Virus record (IMG/VR): IMGVR_UViG_3300010400_000029 | Coordinates: 1 to 45,914 of that record | DNA: 45,914 bases | Reading direction: 5' to 3' (one strand) | DNA from: a virus | In this document: positions 1 through 45,914 of the stretch, piece by piece | Layout: each line of letters starts with the position of its first letter | How positions within the stretch are numbered: position 1 is the stretch's first letter | The notes under the pieces: model-generated | The model's database searches: none | Seen by the model: only the letters and a program-made list of their open reading frames with translations | Told to the model about the DNA's origin: nothing | Position numbers and translations under genes: made by a program

Positions 1-235
1 AAACAAACTATCCAACTATTATCCTAGCCTGTGCTGGCCTGTGGGTAACGGATTACCCACTACCTCCCTACCCGGTAGGGAGTAGAGAGGTATACTGACC
101 GTTTTTTCGGACACATTTAATTTTTTATAATGTTGCGAAGCAACGAGAGAGAGAGATTCGGCATATTTTCCATATATGTATATGATAGTGGGGTAGGGGA
201 GTATAATAAATTATAGGGAGTCGGGGCGATTTTTG
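1..235. other. Left-terminal non-coding region with clustered hairpins
   Basis: No gene is visible here. Two perfect inverted repeats lie side by side: 41-48/53-60 (8-bp arms, 4-nt loop) and 64-72/74-82 (9-bp arms CTCCCTACC/GGTAGGGAG, 1-nt centre). A weaker one follows at 98-110, and GTTGC-GAA-GCAAC lies at 132-144. The string GGTAGGGAGTAGAGAG at 74-89 recurs in inverted orientation, with one mismatch, at 45821-45836 near the right end. A further GGGTAGGGG lies near 190-198. The region may hold an origin, protein-binding sites or terminal repeats; which of these cannot be told from the sequence. Confidence 0.6.
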
Positions 236-264
236 TTGACAGGAAACCGGAGGTATGCTATACT
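236..264 (+). promoter_or_regulatory. Strong sigma70 promoter for the first gene
   Basis: TTGACA at 236-241, a 17-nt spacer and TATACT at 259-264, with an extended -10 TG at 256-257. The match to the consensus is close to ideal. The expected start is near 271, so transcription begins just before the hairpin at 274-294 and reads into the gene at 317. Confidence 0.85.
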
Positions 265-273
265 GTTTTTTGT

Positions 274-294
274 CAGTCGGGATTAACCTGACTG
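274..294 (+). promoter_or_regulatory. 5'-terminal mRNA hairpin
   Basis: CAGTCGGG (274-281) pairs with CCTGACTG (287-294) with one G.U pair and a 5-nt ATTAA loop. It would form at the very 5' end of the transcript from the 236-264 promoter. A stabilising role against RNase attack is an inference; an operator is the alternative. Confidence 0.6.
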
Positions 295-316
295 CGAGAT
301 TTGGAGACTTACAAAA

Positions 317-661
317 ATGGCTAAGAAGGAAACTGCAACGGCGACCGCGACTGTGAAAGACTTCAGCAATGGCAAGGATGGTTCGCTCGAAGTGGAAGTT
401 CCGTATACTTACGAATACGATATTTTGGAAAATGAAGCGGAACTGCGAAACGAGTTTTCACCGACTGACTTGCTACAGCTTGGCAACGCACGAAAGAAGG
501 CTACAGCAAATTCTACGGCTCGGCAGAAGGCAGTCGCACCGTTTGCACAAGACCCTGATTCGATGCCAGCAATTCGTGAGCAGATGATTAAGTCTGCAAT
601 CAAGGCTGGAAAGTCTCGCGAGACTGCTGAAAAGTTCGTGGATTCGCTCCTGAACAGCTAG
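317..661 (+). CDS. Hypothetical protein, first left-arm gene
   Basis: 114 residues, not recognised. GGAG at 303-306 supports the ATG at 317. The N-terminus is Lys/Ala/Thr-rich, the middle acidic, and the C-terminal third (about 80-114) helical and basic. It has its own strong promoter and is closed by a terminator right after the stop, so it is a single-gene unit. Its codons (GAC, TTC, AGC, AAG, CTC) are richer in C and G than those of the long operon behind it, which suggests either a highly expressed early protein or separate origin as a moron-like cassette. Host takeover is possible by position only. Confidence 0.8.
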   Translation: MAKKETATATATVKDFSNGKDGSLEVEVPYTYEYDILENEAELRNEFSPTDLLQLGNARKKATANSTARQKAVAPFAQDPDSMPAIREQMIKSAIKAGKSRETAEKFVDSLLNS

Positions 662-681
662 TAACAAAATCGAGCAATAAA

Positions 682-719
682 AAAGGCCCGACACCTGAAT
701 ATATCAGGCTCGGGCCTTT
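682..719. terminator. Bidirectional rho-independent terminator
   Basis: A ten-bp arm AAAGGCCCGA (682-691) pairs with TCGGGCCTTT (710-719). An inner stem CCTGA/TCAGG (694-698/704-708) closes an ATATA loop. The U-tract is best on the minus strand (run of A at 679-684); on the plus strand it is only the TTT within the stem followed by a CGTCGTTTT tail. It sits between the convergent genes at 317-661 and 736-945 and serves both. Confidence 0.85.
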
Positions 720-735
720 CGTCGTTTTGGGGCGT

Positions 736-945
736 TTAGTCCTGAGACATGGCCGCGACGTTTATCAATCTTTTGAGAATCAACGGCCATCCTGAGCGGA
801 TTACAATTCGCCCCTTTTCGTTAATGTAGAATGGTTTGTGACGATAGCAGATTTTCGTAGAACCACAGGCGGGACAATGGCCGTCATGTGCTTTAGGCAT
901 ATGCCAGTGTTCACAGATTCCACATGCAATCAGTTTCACTCTCAT
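736..945 (-). CDS. Small zinc-ribbon protein
   Basis: 69 residues. Cys8/Cys11 and Cys24/Cys27 form two CxxC knuckles typical of a zinc ribbon, followed by a basic beta-rich tail. AAGGAG lies nine bases before the ATG at 945. It has its own promoter (982-1010) with a hairpin at the transcript start and ends at the shared terminator, so it is transcribed away from the main left operon. Zinc binding follows from the motif; a DNA, RNA or protein target is unknown. Codon use resembles the gene at 317-661 more than the operon at 1341 onward. Confidence 0.75.
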   Translation of the reverse strand: MRVKLIACGICEHWHMPKAHDGHCPACGSTKICYRHKPFYINEKGRIVIRSGWPLILKRLINVAAMSQD

Positions 946-959
946 TCAGCTAATCTCCT

Positions 960-976
960 TATCGCGTTATGCGATA
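960..976 (-). promoter_or_regulatory. Hairpin/operator at transcript start of the zinc-ribbon gene
   Basis: TATCGC (960-965) and GCGATA (971-976) are perfect 6-bp arms around GTTAT. The expected minus-strand start is near 975, so this is either a 5'-end hairpin just before the AAGGAG ribosome site or an operator overlapping the start. Confidence 0.55.
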
Positions 977-981
977 CGCAG

Positions 982-1010
982 ATTATATCAGACCTGTCAA
1001 TACCCCAACT
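982..1010 (-). promoter_or_regulatory. Leftward extended -10 promoter
   Basis: Read on the minus strand, a perfect TATAAT (982-987) is preceded by TGA (988-990), giving the extended -10 form TGnTATAAT. The -35 region 17 nt upstream (AGTTGG, 1005-1010) is poor. A TTGACA at 995-1000 is too close to serve as the -35. It drives the 736-945 gene. Confidence 0.6.
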
Positions 1011-1233
1011 AATACGCGCGAATATTACTAGAACCACAATTACTAGTGACACAATCACCCCCTATACCAATCTAGAGAGGGACTGTTTTGCCATTCCCAC
1101 AGGGAATATTGAGCGATCTAGATTTTGTTTTTAAATAATGGGTCCCCTTTTTAGATACTATACATATATACCTACATAATGAAGTTTTCGGTTGCTTCGC
1201 AAGTATTTAATTAAATGAAATTTTCGGAGGTGC
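988..1233. other. Divergent control region between left promoters
   Basis: No gene is credible here. Seen are two ATTACTAG direct repeats (1024-1031, 1039-1046), two TCTAGA sites (near 1070 and 1117), a perfect hairpin ATTCCC-ACA-GGGAAT (1093-1107), and TTGCTTCGCAA at 1192-1202, which is repeated inside the next promoter at 1239-1249. The region lies between a leftward promoter and a rightward one, so regulator binding sites are likely but unproven. Confidence 0.5.
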
Positions 1234-1262
1234 TTGACTTGCTTCGCAAAATCGAGTAAGAT
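1234..1262 (+). promoter_or_regulatory. Promoter of the long rightward operon
   Basis: TTGACT (1234-1239), a 17-nt spacer and TAAGAT (1257-1262). The spacer carries the small palindrome TTGC-TTC-GCAA (1239-1249). This is the only sigma70-like site seen upstream of the structural operon that begins at 1310-1341. Confidence 0.65.
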
Positions 1263-1309
1263 GTCCTCACGGGAAAGCTCCGAAAAAGACACTTTTAACA
1301 GGTTTCGTT

Positions 1310-1336
1310 ATGCCAATGATGTACTTCGTATGGTGA
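1310..1336 (+). CDS. Possible 8-codon leader peptide
   Basis: ATG at 1310 opens an 8-codon reading frame (MPMMYFVW) ending at TGA 1334-1336, four bases before the ATG of the next gene. Its first four codons (ATGCCAATGATG) are identical to the first four of that gene at 1341-1352, so the start region is duplicated. AACAGG at 1297-1302 can serve as ribosome site for the leader, while the main ATG has none. Coupled re-initiation is the likely reading. Confidence 0.4.
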   Translation: MPMMYFVW

Positions 1337-1340
1337 TATT

Positions 1341-1964
1341 ATGCCAATGATGATTGTTGATGATGCAACATTCAATGCATCATTATCTAAACTCCAGCCA
1401 AGTGCGCAAATCATTAATGAAGAAATCAAGATTATCACTTCACTTGATTTAAATGAGTTGCATATTGATAAACTTGAACAAACAATTGATCCAGTTGGTA
1501 AAGTTGTTGATATTACTAGAGGGCGCGGATTTGGTAGATTAGAAGTTCCTGAAGCTATTAGAAAACTTGCTGCTGAAGAAGCATTATTAGGAACTCCTGC
1601 AAAAGAAGTTAGCGCAGCATTTGGTGTTAGTGAATCATCTGTATCCGCATATAAGAATGGCGCGACGAGCACCGCTAGTTATAATCAACCAGATAAAGAA
1701 TTAAAGAAATCAAATGATGTAGTAGTTGGTGAAGTTACTTCGATCGCCCGCCAAAAGCTATCCTTAGCACTCGCAGAAATCACTTCAGATAAAATTAAAG
1801 ATCAGAACGTGCGGCATATTGCTGGCATCGCTAAAGATATGTCTGCGATTGTGCGTAATCTCGAACCAAACGTCCCTACTAATTTAACTCAGAATCAGGT
1901 CATTGTTTATAAGCCTCGCCAGAATGAGGAAGAAGATTTTGAAGTCATTACGGTGAACGAATGA
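1341..1964 (+). CDS. Helix-turn-helix protein, putative small terminase subunit
   Basis: 207 residues. Residues about 70-107 read as a helix-turn-helix (hydrophobic helix, GTPAKEVSAAFGVSESSVSAYK, then a polar linker). Residues about 120-180 look like an oligomerising helical region, and the tail is acidic. This order fits a phage terminase small subunit, which binds the packaging site and feeds DNA to the large subunit at 8122-9762. An operon regulator is the alternative, since it is the first gene after the promoter and far from TerL. The start at 1341 lacks its own ribosome site; ATGs at 1347 and 1350 are also possible. Confidence 0.5.
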   Translation: MPMMIVDDATFNASLSKLQPSAQIINEEIKIITSLDLNELHIDKLEQTIDPVGKVVDITRGRGFGRLEVPEAIRKLAAEEALLGTPAKEVSAAFGVSESSVSAYKNGATSTASYNQPDKELKKSNDVVVGEVTSIARQKLSLALAEITSDKIKDQNVRHIAGIAKDMSAIVRNLEPNVPTNLTQNQVIVYKPRQNEEEDFEVITVNE

Positions 1965-2119
1965 AGATCACCAAGGAATCAGTAGTTAAAGATATTCTTG
2001 AATACACTATTCCATTCTATACCAAAGAAGATGGTAATAGATATGTGAAAATCGAGAATGTGATTTCTTTAAAAGAATTCGCGGCGAGTCAAGTTAAGTT
2101 AATTGGAACTGAACCATGA
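1961..2119 (+). CDS. Small hypothetical protein
   Basis: 52 residues, starting in an ATGA overlap with the preceding stop, which implies translational coupling. Mixed charged and hydrophobic, no Cys, no membrane segment. Not recognised. It ends in another ATGA overlap with the next frame. Confidence 0.6.
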   Translation: MKITKESVVKDILEYTIPFYTKEDGNRYVKIENVISLKEFAASQVKLIGTEP

Positions 2120-2235
2120 AAGATTTAAAACTTCAATTAAAGAAACCTAAGCCAGGTAACTTTAAAATGGGTTCCATTTCTCCATCGATGCAAAAAGTCG
2201 GTCAGATGATTATGAGTAAAGGTAACAAAAAATGA
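2116..2235 (+). CDS. Tiny basic protein
   Basis: 39 residues, Lys- and Met-rich, starting in an ATGA overlap and ending in the ATGA that opens the next gene. The unbroken chain of overlaps is the main evidence that it is translated. Function unknown. Confidence 0.55.
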   Translation: MKDLKLQLKKPKPGNFKMGSISPSMQKVGQMIMSKGNKK

Positions 2236-2666
2236 TGAAGCGAATTTTAACTATTGGGTTGTTAGTTGGATTAGCTTTAGTTAATGTAGGTGAAGCCCAA
2301 CAGCCACAATTTAACGCGACCCAATATCGCGCAGGATTTAATGGTGAGGTTCTTACCGTAAGTAATGTTAGCAAAGCACTAACTTCTGCAACATATGCTC
2401 CAGTTGTTACGGGAACTCCATCTAGTCAGACTCGCGCAGATTATGCTTATATCACTGTAGAAACTGACGCAATTAGATGGTGGCCTTGTACTGGAACTAA
2501 TTGTACTATTGGTGCGCCAACTGCAACACAGGGTCATTTACAACCTTTAGGATCTTCATTCACAGTATGGGGATTTGCTAATATTCAGAATCTCAGAATG
2601 ATTAGGGTGACTACAGATGCGACTATTCAGGTTAGTTACTATCGCGTTAGCAGTAACGTGCCTTAG
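2232..2666 (+). CDS. Secreted beta-rich protein
   Basis: 144 residues. The N-terminus is a clear Sec signal peptide: a basic start, a hydrophobic core, and a likely cut after Gly-Glu-Ala near residue 22. The rest is rich in Thr/Val/Ser with alternating pattern, which suggests a beta-sandwich; two Cys lie about 85-90. The mature part recalls the small beta-sandwich appendage or decoration proteins of phages, compare 6588-6989. A signal peptide on such a protein is unusual. Starts in an ATGA overlap. Confidence 0.7.
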   Translation: MMKRILTIGLLVGLALVNVGEAQQPQFNATQYRAGFNGEVLTVSNVSKALTSATYAPVVTGTPSSQTRADYAYITVETDAIRWWPCTGTNCTIGAPTATQGHLQPLGSSFTVWGFANIQNLRMIRVTTDATIQVSYYRVSSNVP

Positions 2667-2714
2667 TTTATCTGTAGTAATGATATTATATTTAACAATC
2701 TTGATTTTTAGGTT

Positions 2715-3446
2715 ATGACCAAAACAAATAAATTCATTGTAGCGACATACGTTGTTTTATCAATCGCGTATGGCGCATCTCATGATCTAAAAAGCCAAGT
2801 TGGTTTCTCTGGTAGTTTATCTTCTGCTGGAAGTGGTTCTGGTTCTGGTGGTGCATCTGTAACTGTAGCAAATACTTGGACACAACGTCAGACATTTCAG
2901 AATGGAATTACGGTAAATCCTAATACGAGTTCTCAGCAAATTTTATTAGGGCCAGCCACAACTAGTGGATTAAAAGAAGAAGTCGCTACATTCTCTAACG
3001 CAATTCCACAAACCGTTCCCAACATGAAATTAACTGTTGGTGATGGTACTAACTTAGGTGGATTTTGGGGACGTTATTTACAGTTACAAGATTCTGCTGG
3101 TCAGCATAATGCTGGTATTATCTTTGAAGGTAATGCGCAGCCTATCATTTCAACATTTCCCCCCACAGTTAATTCAGGTTTTGGTACTTCCCCTACAATT
3201 ACAGATGTTTACGGTGGTGCATTTGCATTTACTGTTAACGTAGGAACTGGAGGTGTTGCAACATCTGGTGTATTAACAATGCCTGCAACAAACTCAGGAG
3301 GAACTTGGATTTGTTTTGTGAGTGATGAAACTTCAGCAGTTGTAACTAGACAAACTGCATCTACATCTACCACAGTTACAGTTACTGGCGCAAGCGCGTG
3401 GACAGCAGCCGATAAACTTCGTTTCATTTGCGCAGGAGCAGGATAA
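2715..3446 (+). CDS. Fibre-like protein with N-terminal hydrophobic segment
   Basis: 243 residues. Residues about 7-22 are a hydrophobic segment (signal or anchor) followed by a Ser/Gly-rich linker (about 34-48). A repetitive beta region follows with the TWTQRQTFQNGI-type phrase seen in phage tail fibres, then a Thr/Ser/Val-rich C-terminal domain. The role is probably an exposed adhesin or fibre, but the leader raises the possibility that it is exported to the host surface. A 48-bp gap precedes it. Confidence 0.6.
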   Translation: MTKTNKFIVATYVVLSIAYGASHDLKSQVGFSGSLSSAGSGSGSGGASVTVANTWTQRQTFQNGITVNPNTSSQQILLGPATTSGLKEEVATFSNAIPQTVPNMKLTVGDGTNLGGFWGRYLQLQDSAGQHNAGIIFEGNAQPIISTFPPTVNSGFGTSPTITDVYGGAFAFTVNVGTGGVATSGVLTMPATNSGGTWICFVSDETSAVVTRQTASTSTTVTVTGASAWTAADKLRFICAGAG

Positions 3447-3664
3447 TGCCTACAGCACAAGCTACAGTTACAGCTAAAACCGGACCCGCTGATCAGATGA
3501 CTGCAGTTGTTTTAGCTGCAGTTACACGAATGGATTTTCTTCCAACATCATCGTTCATGCGAATCTTTTATGGTAGTAACCAGGTTGCAGATATTGATAT
3601 GAATGGTGTTACTACTTTTACTGTCTCTATTTCAGGTGGTAATTTCACTGTCACGATCTCGTAA
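3446..3664 (+). CDS. Small beta-rich protein
   Basis: 72 residues. The ATG at 3446 lies in a TAATG overlap with the previous stop and is preferred to the upstream in-frame start at 3428. Beta-rich, ends with alternating Thr/Val/Ser; it resembles the tail of the preceding fibre-like protein in composition. No catalytic motif. Confidence 0.6.
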   Translation: MPTAQATVTAKTGPADQMTAVVLAAVTRMDFLPTSSFMRIFYGSNQVADIDMNGVTTFTVSISGGNFTVTIS

Positions 3665-3901
3665 ATGCCTAATACGGCGGTTGCAGGGATTTTATTAACT
3701 CTAGCAATTTTCGTATCGCATGTGATATTTAAACTCGGTCATCACTCGGCGCGTCTCGAAGAATTAGAGAAATGGCGCGCAAGTATACGAGATGATATGC
3801 ATGAGATATCGGATAAGTTAGAAGAAGTTAATAGATCCATGGAAAAACTGGCAACACTTATTGAAGAAAGAACAGAACGTAGAAAAGAAGTAAGGATTTA
3901 A
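3665..3901 (+). CDS. Membrane-anchored coiled-coil protein (holin- or spanin-like candidate)
   Basis: 78 residues. Residues about 4-23 form one transmembrane helix (GILLTLAIFVSHVIF) and the rest is a charged coiled coil with a basic end. N-terminal anchor plus coiled coil resembles inner-membrane spanins and some small holin-associated proteins. It abuts the previous gene and precedes a carbohydrate-active protein. A lysis role is inferred from topology only. Confidence 0.55.
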   Translation: MPNTAVAGILLTLAIFVSHVIFKLGHHSARLEELEKWRASIRDDMHEISDKLEEVNRSMEKLATLIEERTERRKEVRI

Positions 3902-3903
3902 AT

Positions 3904-5181
3904 ATGGGAGCTAAAGCAGTAATCGTAGTTGATTTAGCCGGTCAACCACTACCAAATGTAGAACCAACACTAGAAGTTAATGGGCAACGTGAAGTAATGC
4001 CATTAACTAATGCTGATGGTTATTCATTATCTACACTTCCTTGGACTGAAGGTAGTGGTTATTTAAAAATTGTAGCTGATGGTTATCTTAGTTACCTTCA
4101 ACGGTTAACTATTGATGATGAGAATCAGAACATCTTTGTTGGAACTGGTTCTACGGATCCTAATGCTGTAATTCTTCCTCCATTAAAGGCGGGTAGTTCT
4201 TTCCCTAAATATCCCACTAGAGAAGAAGTATGTAATGTCTTTAGTGGGTTTCAGGGTGTATCAATTCTTACAAAGCAATTTGGTTGGATTCCAGCATTTG
4301 GACCTGAATGTGGCGCGTTAAATGATGAGGATACTATATCATATTGCGCGCAGATGAAGGAGTTGACATTTACTCATGTGGAAATGGACATTTCTTGGCA
4401 GTATTCAGAACGCGATTTTACTTATCCTGTACCAGGTATGGACCTCGCTTATAATCTTGAAGAGGTCTGTAGACGGCTCGATTTAATTATCCGTCAAGGT
4501 ATGTTTGTTAAATTCGCCTTGGCTGGTGATGGAATGTCAGTTAATGATAATCCTCAACAGGGTCAATATAATGATCCTCAAGGTTGGACATATGGTTTTC
4601 AATGGTTAATGAATAATCTTCAAAGAATCATTGAACCTATGAAAGATTATAAAGGACATGATTTAACACGATTCATTTGTTTTGTTCCAGGTTATGATGC
4701 TGTGTTTTATGGTTGGGCACCTGCTAATGAAGTTCCTGATCTTCAACCACAACGTGTAATTGATTTTGGTAATTACTTTAGAGAAATTTTACCCAATGGT
4801 TATCTTGGTTTAGAGCATTCAACTGGTAAAATTCCTGTAGGTGAAACTGGTAGAGATTGGACAACTGGTGGACCATTAGACGCATATGATACGTTACTGA
4901 GTGAATACGATCCATTTAATCTTCACTCAGATAATACTTGGCAGATTTTAAATCGTTGTTCTGAGATTTATAATCGTCCACCTGATCAACCTGTAAATGA
5001 TGATCCAACTCGTAAATACATAATTCATCCATGTACGCGCGGACCAAGATTCTATATCATGTACGAGTTATTAACCTATCTTTGGGTTAGAGGTCGTTGC
5101 ACGATTCAAGATTGTAATGATGCTTTTGATTATTTTACGACAATGGCTCCTAGTTCAACTCTTTGTATGGTGAGACAATAA
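3904..5181 (+). CDS. Putative glycoside hydrolase/tail spike with Ig-like N-domain
   Basis: 425 residues. Residues about 1-85 look like a carboxypeptidase-regulatory/Ig-like beta domain. From about 100 to 425 the order of hydrophobic strands and helices fits a TIM-barrel glycoside hydrolase. GWAPANE (270-276) looks like the Asn-Glu acid/base site after strand 4 of clan A hydrolases, and Glu304 in GLEHS could be a second carboxylate. It lies among secreted and fibre-like proteins and just before a glycosyltransferase. It probably acts on a host polysaccharide as a virion depolymerase; a lysis enzyme is less likely. No signal peptide. Confidence 0.5.
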   Translation: MGAKAVIVVDLAGQPLPNVEPTLEVNGQREVMPLTNADGYSLSTLPWTEGSGYLKIVADGYLSYLQRLTIDDENQNIFVGTGSTDPNAVILPPLKAGSSFPKYPTREEVCNVFSGFQGVSILTKQFGWIPAFGPECGALNDEDTISYCAQMKELTFTHVEMDISWQYSERDFTYPVPGMDLAYNLEEVCRRLDLIIRQGMFVKFALAGDGMSVNDNPQQGQYNDPQGWTYGFQWLMNNLQRIIEPMKDYKGHDLTRFICFVPGYDAVFYGWAPANEVPDLQPQRVIDFGNYFREILPNGYLGLEHSTGKIPVGETGRDWTTGGPLDAYDTLLSEYDPFNLHSDNTWQILNRCSEIYNRPPDQPVNDDPTRKYIIHPCTRGPRFYIMYELLTYLWVRGRCTIQDCNDAFDYFTTMAPSSTLCMVRQ

Positions 5182-5543
5182 TGAAAAGATTTCTGTTAGC
5201 TCTTTCGTTTTTAACTATAGCTAGTTTAGGTAACGCGCAGGGTGTTACTGCAACAGCAACATGGAATATGCAGGAAACGCCAACTCTCGCGCAATCATAT
5301 GTTTATACTCTTAAATTAGATGCTGCGCAACCTTTAAATCTTACAGTCACTTGTATTGCAGTTAATAACGTAACTCAATGTTCTGTACCAGTTGCAAATT
5401 ACGTAGTTGGAAATCATACTGCAGTTTTAACCGCATCGAATAATGGTAATTCTGCATCTGCAACATTCCAAACTGGCGTAGTTCCCTCTACTCCAACTGG
5501 TGCTAAAGTAATTGTTATCATTATCGGCGATAACAATGAGTGA
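5181..5543 (+). CDS. Secreted Ig/fibronectin-like protein
   Basis: 120 residues from the ATG at 5181, which overlaps the previous stop as TAATG; the in-frame start at 5163 is less likely. Residues 1-20 are a signal peptide ending Gly-Asn-Ala. The rest is a single Thr/Val/Asn-rich beta domain with two Cys, like Ig or fibronectin III folds used for carbohydrate or surface binding. Export to the periplasm or surface of the infected cell is implied. Confidence 0.65.
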   Translation: MKRFLLALSFLTIASLGNAQGVTATATWNMQETPTLAQSYVYTLKLDAAQPLNLTVTCIAVNNVTQCSVPVANYVVGNHTAVLTASNNGNSASATFQTGVVPSTPTGAKVIVIIIGDNNE

Positions 5544-6195
5544 TGTTAAAGTTTATTGTGCAGCACCTTGTGGTAAAACTCCAGTCTGTGATTCATTTTA
5601 CGATTGTTTTTACGGATTAATTTTACCAGAAGGTAGTGTTCGTCAAAGAATTAAGGGTGGTTCAGTTCCAGCTAATTTAAATAGTATTATTAGGTTAGCT
5701 CAGGAAGGTGACTTTACTCATGTATTTATTGTAGAGGATGATTCAATGTTTCCTCCTGCTACAGTAATTAACTTACTTACACATGATAAAGATGTAGTAA
5801 CTGGATTGTGTCCTAATCGAACTTGGCCTTTTCCTGCTTATGTTTATGGAGATGCTAACGAAGAAGGATTACAATACTATAAATTACAAGACTATGATCA
5901 AGGATTAATTAGAGTTAAAGCTACTGGAATGGGTGGTATTCTAATCAAGATGTCAGTGTTCGATAAGTTAAAAAAGCCTTATTTTGTTAATACCTTTAAA
6001 GGTGAACAGGAATGGGGCCAGGATATTTACTTTCAGAAATCTCTTATCGATGCTGGCATTGAAGTTTACTGTGATACAAATGTTCCAATTTGGCACGCGA
6101 CACATTGTTCATTAGCCACGATGTATAAAGATGGTAAATGGAAAACAATGATTAAAATCGGTGAAGTAGTTCTTGACATTCCAGCATATGAGTGA
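5536..6195 (+). CDS. GT-A family glycosyltransferase-like protein
   Basis: 219 residues from the ATG at 5536, overlapping the previous stop by eight bases. Strand-helix pattern, then HVFIVEDDSMFPP with Glu67-Asp68-Asp69 as the metal-binding DxD-like motif. GMGGILIK near 131 and WGQD near 160 followed by a late His pair (187, 190) are typical of GT-A folds. It would transfer a sugar from a nucleotide sugar to a protein or glycan. Placement with secreted and depolymerase-like proteins suggests host surface or virion glycan modification; DNA modification is the other possibility. Confidence 0.65.
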   Translation: MSDVKVYCAAPCGKTPVCDSFYDCFYGLILPEGSVRQRIKGGSVPANLNSIIRLAQEGDFTHVFIVEDDSMFPPATVINLLTHDKDVVTGLCPNRTWPFPAYVYGDANEEGLQYYKLQDYDQGLIRVKATGMGGILIKMSVFDKLKKPYFVNTFKGEQEWGQDIYFQKSLIDAGIEVYCDTNVPIWHATHCSLATMYKDGKWKTMIKIGEVVLDIPAYE

Positions 6196-6198
6196 ATT

Positions 6199-6357
6199 AT
6201 GAAGAAACTAGAGATCATCGATTTGAATAAAGATTTAGAAGCATCTGCGGCGCGTTTACTTGAACTAAAAGCCGATCGCCACGTTGATGACATTCCATTA
6301 AGTGATGATTATTGGAAGGCGTTAAAGAAACATCAATCCGCTCATGGAGGAAAGTAA
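6199..6357 (+). CDS. Small charged hypothetical protein
   Basis: 52 residues, starting four bases after the previous stop. Acidic/basic helical sequence without Cys or membrane segment. Its 3' end carries GGAGG, which serves the gene that starts at 6358. Not recognised. Confidence 0.55.
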   Translation: MKKLEIIDLNKDLEASAARLLELKADRHVDDIPLSDDYWKALKKHQSAHGGK

Positions 6358-6588
6358 ATGGCTGCACGAACTGTTCAGACTGGTGATGATGTTGAATATG
6401 CTTTAGCATTTTTAGCAAAGCGACAGGGAACTACACCTGAAGAACTTTTCTTAACAATGTTAGGAAAAGTATTTCAGGAAAAGTTAAAAGAAGCCGATGA
6501 TGCACGTTATACCCAAATCACTGAATTATTAAAGAATACGAATAAGGGCGAAGCTGTTTTAAAGATTCGTGAACTTTTGGTTGGCTAA
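6358..6588 (+). CDS. Small helical protein
   Basis: 76 residues, all helical by composition, with TPEELFLTMLGKVFQEKLKEA suggesting a compact helical bundle. GGAGG at 6346-6350 supports the ATG. Overlaps the next gene by TAATG. Function unknown. Confidence 0.65.
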   Translation: MAARTVQTGDDVEYALAFLAKRQGTTPEELFLTMLGKVFQEKLKEADDARYTQITELLKNTNKGEAVLKIRELLVG

Positions 6589-6989
6589 TGGGTTTAGAAG
6601 TCCTATTACCTAATGGTCAAGTATTAGCAGTCCTGAATTATTTTCAGGATGCTGTACTTGGTCCAGTTAAATGGGATGGGACAGTTAAAATTAGTGGAAC
6701 AGTTAGTTCTAAAGTTCCTTTAACAGCTAGTGCGCCAACAGTTGCAAGTGTAGGAACAGGTTCAGCACAAGCTGTTGGAGCTAATGTTAATAGAAAAGGA
6801 TTAGTATTAACTAATTTATCCACTAACAATATTTCATTTGGAATTGGTGCTGCTGCAGTTTTAGGAAGTGGCATTACATTAATTCCAGGTGGAGTATGGG
6901 AAATGGATGAAGGAACTTTTAACTTAGCTCAGATTAATGCAATAGCGGGAGGCGCGAGTAGTAATTTAGCGATTCAAGAATTTACATGA
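6588..6989 (+). CDS. Beta-sandwich appendage/decoration-like protein
   Basis: 133 residues. From about 50 onward the sequence (RKGLVLTNLSTNNISFGIG, then GGVWEMDEG) matches the pattern of a small beta-sandwich found in phage head decoration and neck/fibre proteins. The N-terminal part is a short beta domain. Starts in TAATG with the previous gene and overlaps the next by four bases. Virion surface role inferred. Confidence 0.55.
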   Translation: MGLEVLLPNGQVLAVLNYFQDAVLGPVKWDGTVKISGTVSSKVPLTASAPTVASVGTGSAQAVGANVNRKGLVLTNLSTNNISFGIGAAAVLGSGITLIPGGVWEMDEGTFNLAQINAIAGGASSNLAIQEFT

Positions 6990-7714
6990 TTCTTAATCCA
7001 TTTATTCCTACTGTCCTTAGAGGTAATCAATCTACAGGAGCAGTAAATAATTATAATGTTGGTACATTACTTCCCATTACAACTATAGAATGGAATGGTG
7101 CTGCTGATATTACAATTGCAGGAATAGTTGGTGGTAGAATAGGATATATTTTTAATTTTAAAAATACTAGTGCATTTGTTGCCAGATTTTTAAATAATAG
7201 TGGATTAACTAATGCGGGTAATCAATTAACTAATATTGTTCAATCGGGTGAAACTCCTGTAGCTTTCGGTGGTTATATTAGTTATTGTTATGACGGACAA
7301 AACTGGCAATTAATTGGGCATGATCAAGGCGCGTGGATAACAGTTCCATTTGCGGCAGGAAATTTCACTGCTTCTGGAGCAATGACATGGACAGTTGCCG
7401 GAATTAATGTAACTGATCAAAGTTTTAAAGTTTTTGGAAATACATTAATTTATAGTATTAATGTTTCTGGAACCACGACTGGTGGAGTAGCTGACGTAGA
7501 ACTTAGAGTTGCGTTACCATCAACTTATACTGGATTTAGTACAACATCACTTCCTTGTCAAGTATTAAGTCCTGGACTTGCTTCTGTATTATCAGTAGGA
7601 GGTCCTGTTGCTGGATTAGGATATGAAAGATTTTTTTCGAATTTAAATGGTGCAGTTTGGGGATTGGGTAATACTTGTATTGTTAGATCTTCTATAGAAT
7701 TTGCATTAAATTAG
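6986..7714 (+). CDS. Tail fibre/appendage protein
   Basis: 242 residues, rich in Gly, Thr, Asn and aromatic residues, with two beta domains: about 15-115, ending CYDGQNWQLIGHD as in fibre pyocin-knob-like repeats, and about 120-242 as a C-terminal globular tip. No enzyme motif. Likely receptor contact. ATGA overlap with the previous gene. Confidence 0.55.
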   Translation: MILNPFIPTVLRGNQSTGAVNNYNVGTLLPITTIEWNGAADITIAGIVGGRIGYIFNFKNTSAFVARFLNNSGLTNAGNQLTNIVQSGETPVAFGGYISYCYDGQNWQLIGHDQGAWITVPFAAGNFTASGAMTWTVAGINVTDQSFKVFGNTLIYSINVSGTTTGGVADVELRVALPSTYTGFSTTSLPCQVLSPGLASVLSVGGPVAGLGYERFFSNLNGAVWGLGNTCIVRSSIEFALN

Positions 7715-7722
7715 GTAATATT

Positions 7723-7890
7723 ATGAGATTTGAATTTAGTTCATTAAATGAATTAAAAGAATTTATTGATTTTATTAATCTGCCGAAGGATCAAATCATT
7801 TCACAGGAGGCTAAAACATTAAACAAGGCATCAGGTGAACTTAAAAAAGCTGTGGATAATTCTTTTGTGCAGGAGAAGAAAAATGACTAA
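7723..7890 (+). CDS. Small hypothetical protein
   Basis: 55 residues, helical and charged, eight bases after the previous stop and overlapping the next gene by eight bases. Within it AGGAG at 7871-7875 serves the gene at 7883. Not recognised. Confidence 0.5.
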   Translation: MRFEFSSLNELKEFIDFINLPKDQIISQEAKTLNKASGELKKAVDNSFVQEKKND

Positions 7891-8119
7891 TCCGGTTTTA
7901 GGTGATTTAGCGCAGGCAGTAAATGATACGGTTGGTGTTGAACAAAGTGCAGTTGTTGCATTAAATGGTGTTGCAGCGCGTATTGATGCTGCTGTTCAGG
8001 CTGCATTAGCAAATGGTGCAACTGCTGCTGAACTTGCACCAGTTACAGATGAAGTTAATAATCTTAAAACAGCTAGTGCTGCATTAGCGGCTGCTGTTGC
8101 TGCTCAGCCTACTACGTAA
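7883..8119 (+). CDS. Ala-rich coiled-coil protein
   Basis: 78 residues from the ATG at 7883, which has a good AGGAG ahead; the in-frame start at 7835 is rejected. Ala-rich helices with heptad pattern, of a type often found as short unassigned genes among phage virion genes. It lies directly before TerL. It could be a minor virion component. Confidence 0.6.
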   Translation: MTNPVLGDLAQAVNDTVGVEQSAVVALNGVAARIDAAVQAALANGATAAELAPVTDEVNNLKTASAALAAAVAAQPTT

Positions 8120-8121
8120 CA

Positions 8122-9762
8122 ATGAGTAAGATCATCACCGAATGGAAACCGATTAGCAAACCGCAAGAACAATTTCTTGCATTGCCGGATTCTATTAAAG
8201 AAGGTTTTTTCGGTGGTGGTGCAGGTCCGGGTAAGTCTGAAATATTGTTCATGTATCCAATTGTGCGTGAGTTTTATAAACACCCACGATTTAAAGCATT
8301 GTTCATGCGTCGGACTTACTCGGAACTTAAATTAGAAATCATTCCACGTAGTAGACAAATTTATACCGCATTCGGTGGTCATTATAATAAATCAGATTTA
8401 GTTTGGGAATTTAGTTCAGGTGAAGGTGGACCGCGTGGAGATAGATCATTAGGATCAGTATTCTTTGGACATTGTGAGAATGAGAACGATGTTCATAGAT
8501 ATGATTCGATGGAGATCAATTTATTTTTACCAGATGAAGTTCAGACATTAACTGAATTTATTTACCTTTACATTGGGTTTGAGCGCGTTAGAACAAGTGT
8601 TCCAGAATTACCGGCAATCATTCGTGGTGCTGGTATGCCGGGTAATATTGGACATACATTTGTTAAGAATCGATTTATTAAACATGCTCCCCGTGGTGGT
8701 AAAGTTATTGTTGGTAAGGGTGGTAATAAACGTATTTTCATTTTCTCTACCTTAGCTGATAATACAAAAATCGATCCTAACTATGCACAGTCTCTGGAAA
8801 TGATGCCAGAGGCCGAAAAGCGTGCAAAGAAATACGGCGACTGGAATTCATACGAAGGTCAGGTATTTGAGGAATTTCGTGATAAAACATATCCTGGAGA
8901 ACCTGATCACGCATTACACATTGTTAAGTGCTTTGATATTCCTGCTTGGTGGCCTAGAATTATTGTCATTGATTGGGGTTTTGCTGCTTGGAATTATGTC
9001 ACTTTTACGGCCATTTCCCCAACAAGACGGGCCTATGTATATCGAGAAATGGCATGGAAGAAAACTAAGATAAATATCTGGGCACCATATGTCAAAGAAT
9101 TCTTGGATAAAGAAAATGTTAAGTCTATCAAAGTCTGTAAATCAGCAGGACAAGATAGAGGACAAGATCATACAATTCAAACTCAAATAGAAGAAGCGTT
9201 AGGGCGTGGAGTTACATTAACCACGAATACAGCAGGTTCAAGAATTGCTGGCAAATCATTACTTCATGAATATCTACGATGGGAAAAAATCTACGTTCCG
9301 ATCAAAGAAGTGGAACCATATAATGAAGAACTCGCTATGTGGATTCTACGCAATCATGGTGATGCTGGTTATCAATCTTATAAGCGTCGCTTCTCTGTGC
9401 CTACGACAGAAGAAAATATTCCAAGACTTCAGATTTTTGATGTATCTCCTGAAGGCAAGGCAATAACATTATTACCGGAAGCTATTAAATCTTGTGTTTA
9501 TGATAAAACAAATCCTGAAGATGTAGCTGAATTTGAAGGTGATGATCCTTACGATAATATTCGATATGTAGTTGATACTGTTGATAAATACTTCGATGAA
9601 GCTGAAGCAGAGTTTAAAGAAGTTCAGGCTAGACAGCAACTTGTAGAAGATTTTAATAACACTCAAGATTGGAATATGTTATTTAGACGCGCACAAGCTA
9701 TTGAAGCAGAACACAGACATGCATCAGCTATTCCACGCTATCATAGAAGAAGGTTACGATGA
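8122..9762 (+). CDS. terL: Terminase large subunit
   Basis: 546 residues, the usual length. It packages DNA into the procapsid through the portal. N-terminal ATPase: Walker A GGGAGPGKSE at 31-40, and Walker B with Asp138-Glu139 in FLPDEV. C-terminal RNase H-like nuclease: the first acidic residue is Asp284 in VIDWGF, and the late acidic pair is near 474-478 in DDPYDN. Stands just before the portal cluster and overlaps the next gene by ATGA. Packaging mode (headful, cos or terminal repeat) cannot be read here. Confidence 0.93.
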   Translation: MSKIITEWKPISKPQEQFLALPDSIKEGFFGGGAGPGKSEILFMYPIVREFYKHPRFKALFMRRTYSELKLEIIPRSRQIYTAFGGHYNKSDLVWEFSSGEGGPRGDRSLGSVFFGHCENENDVHRYDSMEINLFLPDEVQTLTEFIYLYIGFERVRTSVPELPAIIRGAGMPGNIGHTFVKNRFIKHAPRGGKVIVGKGGNKRIFIFSTLADNTKIDPNYAQSLEMMPEAEKRAKKYGDWNSYEGQVFEEFRDKTYPGEPDHALHIVKCFDIPAWWPRIIVIDWGFAAWNYVTFTAISPTRRAYVYREMAWKKTKINIWAPYVKEFLDKENVKSIKVCKSAGQDRGQDHTIQTQIEEALGRGVTLTTNTAGSRIAGKSLLHEYLRWEKIYVPIKEVEPYNEELAMWILRNHGDAGYQSYKRRFSVPTTEENIPRLQIFDVSPEGKAITLLPEAIKSCVYDKTNPEDVAEFEGDDPYDNIRYVVDTVDKYFDEAEAEFKEVQARQQLVEDFNNTQDWNMLFRRAQAIEAEHRHASAIPRYHRRRLR

Positions 9763-10136
9763 TTAAGTGGTTACATCATTTATTTAATCCACATTGTGAT
9801 GAATGTAGGTTAGAAAAGCAAGAAAATAAAATCTGTTCTAGTTGTGAAACTTTAAAGTTAGAGTTAGAAGCCGAACGCTATAATAATCGTCAGTTACTTG
9901 ATTCAGTTCTTAAACATTTAAATCCAGAACCTGTTGTTGCACCAGTAGTTGAAGAAAAGCAATATGTTCCGCGCGCCGTTAGCTGGCGTGTAAAGAAGGA
10001 AATGTTAGAAGCTGAAGATAGACGCGCAGCACAAGTTATGAAACAAAAGAAATCTGAGATTTATGAATCTTCTAAATCTACAGAACAACTTGAAAAAGAG
10101 TTGTTAGGAGAAGATGATGCCAGCAAAGTCAGCTAA
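9759..10136 (+). CDS. Zinc-knuckle coiled-coil protein
   Basis: 125 residues. Cys13/Cys16 and Cys26/Cys29 form two CxxC pairs, followed by a long charged coiled coil. It sits between TerL and portal in overlapping frames, so a packaging or head-assembly accessory role is possible. ATGA overlap with TerL. Confidence 0.6.
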   Translation: MIKWLHHLFNPHCDECRLEKQENKICSSCETLKLELEAERYNNRQLLDSVLKHLNPEPVVAPVVEEKQYVPRAVSWRVKKEMLEAEDRRAAQVMKQKKSEIYESSKSTEQLEKELLGEDDASKVS

Positions 10137-10269
10137 ACAATATCGTTTTATGGCTGGTATTGTTCATGGAATGAAAACTTCTATGGGACCATCTAAAAAA
10201 GTTGCTGAAGAATTTGTTCACAAAACTCCACCGAAGAAGCGTAGTGAATTCATGAAAGGTTCAAAATAA
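10117..10269 (+). CDS. Small basic phage protein (MPAKS...RFM type, DUF3008-like)
   Basis: 50 residues, opening MPAKSAKQYRFM, a phrase I associate with a widespread short phage family often found near terminase and portal genes. AGGAG at 10106-10110 favours the ATG at 10117 over 10114. It overlaps the previous gene by 20 bases and the next by TAATG. Function unknown; strongly basic. Confidence 0.65.
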   Translation: MPAKSAKQYRFMAGIVHGMKTSMGPSKKVAEEFVHKTPPKKRSEFMKGSK

Positions 10270-10673
10270 TGGCTAAAGGTGATAATGCTGGTCCAGTTAA
10301 TTCGCCACAGGGTGCGCAAGCTCCAAAGATGGACCAATATTCCGTAATGCATAGTATTATGGAAAGATTAGGTCAGGGCGGTGCTGGAATGGCAGGTTCT
10401 GTTGCACCAAGTTTTGGTGGTCAAACTCCACCTTATCTTGGTGGGGGTGATTCTGGTATTATACCTAATAATGGCCCCGGATTTGGTTCTGGCGGTTCTA
10501 TGGGTTCACCATTTGGTCAATATGGTCATGATTTTACACCAATGGGTCCGGGTAGTTTAAGTATTGCACCACAAAGTATGATGGGAATGGCAAGACCATC
10601 ACCGGGTATGCGTGTTAATCCTGGACCACAGCAAATGTTACGTCGAAACATGATGGGTAATAATGTGTCATGA
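10269..10673 (+). CDS. Gly/Met/Pro-rich disordered protein
   Basis: 134 residues, low-complexity Gly, Ser, Pro and Met with no visible fold and an RRNMM tail. Composition and position before the portal suggest a flexible virion or assembly protein. Overlaps the next gene by ATGA. Confidence 0.55.
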   Translation: MAKGDNAGPVNSPQGAQAPKMDQYSVMHSIMERLGQGGAGMAGSVAPSFGGQTPPYLGGGDSGIIPNNGPGFGSGGSMGSPFGQYGHDFTPMGPGSLSIAPQSMMGMARPSPGMRVNPGPQQMLRRNMMGNNVS

Positions 10674-10753
10674 AATCTTCATTAATGCCAACTTTAAAAA
10701 AGTTGCCGAAGTTACGTTTGCCTAAACTTAAGATTCTGCCGAGAAAAAAGTGA
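10670..10753 (+). CDS. 27-residue cationic peptide
   Basis: 27 residues, about one third Lys/Arg, with a repeated KLPKLRLPKLK pattern. It starts in an ATGA overlap and ends in the GTGA that opens the portal gene. Such chained overlaps argue for translation and for coupling of portal synthesis to it. It could be only a coupling leader, or a membrane- or nucleic-acid-binding peptide. Confidence 0.45.
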   Translation: MKSSLMPTLKKLPKLRLPKLKILPRKK

Positions 10754-13044
10754 GCGAATATAATAAAGATTCTGATGACGATGAGAAATGTCAAAAACTG
10801 CTTAAAACAGTTTTAGATCATTTCAATAACGAAGATGTAGCTGTTCGTGAGCGTCAGATTCTTCAGTGGAAGAAACTTAAATACTACTGGGCTGGATTTC
10901 AGCGACTGTGGTGGTCTGAAATTGCGCATGATTGGCGCATTTTTGATGATGCTACTTTAACTGATAGTAATGACTCTGGATATTATGATAAACCTATTAA
11001 TGTATTCAGAGCTTATCTCGAATCCATTATTGCAGCATTATCTATTACTATTCCATCTGTTCGTTGTTTTCCTGATGATGCAGATAATCCTAGCGATTTG
11101 GATACAGCAAAAGCAGGAGATAAAATTGCAGATTTAATTAGTAAACATAATAATGTATCATTACTTTGGCTTCACGCGCTATTCATTTACTGCACTGAAG
11201 GAATGGTAGCCAATTTTCGCTATACTAAAGAAGATTATAAGTATGGTGAATATACTGTTCCTAAGAAAGCTAATTCAGAAGAATCTGTTGAAGAGAAAGT
11301 TTGTCCTAATTGTGGAACAGTAATTCCTGATGCAGTAACAAATCAGTTAATTGATGAATTTGATCCCGATGAGACTGATGTTCAAATTCATGATTTACTT
11401 GCTTCAGAAAATTTTTGTCCTCAGTGTGAACAGGAAGTTGAAGCAACAATTCAGGAAAAGAAAATTATTGTTGAACGAATTGTTGGTTCTACGCGCAAAG
11501 CTAAGTCAAGACAGTGTTTAGAATGCTATGGTGGATTATACGTTAAAGTTCCTAATTACGCGCGCAAGCAAGAAGATTGCCCTTATTTAATTTTCTCTTA
11601 TGAGACTCATTATTCTAATCCATTAGCGCGTTGGGAATGTTTAAGAGATAAAATTACTGGCACACCTAAAATTGGTCCAGGTGAAACTGCTGGTAGTGGC
11701 GATGATATGTATGGTAAGTGGGCGCGCACTTCAACGCAATACTATGGTGAACAGCCTACTAATGTTTGCACAGTTCGTAATGCTTGGTTAAGACCCTGTG
11801 CATTTGAAGTTTTACCGGATAAGAAAGATAGAGATTATCTTTGTAAGAAATTCCCTGACGGGGTTCGATGTGTTTTTGTTAATGATATTTATGTAGAATC
11901 AGAGAATGAATGTTTAGATGATGCATGGACATTAACTTATAATCCATTATCTGATTATATTCATTTTGATCCACTTGGTTTACTTTTAACTTCAGTTCAG
12001 GAAATTACTAATGATTTAACTAGTCTTATTTTACAGACTATTGAACATGGTATTCCTCAGACATTTGCATCACCTGATACAGTTAATTTTGATGCATATG
12101 GTCAGATGGAAGTTTCTCCCGGCGCACTTGTTCCAACAAAACCGGGTGGTGGTAAACAATTACAAGATGCATTTTATACTGTAAAGACTGCAACTTTATC
12201 AGGTGAGGTTTTACCATTTACTCAACAGATTCAAGAAGCAGGTCAATTAGTTTCAGGGGCATTACCTAGTTTATTCGGCGGTTCACAACCTGGTGGTTCT
12301 AAAACTGCTGCGCAATATTCAATGTCACGCGCGCAAGCACAACAGAGATTAGGAACCACATGGAAGATGTTTAATGTTTGGTGGAAGGAAATTTTCGGTA
12401 AAGCAATTCCAGCATACATTAAAGAAATTAAGGATGATGAAAAATTCGTTCAAAAAGATCCATCAACTGGTGGATTTATGAATGTTTTCATTAGAAAAGC
12501 AGAATTAGAAGGAAAAATTGGTTCTGTCGAATTAGAATCATCAGAGGAATTACCCGCAACTTGGGGACAGAAAAAAGATGTAATTATGCAATTACTTCAG
12601 AGTAATAATCAAGAAGTAATGGCAGCAATTTCATCTCCTGAGAATATTCCATTATTAGCGCAAGCTATTGGACTGGAGGATTTTGAAATTCCTGGTGAGG
12701 AAGATAGACAAAAGCAATATGAAGAAATTAGATTATTATTACAGTCTGGTCCTATTCCTATGGGTATGGGACCAGATGGTCAGCCAATTGAAGGGCCATC
12801 AGTTCCTATTGATCCTGATGTAGATAATAATGGAATTGAATGGGATATTTGTAGACGTTGGTTAGTTGGGCCAGTTGGAAGACAGACGAAAATTGATAAT
12901 CGACCCGGTTATGATAATGTTTTATATCATGGTAAGGCTCATCTTGACGCAATGAAACAACAGGCAATGCCACAACAACCACCGCCGTCAGGAAAACCTG
13001 CGGCTGCAAAATTACCTATGGGAGCAGGAAATGCTAATCAATAA
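10750..13044 (+). CDS. Portal protein with zinc-ribbon insertion
   Basis: 764 residues, within the size range of podovirus portals. It forms the dodecameric vertex for DNA passage. Typical features are the charged N-terminal helices, the DKPINVFRAYLES region near 80-92, and a long helical C-terminal half that includes the SKTAAQYSMSRAQAQQR helix. Residues about 181-260 hold Cys pairs 185/188, 223/226 and 256/259, a zinc-ribbon-like insertion in the wing region. The C-terminus is Pro/Gln-rich. The start is GTG in a GTGA overlap. It precedes scaffold and capsid genes. Confidence 0.8.
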   Translation: MSEYNKDSDDDEKCQKLLKTVLDHFNNEDVAVRERQILQWKKLKYYWAGFQRLWWSEIAHDWRIFDDATLTDSNDSGYYDKPINVFRAYLESIIAALSITIPSVRCFPDDADNPSDLDTAKAGDKIADLISKHNNVSLLWLHALFIYCTEGMVANFRYTKEDYKYGEYTVPKKANSEESVEEKVCPNCGTVIPDAVTNQLIDEFDPDETDVQIHDLLASENFCPQCEQEVEATIQEKKIIVERIVGSTRKAKSRQCLECYGGLYVKVPNYARKQEDCPYLIFSYETHYSNPLARWECLRDKITGTPKIGPGETAGSGDDMYGKWARTSTQYYGEQPTNVCTVRNAWLRPCAFEVLPDKKDRDYLCKKFPDGVRCVFVNDIYVESENECLDDAWTLTYNPLSDYIHFDPLGLLLTSVQEITNDLTSLILQTIEHGIPQTFASPDTVNFDAYGQMEVSPGALVPTKPGGGKQLQDAFYTVKTATLSGEVLPFTQQIQEAGQLVSGALPSLFGGSQPGGSKTAAQYSMSRAQAQQRLGTTWKMFNVWWKEIFGKAIPAYIKEIKDDEKFVQKDPSTGGFMNVFIRKAELEGKIGSVELESSEELPATWGQKKDVIMQLLQSNNQEVMAAISSPENIPLLAQAIGLEDFEIPGEEDRQKQYEEIRLLLQSGPIPMGMGPDGQPIEGPSVPIDPDVDNNGIEWDICRRWLVGPVGRQTKIDNRPGYDNVLYHGKAHLDAMKQQAMPQQPPPSGKPAAAKLPMGAGNANQ

Positions 13045-14275
13045 ATTATTTAAGTTATTTGCACCGCCGGATACTACACTTGAAACAGGTGGAGATTTAT
13101 CAATCAATGATATGATTGATGAAATGGGTAAGGAAGAAGAAGTTCCTGATCCTGATAATAAAGATGAGAAGAAAGAAGTTGATTTATTAACTAATGATGA
13201 ACCACCTGTTGATAAAAAAGATGACGAAAATGAAGAGAAGATCGAATTAGAAGACGAAGAAGATAAAGAACCTGAAGTTGATGATTTAGAACCAATTGAA
13301 AATATTTCGCGGAAAGAAATTCTTAAATTATACCCGGATATTTTTAAGAAGTTTCCTCAGTTAGAAACGGCATATTATCGTGAGAGAAAGTATTCTGAAC
13401 TTCTTCCCACAATCGAGGATGCTAAGGAAGCGGTCACTAAATCACAAGAATACGATAAAATTTCCTCAGAAGTTCTGAATGGAAATATTGATACAGTTTT
13501 AGCTGGTGTTAAATCGTCAGACCCGAAGGCATTTAATAAATTAGTTGATAATTATCTGCCTATGTTAGGTAAGGCAGACCAGCAGGCATATTTTCATGTT
13601 CTTGGTAATGTAATTAAGAATACTATCGTTGGAATGGTAACTGAAGCTAATTCTTCTGAAAATGAAGATTTAAAAGCAGCTGCAGTTATTCTTCATCAGT
13701 TCATGTTTGGTAAGTCTGATTTTAAAAAGGCTGAACCTTTTGGTCCTCATAAGGAATCTAATGAGGAAACTGAATTAAGTAAAGAAAAACAGCAATTTGC
13801 TCAACAGAAGTTTGAATCAGCATTAGAAGGTTTAGCGGTAACAAATACTAACATTATCAAGTCTACTATTTCACATCACATGGACCCAAAAGGTGTGATG
13901 ACTGATTATGTTAAGAAAACTGCTATCAAAGAAGCTTTAGAAGAAGTTGAAAGTGCCATGAATCAGAATACACGATTCAAGGCTACTATGGATAAACTTT
14001 GGGAGCAGGTTTTTAAAACTAACTATAGTAAGGCGGCGCTTGATAATGTTAAACGCGCACATTTAAATCAGGCAAAGACCTTACTTCGTCCAATTATCTT
14101 GAAGCACAAAAATGCGGCATTAAAAGGGATGGGAAAGCGTGTAACAGATGAACGTGAAGAAGTAACAAAAAAGGGACCAGTTTCAGTCGGGCGCAATGCT
14201 CCCGCCAATAATAGGGGCAAAGAAACTGCTGTTCCAAAAGGTATGAGTACGTTAGATTTCCTTAATTCAGAATAA
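13031..14275 (+). CDS. Putative scaffolding protein
   Basis: 414 residues, very acidic Asp/Glu-rich disordered N-terminal quarter, then mostly helical, with a basic C-terminal tail ending GMSTLDFLN. Position between portal and major capsid protein, length and composition all fit a procapsid scaffold. Overlaps the portal end by 14 bases with GGAG at 13021-13024. Confidence 0.65.
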   Translation: MLINKLFKLFAPPDTTLETGGDLSINDMIDEMGKEEEVPDPDNKDEKKEVDLLTNDEPPVDKKDDENEEKIELEDEEDKEPEVDDLEPIENISRKEILKLYPDIFKKFPQLETAYYRERKYSELLPTIEDAKEAVTKSQEYDKISSEVLNGNIDTVLAGVKSSDPKAFNKLVDNYLPMLGKADQQAYFHVLGNVIKNTIVGMVTEANSSENEDLKAAAVILHQFMFGKSDFKKAEPFGPHKESNEETELSKEKQQFAQQKFESALEGLAVTNTNIIKSTISHHMDPKGVMTDYVKKTAIKEALEEVESAMNQNTRFKATMDKLWEQVFKTNYSKAALDNVKRAHLNQAKTLLRPIILKHKNAALKGMGKRVTDEREEVTKKGPVSVGRNAPANNRGKETAVPKGMSTLDFLNSE

Positions 14276-14292
14276 CCTTTTGGAGAGACACA

Positions 14293-15585
14293 ATGCATTG
14301 GATGAAGCAGTTTACACAGTCCCCTGATGGACTGTACCATGCCTTAGTTGAGGCAAATGTTCAGGCTTTAGAGCTTGAAAGAGTAATTCCTAAGGTTCGC
14401 GTATTGTTTGAACGTGATGACAAGTTCTACGCGAATATTAAGAAGCGCGATGTAGAAAAGATTTCTAATAGGCAGATGCGAGTGCCTTTAGAAATTCGTC
14501 CGGGTGGTTCGTTTCAGTATTTTAATGCTGATGGTGGTGATTTAGGACGTGGTGGTGGGCCGACTTTCGATAAGGCTACTTTAACTTCTGTATTCATGTC
14601 AGAGAATATTGAATACACCAAGTTATCGCAGTGGGCTACTGACGATGAACGTAAGGCTATCGTCAATTCTACACGTCGTTTAACTGCTACAGCGTTAGAC
14701 GAACTGCGCCGTCAGTTAGATGCGCAGATGATGCAGGATGGTTCTGGAACGATTGGTGTCGTTACTTCAGATACTCCTGCTGGTGGTAGCAACGTAATTG
14801 TTTGTACTACGGATGGTTTTGGTGTTCGCTTAATGCGATATGGCCAGACTGTTCAGGTATTTGACACTACGTTAGCTACATTACGTGGTTCTGGTGTTAT
14901 CACACAATGGGACGTTGAAAACAAGACAATTTCTATTACCCCGCAGATTGCTGGTGTTATTGCGGGTGATAAGATTGTTACCAACGGTATTTCTGCTCCC
15001 GCTTCTTTGCCCGGATTATTTGGTGTTCCTTATCATGATTCCAATGCTTCAACTGGAACTTGGTTAGGATTTAGCCGTAGTGCTACACCAGAAATTCGTG
15101 CAAATCGTGTTAATGCTGCATCTGCTCCATTATCACTTCCATTGCCACGTTTAGCTATTAACAAGATTGGTAATCGTACTGGTCTTGATAATAACTTTAG
15201 TCCCAAGGCATGGATGCATCCTTGTCAGAAGCAGGCATATGAAAACATTGGTCAGTTAGTTTCTGTTATTTATAAGGAAGCTAAAGACCAGGGTTTAGAT
15301 ATGTATTTTGATAGGATGCAGATGGCTGGTGCTCCTGTCAAGGAATCGTTTAACTGGGATAAAACGCGAATTGATTTCGTGACTGATGAAGTTTGGGGTC
15401 GCGGAGAAATTCTACCCATTGGTTTCTATAAGACTGATGGACGTAGCATCTTTGAAATTCGTGGTGCTTCTGGAGGCGTTGCGACGGCTGATATTTTCTA
15501 TATGGTTGTGGGTATGCAGACTTTCGTTTCTAATCCTGCTGCTTGCTCCTATATTGATACGTTAGCTGTCCCATCGGGATACTAA
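14293..15585 (+). CDS. Major capsid protein (HK97-fold type)
   Basis: 430 residues, one of the best-spaced genes, with GGAGAGA before the ATG. N-terminal motif QFTQSPDGL (6-14), an early helical region with charged residues like an N-arm/E-loop, and a central beta/alpha domain. The C-terminal part (from about 290) has the PKAWMHP...VWGRGEILPIGFYKTDGRSIFEI type of pattern common in podovirus capsid proteins. Order portal-scaffold-capsid supports it. Length fits an unprocessed or lightly processed shell protein. Confidence 0.8.
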   Translation: MHWMKQFTQSPDGLYHALVEANVQALELERVIPKVRVLFERDDKFYANIKKRDVEKISNRQMRVPLEIRPGGSFQYFNADGGDLGRGGGPTFDKATLTSVFMSENIEYTKLSQWATDDERKAIVNSTRRLTATALDELRRQLDAQMMQDGSGTIGVVTSDTPAGGSNVIVCTTDGFGVRLMRYGQTVQVFDTTLATLRGSGVITQWDVENKTISITPQIAGVIAGDKIVTNGISAPASLPGLFGVPYHDSNASTGTWLGFSRSATPEIRANRVNAASAPLSLPLPRLAINKIGNRTGLDNNFSPKAWMHPCQKQAYENIGQLVSVIYKEAKDQGLDMYFDRMQMAGAPVKESFNWDKTRIDFVTDEVWGRGEILPIGFYKTDGRSIFEIRGASGGVATADIFYMVVGMQTFVSNPAACSYIDTLAVPSGY

Positions 15586-15586
15586 T

Positions 15587-15904
15587 ATGTTAAATCCGGC
15601 ATTAGGTGCTCAGGGCGGATTTGATCCTAGTAACGTCGTATTTCCGGGTGATTCTACAATTGCAGCAGCGGCAACTATTGCGCCTACGCGATTATTAACC
15701 CGGTTAACAGGAACTGTTCCTGTAGCGACGATTACACCACCCAACCCGTATTTTAACGGACCTCTTTATCTGTTAAGTACGGCAGCATCACCTTTTACCA
15801 CTGTAACAACTGGTAATATTGCTTTAGCTACTACAGTTGTTCAGAATAAGGTATTAGTGATGATTTTTGATCCCACAGCAGCTAAATGGTATCCCAGTTA
15901 TTAG
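15587..15904 (+). CDS. Capsid decoration-like protein A
   Basis: 105 residues, one base after the capsid gene. Thr/Ala/Val-rich beta protein with TIAPT, GTVPVATITPP, TTGNIALATTVVQNKVL and a KWYPSY end. All of these recur in the next gene, so the two are paralogues. Probably a minor or decorating shell component. Confidence 0.6.
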   Translation: MLNPALGAQGGFDPSNVVFPGDSTIAAAATIAPTRLLTRLTGTVPVATITPPNPYFNGPLYLLSTAASPFTTVTTGNIALATTVVQNKVLVMIFDPTAAKWYPSY

Positions 15905-15915
15905 GAGAAATGTAA

Positions 15916-16275
15916 ATGTTCAATCGTTATTTACGTCAGTTTTATCAGTCGCCAGATGGTTTACTTCATGATGATTTAAACTCTGCGACTTTGGACACTG
16001 TTGCAAGCAATGTTATGCCGAGGCCTGTTACAATTGCTTCGGCTTCAACAATTGCACCTAGCACATTTCTAACCTTTCTAAGTGGTACAGTTCCACCTGT
16101 TACCATTACACCTCCGGCAACTGGTGCAACATTATTGGCGTTTGTTGGAACCAGTGCTACACCACCTGTTACTGCAACTACAGGTAACATCGCCATTGCA
16201 ACAACTATTGTGCAGAATAAGATGTTGCTAATGTGCTGGGATCCTTCCACTAATAAGTGGTATCCTAGCTACTAA
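15916..16275 (+). CDS. Capsid decoration-like protein B, paralogue of A
   Basis: 119 residues. From about 38 to the end it aligns with the 15587-15904 product (TIAPS, GTVPPVTITPP, TTGNIAIATTIVQNKML, KWYPSY). Its N-terminus (QFYQSPDGLLHD, 8-19) instead matches the start of the major capsid protein. So it looks like a chimera of a capsid-type N-terminal tag and a decoration domain. AGGAGA lies before the ATG. Confidence 0.6.
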   Translation: MFNRYLRQFYQSPDGLLHDDLNSATLDTVASNVMPRPVTIASASTIAPSTFLTFLSGTVPPVTITPPATGATLLAFVGTSATPPVTATTGNIAIATTIVQNKMLLMCWDPSTNKWYPSY

Positions 16276-16280
16276 CAAGT

Positions 16281-16350
16281 TTGGGTGCCTGATTGTTGGT
16301 AAATTATTACACCCGGTGGTAATTTATCGCAGGGACTTTCAGGCACCCAA
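16281..16350 (+). promoter_or_regulatory. Long RNA hairpin in the gap after the capsid genes
   Basis: A perfect 12-bp outer stem TTGGGTGCCTGA (16281-16292) pairs with 16339-16350. An inner 13-bp stem (16298-16310 with 16316-16328) has three G.U pairs and no mismatch in the plus-strand RNA. No U-tract follows, so it is not a normal terminator; TTAAGGAGA and the next ATG follow. It could be a processing site, mRNA stabiliser, attenuator or translational control element. Confidence 0.7.
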
Positions 16351-16364
16351 TTTAAGGAGAGAAA

Positions 16365-16619
16365 ATGACTGATAAGAAACATGATACAACGGTTGGCGGT
16401 GGCGTTGCCTATGATAAAAATGGCAATGTTCTAAAGGTTGGTGATTTGTATCGCGCGCCCGATGGCAAGATTTACAAAGTTAACGGTTTCACAGTTGAAA
16501 CTAAACCGGGAACGAATGCGCAGTATTCTCGTGATGTAGAAGCTGTTCCACCTGATACACCTTGGACAGATAGCGCAACAGGTTCACCTCAGCCACAGTC
16601 TATTATCTGGGGAAGTTAA
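16365..16619 (+). CDS. Small hypothetical virion-region protein
   Basis: 84 residues. AAGGAGA directly after the 16281-16350 hairpin drives the ATG. A beta segment (GDLYRAPDGKIYKVNGF) is followed by a Pro/Ser/Thr-rich acidic tail. Overlaps the next gene by TAATG. Not recognised. Confidence 0.6.
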   Translation: MTDKKHDTTVGGGVAYDKNGNVLKVGDLYRAPDGKIYKVNGFTVETKPGTNAQYSRDVEAVPPDTPWTDSATGSPQPQSIIWGS

Positions 16620-17170
16620 TGGAACCACTCGCTGTAATTAATGAACGATTGAAAGAAGTTTATGGGAAGGACGTTGTGAACGGCCTTCCTATTTATCGTG
16701 TAGTGTGGTCACATGACCAAATGGAAAAGAGGTTAATGAGTGTTACTGATAGTGGTATTCACTTATTAGAACCGGAAATTCGTGAAGTTCCTAAATATCG
16801 TCATTATATTAATAATAAGTGGGTTTTAGAGAATCTCGTAGAAGTTCCGCCATTTCAACAGAAAGAATTAGGAACACCAATTAGTTATGAACCTTTATTT
16901 GTTTTTGAAACTAATACCGGTCAGTTCCTACCATATAAGTGGGAAGCCATTGTATTCGTTATTAACACTGTCAGAGCAGCCAGAGGTCAGGAATCAATGT
17001 ATGCCAAATATGTTGACCCTGATAACCAAGACCCTGAATTAAGAGCTGATGAAAGAGTTAAGAAATTGCAAGACGAATTGTTTGGAAATGAGACAGAAGT
17101 TGGTGATGCGTTAGCTCATAAGCAGGGCGTTGGTTATACTGGTGGAATGTCATCTAAATTAATTCATTGA
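16619..17170 (+). CDS. Hypothetical protein, head/neck region
   Basis: 183 residues, soluble, mixed alpha/beta. A central aromatic-rich segment (LFVFETNTGQFLPYKWEAIVFV) is followed by a charged helical tail. Sits between capsid and adaptor genes. No motif recognised; a virion or assembly role is suggested by position only. Confidence 0.6.
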   Translation: MEPLAVINERLKEVYGKDVVNGLPIYRVVWSHDQMEKRLMSVTDSGIHLLEPEIREVPKYRHYINNKWVLENLVEVPPFQQKELGTPISYEPLFVFETNTGQFLPYKWEAIVFVINTVRAARGQESMYAKYVDPDNQDPELRADERVKKLQDELFGNETEVGDALAHKQGVGYTGGMSSKLIH

Positions 17171-17180
17171 GGATAAAATC

Positions 17181-17870
17181 ATGAGTGTAGTTGGTAATGC
17201 TCCTTGGCATGATATTCGTCGTAAGACAGTTCGCGCACCCATTAATCCCCTCGATAAAGCTACAGTATTCTCGATTTATCCGGTTCCTATTCATGAGAAG
17301 AAGATTACACTTCAACCGGGTGTATTTGATTTAGCTGCTGGAAGTTATGATAACCCTGCTCATTTAGTTGTTGGTCCTTCTAGTTGGTGGCGTGAATTAT
17401 CATTAGAGGAACCATTACTTGAAATTCCAGTTTCAGCTATTCTTATTGGCGAATCTATTGTTCGAGATTATTGCAATGGATTAGTTGAATGTGATATGAA
17501 TGAAAATATGCCTGGTATTTTCTTCATGCCTGGAATTGTTACTCCTGAAGCTCTTAAAGCACTTCATAAGCCAATTTTAGATCGCGCAGCAGAAAAACAA
17601 AAGAATTGGTATTTAAAATTAGTTGAAGCTGCTGATATTCTTTGGGCTAGAACTTCTGGTAATCCTCTTTCAATCAGCAATGATATGCGAATTGCTGCAG
17701 CTGAACTTAGTTTAACTAAAGATTGGATGAAGAATTACACTCAGATGGACCTTGTTCGTTGCAAGGCTTGTGGAACTCTCAATAATGCAAGTATTATTGT
17801 TTGTCCGAATTGCAAGGTCATTCTTGATCCTGAGAAATTTAAAACACTTGGTTTAGAATTCGCACGGTAA
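17181..17870 (+). CDS. Hypothetical protein with C-terminal zinc ribbon
   Basis: 229 residues. The N-terminal part is an uncharacterised domain with several Trp and Pro residues. The C-terminal ribbon has Cys194/Cys197 and Cys208/Cys211. AGGAT lies before the ATG. Location just before the head-tail adaptor suggests a head or neck protein. Confidence 0.6.
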   Translation: MSVVGNAPWHDIRRKTVRAPINPLDKATVFSIYPVPIHEKKITLQPGVFDLAAGSYDNPAHLVVGPSSWWRELSLEEPLLEIPVSAILIGESIVRDYCNGLVECDMNENMPGIFFMPGIVTPEALKALHKPILDRAAEKQKNWYLKLVEAADILWARTSGNPLSISNDMRIAAAELSLTKDWMKNYTQMDLVRCKACGTLNNASIIVCPNCKVILDPEKFKTLGLEFAR

Positions 17871-17874
17871 AAAT

Positions 17875-18558
17875 ATGGCCGCTCCAACTGTTGCAGATAT
17901 TTTAGATACGAGTGCTGTATTATTGAATGATGCAGCTAAATCGCAGTATACTTATGCGGTTCAGCTTCCTTATTATAATATGGCACAACGCGATCTCGAA
18001 AAGAAAATGGAACTAAATAATGTTCCAATTACTAATGAGGTCGCGCCTACTACTTTAATTGTAGCAGTTGGAGTTACCGCGCTTGATTTTACAACTACAC
18101 CAGCTTTACCATCTGATTTAATTGAAATTCAGCAAATTAATGAAAGATTAAATGGTTCATCGGAAGATTATCTTCCAATGACACGGAGAGAATTCTTACC
18201 ACCATTAGTTGAGCAGATTGAATCTTTACTTTGGTGGACTTGGCAGAATCAACAGGTTAGATTTCTTGGTGCTACCACGGCGCGCCAGCTTCAATTACAG
18301 TATATCGCAAACCGATTACCAAAAGTCACATCTACAGCAACTTCAATTGCATTAATTAATGCTCAGTCATTTCTTGAATATCGAACTGCTGCTCTTTGTG
18401 CTGAATTTGTTGGTGAAAATCCAACTCGTGCTACATCATTAAATGGTAATGCTGCTATAGCAATGGATGATTTTTTAGGAATTTCTATTAAGGGTCGTCA
18501 AGCTATTGCAACGCGCCGACGCCCATTTATGGCTGCTTACAAAAATAGAGGTTGGTAG
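17875..18558 (+). CDS. Head-tail adaptor-like protein
   Basis: 227 residues. The start VADILDTSAVLLNDAAKSQYTYAVQLPYYNMAQRDLEKKM is the helical opening I associate with podovirus adaptors (P22 gp4-like, DUF6682-like). An LPSDLIEIQQINER strand region follows, then a helical tail that ends basic. It would dock under the portal. Followed at once by the tail hub gene. Confidence 0.6.
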   Translation: MAAPTVADILDTSAVLLNDAAKSQYTYAVQLPYYNMAQRDLEKKMELNNVPITNEVAPTTLIVAVGVTALDFTTTPALPSDLIEIQQINERLNGSSEDYLPMTRREFLPPLVEQIESLLWWTWQNQQVRFLGATTARQLQLQYIANRLPKVTSTATSIALINAQSFLEYRTAALCAEFVGENPTRATSLNGNAAIAMDDFLGISIKGRQAIATRRRPFMAAYKNRGW

Positions 18559-20453
18559 TGCGCGATCACACACCTTTAAAACTAGAAGAATTTCAAGGTT
18601 ACTGGAATCGTGGTGATATAGATACTTGTCCGCCAGAATACCAAACTGAATTCATTAATTACCAAACTTTAGAATCAGGATTTAAAACTCGATTTGGATT
18701 ATCTCCTGCTAATACAGATAATGTCAATGTTTTAAGAATTTATCCTTATTTTGATGCACCTGCTGGTGATGGATTCTTAGAATTAAGAAGCGATAACAAA
18801 ATTTATCATGTTATTGGAGCTATTGGCGCGTGGAGTGTATTTCAGGTAAGTAATGCTATTACCGGAATGACAGATTTTGGATTTGTCTCTATTAATGGCA
18901 AAGCATTTATTAGTCCATCAGTAAATAACAATTTATCAGGTTTAACTGGTGAATTTGTTTATGTTTACAATGGTGATGGTGCTACAATGATGCGGAAAGC
19001 TGCTGGAACTGCACCAACTCTAGCAGAAGGCAACATGACGGCGGCAAATTCGGCTACAGCAGGTAATGTTGAAGCTGGAATACATGTTTTTGGCGTGGTT
19101 TATGAGACAAATTCAGGTTTTTTAACTCAAATTGGTGCGGTTACACCAACAGTTACTGCACCAGGTAATAAAAAAGTAGACTTGGCAGCAATTCCTGTAT
19201 TTGGTGGAGGTGGAGGAACATTAATTACCAAACGACACATTGTAGCTAGTAAATTAATTGCTGCTGCTACATATAATAACGATCCTACTTCATATCAGTT
19301 ATTCTTTGTTCCTAATGGGACAATTAATGATAATACTACTACAACTTTAACAGTTAATTTCTTTGATTCAGAATTAATCACTGATGCTTCGCATTTATTA
19401 GATTTACTTAGTTCAATTCCGGCTGTAGGCGGTTTAGGAACTTATCATAATCGAATGTTAGCATGGGATTATGATGGTGGAATTCATATTGTTTTAGTTT
19501 CTTATGCTGGTGAACCTGAAGCATTTGATGCTGTTAATGGATTATTAACTGTTCCCAGAGAAGGAACGGGTATTACATATTGTCAAGAATATCGTGATGT
19601 TCTATATGTAATGAAATTCAATAAAATGATGGCATTTAATGATAATGGAGATGTTCCAACATCATGGCCATCAGCAGTTGTTGATCAGGGTTTGGGTTGT
19701 GGTAAACATGGTATTTCCACTGTTGGAATTTATGGTGGAACTAACGTAGAATCATTCATTTTACTTAATGACCAAGGTGTATATGTATTCACAGGAAGTA
19801 TGAATACACCTGAATTAAGTTATGCAATTAAAGATTATTGGGCTAGTATTACTCCATTTAATATCAATGTAGGTCAAGTTTCAGCTTATACTGATCCTTT
19901 GCATCAGGATTTAATTATTGTAATTCCCCAATTTAATACAGTTTTAGTTGGCGATTATTCTAATGGATTAAATGCTGAAAAAATTAAGTGGCAAAAGTGG
20001 ACTTTTACTCATAGTATGGTTACTTTAATGCTATGGGATAAAACCAATATTCTTTTCTTGGGATGTGATGTAGGTGTCCACTATATTAATAGCGCTGCTA
20101 CTAATGATACTTATAACGGTGCTAGCGCAGTTAAAATTCCTGATCCTACTATTATCTCAGCTTATTTACCTAATGCTGATGACGAGAATATCAATCACTA
20201 CGGGGGTATTAGGTATCGCGTTGTTGGTACTGGTAATCTTATATCTACGCTCTTAGGATTAGATTCAACAATTACTAATCCATTAGCAAATACGGCTTTA
20301 GCAAGTTCACCAGGAACGGAACCATTTCTATTAGCTAATTTAATGTCGCAAAAAGCTAGATTACAGATCATAACTAGCACAATTAATGATTTCGCTAAAT
20401 TTAACCGTATTACTCTTTATACTAAAGAAATTTATACAGGTTATCCACAGTAA
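18558..20453 (+). CDS. Tail hub / beta-propeller nozzle protein
   Basis: 631 residues from GTG at 18558, in a TAGTG overlap with the adaptor stop; a TTG at 18552 is the in-frame alternative. The sequence repeats blade-like segments rich in Gly, Tyr and Trp (for example GTYHNRMLAWDYDGG, YRDVLYVMKFNKMMAFND, FILLNDQGVYVFTGS), as in the beta-propeller tail nozzle/stabilisation proteins of short-tailed phages. Position after the adaptor fits. Confidence 0.65.
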   Translation: MRDHTPLKLEEFQGYWNRGDIDTCPPEYQTEFINYQTLESGFKTRFGLSPANTDNVNVLRIYPYFDAPAGDGFLELRSDNKIYHVIGAIGAWSVFQVSNAITGMTDFGFVSINGKAFISPSVNNNLSGLTGEFVYVYNGDGATMMRKAAGTAPTLAEGNMTAANSATAGNVEAGIHVFGVVYETNSGFLTQIGAVTPTVTAPGNKKVDLAAIPVFGGGGGTLITKRHIVASKLIAAATYNNDPTSYQLFFVPNGTINDNTTTTLTVNFFDSELITDASHLLDLLSSIPAVGGLGTYHNRMLAWDYDGGIHIVLVSYAGEPEAFDAVNGLLTVPREGTGITYCQEYRDVLYVMKFNKMMAFNDNGDVPTSWPSAVVDQGLGCGKHGISTVGIYGGTNVESFILLNDQGVYVFTGSMNTPELSYAIKDYWASITPFNINVGQVSAYTDPLHQDLIIVIPQFNTVLVGDYSNGLNAEKIKWQKWTFTHSMVTLMLWDKTNILFLGCDVGVHYINSAATNDTYNGASAVKIPDPTIISAYLPNADDENINHYGGIRYRVVGTGNLISTLLGLDSTITNPLANTALASSPGTEPFLLANLMSQKARLQIITSTINDFAKFNRITLYTKEIYTGYPQ

Positions 20454-21244
20454 TGGGGTTTCAGCAGCCTCCAACTTTACCTGATTATGCAAAGCTAATA
20501 ACTAGTTTGAATGAATCAACTGTGCAGAAATGGAATCCTGCACTTTATCAAATTTTAAAGAATTTAATTCAAGCAGTTCAACAGTCTCAAGATGTAATTG
20601 TTAATAACGCAGCAGATGTTATTAACAATTTTAGTGGTGGGGGATTAACTAGTGTTGCTGTTGATCCTGCTGGAGCAATATTAGGTGATGGAACACCAGG
20701 TGGTCCATTAAGAGTTCAAGTTGATGGAACAACTATTCAAATTCTTGCTGATACATTAGTTGCATCAGCGGGATTAACTGCTTTTGGGGTAAATTTTACA
20801 CAAGTTTGGGTTAATGGTTCTATTGGTGGTGGTGGTTTAACTATTTCACCAAATTCAACAATTGGAACAATTTCGGGAGTTCCAAATTTTGTAATTGCTC
20901 CAATTAAAATTTATTGTTCAGCACATCAAGATGATAATGGTGGAGTTCCTAATAACGGGATAGCAACTCCTACATCTAGTGCTGAATTAGTTTTCAATAC
21001 TACCGGATTTCCGGTTATTGGAACTACTTCAGCTAATATATTTTTTGCATCAGTTGGAAATCATAATCAAACTAGTTTAAATGAACCTGTAGCAGCTTTG
21101 GTAGCGGGTGCGCTTCTTAATGATTATAAGGGTAAGGATGTCATAGTAAGAACTACTAATACTGGAAATGTTACTGTAACAGGTAATACTATTATGAATA
21201 TTACTACAACTGTTGGTGTTGCTTATTTATTAATTCCCGCTTAA
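20453..21244 (+). CDS. Tail fibre/spike protein
   Basis: 263 residues. A helical N-terminal part (about 1-60) could attach it to the tail. A Gly-rich turn and a long Thr/Asn/Val/Ile-rich beta region follow, ending TTTVGVAYLLIPA, as in fibre tips. Starts with TAATG after the tail hub gene. Receptor-binding role inferred. Confidence 0.6.
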   Translation: MGFQQPPTLPDYAKLITSLNESTVQKWNPALYQILKNLIQAVQQSQDVIVNNAADVINNFSGGGLTSVAVDPAGAILGDGTPGGPLRVQVDGTTIQILADTLVASAGLTAFGVNFTQVWVNGSIGGGGLTISPNSTIGTISGVPNFVIAPIKIYCSAHQDDNGGVPNNGIATPTSSAELVFNTTGFPVIGTTSANIFFASVGNHNQTSLNEPVAALVAGALLNDYKGKDVIVRTTNTGNVTVTGNTIMNITTTVGVAYLLIPA

Positions 21245-21245
21245 T

Positions 21246-21623
21246 ATGATTATTCGTTCTTTTGATCCTAGAGATTATGAAAAACTACAACGAATCCATG
21301 AGCGATTCTATAAAGAAGAATTCTCATTTGATGATTTTTGCTCAAAATTCATGGATTTCTTTGTAGTTGTTGAGAATGACGAAATTGTATTAGCTGGTGG
21401 TGTTAGGGCTATTGCTGAATCAGTGATAATGACTAACAAAGATATACCAGTTGAAATTAAAAGGCGCGCGCTTTTAACTATGCTTCAAACCCAGTTATTT
21501 ACTTGTGGTAAACTTGGTTATAGTCAACTTCATGCGTTTATTCAAGATGATAACTGGAAACGACATTTAATTAAAGCTGGTTTTAAACCCTGTAAAGGTG
21601 ACGCGCTTTTTATTGAGGTATAA
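21246..21623 (+). CDS. GNAT-fold acetyltransferase-like protein
   Basis: 125 residues. The order IIRSFDPRDYEKLQRIHERF, FFVVVENDEIVLAGGVRAI, a helical region and a final WKRHLIKAGFKPCKGDALFIEV matches the GNAT fold. The acetyl-CoA loop is not clear. Small GNAT-like proteins occur between tail and internal virion genes in several podoviruses (compare the T7 gp13 family). It may be structural or catalytic. Confidence 0.6.
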   Translation: MIIRSFDPRDYEKLQRIHERFYKEEFSFDDFCSKFMDFFVVVENDEIVLAGGVRAIAESVIMTNKDIPVEIKRRALLTMLQTQLFTCGKLGYSQLHAFIQDDNWKRHLIKAGFKPCKGDALFIEV

Positions 21624-23096
21624 ATGGCTAAGGGTGATTCAGATAAAGCTCAAAACCAAATTGATTATCAGGGTACAACTCAACGAAATAACCTGAATAA
21701 TTTGGCAACGAGTAATCAGGCTACACAACAGAATTTCCAGTCACTTTATGGACCTGCTGTTGCCACAAATTTAAAAAATTATGGAGATGTTCAATCTTCC
21801 TATGATAATTTTTTAAATGGAATGCCTAATCAGGCTAGTTTATATAGCACGTTTTTAGGCCCAAGATATGCGGGAGCGACACAAGCAGGGCCAGCATCAT
21901 CAACTTTAGCTGGCGCATTACAACCTGCTAGTGATCATCCTGTAGACCAACTTTTAGCAAAATATGGTAAAACTGATACAGGTCCGGGTTCTGGTGTAAC
22001 TGACGCAGGTTATTGGAAACAGAAATATGATTCTACGGGTGATCCATACTATTTAGGTCGTCTAGAAGATGACTTAAAAGGTAATGGTATGGATTCTTTA
22101 AGTGGTTCTTCTAGCAGCACAAGTGGTGTAACACCACAAGGTAGAGCAGCCATTGATAAAGCTATTGCTGGTTATGGTGGTTTTGCTGATACTGGTGGAT
22201 TCTCTCCAGCTGATATTTCCGCGATTCGCGCAAGAAGTGTTGCGCCAATTCGCAGTATGGCGGACCAGAATACTCAGGAAATTAATAGACAAGCTGCTAT
22301 TAGAGGTACGGGATATTCACCTAATACTGCTGCAGCAATCGCAAAAGTGGCTCGTGATTCGAATTATGCGGCGGGTGATACTGCAACTAATGCTGAAGCT
22401 GCTATTGCCCAATTAGTTCAGCAAGGTAAATTATATGGATTAGGCGGATTATCTTCAACTGGATTATCTGACCAAGCCAATGCTACACAGAATAGATTAG
22501 CTGATTTAGCTAATACTACTCAAAATAGAGGATTAGATTTATCTGCTATTTCAGGTGCGGGAAATCAGCAATTAGGTGCATTAAGTGGTAAAACATCACT
22601 TTATGGAACCACACCCGGTTTAAGTAATATGTTTGGTAATCAGGTATTAGGTGCTGGTAGTCAAGGTGTGCAAATTGGTGGATTACAGAACCAATTAGCA
22701 CAAATGATTATCAATGGTCAACTTGGTAAAGCAACTATTCCCGGTAATTATCAATCTGCATTAGGCAATATTGGTTCTGGTATGGGATTACTTGGTAGTT
22801 TAATGGGTGGATTAGGCGGATTAGGTGGAGGTGGTGGTTCTGGTTTATTAGGATTAATTCCGGGATTAGGCGGTGGTGGTGGTGGAACACCAATAGGTAG
22901 TGCCAATCCTGGTTATGCTGGTAGTGATCAATTTGGTGATTATTTACCGGGATATGATACTGTTGGTGGTAATTATGGTTCATTCCCAACTGATCCTAGT
23001 GGTGGAACTGGTATTGGTCCCGGTATGGCAAATTTCTATGCTGGATTAGGTTCTAGTGGTGGTGCTGAACCTGTTGATTATTACGGGAAACCATAA
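21624..23096 (+). CDS. Internal virion/ejection protein
   Basis: 490 residues. Gln/Asn-rich helical N-terminus, and a segment near 125-150 (DAGYWKQKYDSTGDPYYLGRLEDD) of a kind recurrent in phage internal and tail proteins. A long Ala-rich helical centre follows, then a Gly-rich, partly hydrophobic C-terminus (about 385-430) that could insert into a membrane. First of three large proteins ahead of the convergence point. DNA ejection role inferred. Confidence 0.55.
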   Translation: MAKGDSDKAQNQIDYQGTTQRNNLNNLATSNQATQQNFQSLYGPAVATNLKNYGDVQSSYDNFLNGMPNQASLYSTFLGPRYAGATQAGPASSTLAGALQPASDHPVDQLLAKYGKTDTGPGSGVTDAGYWKQKYDSTGDPYYLGRLEDDLKGNGMDSLSGSSSSTSGVTPQGRAAIDKAIAGYGGFADTGGFSPADISAIRARSVAPIRSMADQNTQEINRQAAIRGTGYSPNTAAAIAKVARDSNYAAGDTATNAEAAIAQLVQQGKLYGLGGLSSTGLSDQANATQNRLADLANTTQNRGLDLSAISGAGNQQLGALSGKTSLYGTTPGLSNMFGNQVLGAGSQGVQIGGLQNQLAQMIINGQLGKATIPGNYQSALGNIGSGMGLLGSLMGGLGGLGGGGGSGLLGLIPGLGGGGGGTPIGSANPGYAGSDQFGDYLPGYDTVGGNYGSFPTDPSGGTGIGPGMANFYAGLGSSGGAEPVDYYGKP

Positions 23097-24088
23097 TGGA
23101 CATCCAATCATTTCTTAGGTTAAAGAATTTATTTCCACAACCAATGGCTCAGCCAGGATTAGATACTTATTCTAATTCTGCTGATACAATGATGCCGCCA
23201 TTATCAGGATTAGATAATACTCCCGCGCCTGATACTAATAGTAACTTATTAGAAGCATTCCAGCCACGACATACCATTAGTGATCAATATACCTCTGCAT
23301 TAAGTAGTATGCCCCAACGTCCACAACCAGGGGCATTACGTAATGTAGCTGCAGCTATTGCTGGTATGGGTGCTGGTGCAAGTGCGCAAGGTATATCTGG
23401 TGGTCAACCTATTGGATTTAAATATGATCCAAGAATGGCTGATATTGCATCAGATAAGGTCAAATATGGTGATTATGATAATCAATTAGCTGATTGGCAA
23501 AATCAGGTTAAAGCATTAGGATTAGGTGCTAATGAAGAAGATAGAGCTAATTTAGGTGAGGCTAAGAGATTAGCCGGAAATGCTGATAGAGATATTAAAC
23601 AGCAAGGAATGGATATTAAACAGCAGGCTATTGATGTTGCTTGGCAGAAAGAAAATGATATTTTCGAAACCAAGAAACGTCAAGATTCCGATAAAGTTAA
23701 TCATTGGAATGCTCAAGAGAAGAATGCTGCTGATGCACTAAAATTAAAGCCAACTCCTGAAAATCAGCAAAAATTAGCTGAAGCTAGAATTAAGGCTCAA
23801 AATGCGCGAACTGAGGCACAAGCTACTATCGCTGAGCAGAAATTAGCCGAAGCTAAGATGCAACATGAAAAAGTAATGGCAGAACTTGAAATGCGCCGTC
23901 AAGCGATGTCAAAGCAAACTGATACCACAGTTAATTATGATGCTAATGGTAATATTGTTGGTAAGCGAATTACTTCACAGCCTATGGGTGGTCAGGTTAT
24001 AACTGATCCTGAAACTGGACATAGATACGATACTACCACATGGTCTGCTGCTGATATTGCTGCGGCTAAAGCAAAGGGTTGGAGATAA
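23096..24088 (+). CDS. Coiled-coil internal virion/ejection protein
   Basis: 330 residues. Pro/Ser/Asn-rich N-terminal 80 residues, a short hydrophobic Ala/Gly segment near 80-105, then a long coiled coil (about 150-270). The C-terminal segment is polar with an ADIAAAKAKGWR-type end seen in phage head-tail and internal proteins. Overlaps both neighbours by TAATG. Confidence 0.55.
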   Translation: MDIQSFLRLKNLFPQPMAQPGLDTYSNSADTMMPPLSGLDNTPAPDTNSNLLEAFQPRHTISDQYTSALSSMPQRPQPGALRNVAAAIAGMGAGASAQGISGGQPIGFKYDPRMADIASDKVKYGDYDNQLADWQNQVKALGLGANEEDRANLGEAKRLAGNADRDIKQQGMDIKQQAIDVAWQKENDIFETKKRQDSDKVNHWNAQEKNAADALKLKPTPENQQKLAEARIKAQNARTEAQATIAEQKLAEAKMQHEKVMAELEMRRQAMSKQTDTTVNYDANGNIVGKRITSQPMGGQVITDPETGHRYDTTTWSAADIAAAKAKGWR

Positions 24089-27000
24089 TGCCCGAATTAC
24101 AAAAGAAAAATAATCTTGTAATTTCTAATCAACCGTGGCAGCCTCCAACACAGCCATTAGATAATTGGACACCTCCAACTAATCCAATTCAAGGATCAGA
24201 ACAGCAAACTGGTGCTGAAGAAGATACAGGTCCATCAAAAGTTAGAGAATTATTTGATTGGGCTAATAAACCAATGCTGGATATTACCTCTCCAGCAATG
24301 CGAGAAATGACATCTAGATTAGGTGAACCGGGATTAAATGATTCAGTTTTAGGAGCACAATTAAAAGGTTTTACATCAGGTGGAATTCAGGGATTAGCTG
24401 ATTTTATTAGTTCCCAATCATCTCCATTAATGATGGGACTTGAGGCAACTGGTGCTGGTGCTGTAGGTGCAGCTGCTAACGAAGCTCCAGTATTATCTAG
24501 AGCATTACAATTACCTGGTCAATTAGCTACTGGAGGTATGGTAGCACATGGCGTAGGTAAAATGGCTACTGATCCTGATTGGATTGGTAAATTAGGTGGA
24601 TTATCTGAAGCTGCAATGGGTGGCGCGGGATTAGCCCATTTAATGAAAGGTAGACCTACTTTAAAACCAAGTGGTTCAATGGTACCACCTATTGAACCAA
24701 AACCAAATTTACCACCTGAATTTACTGCTGTTGGTGAAGAACCGGCTTATGAAGCGCCCAAATTTAAACCTACTGAAGAATTACGTTATGAAATTGCACG
24801 TCAAGCCCAGAAAATGGGACTTGATAAACCACTTAATATTACAACAGAAAAAAGTGAAGTTAAAAAGCCAATAATTAAGGATTATTGGATTACTAATAAA
24901 GAAGGTAAAAAAGTATTAAATCCGAAATATCAGAATTTCGGGAAAGAAGCTGCGACTTTTAGTGGTGGTACAAATGTGCCGGCTCCAGAGCCATATTTCA
25001 TCAAAAATGAACAAGGTAAATTAGTAGCTAATCCTAATCATCCAGCCTTAAAAACTGAGCAACCACAAGCTGCTAGAGTTCAGAAAAATAAAGGCGCATC
25101 TATTGGTCAAAATCTTGATCGGTCAATTGATGAATTAACTACTGGTTATTCTGCGCCTCTACATCAAATTATGATTCGTGAGGGTATGCAGAATGCTATT
25201 GATGCTGTTCGTTCTTTAGGTAAAGAAGGACGAATTGGTCTTAGTGTTGATATCAGAAAAGGTACAATTACCATTGGTGATAATGGTAAAGGTATGACTC
25301 GTCATGAATTACAGACAGTTTATACTAATTTACATGAATCTGGTAAAGTTAGTGAAACTGGTGCCACGGGTGGAAAAGGTATCGGTAAAGCTACTTATAT
25401 TTTAGGTGGGGAATATTTTAAAGTTGAAACTGTTAGAGAAATGCGTGGTCAAAAGGTTAAAATGACTATGGAAGGAACTCCTGTAGATATTAAAAAAGGA
25501 GTTCCAATTAATTATCAAGTGGTTCCACCTGATACTCAAACCGGAACTATTTTTACTACTAAATTAAAAAAGGATCAAAATGCTTATACCTCTTTAAATA
25601 TGGCAGATAAAATTATTAAAAGTAGTAGAAATATTGAAGCTACTGTTAGTTATGATCCTTTTGGTGCAGATAACAAACATCCAAAAGATTATCAATTTTT
25701 ATCACATAAAGATGATCAGATAATTGGATCTCGAAATATTCAAGGAAATGATGTTAAAGTATTAGTCCCTAAAGATAGAACTGAAAATCCAATTAAAGAT
25801 AGAAATAATATTGAAGTTTATTATCTTAATAATGGTATGTATCAATTTAAGGAGTATATGCATCTTGACAAAAATACTCCTCATATGCCGGACCATGTTT
25901 TAGTTGATATTCATCCATCTGCTGAAGAAGGATCACCTGAATACCCATTTCCAACTCAACGAGAAAGTATTAAAAAAGGATTAAAAGAACATATTGATGC
26001 AATGATTCATGAGAATTTAATTAATCCCCAAAAAGAAGAACGTAGAACTAAATTAAGAGAACTCTACGCGGCGATGACCCCAATTAGCGGAGATAAAAGT
26101 GTAGGTAGGGGTTATGCACGTCAATCAGTAATGTATGATCCTGGTGATAGATTAACACCAGCTGAAACTACAAAATTTCAGAAAAGTTATGCACTTCGAC
26201 GATTAAGTGAAGTTATTGATAATACAATTGCTGATATTATTAATGCTGCTGGTGAACAAAATTGGAGTGATAGATTAGAACGAACTGGATTTATTCTTCA
26301 TCCTGATGTTCATGGATATCATATTCCAAATCCTGATACAGGAAAATCAGCTATTCTTCAAAATCCATTTCCAAATATTGAAACACTTTCACCAAAATCT
26401 GCTGCAATTGAAGGTATTGTTACTTCAATGCATGAAGTTGCTCATATTGGACTTGAAAAAGGTGGTGAAAATCCAGTTGTCACATTATCTGATTTCAATA
26501 AAATGGAAGGATTTGGTCAATATCTTGATACTTATTTTAAAGAAGTAGCTGCTCATGGTAATATCAATCCTGGGCATGCTATTGAATTCATTACTAGATT
26601 AGGTGATATTTATGGAACCTTTGGACCCGAACGATTCAACAAAGCAGTCAACAAATACCACAGTGCCATTACAGACGCAAATGGAAACTACACTGCAGAA
26701 ATTCAGAACCTTTTATCAATCTATAAAGAATCAAGAGGGCGACAAGCAACTACAGAAGATTTTCTCAGCCGAACTGGAGAGCGCCAAGAGCCTCCCAGTG
26801 GAGGAAAGGGGAATATTCGAAGCAATGATAAATCAAATACAATCAGAGCTAATCGGGAACCAAAACCAGAAGTAATTGATAAATTATTATCAGCATTACG
26901 TGAAGCTGGACCGAAACGCGCCACACAAGAGGATTTATACTCAGTAGAACGTGCAAAAAGAATTCAGAATGCCCAAAAAGTCAATACTGGTGGTTTAACT

Positions 27001-28548
27001 GGGTTCTATAAGCAACTTCATGAATTAAAAGGGGAATTACCAAAAGTTGATTATGAGAGAACCAAACTTAGTACATCGGATGTTAATGATTTATTAAATG
27101 AAGTTGATAAATCAGGTGCATTACTTCCATATGAGAAAATTCGCGCTAAGATGGGCTTGCTTAAGATGCTCACAGCTAAGCGCGAAGAAGTACCACAATT
27201 CAGTGAATTAAAGTTACTTCGTCAAGTATTTGGAGCTAAATTTGACCAAGTAATTGAGATGCATGGTGGATTAGGTGTTAAGCCTAATATGCAAATTGTT
27301 AAGGATATTGCTAATATGCCTAAAGCTATTATGGCATCAATTGACATGTCTGCGCCCTTACGCCAGGGATTACCACTTATCCATAAAGCAGCATGGCGTG
27401 ATAATATCATTCCTATGATTAAGATGTTCAAATCACAGGATGTGTTTGATGCAACCATGCAATCAATTAAGGATAGACCTAATTATCTATTAGGCAAACA
27501 AGCAGGTCTAAAACTCACTGATATTGGTAATCAGCCTGAGATGCGCGAAGAAGCGTATGGTTCAAAATTTGCAGAGAAAATTCCTGGAATTAAGGCTAGT
27601 GAACGCGCATATGTCGGCTTCTTAAATAAACTACGTGCTGACACATTCGATTCATTAATTCAAGATGCGAAAGATGCCGGATTACATCCTAAAGATGTGA
27701 TGTTTGATATAGCTGATTTCGTTAATACAGCATCTGGGAGAGGTAAATTACCAGGTGGTGCGGACAGAATTGCGCATGAATTAAATACGATGTTTTTTAG
27801 TCCGCGTTTAATCGCATCGCGCGTCGCAATGATGAATCCGGCAACTTATGTCAACGCATCACCATTTGTTAGAAAAGAATTTCTTAAAGCAGCCTTAGCA
27901 ACAGCTAGTGCTGGATTAACTATGACTGGGTTAATGTCAGCATTGGGAGCGAAAACTTCAACAAGGCTATCAGATACTAAGGGAACGTCATTAGTTCCAA
28001 TTCCCGGTATGCATGGATTTCCGGATATGCCAATTAGTGCAGATTTCGGCAAATCTCGATTTGGTAATACGCGTATTGAAAACTATGGTGGATTCTTACC
28101 ATATGTTACCTATATGGGTAGAATGTTATCAGGTGAGCGCGAGAGTTCGACAACTGGTAAACAGTATATTCTTGGCAAAGGATTTGCAGTTCCAAATCGA
28201 TTACAGGTAACTGAAGATTTTATTGCGAATAAACTTAGTCCGGCAGCATCTTTAGTTTACAAAATTCTTAAACAAAAAGATCCTACCGGAAAAGAATATA
28301 GTTTTAGTCCAACTGTATTACAATCACTAAAGGATATTTCAAATGGTGATTTCACTAGTGCAATGAAAAATGCCAAAACTGGTGAAGTTGGTGATTTATT
28401 TGTACCGATGTTCATTGGTGATCTTATTTCAATCATGAAGGATGATCCTAAGCATCTTCCATTAGCTGCAGGTTCATTCTTTGGTATGGGAACCCAGACT
28501 TATGGAAAGAATCCTAAGAAATCTACGGAGTTGAGGATTCGTCCGTAA
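24088..28548 (+). CDS. Giant polyvalent-type ejected protein with GHKL ATPase and HExxH zincin motifs
   Basis: 1486 residues from ATG 24088 (TAATG overlap, GGAG ahead); the TTG at 24079 is rejected. Residues about 85-190 hold hydrophobic Gly/Ala segments typical of ejection proteins. A GHKL ATPase domain follows: N box R364-E365-...-N369, G1 box DNGKGM (398-403), G2 box GGKGIGK (428-434). HEVAH (782-786) is a zincin metal site. Residues about 1040-1486 match the style of large polyvalent-protein-associated domains (LPD38-like), with a membrane-like helix near 1268-1287 and an FFGMGTQTYG-type end. Such proteins enter the cell with phage DNA and act on host targets. Another frame is open inside it at 26612-26875. 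Confidence 0.75.
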   Translation: MPELQKKNNLVISNQPWQPPTQPLDNWTPPTNPIQGSEQQTGAEEDTGPSKVRELFDWANKPMLDITSPAMREMTSRLGEPGLNDSVLGAQLKGFTSGGIQGLADFISSQSSPLMMGLEATGAGAVGAAANEAPVLSRALQLPGQLATGGMVAHGVGKMATDPDWIGKLGGLSEAAMGGAGLAHLMKGRPTLKPSGSMVPPIEPKPNLPPEFTAVGEEPAYEAPKFKPTEELRYEIARQAQKMGLDKPLNITTEKSEVKKPIIKDYWITNKEGKKVLNPKYQNFGKEAATFSGGTNVPAPEPYFIKNEQGKLVANPNHPALKTEQPQAARVQKNKGASIGQNLDRSIDELTTGYSAPLHQIMIREGMQNAIDAVRSLGKEGRIGLSVDIRKGTITIGDNGKGMTRHELQTVYTNLHESGKVSETGATGGKGIGKATYILGGEYFKVETVREMRGQKVKMTMEGTPVDIKKGVPINYQVVPPDTQTGTIFTTKLKKDQNAYTSLNMADKIIKSSRNIEATVSYDPFGADNKHPKDYQFLSHKDDQIIGSRNIQGNDVKVLVPKDRTENPIKDRNNIEVYYLNNGMYQFKEYMHLDKNTPHMPDHVLVDIHPSAEEGSPEYPFPTQRESIKKGLKEHIDAMIHENLINPQKEERRTKLRELYAAMTPISGDKSVGRGYARQSVMYDPGDRLTPAETTKFQKSYALRRLSEVIDNTIADIINAAGEQNWSDRLERTGFILHPDVHGYHIPNPDTGKSAILQNPFPNIETLSPKSAAIEGIVTSMHEVAHIGLEKGGENPVVTLSDFNKMEGFGQYLDTYFKEVAAHGNINPGHAIEFITRLGDIYGTFGPERFNKAVNKYHSAITDANGNYTAEIQNLLSIYKESRGRQATTEDFLSRTGERQEPPSGGKGNIRSNDKSNTIRANREPKPEVIDKLLSALREAGPKRATQEDLYSVERAKRIQNAQKVNTGGLTGFYKQLHELKGELPKVDYERTKLSTSDVNDLLNEVDKSGALLPYEKIRAKMGLLKMLTAKREEVPQFSELKLLRQVFGAKFDQVIEMHGGLGVKPNMQIVKDIANMPKAIMASIDMSAPLRQGLPLIHKAAWRDNIIPMIKMFKSQDVFDATMQSIKDRPNYLLGKQAGLKLTDIGNQPEMREEAYGSKFAEKIPGIKASERAYVGFLNKLRADTFDSLIQDAKDAGLHPKDVMFDIADFVNTASGRGKLPGGADRIAHELNTMFFSPRLIASRVAMMNPATYVNASPFVRKEFLKAALATASAGLTMTGLMSALGAKTSTRLSDTKGTSLVPIPGMHGFPDMPISADFGKSRFGNTRIENYGGFLPYVTYMGRMLSGERESSTTGKQYILGKGFAVPNRLQVTEDFIANKLSPAASLVYKILKQKDPTGKEYSFSPTVLQSLKDISNGDFTSAMKNAKTGEVGDLFVPMFIGDLISIMKDDPKHLPLAAGSFFGMGTQTYGKNPKKSTELRIRP
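26612..26875 (+). CDS. Probable overprinted gene nested in the polyvalent protein gene
   Basis: 87 codons in a different frame, ATG at 26612 with AGGTGA five bases ahead, TAA at 26873-26875. The product is polar and helical (for example IFSAELESAKSLPVEERGIF) and has normal protein composition. The host frame changes codon use exactly over this stretch, from AAT/GAT/GGT to AAC, GAC, TAC, CAC, GTC and CCC, and returns to normal after the stop. That is what dual coding would force. A recombined patch is the alternative. Function unknown. Confidence 0.5.
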   Translation: MEPLDPNDSTKQSTNTTVPLQTQMETTLQKFRTFYQSIKNQEGDKQLQKIFSAELESAKSLPVEERGIFEAMINQIQSELIGNQNQK

Positions 28549-28735
28549 TTACCTCTAAATCTACAAGAGGATAATACCAATAAGCTAAATCATAGGGACC
28601 ATCAAATAATACTTTAGCTTCATGAATCCCGGTGATTTCATTACGTCTTATAAGAATAACTTCACCAGTCGCGTAGTCATCAAAATATTTCATTCTAACG
28701 CGACATCCTGATGTAAATGATTGATTTATACTCAT
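28523..28735 (-). CDS. Small SH3/Tudor-like beta-barrel protein
   Basis: 70 residues, the last gene of the leftward unit. Beta pattern GCRVRMKYFDDYATGEVILIRR...VLFDG resembles a small KOW/Tudor/SH3 barrel. Its 3' end overlaps the end of the convergent giant gene by 26 bp. Starts in an ATGA-type overlap with the gene before it. Function unknown. Confidence 0.65.
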   Translation of the reverse strand: MSINQSFTSGCRVRMKYFDDYATGEVILIRRNEITGIHEAKVLFDGPYDLAYWYYPLVDLEVITDESSTP

Positions 28736-29388
28736 TTTGCTTCCTTAGTTTGTTTGTTATAATTATTCCAATGACAATTATAACAAACAAATATATTTCC
28801 AATATAAGCAGTTTGATATTCCCTACCACATTGAGTGCAATTTCGTGGTTTTTTCTGCCCAACTCTGACATATTCATTTGTTACAGGACGAAATTCATAT
28901 TCATGTTTATTAGGTATATGAATACCAGAATCCCATTCACGAGCTGAATAAACATCTTTAGGAATTTTTGCTTCGCGTGGTTCACGTTCACGTTCATACC
29001 AAGGTTCTGATTTACCTCGTTTACGATCATATTGCTCTTGTTTCATCCTATCATATCGTTCTCTATTTCTCCTTACTTGTTCTTCTGCCTCTTTTTCATA
29101 AAATTCTTGTGCTTTTCTTCGATCTTCCGCATATCTTGCATCTTCTTGTGCTTTAGCTTCTCTTGCGCGCTTTATAAAATCATCATTGAAAATATCAGTA
29201 AAACCTGACCAATCTTGTTGTTTTGATTGTGGTTGTGGTTTAGGTTGTGATGCGCCACGCGTTTTGAAATTTACTTTTAATTCAACTAATAATTTGCACA
29301 CCCGTCTTGCAGCCGAATTAGCTTCATGTTCATTAGGATTGTTATTCGCTAGAGCTATCAGCTTCTCTAGAATCTCGATTTTGTTCAT
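28732..29388 (-). CDS. DUF2786-like protein with coiled coil and zinc ribbon
   Basis: 218 residues. Residues about 3-40 (ILEKLIALANNNPNEHEANSAARRV) match the DUF2786 pattern. Then comes a highly charged Arg/Glu/Lys coiled coil (about 70-135), and a C-terminal ribbon with CTQC and CYNC pairs. DUF2786 proteins are common in phages; their role is not known to me. The tail suggests nucleic acid binding. Confidence 0.65.
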   Translation of the reverse strand: MNKIEILEKLIALANNNPNEHEANSAARRVCKLLVELKVNFKTRGASQPKPQPQSKQQDWSGFTDIFNDDFIKRAREAKAQEDARYAEDRRKAQEFYEKEAEEQVRRNRERYDRMKQEQYDRKRGKSEPWYEREREPREAKIPKDVYSAREWDSGIHIPNKHEYEFRPVTNEYVRVGQKKPRNCTQCGREYQTAYIGNIFVCYNCHWNNYNKQTKEAK

Positions 29389-29403
29389 TTGAACTCAATT
29401 TTA

Positions 29404-29616
29404 TTAGTTAATTTTTGGCATGCTATTAGTAATATCATGTAAAAGAGTGGATAATTGTTTAACAGAATGATTTATTAAAATTACTAAATTAAGATTTCTC
29501 TTAATCAGTTCCTGTTTATCAGTATCTAAATCTTCACAAGTACGTGTTAATTTAACAATTTGATCTCTTAATTCTTTGATTTCAACTTCGAACTTATTCG
29601 GCTTTTTTGTTTTCAT
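29404..29616 (-). CDS. Small coiled-coil protein
   Basis: 70 residues, Lys-rich start then heptad-like charged helices, no Cys. Overlaps the gene upstream by four bases. Not recognised. Confidence 0.55.
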   Translation of the reverse strand: MKTKKPNKFEVEIKELRDQIVKLTRTCEDLDTDKQELIKRNLNLVILINHSVKQLSTLLHDITNSMPKIN

Positions 29617-29786
29617 TTAATCACCAATACATTCTGTTTAAAATGATCATTACCATGCCATGTCCATACTTCTTTACGAATTTCTACTGAATCAGCTTCT
29701 TCAGCACCATATTCAGAATCTTCAATATAAACCGCCATTTCAGGATCATATTTCTGAAGTTCTTCAATTAATTCTTTTACAGTCAT
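29613..29786 (-). CDS. Small acidic protein directly downstream of the tRNA
   Basis: 57 residues from the ATG at 29786. An upstream in-frame TTG (29822) would lie inside the tRNA and is rejected. The opening MTVKELIEELQKYDPEMAVYI is typical of short phage proteins of unknown role. Only six bases separate the ATG from the encoded tRNA CCA end, and no ribosome site is visible between, so after tRNA 3' processing the message would be nearly leaderless. Confidence 0.6.
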   Translation of the reverse strand: MTVKELIEELQKYDPEMAVYIEDSEYGAEEADSVEIRKEVWTWHGNDHFKQNVLVIK

Positions 29787-29792
29787 AAAATT

Positions 29793-29877
29793 TGGTGCCG
29801 GGTGAGGGAGTCGAACCCTCAAGTCTTATAGACGGCGGATTTTAAGTCCGCTGCGTTTGCCATTTCGCCAACCCGGC
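29793..29877 (-). tRNA. tRNA-Leu (anticodon UAA), CCA encoded
   Basis: Acceptor arms GCCGGGT (5', 29877-29871) and ACCCGGC (29803-29797) pair fully, with discriminator A and encoded CCA to 29793. Anticodon stem GCGGA/TCCGC encloses loop CTTAAAA, giving UAA. A long variable arm (GTCT...AGAC) marks a class II Leu tRNA, and the T arm GAGGG TTCGACT CCCTC is intact. TTA is a heavily used Leu codon in this genome, which explains why it carries this tRNA. Embedded in the leftward operon between protein genes. Confidence 0.95.
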
Positions 29878-29882
29878 TTTTT

Positions 29883-30047
29883 TTAATATTTTTCCACAAT
29901 TTCAATTACAAATGGAATGTCGGAGAATCGATGAAATGTCATCTTATAGATAACTCTTCCATCTAAATCATCAATTAGAATAAAATCTCTAGTGAATTGA
30001 AATTTACAACCTTGAAAGAAATATTGAAGAAATGGTTCTAATTCCAT
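29883..30047 (-). CDS. Small hypothetical protein
   Basis: 54 residues, aromatic-rich (several Phe) alpha/beta sequence, starting two bases after the preceding stop and ending five bases before the tRNA. Not recognised. Confidence 0.55.
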   Translation of the reverse strand: MELEPFLQYFFQGCKFQFTRDFILIDDLDGRVIYKMTFHRFSDIPFVIEIVEKY

Positions 30048-30049
30048 GA

Positions 30050-30202
30050 TTATTCCATCACTTTCAATTTAGCATCAATTTCAATTAATTCCATAATTAA
30101 AACTAAAATCATTTGCCAATTTTCTTCTTCTAGTCTTAATTTAAGATAATTGATCAAATATTCTCGACGCGTCGCCAATGTATGCACAGTATCTTTAGCC
30201 AT
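30050..30202 (-). CDS. Small helical protein
   Basis: 50 residues. GGAG lies five bases before the ATG at 30202, and the frame overlaps the previous gene by eight bases. Charged N-terminal half, then an Ile/Leu/Met-rich amphipathic helix. Not recognised. Confidence 0.55.
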   Translation of the reverse strand: MAKDTVHTLATRREYLINYLKLRLEEENWQMILVLIMELIEIDAKLKVME

Positions 30203-30383
30203 TATTCTCCTTCTCGTCATTTAATTCCTCTCTAGATACCCACACCATAGCTTCAACAAATGCACCATCAGCCATAAGTTGAACATTTTTAACTCCCGAA
30301 ACTGTAATATCATGACAATTATAAATTTCTGCTGCTCTTTTGTGATAAGCATCAATTAATTTCTTAGTTTCTTCGTGGGTCAT
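30195..30383 (-). CDS. Small hypothetical protein
   Basis: 62 residues, opening MTHEETKKLIDAYHKRAAEIY, then a beta segment, acidic end. Overlaps both neighbours by a few bases. Not recognised. Confidence 0.55.
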   Translation of the reverse strand: MTHEETKKLIDAYHKRAAEIYNCHDITVSGVKNVQLMADGAFVEAMVWVSREELNDEKENNG

Positions 30384-30577
30384 TTTATATGCACCACCAC
30401 ACCACCGGGTGTATCATAACAATGAACAATTTGTTTAGCCATGTGAACTCTATCATCTGTAATATCAATAATTTGATTAATTCTTAATCTATTATATTGA
30501 TCTTGTTGTAATGTTCGTAATCTAGAATTAATTTCATTAAACATACTAAGTATCATTTTCATGTCATCTTGGTCCAT
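30380..30577 (-). CDS. Small hypothetical protein
   Basis: 65 residues; N-terminal coiled-coil helix, then a beta-rich end with CYDTPGGVVVHIK. ATGA-type overlap downstream. Follows the DUF3987-like ATPase gene, with a single-base overlap. Not recognised. Confidence 0.55.
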   Translation of the reverse strand: MDQDDMKMILSMFNEINSRLRTLQQDQYNRLRINQIIDITDDRVHMAKQIVHCYDTPGGVVVHIK

Positions 30578-31776
30578 TATTTTCCCTCCATAAATCGCTT
30601 CAATTCCTCAAATCTAGCATCGGGCATTTGATAAATAATCTTATTACCAACATTTTGAGTTAAAATTAATCCGGCTAATTCAAATGATTGCATAATCATC
30701 GTCAATTGATCGATATTAAAATGCATCCAATATTTCTTAAGTAATTGCTCTTGGCTAATTGAATGTGTATCGCGCCCCATTAACTCAGCAATAATCAAAT
30801 TTTTCTGTTCTGCGAAAGTTTGCTTACTACCTTGCGTCATTGTTTGTTTTCGTATATTTCCAACAAGACGTTGACATGCAATAATAGAATTTTCCATATC
30901 CTCGTGAGATATGACTAAATCAGTGCCACGCGAGAGAGAAAGCAACATCGCCACCTTAATGACCGATTCTCCAATTCTCTCTAGTGTCCCAGTTTTGTCC
31001 TCGACTTGATCATAAACCTCATCAAGTTCCTTATACCATCGTTTATACATTTCACCAGCTGGCGTTTTACTAAGTGATTTAAATGGTCCATTAACTTTAG
31101 CTATTTCTCTTAAGTGAGGTAATAAAGTTTCAATAATTAGTGGATTTTCTAAATCATCAATTAATGAATTTGAGCGATGTTTTTTATATTCAGCAATAAC
31201 GAACATTCTACCAATAAATCCACCATGAACATCTTTTTCTTGGAAAAAATTCTTAAAATGAGGTTCATTTGTTCCTAATAACATTGTGATAATTGGATCC
31301 TTAAGAACAAATGATTCTAATTTTAATAATGACTTCCATTCACCTTCATTATATATCCTATCATACAAATCAGTGAAAATGTCCATTGTGGCTTTATCTT
31401 CAACAAATGCCGCTGACATTTCTGAAGCCACAATAAATGCATTAGATTTAACATCAATTTTACCACCAGGTGCTGTACTAGCAGTTCCCATTTCTTTGAG
31501 AATTGCTTGGACACTAGAGCGACCATTAATGATTCGTGTATTATTAACTTTAGTGACTAATCGTTTAGCGAGATTTATAGGTGGTCCTTTTCTAAGCCCA
31601 CTTCGAGCTAGAAGCATTACATAAATATTCGGGTATTGTTTAAACGCACCGCCTCTATCTAACCAGACATTATCTTTTACAATCGCTGAAACGGTCGCTA
31701 GAGCCGACCAATACCAAAATGATTTAGGTGATTCTAATTCATCTGTTGATAATAGTAATTGCTCAAGCCATGTCAT
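30577..31776 (-). CDS. DUF3987-like ATPase, possible replicative helicase/primase partner
   Basis: 399 residues. The N-terminal part (FWYWSALATVSAIVKDNVWLDRGG, then YVMLLARSGLRKGPPINLA) matches the start of phage DUF3987-type proteins. The P-loop is altered: S59-G60-L61-R62-K63-G64-P65 instead of GxGK(S/T). Further on come EMSAAF and LLGTNEPHF, like Walker B/sensor segments, and a helical C-terminal domain with a winged-helix look. Its place downstream of DNA polymerase suggests a replication role, perhaps helicase or loader; no classical DnaB-type helicase is seen elsewhere. Confidence 0.6.
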   Translation of the reverse strand: MTWLEQLLLSTDELESPKSFWYWSALATVSAIVKDNVWLDRGGAFKQYPNIYVMLLARSGLRKGPPINLAKRLVTKVNNTRIINGRSSVQAILKEMGTASTAPGGKIDVKSNAFIVASEMSAAFVEDKATMDIFTDLYDRIYNEGEWKSLLKLESFVLKDPIITMLLGTNEPHFKNFFQEKDVHGGFIGRMFVIAEYKKHRSNSLIDDLENPLIIETLLPHLREIAKVNGPFKSLSKTPAGEMYKRWYKELDEVYDQVEDKTGTLERIGESVIKVAMLLSLSRGTDLVISHEDMENSIIACQRLVGNIRKQTMTQGSKQTFAEQKNLIIAELMGRDTHSISQEQLLKKYWMHFNIDQLTMIMQSFELAGLILTQNVGNKIIYQMPDARFEELKRFMEGK

Positions 31777-31778
31777 TT

Positions 31779-32024
31779 TTAGTGAACTTTTTCTTTTTGA
31801 ACATGAGCAAAATGTTCAAGATTATTTACTTCAATATGTTTCTGTAAAACTTCAGCCATACAGACTGCACAGGTTGTACAAACAATATCATTACCAACTA
31901 CTTCTTGTAGTTGATTACCAGCATCTCGAAATTCAGTCATTTGAATCAAAAATTCAAAATTCTCATTTCCTTCAACCTGAATAATCATTTCTTTGACTTT
32001 GCTCAGAAATTCATCTTTGGTCAT
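31779..32024 (-). CDS. Small Cys-motif protein
   Basis: 81 residues; helical, with a CTTCAVC triple-Cys motif near 49-55 and a His-rich C-terminal end, which may bind metal. Overlaps the previous gene by 14 bases. Not recognised. Confidence 0.55.
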   Translation of the reverse strand: MTKDEFLSKVKEMIIQVEGNENFEFLIQMTEFRDAGNQLQEVVGNDIVCTTCAVCMAEVLQKHIEVNNLEHFAHVQKEKVH

Positions 32025-32274
32025 GTTTATCCACGAATGTACCTAAACCATTAATAAGACGAAGTATTTGCGTATATTCTTCTTGTTCTCTGAATAAACC
32101 GTGGTGAACTCTTAATAGTGCGTTAAGGGCGCGAGCTTCATCAAGATTTAGCCAAATTTTATTACCAAAATTACTAATTTCTTCAACTAGATATTGGATT
32201 CGTTTATCATCTTTATAATCTCGACGATATTCATCCAAGTCAATTTCATCGAATGTTCCATCTGGTGAAGTCAT
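32011..32274 (-). CDS. Small helical hypothetical protein
   Basis: 87 residues, acidic N-terminus and helical body (NLDEARALNALLRVHHGLFREQEEY). Six bases separate it from the preceding stop. Not recognised. Confidence 0.55.
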   Translation of the reverse strand: MTSPDGTFDEIDLDEYRRDYKDDKRIQYLVEEISNFGNKIWLNLDEARALNALLRVHHGLFREQEEYTQILRLINGLGTFVDKHDQR

Positions 32275-32280
32275 AATTCC

Positions 32281-32424
32281 TCAAAATGGGATATCATCAT
32301 CCATCTCCATTTTTCTCATATGATTATCTAATTGAATTGCTTCTTCTAATACTGTACTTTCAAGAAGAAGTTTAGAATATAATTCAGTTGTTGAATTAGC
32401 TTCTATCTCAATTCGATGAATCAT
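32281..32424 (-). CDS. Small hypothetical protein after the polymerase
   Basis: 47 residues from the ATG at 32424, seven bases after the polymerase stop. A longer in-frame version to 32526 would overlap the polymerase gene and is less likely. Acidic helical product ending MDDDIPF, an acidic-hydrophobic tail of the sort single-strand binding proteins carry, though the rest does not look like an OB fold. Confidence 0.5.
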   Translation of the reverse strand: MIHRIEIEANSTTELYSKLLLESTVLEEAIQLDNHMRKMEMDDDIPF

Positions 32425-32431
32425 CTTATCA

Positions 32432-34927
32432 TTATGTTTCGAAAAGGCTTGGAGTAATAACTTTAGTGACTTCATTGAATTTAAACTTTGTGAATTTATA
32501 GAAATCGTAGCCTTCTTCAATATCACATGGTATAACTAAACTACCACGTTCCAACGAGCATTTAGAGAAATCTATTGGACGTTCAAACTCTGTTTTGATA
32601 ATAGCTGCCGCTTCGTGCCTACGAACAATAGGAACGCTAGTGAGTAAAGCATCATGCGATTCCGCCAATATTCTAATCCAAGGATGGGCTTTTCGTATCC
32701 TAAGAGCGGCTGCTTTAATATTTTCACTAACAGTGCGTTGAGGGATATAACTAAAAGCCTGTCGAAATAATTCATCACCCCACCTCTCAAAAAATGTGCG
32801 CGTCCCACCTTTAGGTGCGTCTATACCATAAGGAACTGGCGCAGTTAATTGTCTAGTTTTCTCTAATCGGCGAATCACATCACCCTGAAATATCTGCTTA
32901 ATCTTAGGTTGTTTCGCGTGAAATATCTTTAATGCTGTGTCGGCAGTTGATTCCGAAATCGATATGTCAATGTGATACTTCCTAGCCTGAGTATTGAGTT
33001 CTGTAGCGGCGCGTCCTTTTCCAGCTCCAAGATGTCCAGCGTGACGCAATGTTTTACCAGCAAACCGTATTGGATGTTCGTAACCCAACACTTTCTTGCT
33101 ATAATCAAATTCAGTACCACCGAAAAACCAAGAAGCAGTGAGAGCGTGATAATCATGTTTATCTATATCCTCTAATGCTTGATAATCTTCAGCTAATAAG
33201 AAAACTACTCTTGCTTCCGCCTGACTAGAATCAGCTTGTAGAAATATTTCACCTTCATCACAAACTAACATGGTCCGAATATCAGGACCAATATCACCAT
33301 GTTTAGTGATAGTCTGAAATGCCATTCCTAGAGATTTTTTCTTTTTCTTTCCTTCTTCTCTGATTTCAATTGTCGGTCTAATTGGTGCTTCTTGTTGTTG
33401 CGTGCTAGAACGTCCTGTATCAAGGCATATAAAGAATGAGGTGCGCATCCTCCCATCAAAATCGGTGGGCGAAAGTAGGTAACTTGATATGGTCTTTTTA
33501 ACACGTCTATCCTCTAATACTAATTCCATTCCACGACGATAATCTTGATTCTTAATAGTTTGTAAATTTAAGAGCGACGTGATAACTTCTTCACCGACAC
33601 CTTTACGCCTTGGGAGTTTCCAGTTATCGTAAAGTAAAGATGCGACTTGTTTTGGAGAGCTGGTGTTAATGTGGTCTCCCGCAAGATTGTACAATTCAAA
33701 CCGTATTTTTTCATCCCATTCGACATACTTTCGAATAAGTGATTCTCTAATTCCTTCATTCGTTTTAAGTCCTTCAGATTCGATATATGCATATAAATCG
33801 TGCAATGGCAATATAAAGTTCTCATAGAATGGTCTTAACCCCATCGAATCTATTTCAATATCTTGAGAGAGATCAACTTCTTTGGTACAGCAGGCATCAC
33901 GCGCGCACCCGATAAATAAATCCTCTACCGAACCTTCATACATACCTTCATTCTTATAGAATGGTTCCTCTGTATGAATTGAAGTTAAAAAAGCTAAATT
34001 CTTAGGTAACTCTGGATTCACTGTAAATGCCTTAAGCATAGTATCTGACTTAAGGAAATTAATAACGAATCCGAGTCGTTTTATCTTATCTCGGTCATAA
34101 CCGAAATTCTGTCCAACAATCCCATGTCTAGCAAGAAAATTAGCAAGAAGTATCCAAATAGCAGCAAGGTCACTATCTGGAATGTTACTAAGACCATCAT
34201 TATTCCATAGCGGAACTGTAATTCCTTCTTGAGGTGTGAATGCAATTCCGATGCAAATAGGAATACAGCTGCCGTCAGTAGCAGCCTCAATATCAATAGC
34301 AGGAAATGATAGGTGCTCATGTCTTTTAATAAAATCCGCTAATTCCGCTGAATTACGGCAAACGTGAAGATTACGATTAGGACGAACTATTTCACGAAAT
34401 TTAGATTGCTGAACTGCGCGCCGGAAATCGAATTTAACTATCTGCCGATTCCAATAACCATGAAATTCGGCACCCTTACCATAAGTTAATAAACCGCCTG
34501 GATGATATGTCGCAACTACTTTATGACCTTGACCTTGAAGAATTGAGCCTCTATAATCCTGAATTTCATTATGCCCAGTTAAAGCCCATAATGGAACTTT
34601 ACCGAGAGCGAGAATGACATTTGGTTTAATTGCTTGAAGTTCTTTTCTTAAGTCATTAAGTTGTTCATCTATATCTATTCCGGCATTCTTACCGCGTTGA
34701 TAGAATGACGTTTTCTCACCGAAAGGCGCGGGAGGAACCATGTATTTACTGACTGAAGTTAGCCAGCATTGTTCTGGTCTTATCCCACAATCTTTAGCCA
34801 AACGATCGAATTCTTTAGCCCAAGGACCAGTAAATTGCTTACCTGATTCATTTTCCTCATATTGAGGACAATCAGTTAATACAACTATTTTGGCACCTAA
34901 TGGGCCGTAGCCGGGGACGTATTTCAA
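32432..34927 (-). CDS. Uracil-DNA glycosylase-DNA polymerase I fusion
   Basis: 831 residues. Residues about 10-170 resemble family 4-type uracil-DNA glycosylases (GKQFTGPWAKEFDRL at 29-43, KPNVILALGK, then TYHPGG near 140). The 3'-5' exonuclease has Asp212/Glu214, Asp278 and Asp344. The family A polymerase has TGRSS (504-508), motif A DSSQAEAR (566-573), motif B K625...GAGKGR, and motif C HDA (758-760), where the usual Glu is Ala. The phage replicase probably removes or senses uracil ahead of synthesis. A four-base overlap joins it to the gene before. Confidence 0.88.
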   Translation of the reverse strand: MKYVPGYGPLGAKIVVLTDCPQYEENESGKQFTGPWAKEFDRLAKDCGIRPEQCWLTSVSKYMVPPAPFGEKTSFYQRGKNAGIDIDEQLNDLRKELQAIKPNVILALGKVPLWALTGHNEIQDYRGSILQGQGHKVVATYHPGGLLTYGKGAEFHGYWNRQIVKFDFRRAVQQSKFREIVRPNRNLHVCRNSAELADFIKRHEHLSFPAIDIEAATDGSCIPICIGIAFTPQEGITVPLWNNDGLSNIPDSDLAAIWILLANFLARHGIVGQNFGYDRDKIKRLGFVINFLKSDTMLKAFTVNPELPKNLAFLTSIHTEEPFYKNEGMYEGSVEDLFIGCARDACCTKEVDLSQDIEIDSMGLRPFYENFILPLHDLYAYIESEGLKTNEGIRESLIRKYVEWDEKIRFELYNLAGDHINTSSPKQVASLLYDNWKLPRRKGVGEEVITSLLNLQTIKNQDYRRGMELVLEDRRVKKTISSYLLSPTDFDGRMRTSFFICLDTGRSSTQQQEAPIRPTIEIREEGKKKKKSLGMAFQTITKHGDIGPDIRTMLVCDEGEIFLQADSSQAEARVVFLLAEDYQALEDIDKHDYHALTASWFFGGTEFDYSKKVLGYEHPIRFAGKTLRHAGHLGAGKGRAATELNTQARKYHIDISISESTADTALKIFHAKQPKIKQIFQGDVIRRLEKTRQLTAPVPYGIDAPKGGTRTFFERWGDELFRQAFSYIPQRTVSENIKAAALRIRKAHPWIRILAESHDALLTSVPIVRRHEAAAIIKTEFERPIDFSKCSLERGSLVIPCDIEEGYDFYKFTKFKFNEVTKVITPSLFET

Positions 34928-35121
34928 TTCGTTTTCTCCGCGTAGATTCTTTCAAGAATTTCAGCTTGCCTTTCTGATAAATTTCTACCACTATCTAACC
35001 AATTAGTAATATTTTCAATAAAATCTTCTTCCCACTTGGTTAAATCATCTCCATCTTCAACTATTAGTCTTATCCATTCCAGATATATCTCGCGTTTCAT
35101 TGGTTCCCACATTTTTGCCAT
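34924..35121 (-). CDS. Small helical protein upstream of polymerase
   Basis: 65 residues, Trp/Glu-rich helices ending SERQAEILERIYAEKTN, a phrase seen in short proteins beside phage replication genes. GAGG lies eight bases before the ATG at 35121. It overlaps the end of the previous gene by 65 bp, the longest overlap in this arm. Confidence 0.6.
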   Translation of the reverse strand: MAKMWEPMKREIYLEWIRLIVEDGDDLTKWEEDFIENITNWLDSGRNLSERQAEILERIYAEKTN

Positions 35122-35353
35122 TTCTTAACCTCAAGATAGCTTCATTTTTTGATTTACAGTTTTTAACTATTTCCCAATGTTCATTAAGAGTTAGAGCTTC
35201 ACTGACTGCGCTAATTGGAATTTGGAAATAATTAGCGGAATCAGTCACGCGCCAATCCTTACTTTGATATTTTCGGGTACTATGGTACATGAATATTAAA
35301 TAAACGCGCCTCTTCCAATCTTGGGTATCGTGATAAGCCTGTTGGAATGTCAT
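35057..35353 (-). CDS. Possible helix-turn-helix protein
   Basis: 98 residues; WRVTDSANYFQIPISAVSEALTL reads as a helix-turn-helix with a basic surround. First gene after the 35376-35437 hairpin, upstream of the replication genes, so it could regulate them or bind replication DNA. Confidence 0.5.
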   Translation of the reverse strand: MTFQQAYHDTQDWKRRVYLIFMYHSTRKYQSKDWRVTDSANYFQIPISAVSEALTLNEHWEIVKNCKSKNEAILRLRNGKNVGTNETRDISGMDKTNS

Positions 35354-35375
35354 CTAATTTTTACCATGAAACGAT

Positions 35376-35437
35376 GGGGTGCATAATCAATTATCCTACA
35401 ATCTATGGGATAGAAGTAGATATCAATCATGCACCCC
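35376..35437 (-). promoter_or_regulatory. Long RNA hairpin in the right arm
   Basis: On the minus strand, 16-bp outer arms (35437-35422 with 35391-35376) pair with three G.U pairs and no mismatch. In plus-strand RNA the same positions would be A.C mismatches. An inner stem TCTAT-CCC-ATAGA closes the structure. The base GGGGTGCATGATTG resembles GGGTGCCTGATTG of the plus-strand hairpin at 16281. No U-tract follows. A smaller hairpin lies just upstream around 35460-35492. Confidence 0.65.
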
Positions 35438-35488
35438 TTATTGCTAATGATACTTTTTGTTAATTAATTACAGCAGCGCGAAGCATGC

Positions 35489-35695
35489 TTAATTAACTAC
35501 TTCGTCATCATCAGCAATCTTTTTATCAAATCCATCATCGGGGTCTACTTCGTCAATATCAATCTTTGGATTATCTGGTTCACCAAGATCATCAGCATCT
35601 TCAGCGATGTCACCAATTACTTCGCCGTTTTCTGCTTCCTGTTCTTCTTGGTCATCTACGCCCATAACAATCAAATCATCTGATAGATTCATCAT
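35489..35695 (-). CDS. Very acidic small protein
   Basis: 68 residues, about 40 percent Asp/Glu, disordered. Acidic phage proteins of this kind can act as DNA mimics, but no specific family is recognised. It lies next to the anti-defence candidate at 35899-36204, which makes a host-inhibitor role worth testing. Confidence 0.6.
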   Translation of the reverse strand: MMNLSDDLIVMGVDDQEEQEAENGEVIGDIAEDADDLGEPDNPKIDIDEVDPDDGFDKKIADDDEVVN

Positions 35696-35899
35696 TTAGA
35701 ACCTGCCTTTTTGCATGATGTTTAAGAGACGTTCCAAATCTGGATTACGAGAAAGAATATCGCGCGCTTCCTGTGCTTCCTTTAATCTTTCCTCACAATC
35801 TGAAACAGCCTTATCAAGGCGTGTTTTCAATGACATGTTATGCATCGATTGAGTTGCTATTGCTTCACCACCGGTACCAAAAGGTCTATCGTAATCCAT
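35696..35899 (-). CDS. Small coiled-coil protein
   Basis: 67 residues; a short Gly-rich start and then a coiled coil (LDKAVSDCEERLKEAQEARDI). One-base overlap with the Acb2-like gene before it. Short proteins of this design are common near Acb2-like genes in my experience of phage genomes; function unknown. Confidence 0.55.
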   Translation of the reverse strand: MDYDRPFGTGGEAIATQSMHNMSLKTRLDKAVSDCEERLKEAQEARDILSRNPDLERLLNIMQKGRF

Positions 35900-36204
35900 T
35901 ACTCATTCCTCGCAATAGCTGAATTTGCTGCAAATACAACTTGGTCCATGTAAGTGAGAGCGAGAGATTGTTCACGAGACTTTGGCGTGTTGCGCAGAAT
36001 TGTTTCAGCGAATTTCCTTGCTTCAGCACGAATCAGAATATACCTATCTTGCTGGTCCTCATTAGGAGAATGATATTGATAATCATTATCCAATCGTTCT
36101 CTCATACCATCTTCAATGTGGTATTTGTTAATCATATCATCTCCAAAAAATGGTGCCCAATTTATAAGCCGTTTCGCATCTTTCGATGTAGGCGATATTG
36201 TCAT
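35899..36204 (-). CDS. Acb2/Tad1-like cyclic nucleotide sponge (anti-CBASS/anti-Thoeris candidate)
   Basis: 101 residues. From about 40 to the end it matches the Acb2 helical-hairpin pattern: YHSP (44-47), QDRY (52-55), IR.EAR, P74-K-S-R-E-Q-S-LAL (74-83), and the closing ANSAIARNE (93-101). Acb2 proteins form hexamers that bind cyclic di- and trinucleotides, and related ones bind the Thoeris signal, blocking CBASS or Thoeris abortive defence. A 40-residue N-terminal extension (KRLINWAPFFGDD) is extra. Upstream, 36205-36240, the start region can pair with an earlier segment, so translation may be controlled. Confidence 0.75.
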   Translation of the reverse strand: MTISPTSKDAKRLINWAPFFGDDMINKYHIEDGMRERLDNDYQYHSPNEDQQDRYILIRAEARKFAETILRNTPKSREQSLALTYMDQVVFAANSAIARNE

Positions 36205-36267
36205 TTTGGCTCACGTAGAATTTCTTTTTGTGGCAAAATAACGCAATAAGTCTGGACACCAGATTAA

Positions 36268-36663
36268 TTAATCAGCCGATGCTTGACGATACTTGTGATT
36301 GACGCGATTCACAACGCGCCCATCAAACATATCGTTTTCCACGAACACATCAATAACCTTACCAGCAAAACCAGCAAGGTCATATCGCTTCTTAGCTTCG
36401 ATTTCCTGACCCATTGCAACGAAGAATCCCTTAGCAAAACCCATTGCCTTGCTATTGAAATTCCAATCCAGCGGATAATTGGCATATGTCGTATCACCAT
36501 CATCCGCGTTACGAATAATCTTACCCTCTACAGGATAATTGGTGGATTCGCCGTTCTTCGCCTGCTTTTCACCAATTGCCTCAATTAACACGCGATACCA
36601 CGCTGGAGGATAAACCTGACCACGAAGTAAGTCTTTCTCGTCAAAAGATACGATGGGGCTCAT
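36268..36663 (-). CDS. DUF669-like putative single-strand DNA-binding protein
   Basis: 131 residues. The opening SFDEKDLLRGQVYPPAWYRVLIE and the later TYANYPLDW, AMGFAKGFFVAMG follow the style of DUF669/DUF2815-like phage proteins that accompany Sak4 recombinases. The gene follows the Sak4-like gene with a four-base overlap. It would coat single strands or aid annealing in recombination-dependent replication. Confidence 0.55.
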   Translation of the reverse strand: MSPIVSFDEKDLLRGQVYPPAWYRVLIEAIGEKQAKNGESTNYPVEGKIIRNADDGDTTYANYPLDWNFNSKAMGFAKGFFVAMGQEIEAKKRYDLAGFAGKVIDVFVENDMFDGRVVNRVNHKYRQASAD

Positions 36664-37484
36664 AATGTGATTTTCCCTTTGTTTTTGTCACGTTCGTCTT
36701 GTTGTAGTTTTAAGTCAGCTTTTAACTGACCTATTGACGGTAAGATATACTTATCGTATACCTGATTCTCACCAAATGTAATTATTTTTGGTAAGGGGAG
36801 AGAAGTACGCGCGAAATCATCTCCGGTATGTCTAGTTAAAAATGTATAATCACCTCCTGATGTAGGGTCTACTGATGCTCCGATATTGAAGTGGTAGACT
36901 TCCTCGCAATATGCTGGAATTTTAATACTAATTCTTTTTCCAGCGGTTACGATTGTGCGTGAAGTATGAGTTTCACCCGTAGCTGATTTATGGGTGACTT
37001 CCATAATATGCGCGATAAGAATAATATTAATTTTATGGTATTCGTGAATATCCTTACAAAGAGAAACTAAATCTGATAATGCGGCATCTTCAGCATTATA
37101 ATCTTCAATCGAATTGACTTGAATATTATTAATCTTTTTGCCTTTACTATCAGCCTGTTTTAATTTCTTTCCTTGAGAAAGGATACCATCAGCGCATGAT
37201 GTAATTGAATCGATGACTAATGTTTTATATGGACAATTTAATCTAAATCCATTTAGTTTAGCTAATGGCTTATCCCAATCATTATAGTCATCATAATTAA
37301 TTTGTTTGGGATCAATATTCCAATGTTTCATTGGGAGAAGTAATGCGCGCATCTTCTTATCCCAACTAAACCAATACTGCGGTTTAGGATAGGATAATGC
37401 TACAGTTGATTTACGCGTTCCCGCCTCACCCTTAAACATGGAAAACAGCGCGTCGATATTAATTTCAGCATCTAATGTTGGCAT
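36660..37484 (-). CDS. Sak4-like RecA-type recombinase ATPase
   Basis: 274 residues. Walker A G19-E-A-G22-T-R-K25-S-T with Arg in place of the usual Gly before Lys, Walker B TLVIDS with Asp92, and a later NIILIAHIM strand as in RecA-core proteins. Size and neighbour (DUF669-like) fit Sak4 single-strand annealing proteins. Together with the nuclease at 38238-39170 it forms a phage recombination module. Confidence 0.7.
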   Translation of the reverse strand: MPTLDAEINIDALFSMFKGEAGTRKSTVALSYPKPQYWFSWDKKMRALLLPMKHWNIDPKQINYDDYNDWDKPLAKLNGFRLNCPYKTLVIDSITSCADGILSQGKKLKQADSKGKKINNIQVNSIEDYNAEDAALSDLVSLCKDIHEYHKINIILIAHIMEVTHKSATGETHTSRTIVTAGKRISIKIPAYCEEVYHFNIGASVDPTSGGDYTFLTRHTGDDFARTSLPLPKIITFGENQVYDKYILPSIGQLKADLKLQQDERDKNKGKITL

Positions 37485-37714
37485 TATCTCGTCGATTCTA
37501 TGATAACTGGGCGTGGCTGATTACGAACAACTTTAATAACTTCAACAATGAACACACAATTTCGCGCAGGATGTGCTTCTAATACTTTCTTGGCTTCTTC
37601 AATTTTTTCAGCAAGCAATCCCATATTTCCTGAAGGTTCACCATTCTTATGATAACTTTCTGCCATATCCTGAGAACCAATATAGAATCGCTTCGTCATG
37701 GTTACTTTTCTCAT
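37484..37714 (-). CDS. Small hypothetical protein
   Basis: 76 residues; ATG at 37714 in an ATGA overlap, with a second in-frame ATG at 37699. Pattern NCVFIVEVIKVVRNQPRPV near the end suggests a small alpha/beta protein. Within the recombination cluster. Not recognised. Confidence 0.55.
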   Translation of the reverse strand: MRKVTMTKRFYIGSQDMAESYHKNGEPSGNMGLLAEKIEEAKKVLEAHPARNCVFIVEVIKVVRNQPRPVIIESTR

Positions 37715-37911
37715 TTTTTGTCTCTTCCACCATTATAATGTTTAATAGCTTCTGTAATAGTTGTAATTAACTTTAAATCTGCAGGCCACATTCCTTTTTC
37801 TGCATACCAAAGATAATCAGCCTTATTCCATTCGATAAACTTAGTATCTGGGGTTCCGTCAACATCACCTTCTTGTTTTGCAAATCCAATGATTATTCTA
37901 TTAACAATCAC
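37711..37911 (-). CDS. Small hypothetical protein, GTG start
   Basis: 66 residues. The GTG at 37911 overlaps the preceding stop as GTGA. IIIGFAKQEG...NKADYLWYAEKGMWPADLK is a short mixed sequence. Not recognised. Confidence 0.5.
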   Translation of the reverse strand: MIVNRIIIGFAKQEGDVDGTPDTKFIEWNKADYLWYAEKGMWPADLKLITTITEAIKHYNGGRDKK

Positions 37912-38021
37912 AATTTTCCAATCCTCTCAACCCAATCATAACCTGATAGCTCAATTACTTCAGGTTTATTACACCATTCTGAAATGCGTAGGCGAATGTT
38001 AAACCAAAGAAGTTTTAACAT
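37908..38021 (-). CDS. 37-residue protein
   Basis: 37 residues, opening in a TAATG overlap and closing in the GTGA of the next gene. Hydrophobic/basic N-terminal helix (LKLLWFNIRLRI) and acidic rest. The overlap chain is the only evidence for translation. Confidence 0.45.
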   Translation of the reverse strand: MLKLLWFNIRLRISEWCNKPEVIELSGYDWVERIGKL

Positions 38022-38245
38022 TAATCTGTGCCATCCCAAAATATTGCTGGTTTATAATATTCTGCTGGTGTATGACGCCAACTACATCCACCCATAGCAC
38101 AACAAATATAAATTATACTAGTTTGCTTTGGCAAATCATAAATTCCATGAGAACCATGTAAATAACTATCATGGGAAACAATTTTAGTTGAATCTGGTAA
38201 ATTTTTAGCTAATTCTATTAACTTTTTTAAGGTTCCTTTAGTCAT
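38021..38245 (-). CDS. Small Cys-containing hypothetical protein
   Basis: 74 residues; N-terminal helix then a segment with YICCAMGGCSW, three Cys close together. AGGTTCC lies ahead; overlaps the nuclease gene by eight bases. Not recognised. Confidence 0.55.
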   Translation of the reverse strand: MTKGTLKKLIELAKNLPDSTKIVSHDSYLHGSHGIYDLPKQTSIIYICCAMGGCSWRHTPAEYYKPAIFWDGTD

Positions 38246-39170
38246 TTGAAATATCCCACGGTTTCCCTTTATAGAAATTCAGTTCAAGAATCTTATCGCG
38301 CATGTTTGGGTTATTTTCGCAATGTTCTTTGAAATCACAATAACCAAACTTAGTCTCACAATGGGTGAAATTAGCGGGCCAATAACCTGTCTTGTTATAC
38401 TCAACTAACTTATAGGCCCAATAGGGAACAATAGTTTCACGCCATTCTTTTAATCTATCAGCTGAATATGAAATCACAGCGCGTTCAAACTTTTCTTCAG
38501 GTTTTAATGATGATTGGAAACCAATCTTATTCACAATCATATTACTTGCTTTAAGTAAAGTACATTGACCGATAAACTGATTACTTAAACTAATGGACTC
38601 ACGCCGTTGTTTCATCGTCTTATGATCAACCGACATCATTCCGGCGTTGGTATCAACAATGAGATCGAATTTAGCTTTCCATAAGATGCGCAGTGTATCA
38701 TCTTGGTAAATGATATCACCTTTTGTATGTTCTGAATGAAGCACAGTCCATGAATCTGATTGCCAGCGTGCAAGATACTGCGTACAAGTATTCAGAACAT
38801 ACTTCCAACCGATTAATTCTTTTTTACCTTCTTTTGTATTATCGGCGGGAGTATTCTTTAATCCAATCCAGTCACCATTCTTGTGACCACATGGTGGAAT
38901 ACCAATGAAATCAATAGGGAGAGAAATACAAACCGGGCAGCCTTTGACGTATAGCATCGCGGCGGTCATACCATTATCCATAGCATCTGATTTTGATTTA
39001 CCATCTATCAGTGCTTGGTAATAGTATTCGAGAAATGCGTGAGCGAGTGAACCTACTTCAAATGCATTACCTTTTTCTTTTTGCCAATTCTTATTAAATC
39101 TTAAATCAACGTATCTACCACAACCCATTAATGAAGATAAGATTGTGGCGTCCATTTCTATATTTATCAT
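38238..39170 (-). CDS. Cas4/RecB-like PD-(D/E)XK nuclease with probable Fe-S cluster
   Basis: 310 residues. Motif I G-S-L-A-H44 (GSLAHAFLEYY), then KFD169, D182-H-K184 and Q198 form the PD-(D/E)XK active site. Cys17 plus Cys271, Cys278 and Cys284 at the C-terminus match the one-plus-three arrangement that holds a 4Fe-4S cluster in Cas4 and AddB nucleases. It probably resects DNA ends for the Sak4-like recombinase encoded nearby. Confidence 0.78.
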   Translation of the reverse strand: MINIEMDATILSSLMGCGRYVDLRFNKNWQKEKGNAFEVGSLAHAFLEYYYQALIDGKSKSDAMDNGMTAAMLYVKGCPVCISLPIDFIGIPPCGHKNGDWIGLKNTPADNTKEGKKELIGWKYVLNTCTQYLARWQSDSWTVLHSEHTKGDIIYQDDTLRILWKAKFDLIVDTNAGMMSVDHKTMKQRRESISLSNQFIGQCTLLKASNMIVNKIGFQSSLKPEEKFERAVISYSADRLKEWRETIVPYWAYKLVEYNKTGYWPANFTHCETKFGYCDFKEHCENNPNMRDKILELNFYKGKPWDISND

Positions 39171-39349
39171 GAAATAGCCTCAAGCCTAATATTAAGCAAT
39201 CGGATAAATTCAGTTAATTGATCACGACTCATATAGAATTCAAATTCTGGAAGTTCAGTTATTGTGACAAATTTATTTTCTCTATCATGTTCTAAAAGAA
39301 AATTATCTAATTCCCCACCAGCAAAGCAATTAACGCGAACTGGGTTCAT
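39167..39349 (-). CDS. Small hypothetical protein
   Basis: 60 residues, beta then helix (TEFIRLLNIRLEAI). ATGA-type overlap with the nuclease downstream and 20-base overlap with the zinc-knuckle gene upstream. Not recognised. Confidence 0.5.
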   Translation of the reverse strand: MNPVRVNCFAGGELDNFLLEHDRENKFVTITELPEFEFYMSRDQLTEFIRLLNIRLEAIS

Positions 39350-39482
39350 GTTGATTTCCTTGTTTTGATTTGATAATTTGTTTCATTCTTCTAGCCCATT
39401 CGCGCCGTTTACACTTAGCGGTGCAAAATTGGTCATTACGATTTAAAATTTCGCGCCCACAAACGTAACAAAATTTCTTCAT
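39330..39482 (-). CDS. Small zinc-knuckle protein
   Basis: 50 residues, Cys5/Cys8 (CYVC) and Cys20/Cys24 (CTAKC), then a very basic helix. TAATG overlap with the previous gene. It resembles the short phage zinc fingers of the DUF2116 type. Possible nucleic acid binding. Confidence 0.6.
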   Translation of the reverse strand: MKKFCYVCGREILNRNDQFCTAKCKRREWARRMKQIIKSKQGNQHEPSSR

Positions 39483-39745
39483 TACTTAACTCGCGTTTTG
39501 TTAATGATATTAATATGTGTCCCTTTCGGCAACACGAATGACTTAGACGTGTGATTACCTGGTAGAATATACTCTACTTCTACTAAATCACCTTGCTCAA
39601 TCATGGTGAAAATAGTATCTAGAATCTCATTATTAGTCATGGTTAAGTCTTTAGCCATGACCTTTAATGATAATTCGGCGCCTTTCAACCCATAGTTCAG
39701 ATTGATTAAATCAATAATTAAATCTTCAATAGTTGGCTTGGTCAT
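39482..39745 (-). CDS. Winged-helix-like small protein
   Basis: 87 residues; the sequence ELSLKVMAKDLTMTNNEILDTIFTMIEQGDLVEVEYILPG reads as a winged helix with its wing. No Cys. Possible transcription or replication regulator of this arm; partner unknown. Overlaps the upstream gene by 20 bases. Confidence 0.55.
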   Translation of the reverse strand: MTKPTIEDLIIDLINLNYGLKGAELSLKVMAKDLTMTNNEILDTIFTMIEQGDLVEVEYILPGNHTSKSFVLPKGTHINIINKTRVK

Positions 39746-39947
39746 TTTTCTTTATTAACTCGTTAATCTTTTGGAGAATAGCAACTCTACAATCTAAGCA
39801 AACTTCATATTCACAACCACTACGCCAGAGAACTGAATCACTTCGATTATAGATTGAATCATTATCAATTGATTGAACACCAATCGTACTCAAGAAAGAA
39901 TGATTCTTAACTAACTTGTCACACAAATCACAATAAAATCTATTCAT
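39726..39947 (-). CDS. Small zinc-finger protein
   Basis: 73 residues, CDLC near 6-9 and CLDC near 50-53 with a linking beta region, then a helical tail. Zinc binding inferred from the Cys pairs. ATGA overlap with the gene upstream. Confidence 0.55.
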   Translation of the reverse strand: MNRFYCDLCDKLVKNHSFLSTIGVQSIDNDSIYNRSDSVLWRSGCEYEVCLDCRVAILQKINELIKKNDQANY

Positions 39948-40135
39948 CCTCGCACCTTTAACTCAACTGCTTTACCTTGTGGTTCACGAGAATCGGCAAG
40001 AATGATTTCTCCATTACCATCACACATATAATAAAAAATTCGAGGGGTAAATTTATAATTACCCTCTCGAAGAACAGTTATTTCAATATCATCTGTAAAT
40101 GGTTCAAGTGTCTGAATTAGTTGACTTTTAGTCAT
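39944..40135 (-). CDS. Small hypothetical protein
   Basis: 63 residues, opening MTKSQLIQTLEPFTDDIEI. It resembles in outline the 29613-29786 product, a helix followed by beta strands. One base separates it from the upstream gene. Not recognised. Confidence 0.5.
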   Translation of the reverse strand: MTKSQLIQTLEPFTDDIEITVLREGNYKFTPRIFYYMCDGNGEIILADSREPQGKAVELKVRG

Positions 40136-40136
40136 A

Positions 40137-40325
40137 TCATCCTATAAATGTGTAAAGTCCATCTTCAAGCAATTCATTATTTTCTTCAGTGAACGGCTTA
40201 TCAGATAGTAACCAATCATCCAATCCTTCTTCTTGAATATATCGGACAGCGAGATGTAATGACGTGAATTTGAAATAATCCGCGTCATTATCTTCAGTAT
40301 GTTCAACTGCGAGATAGAATTTCAT
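40137..40325 (-). CDS. Small acidic hypothetical protein
   Basis: 62 residues, acidic, with a beta-helix opening MKFYLAVEHTED. ATGA overlap with the previous gene. Not recognised. Confidence 0.5.
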   Translation of the reverse strand: MKFYLAVEHTEDNDADYFKFTSLHLAVRYIQEEGLDDWLLSDKPFTEENNELLEDGLYTFIG

Positions 40326-40561
40326 GCGCGTTTCCTAAAGTTAATCAATCGAGACTTTTCTTTTCTCAGATTGTAAGTTTCCATTTTCTCATATGGCTTT
40401 ACTACATCGATACCATAGAACGCGCCGAGCGCCGTTGTAATAATCCATGACTTAGAACAATTCCAACGAATTGAATCGCGTGAAATTGCATCATTGATTT
40501 GGGTAATAGCGCGCGAGCTAATCTGGTGTTTCTTCTGTTTTGTGCGTGGTTGAATTTTCAT
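40322..40561 (-). CDS. Possible ribbon-helix-helix protein
   Basis: 79 residues from the ATG at 40561, chosen because AAGGA lies seven bases ahead, overlapping the upstream stop; a GTG at 40585 is rejected. Basic strand then helices (ISRDSIRWNCSKSWIITTALG) suggest a ribbon-helix-helix DNA-binding fold. Very basic overall. Confidence 0.5.
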   Translation of the reverse strand: MKIQPRTKQKKHQISSRAITQINDAISRDSIRWNCSKSWIITTALGAFYGIDVVKPYEKMETYNLRKEKSRLINFRKRA

Positions 40562-40571
40562 TTGAAATTCC

Positions 40572-40832
40572 TTAATTGTGTCCACTTTGTTCTTGAATTC
40601 TCATCTGTCTAAGAATTTCTTGTTTACCAGCGTCAAGCACGGTAATCAAATCCACAAAAATCATGGGAAATGTCCACGCCATGAATGACGCAGTTTTCAT
40701 GAATGCAAATCTAGTTTCTTCACTTCTGAGAATGAAATCAAGAAGTTCTTTTTCTGCAGGACTATTAGCAGAAATTTCTCTCATTGCTTTCAAAATGAAA
40801 TCCATCTGTTCGCCGTTAGTTTTTGTGGTCAT
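40572..40832 (-). CDS. Small helical protein with hydrophobic segment
   Basis: 86 residues; a hydrophobic stretch (FMAWTFPMIFVDLITVL, about 49-65) may touch a membrane, with charged helices on both sides. ATGA overlap with the gene upstream. Not recognised. Confidence 0.5.
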   Translation of the reverse strand: MTTKTNGEQMDFILKAMREISANSPAEKELLDFILRSEETRFAFMKTASFMAWTFPMIFVDLITVLDAGKQEILRQMRIQEQSGHN

Positions 40833-41653
40833 TTGGCCTTTTCTTTTTCTGTTATGTTGTTGTGAACTTTACACATACCCGGAGTCTCTGAGCATGTGCA
40901 ATCATCGCGCATCTTATTACGAATTAGCTTTAATGCTTGATCATATGGAATCTTCATCATCTTCGAATAGGATTCAGCTAATTTCTCCTCCGGATTTTTT
41001 GCTTTTGCTTTAACTTTTGGTGTTGAAGTTTTAATAACTTGTGGTGTATAGTTTGGCGTCATCTCCGCGAATTCATGACGCAACTTCATTCTAATTTCTG
41101 GAATTACCTTACCTACATAATTCTGAATTACTTTAACTTCAGCTGACGCTTCCAATTGACCTGCTTTCAATTGGAATAGAACACGGGCTAAATAGTTGAT
41201 TCGTTTACGACATGCAACTGCCAGCGCGTATGCTTTATTTTCGGTTCCAATTATACTATCATCCAAATCGATTAGATTCTTTAACTCAATTATGGACGGC
41301 ATCTTCGCGTTAAAAAAATCTGTGTATTGCTTAACATCACCATTAATGGCTTCATCAATCATACTCTTGACTGAATCGCCATTCATCGATTTAATCTGTT
41401 CAGTATCTACAATCCTATTAACTTGATTAACTATTTGTTCAAGAGAGAGCTTTTCCGCGGCTTCCTTTTTTTCTGGTGTTATTTTTTCTTTTTCTTCGCA
41501 TGTCTTGCACAAAAACAATTTCCCAACTAATTCCAAATTACCTACATTTGAACATGCTTCACATGTAGCTGAGTCACCATGCATATTCTCCGGGCCAGTA
41601 CATTTCTGACATATCTTCTCATTCCACGGTGCGGCGATAAATGTGTGATTCAT
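40829..41653 (-). CDS. Zinc-knuckle helical protein
   Basis: 274 residues. N-terminal Cys pairs CQKC, CEAC and CKTC form a zinc module within the first 55 residues. The centre is a long helical domain and the tail a Lys/Ala-rich linker ending in a Cys cluster CTCSETPGMC. Not assigned. Possible nucleic acid scaffold in takeover or replication. Confidence 0.55.
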   Translation of the reverse strand: MNHTFIAAPWNEKICQKCTGPENMHGDSATCEACSNVGNLELVGKLFLCKTCEEKEKITPEKKEAAEKLSLEQIVNQVNRIVDTEQIKSMNGDSVKSMIDEAINGDVKQYTDFFNAKMPSIIELKNLIDLDDSIIGTENKAYALAVACRKRINYLARVLFQLKAGQLEASAEVKVIQNYVGKVIPEIRMKLRHEFAEMTPNYTPQVIKTSTPKVKAKAKNPEEKLAESYSKMMKIPYDQALKLIRNKMRDDCTCSETPGMCKVHNNITEKEKAK

Positions 41654-41898
41654 TATTCTTCCAATGAATAATTGTATTTAGCAATTTCTTCAGGAGTAAG
41701 TAATGCAAACCATTCAGCGCGCGTCATGCCCTCATATTTCCTACATTTGCATATTGCCTTATTGTGCCAATTTCCACACTCTGAACATTGACCTTTTCCA
41801 ATTTCACCACATCCCTCAAAAGAATGTGATTGCGCGATATGACCACAATTTGTACAACGTGGCCACAAGTTACCAATTTCCGCAACACTTCTAGTCAT
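41653..41898 (-). CDS. Multi-Cys zinc-ribbon protein
   Basis: 81 residues with CTNC, C30, CSEC and CKC groups, enough for two zinc sites, then a short helix GMTRAEWFALLTPEE. One-base overlap with the next gene. Function unknown. Confidence 0.55.
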   Translation of the reverse strand: MTRSVAEIGNLWPRCTNCGHIAQSHSFEGCGEIGKGQCSECGNWHNKAICKCRKYEGMTRAEWFALLTPEEIAKYNYSLEE

Positions 41899-41909
41899 TT
41901 AAATTCTCT

Positions 41910-42086
41910 TTATTCTAAACCATGCTTCAATCTGATAACGAAATCCAACATTTCTGACTGATTCATAATGATTGTAATTCTACTTCTCATCTCATCATCT
42001 GCTACAATCAATGCAAATTCTTGATGCTCATTTTTAAACACTTGAATGTGTAAATTATCTTTATTGAACTGAAATACTTCTCTCAT
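41910..42086 (-). CDS. Small hypothetical protein
   Basis: 58 residues; beta hairpin pattern then a helix (MNQSEMLDFVIRLKHG). ATGA overlap with the peptide gene upstream. Not recognised. Confidence 0.55.
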   Translation of the reverse strand: MREVFQFNKDNLHIQVFKNEHQEFALIVADDEMRSRITIIMNQSEMLDFVIRLKHGLE

Positions 42087-42166
42087 GATTCAAACCACCA
42101 CCTGATTTTATCTATCCACAAAACTGAACCAAAGAATTGACTTATTTTGTATAGTAACCAACTCAT
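42083..42166 (-). CDS. 27-residue Trp-rich membrane-active-like peptide
   Basis: 27 residues with five Trp and several Phe/Ile/Leu, so it probably sits at a membrane. It has one of the best ribosome sites in the arm (AAGGAGAT, seven bases ahead), directly after the 18-bp hairpin at 42184-42236. It is coupled to the next gene by ATGA. The strong site and dedicated hairpin argue that it is made. Confidence 0.55.
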   Translation of the reverse strand: MSWLLYKISQFFGSVLWIDKIRWWFES

Positions 42167-42183
42167 TTTTAATCTCCTTAAGT

Positions 42184-42236
42184 CTACCGCCAAACCATGA
42201 TTTAGTATACGTTTATTCATCATGGCTTGGCGGCAG
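42184..42236 (-). promoter_or_regulatory. Long RNA hairpin before the Trp-rich peptide gene
   Basis: An 18-bp stem (42236-42219 with 42201-42184) with two G.U pairs in minus-strand RNA and no mismatch; in plus-strand RNA those positions are A.C. The 17-nt loop includes GTATAC. It is followed by GACTTAAGGAGA and the ATG at 42166, the same order as the hairpin at 16281. There is no U-tract. Confidence 0.7.
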
Positions 42237-42266
42237 TATTAAATAGATTAATAACCCCAAACGATA

Positions 42267-42461
42267 TTAAATGTCATAACCTTTCTCTCGCTTATCTGCG
42301 CATGAATTACAGTAACCATACTCTGGCTTAATCTTTACGCGCCGTCCACATCCATTACATTTCTTCCAAACTGATGCGCGCTGAGTTTGATGATAGAAAT
42401 CAATATCATCCTGTGATTCTATATCGTAATGACCATAATTATCGTCATAGAATACAGTCAT
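42267..42461 (-). CDS. Small zinc-ribbon protein
   Basis: 64 residues, acidic Tyr/Asp-rich start and a ribbon CNGCGRR...CNSC near the end with a Lys/Arg tail. Four bases separate it from the gene upstream. The gap of about 100 bp after it holds the 42184-42236 hairpin. Confidence 0.6.
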   Translation of the reverse strand: MTVFYDDNYGHYDIESQDDIDFYHQTQRASVWKKCNGCGRRVKIKPEYGYCNSCADKREKGYDI

Positions 42462-42465
42462 TTAA

Positions 42466-42648
42466 TTACTCCATCCAATATTCATTTGAATAAATCTTAA
42501 TCGGATTAACTGATGAAGAATTATTTAACTTTGCTTTAATTTGTTCACTTGTCATATCAGAAACTAATCTGATATATGATATCACCTCTTCTTTCTTAAT
42601 TCGTTCTTTTCTATCAGCACCAATATAATACACATAACATTGTTTCAT
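42466..42648 (-). CDS. Small hypothetical protein
   Basis: 60 residues; beta strand, then a helix (TSEQIKAKLNNSS). ATGA overlap with the zinc protein upstream. Not recognised. Confidence 0.5.
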   Translation of the reverse strand: MKQCYVYYIGADRKERIKKEEVISYIRLVSDMTSEQIKAKLNNSSSVNPIKIYSNEYWME

Positions 42649-42923
42649 TCTACACCTAATGAATTTAAGTACTCACGAATTTCTTTCGTGGACTTATCAC
42701 AATTCGCACATTTTGGCTGGTCATTCTTCATATTTGACTCATCCAAAATTAAATCGTCTCCGCATCCCCAACAAATACTAGTTTTACCTAATAATGTTGG
42801 CGTTAGATAATCTGGCATATAGTGTGGGCATGAGGCATGTGCGCACGCCCACACTTCACCAAACTTTAATTTCACACGGTGATACTTATGTGCTAACTTT
42901 GGATGCGGATTCTTTCTAGGCAC
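42645..42923 (-). CDS. Zinc-ribbon protein
   Basis: 92 residues from GTG 42923, four bases after the stop of the previous gene, with AAGGA 12 bases ahead. The open frame runs back to 43055 but would overlap the 42928-43071 gene almost fully, so the short version is preferred. Cys groups: CAHASC, CWGC, CANC. Acidic helical end. Confidence 0.5.
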   Translation of the reverse strand: MPRKNPHPKLAHKYHRVKLKFGEVWACAHASCPHYMPDYLTPTLLGKTSICWGCGDDLILDESNMKNDQPKCANCDKSTKEIREYLNSLGVE

Positions 42924-42927
42924 GATT

Positions 42928-43071
42928 TTACTTTTTCCTTCGATTTGGTCTATTGAACATTCCGTCTGATTGACCATCAAAATCTTTGTTTGCGCATTTA
43001 CGACAACGATAAACTGAATCGTTACGCACTCTGAATTGTTTTTTACAATCCACACAGTGTTTACGTTTCAT
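42928..43071 (-). CDS. Very small zinc ribbon
   Basis: 47 residues, CVDC (6-9) and CRKC (23-26), strongly basic. ATG at 43071 overlaps the SNF2 gene stop as ATGA, and AAGGAAAA precedes it. This compact basic ribbon probably binds nucleic acid. Confidence 0.65.
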   Translation of the reverse strand: MKRKHCVDCKKQFRVRNDSVYRCRKCANKDFDGQSDGMFNRPNRRKK

Positions 43072-45155
43072 TTTTTCCTTGAATTCACAATTGACTGAAT
43101 CAATTCACTGATAATCGTTGATTGTTTCCACTCAGGAATTGTTCCTTTATTCATTACTGCGTGGAATTGCCTTCTTTTTGTCTCAACAATTAGGTCTAAG
43201 TGAGTATCTGTAGTGTTTTCCGCGTGAACATACGTGCAATTAACTTTCTGCGAATCTTGACCAATACGAATCAATCTATCTTCTAACTGTTCTTCATTCA
43301 TCGGATTCCACTGACGTTCATGAATGACCATATCACAGCATACTTTCTGTAATCCGTCAGTTCCTTCACCGGCTGATAATGTGCTAGCAACCATTACAGC
43401 TAATGGTGAATTAATGAACGCCATTTTAACGCGCTGATTCTCTGTATCACTTAATGATGCAGTTAGCGCGTAAACTTCACAGATGTTTAATTCTTTAATC
43501 TGCCTTACAAGTAATTCGCCTACGTCTTTATGGTGAACACCAATAACTAAGTGACGCCCGGTTTCCTCAACAAATTCTTCTACCCATTCTACTGTGCTAG
43601 GAATTTTGGCTAAGCCCAGTATATGACGCATTCTCTGAAGTCTAGCTATTGCATTTGTTTCAGTTAATGCATTATCTTCTTCACCTGAAATAACTAATTC
43701 GTTATACCATTTAACGAATTCAGATACCTCATCTTCATATGTTTTGCGCGCCGAATCCTCAATCTCGCAAACAAGTTTCATTCTGTTTACGGTTGGTAGT
43801 TCCGGCATTACATCGTTTCGTTCGCGTCTAATAGCGATATGTGATATTGCCTGTTTAAATTCTTTAATTCGGCGAATACCACCCATTTTGGTTCGATTAC
43901 CATGCTGATAGTAATCAACCCATGTATTCAAGAAATGCTGATACCCATGAAACTTAACTGGGTCCAACATATTCAATACAACAAAGAATTCAGAACCACG
44001 ATTCTTCCACGGTGTTCCTGACAATGGAATAATGTGTGGTACTTCGCGCAATAAATTGCGCACTTCCTGAGTTCGCGTGCTATCAGGATTCTTAATTGAT
44101 TGAACCTCATCGATAATCGCGCACTTAATACCAAGTTTCTTAAATCTATCTTTTGGAATTCTTCTCAGTAAATCAAATGATGTGATGTAGCATTTCAATC
44201 CCGGCATCACACCTTGTTTTGAATCGGAGATTATCTGAGGAAAATAATCCTCACCACACCATCTCATAATCTCCATTAACCACTGAAACTTTAGCTTACT
44301 CTTTACGATAAATAAGCATGGTAAACTCTCCTGATTATACTTCAAATAAGCTAATGCCTGAACTGTCTTGCCAAGACCTTGCTGATCGAAAATAGCTGCT
44401 CTACCATTTTGCTTTTCTAAAAATCTTGCGCCCTCAACCTGAAATGGAAATAACCGATATTCCTCGCAAATCATGCATTTATTCTTATTCCATTCATGTT
44501 TGCAATTGATAACGTGTTCTTTCCAGAAATTACTTACCATCAAATCAAATGGTGATTGTGAATCACATGGAATGATACGAATGTGACCACATTCTAATTC
44601 CACCTGACGGTGTAGAACTCCATTAACTAATTTGCCGTTAACTAACTTCGGCTTAGTGCGAAATTCTTTACTGCTAACTTCTTTAGCAAGTTTACCACAA
44701 ACTTCGCATTTATCCTGAAACTTGGTAATCTTATATTTCGGTTCGCGCACCAATTCTTCTTGCGGAACCATCACAATCTGTTTGCGCTCAATATAATCTA
44801 CTTCAAGAATATCACCTGATCGAATTGCATCAATAGCCGCCGGTGATAAATCATATGTTGCGCACGCTTGTCCTGTAGAACCCAATTCAATTGCTTTAGC
44901 ACGCCATTGTGAGTTATGACCACAATATGGGCAAAGAATATGCGCTATTTCGTGATTGATAGTATCCTTTACCTCAATTTCAGGATGGATATCAATATGA
45001 TGCGCGTTCAAGAATATTGTCTTATTCTTGTAATCGCATTTGCCTAGAAAAACTGATTTACCTTGCGCGTAGGAAACTAACTTAAGTTTCCAATCCTGCA
45101 AGTTAAATTCGTTTAACCTTTCGCGTGCGTAATCTGTAGCTTCTTTTCTAGTCAT
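43068..45155 (-). CDS. SprT-like zincin fused to SNF2 helicase
   Basis: 695 residues. Residues about 1-90 are SprT-like: H68-E-I-A-H72 plus His80 in CGHNSQW, the HExxH...H layout of Spartan-type proteases. Residues about 145-235 hold Cys pairs (150/153, 189, 197, 218, 227/230). The SNF2 ATPase follows: Walker A DQQGLGKT (257-264), DEVQ (349-352), and motif VI QLEDRLIRIGQ (623-633). It could remodel or strip proteins crosslinked to or blocking DNA. It is the largest gene near the right-end promoter, so early or middle expression is likely. Confidence 0.82.
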   Translation of the reverse strand: MTRKEATDYARERLNEFNLQDWKLKLVSYAQGKSVFLGKCDYKNKTIFLNAHHIDIHPEIEVKDTINHEIAHILCPYCGHNSQWRAKAIELGSTGQACATYDLSPAAIDAIRSGDILEVDYIERKQIVMVPQEELVREPKYKITKFQDKCEVCGKLAKEVSSKEFRTKPKLVNGKLVNGVLHRQVELECGHIRIIPCDSQSPFDLMVSNFWKEHVINCKHEWNKNKCMICEEYRLFPFQVEGARFLEKQNGRAAIFDQQGLGKTVQALAYLKYNQESLPCLFIVKSKLKFQWLMEIMRWCGEDYFPQIISDSKQGVMPGLKCYITSFDLLRRIPKDRFKKLGIKCAIIDEVQSIKNPDSTRTQEVRNLLREVPHIIPLSGTPWKNRGSEFFVVLNMLDPVKFHGYQHFLNTWVDYYQHGNRTKMGGIRRIKEFKQAISHIAIRRERNDVMPELPTVNRMKLVCEIEDSARKTYEDEVSEFVKWYNELVISGEEDNALTETNAIARLQRMRHILGLAKIPSTVEWVEEFVEETGRHLVIGVHHKDVGELLVRQIKELNICEVYALTASLSDTENQRVKMAFINSPLAVMVASTLSAGEGTDGLQKVCCDMVIHERQWNPMNEEQLEDRLIRIGQDSQKVNCTYVHAENTTDTHLDLIVETKRRQFHAVMNKGTIPEWKQSTIISELIQSIVNSRKK

Positions 45156-45164
45156 TTGATTATT

Positions 45165-45389
45165 TTACTCACAACATGAATAATTGCGTGGGCAAGAACT
45201 ATGCCCAGCGCATTTATCGATATGGAGGCAAAACATTTGATAGGGAATTGTGGTAACAATCAATTGTGCATGATACGCGCAACGAACGACAACTTGATTA
45301 TCAAAGTCTTTTCTTAACTTTGTTTCAAGCTGGCAATTTTTGTGGTCAGCCTTGAATCGCTGAACTTGTTCGTAATTGCAGATAATCAT
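45165..45389 (-). CDS. Small Cys-rich protein
   Basis: 74 residues with seven Cys, most near the C-terminus (CAGHSSCPRNYSCCE), so metal or disulphide bonded. ATGA overlap with the gene upstream. Not recognised. Confidence 0.55.
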   Translation of the reverse strand: MIICNYEQVQRFKADHKNCQLETKLRKDFDNQVVVRCAYHAQLIVTTIPYQMFCLHIDKCAGHSSCPRNYSCCE

Positions 45390-45634
45390 TTGACTCCTAA
45401 TTCAGCTAATGTAGTGATATCCATGTCTTGAACATCATCATTAACTGTTCTAATCGTTTTATTTAACAACTGACCACTAATTCTTGTAGATACAGCGTTA
45501 AATATCAGATTACCATCATTTGGTGGATTATAATCGAACGTAACCCACGCGAATCCCACCGATTTAGTGCGATATACGCAACCATCCTTCCATTGCGTAA
45601 TCTTGAATACTTCGCGCAATCCTTGATATTTCAT
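45386..45634 (-). CDS. Small beta-rich hypothetical protein
   Basis: 82 residues, aromatic beta pattern (VYRTKSVGFAWVTFDYNPPND), then a helical end. Single-base overlap with the gene upstream. Second gene from the right-end promoter, so an early takeover role is possible. Not recognised. Confidence 0.55.
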   Translation of the reverse strand: MKYQGLREVFKITQWKDGCVYRTKSVGFAWVTFDYNPPNDGNLIFNAVSTRISGQLLNKTIRTVNDDVQDMDITTLAELGVK

Positions 45635-45762
45635 TATTGCTTCACCACAACTTGTTTCCCGCTTCTCACAAGCTGTCCCAACGCAATTAGCATCGATTTG
45701 CGCGTTTTGAAGGCGACTTCTATATTGTTACCGAATTCATCATTCACAATTAAAGTATTCAT
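45634..45762 (-). CDS. First gene of the leftward operon
   Basis: 42 residues from the ATG at 45762, which has AAAGGCAGG ahead. A longer in-frame version to 45846 would begin inside the promoter and is rejected. Short beta strand (TLIVNDEFGNNIEVAF) and basic helix. Not recognised. Confidence 0.6.
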   Translation of the reverse strand: MNTLIVNDEFGNNIEVAFKTRKSMLIALGQLVRSGKQVVVKQ

Positions 45763-45797
45763 CTGAATACCTGCCTTTAATATGCTGTAGAATAAAA

Positions 45798-45817
45798 GTG
45801 TCCTAAAAGTTGGACAC
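45798..45817 (-). promoter_or_regulatory. Leader hairpin of the leftward operon
   Basis: GTGTCC and GGACAC arms of six bp with an 8-nt loop, about 13 nt into the transcript, followed by TTTTATT on the minus strand. It may be a leader stabiliser or a weak attenuator. Confidence 0.55.
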
Positions 45818-45836
45818 CCTCTCTCTACTCCCGACC

Positions 45837-45865
45837 AGTTTAGCACGGGTAGGGGTAGGTGTCAA
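45837..45865 (-). promoter_or_regulatory. Main leftward sigma70 promoter
   Basis: On the minus strand TTGACA (45865-45860), exactly 17 bases, TAAACT (45842-45837). The expected start is near 45830. It is the only good promoter seen upstream of the leftward operon, which runs with overlapping genes to 28523. Confidence 0.85.
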
Positions 45866-45892
45866 GTCCGGGGTTATGATGGATAATATAAT

Positions 45893-45914
45893 AAAAAAAA
45901 AAAAAAAAAAAAAA
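45893..45914. repeat. Terminal A-run
   Basis: 22 A residues end the window, and the left end starts AAACAAAC. It is either a real homopolymer at the junction of a circular or terminally redundant genome, or an assembly or tailing artefact. The sequence alone cannot decide. Confidence 0.5.

Follow-up and report, generated by a model that had tools for sequence, protein, structure and literature searches.

Genes that lie wholly inside another gene are a known kind of arrangement, since they occur in tailed phages such as lambda, where Rz1 is embedded in Rz (PMC6139136). Rz1 is a small +1 gene with its own start, it is missed by gene callers, and Rz1 and Rz are partners (PMC6139136). It encodes an outer-membrane lysis lipoprotein with a signal and a lipobox and is part of the lysis cassette. 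An internal +1 overlap is the commonest geometry for genes that arise de novo and is also found for gene E within gene D of phiX174 (PMC8227390). The second described system with which our locus has to be compared are the polyvalent proteins (Iyer et al. 2017, PMC5512222), which are giant, multidomain, built from swappable modules and encoded last in the structural block. Their commonest domain is the zincin-like metallopeptidase with its HExxH motif, which was proposed to process such proteins before or after delivery; GHKL, Hsp90, gyrase and overlapping genes are unmentioned in that paper (PMC5512222).

Here, we describe a putative overprinted gene in a giant phage gene. The window, that is, the whole stretch of 45,914 nucleotides analysed, is the record of a 45.9 kb uncultured phage. 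The features that matter for the following are:

24079..28548, plus strand: gene of the giant protein, with 1,489 codons if counted from TTG 24079, last gene of the structural block
25168..25449, plus strand: GHKL ATPase domain (HATPase_c_3 / HATPase_c; Pfam, E 2.9e-6)
26431..26445, plus strand: HExxH motif (HEVAH), from the alignment
26600..26602, plus strand: TAG stop of the nested frame, within the ribosome site and three codons before the start
26601..26606, plus strand: Shine-Dalgarno-like AGGTGA, in relatives mostly TAGGAGA
26612..26875, plus strand: putative overprinted gene, 87 aa, ATG at 26612, TAA ending at 26875, in the +1 frame of 24079-28548
26878..28548, plus strand: C-terminal domain, without Pfam match; common to related phages without the GHKL-HExxH module and without the nested gene

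As with Rz1, a small +1 gene lies wholly inside a tailed-phage gene, and standard gene callers would miss it for this reason. Unlike Rz1, its product is predicted to be soluble, cysteine-free and helical, and the gene is situated not in a lysis cassette but in the gene of a giant late protein. The enclosing protein shares size, multidomain build, HExxH motif, swappable modules and gene position with the polyvalent proteins, but none of the Pfam polyvalent domains is matched by it. In contrast to overlaps of the phiX174 type, the phage has a 46 kb genome without obvious pressure on coding space, and the overlap is kept down to 27% identity of the nested proteins. As far as the sources show, three things are new: the nested family, the fact that it sits within a metallopeptidase module of virion type, and the strict linkage of the two.

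The likelier start of the giant gene is ATG 24088, which overlaps the stop of the upstream gene in a TGATG; in relatives, the gene has 1,089-2,381 codons. The structural model of the protein resembles chains of Hsp90, topoisomerase VI and GyrB (Z about 20, model residues 1-327), and the matches of the structure search mainly span residues 1-526. According to the model, the main module is a GHKL ATPase in an Hsp90/topoisomerase-like arrangement that is followed by the HExxH region. The GHKL domain matches PHROG 6203 and the RIIA-like PHROG 2979. The HExxH segment found no match in Pfam, even at E 10. The H, E and H of its motif are invariant in 18 of 18 lineages, within frames of such different length. 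Similarity of the C-terminal domain to the terminase-linked phages begins at residue 928, at about the end of the nested gene. The position of the gene at the end of the structural block suggests that the giant protein may be packaged and delivered into the host, an idea that draws on the literature on polyvalent proteins (PMC5512222).

The 87-codon second frame noticed in the preliminary description is present at 26612-26875, with the length and the +1 frame given there. Within the window, third positions of the main frame are C in 4% of the codons upstream, in 23% within 26617-26875 and in 10% downstream. The shift to C-ending codons that had been reported is thus real; the accompanying statement that codon use returns to normal at the nested stop is only roughly true, with third-position G+C remaining at 0.2-0.33 downstream of it. 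Scored by codon use, the main frame across the overlap ranks in the bottom 2% of coding windows in this phage, and no other +1 window scores as well as the nested frame. By itself, this evidence is only suggestive, because the genome contains other out-of-frame runs of similar length (94, 89, 89 and 88 codons, with several of 81-94) and the open length of the nested frame is not significant (P = 0.22 with shuffled codon order, 0.31-0.36 with synonymous resampling). The proof of the nested gene is comparative and does not come from the window. A second candidate for overprinting was seen on the minus strand at 33568-33834, a +1 run of 88 codons with a high codon score inside the gene 32432-34927, which also contains the lowest main-frame codon scores of the phage. 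Codon drift within giant phage genes can expose real genes.

Relatives were not found with single whole-protein queries, nor did searches of phage records and bacterial genomes retrieve any. With the large terminase as query, related phages were reached in which the similarity to the giant protein is confined to its C-terminal domain, and contigs carrying the same module were then recovered with short pieces of the ATPase and HExxH regions as queries. An alignment of four sequences then recovered 14 loci, some of them already known, and an alignment of nested proteins 16, including five new contigs. After removal of duplicates and near-duplicates, 18 lineages were left, the window and 17 further ones; all relatives are metagenomic phage contigs and none is cultured. 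Stops and nested identity were compared in 13 aligned genomes, the window and 12 relatives. The start sites in L056, L061, L079, L081 and L086 were assigned by us.

All 18 lineages have an open nested frame at the homologous position, and the nested proteins are 27-75% identical. In the module of about 600 codons, the overlap is the only stretch of 70 columns in which the +1 frame is free of stops in 13 of 13 genomes. Upstream of it, the +1 frame is stopped in 11-13 of the 13, the +2 frame across the overlap is stopped in every one, and a neighbouring chance ORF (26279-26548) contains stops in 12 of 12 relatives. Relatives that keep the main frame and break the nested one had been named in the preliminary description as the observation to look for; over the aligned core, where the main frame is kept, none was found. 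The suggested comparison of synonymous variation gave strong suppression exactly across the overlap: pairs of codons for the same amino acid are identical in 70.6% versus 39.0% expected from the codon use of each genome (ratio 1.81, n = 3011), with ratios of 1.18 upstream and, from few codon pairs, 0.94 directly after the nested stop. The mean pairwise identity of the nested proteins is 45.6%, versus 22.3 +/- 0.7% when the main frame is resampled synonymously (z about 32). Constraint from the main frame thus explains only part of the conservation of the nested protein by a wide margin, and the assumption that two frames are maintained at once is supported. Substitutions at the level of the nested protein are conservative. 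Conservation is weak in both frames along the N-terminal tail (nested residues 1-22) and pronounced in both in the regions of helices 1 and 2; in helix 3, the last third, nested identity exceeds that of the main protein (42% versus 28%) and 82% of same-amino-acid codons are identical. Taken together, these comparisons argue that 26612-26875 is very probably a real and translated protein-coding gene inside the giant phage gene. It is an unusually well-supported case of overprinting in a tailed phage, with a dual-frame constraint that can be measured.

The nested product has 72-111 amino acids across the lineages and is polar. It is predicted to be a small soluble protein of three helices (residues 20-42, 44-58 and 63-80; pLDDT about 84-87) behind a disordered N-terminal tail. 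Neither a signal nor a membrane span was detected, and none of the 18 nested proteins contains a cysteine; hence there is no lipobox, the N terminus is polar, and the reading as an embedded o-spanin of the Rz1 type was rejected. The search for stand-alone homologues that the preliminary description proposed gave no match, and no stand-alone copy turned up in any of the searches run. Pfam, PHROGs, NCBIfam and PADLOC have no convincing match to the family, since no library match recurred beyond a couple of members or came close to a curated cut-off, so that a protein family absent from these libraries is added. Fold searches with the model of the nested protein gave no significant match, which does not argue for a new fold. 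When solved structures were searched by profile, a single weak match appeared (E 0.054). A match to PHROG 6203, shown with E 0.041 by 1 of 13 members, was treated as chance. This weak match, together with that of the main frame, had suggested that the ancestral main frame might survive as the nested frame, with two compensating frameshifts; the idea was rejected because only 1 of 13 members matches PHROG 6203 and because relatives conserve both frames. Apparent homology to gp103 of Staphylococcus phage Machias, a P-loop-type protein, was also judged a chance match, and apparent homology to Sinorhizobium phage Phosso and Salicola phage SCTP-2 is weak. A match of the overlap to L040 falls in an unrelated upstream gene and is due to chance.

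In most lineages the start codon is at the same place, inside the main-frame motif RLGxxY. This is typically encoded as AGA-YTA-GGA-GAR-NNN-TAT-G, so that TAGGAGA serves as the ribosome site and TAT-G yields the ATG. The pattern is largely dictated by the amino acids of the main protein, and most individual genomes are not significant. The ribosome site of the window, described before as a good one, is average and no stronger than the amino acids of the main protein give by chance. Across the genomes, the mean Shine-Dalgarno energy is -6.0 kcal/mol versus -4.55 kcal/mol in the null, and 0 of 1000 resamplings were as strong, a result that kinship inflates. In 16 of 18 genomes, no more than four codons separate the start from a preceding stop of the nested frame. 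Of the exceptions to the common pattern, L056 starts with TTG behind a stronger ribosome site, L061 is without the usual start but has an ATG farther along that is preceded by a ribosome site of its own, and L079 has no clear ribosome site.

Three explanations without an independently started gene have to be weighed. The length of the frame, which is not significant, and the out-of-frame runs of 81-94 codons elsewhere in the genome would fit a chance open frame in a region of unusual composition, but conservation in 18 lineages at z about 32 to 35 refutes it, and the probability left to it is vanishingly small. Synonymous constraint could also stem from an RNA structure or a cis-regulatory element, and the RNA of the window indeed folds slightly better than shuffled sequences (z -1.9). 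The constraint, however, is frame-specific, with +1 open in all lineages and +2 stopped in 13 of 13 genomes, substitutions in the nested protein are conservative, there is no match in Rfam, and we regard such an element as extremely improbable. More serious, if still improbable, is a programmed +1 frameshift inside the overlap, which would cut the GHKL-HExxH protein short and provide it with the three helices as an alternative tail. The weak conservation of the first ~22 nested codons, as if the frame were entered later, and the average ribosome site of the window would agree with it. However, the nested-frame stop within four codons upstream of the start in most genomes makes entry from farther upstream impossible, the weakly conserved tail is still free of stops (the product of the per-genome probabilities is about 1e-9, an overstatement because the lineages share ancestry), start codon and ribosome site exceed what the main frame requires, and by eye no common slippery heptamer was seen in the loci read. 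Since start, ribosome site and upstream stop are mostly conserved, independent initiation is favoured over frameshifting: most likely, and with good support from the comparison, ribosomes bind the late mRNA at a separate site inside the giant gene and translate the nested gene from its own ATG.

What could the product do? As described before, the gene lies between the HExxH and the C-terminal domain, although the first half of it still coincides with the final helices of the HExxH domain. Nested helix 1 is opposite a confidently predicted main-frame helix, and helix 3 is opposite a part of the main protein that is predicted to be a disordered linker (model residues 579-606, pLDDT below 50). 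Among 34 searched records, the nested gene is present in 14 of 14 with the module and in 0 of 20 without. In L090 (2694-8348), the GHKL domain is not detectable and both HExxH and nested gene are kept; the association therefore follows the HExxH domain, and parts of the module are exchanged separately. Part of this link is inevitable, given that the nested gene runs over the end of the HExxH domain. Based on this association and on the proposed role of metallopeptidases in processing polyvalent proteins (PMC5512222), we propose as the most likely role that the nested product is made together with the enclosing GHKL-HExxH protein as its partner and would act on it as inhibitor or chaperone, a proposal to which we give a little less than an even chance. 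The product would bind the zincin-like HExxH region and keep the protease silent until the giant protein is packaged or, alternatively, chaperone the giant protein until then. The overlap would ensure that protease module and partner are always transferred together between phages. The fuller version is less likely than not; in it, the two frames of the same DNA would specify the last part of a virion metallopeptidase domain and, for this peptidase, a dedicated small inhibitor or maturation chaperone, an inseparable pair of enzyme and partner that spreads among phages as a single cassette. A real gene with a function unrelated to the enclosing protein, e.g. a virion-packaged or late host-directed effector placed in the linker, is a serious possibility, if short of an even chance. 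The disordered linker opposite helix 3 is a permissive place for it, and the sequence resembles no defence or effector family. Against it stand the strict co-occurrence with the HExxH module, the retention of the gene where the GHKL domain is gone and the lack, in our searches, of a stand-alone copy as expected of an independent effector. The reading as a co-made partner would make the product a concrete candidate partner for virion metallopeptidases. To our knowledge, their control before packaging is unexplained.

The collection also contains other architectures of the enclosing protein. In the related phages L031-L043, the product of the last structural gene resembles the giant protein at both ends and has an unrelated middle, which is consistent with modular exchange; the nested-gene profile found no match in those of these records that were searched. 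Among annotated phage records, the C-terminal domain was found only in L003 (MW202497, 3766-8514), whose protein of 1,582 aa has a different HExxH motif (HELGHH) and no match to the nested gene. In L055 (3561-6845, on a contig shared with L048), the giant gene ends 24 codons past the nested stop and is without the length of C-terminal domain seen in the other lineages examined. L081 and L086 have the HExxH variant HEFTH, a shortened loop and, where the GH motif usually has its H, an E, which suggests that the third zinc ligand may be variable.
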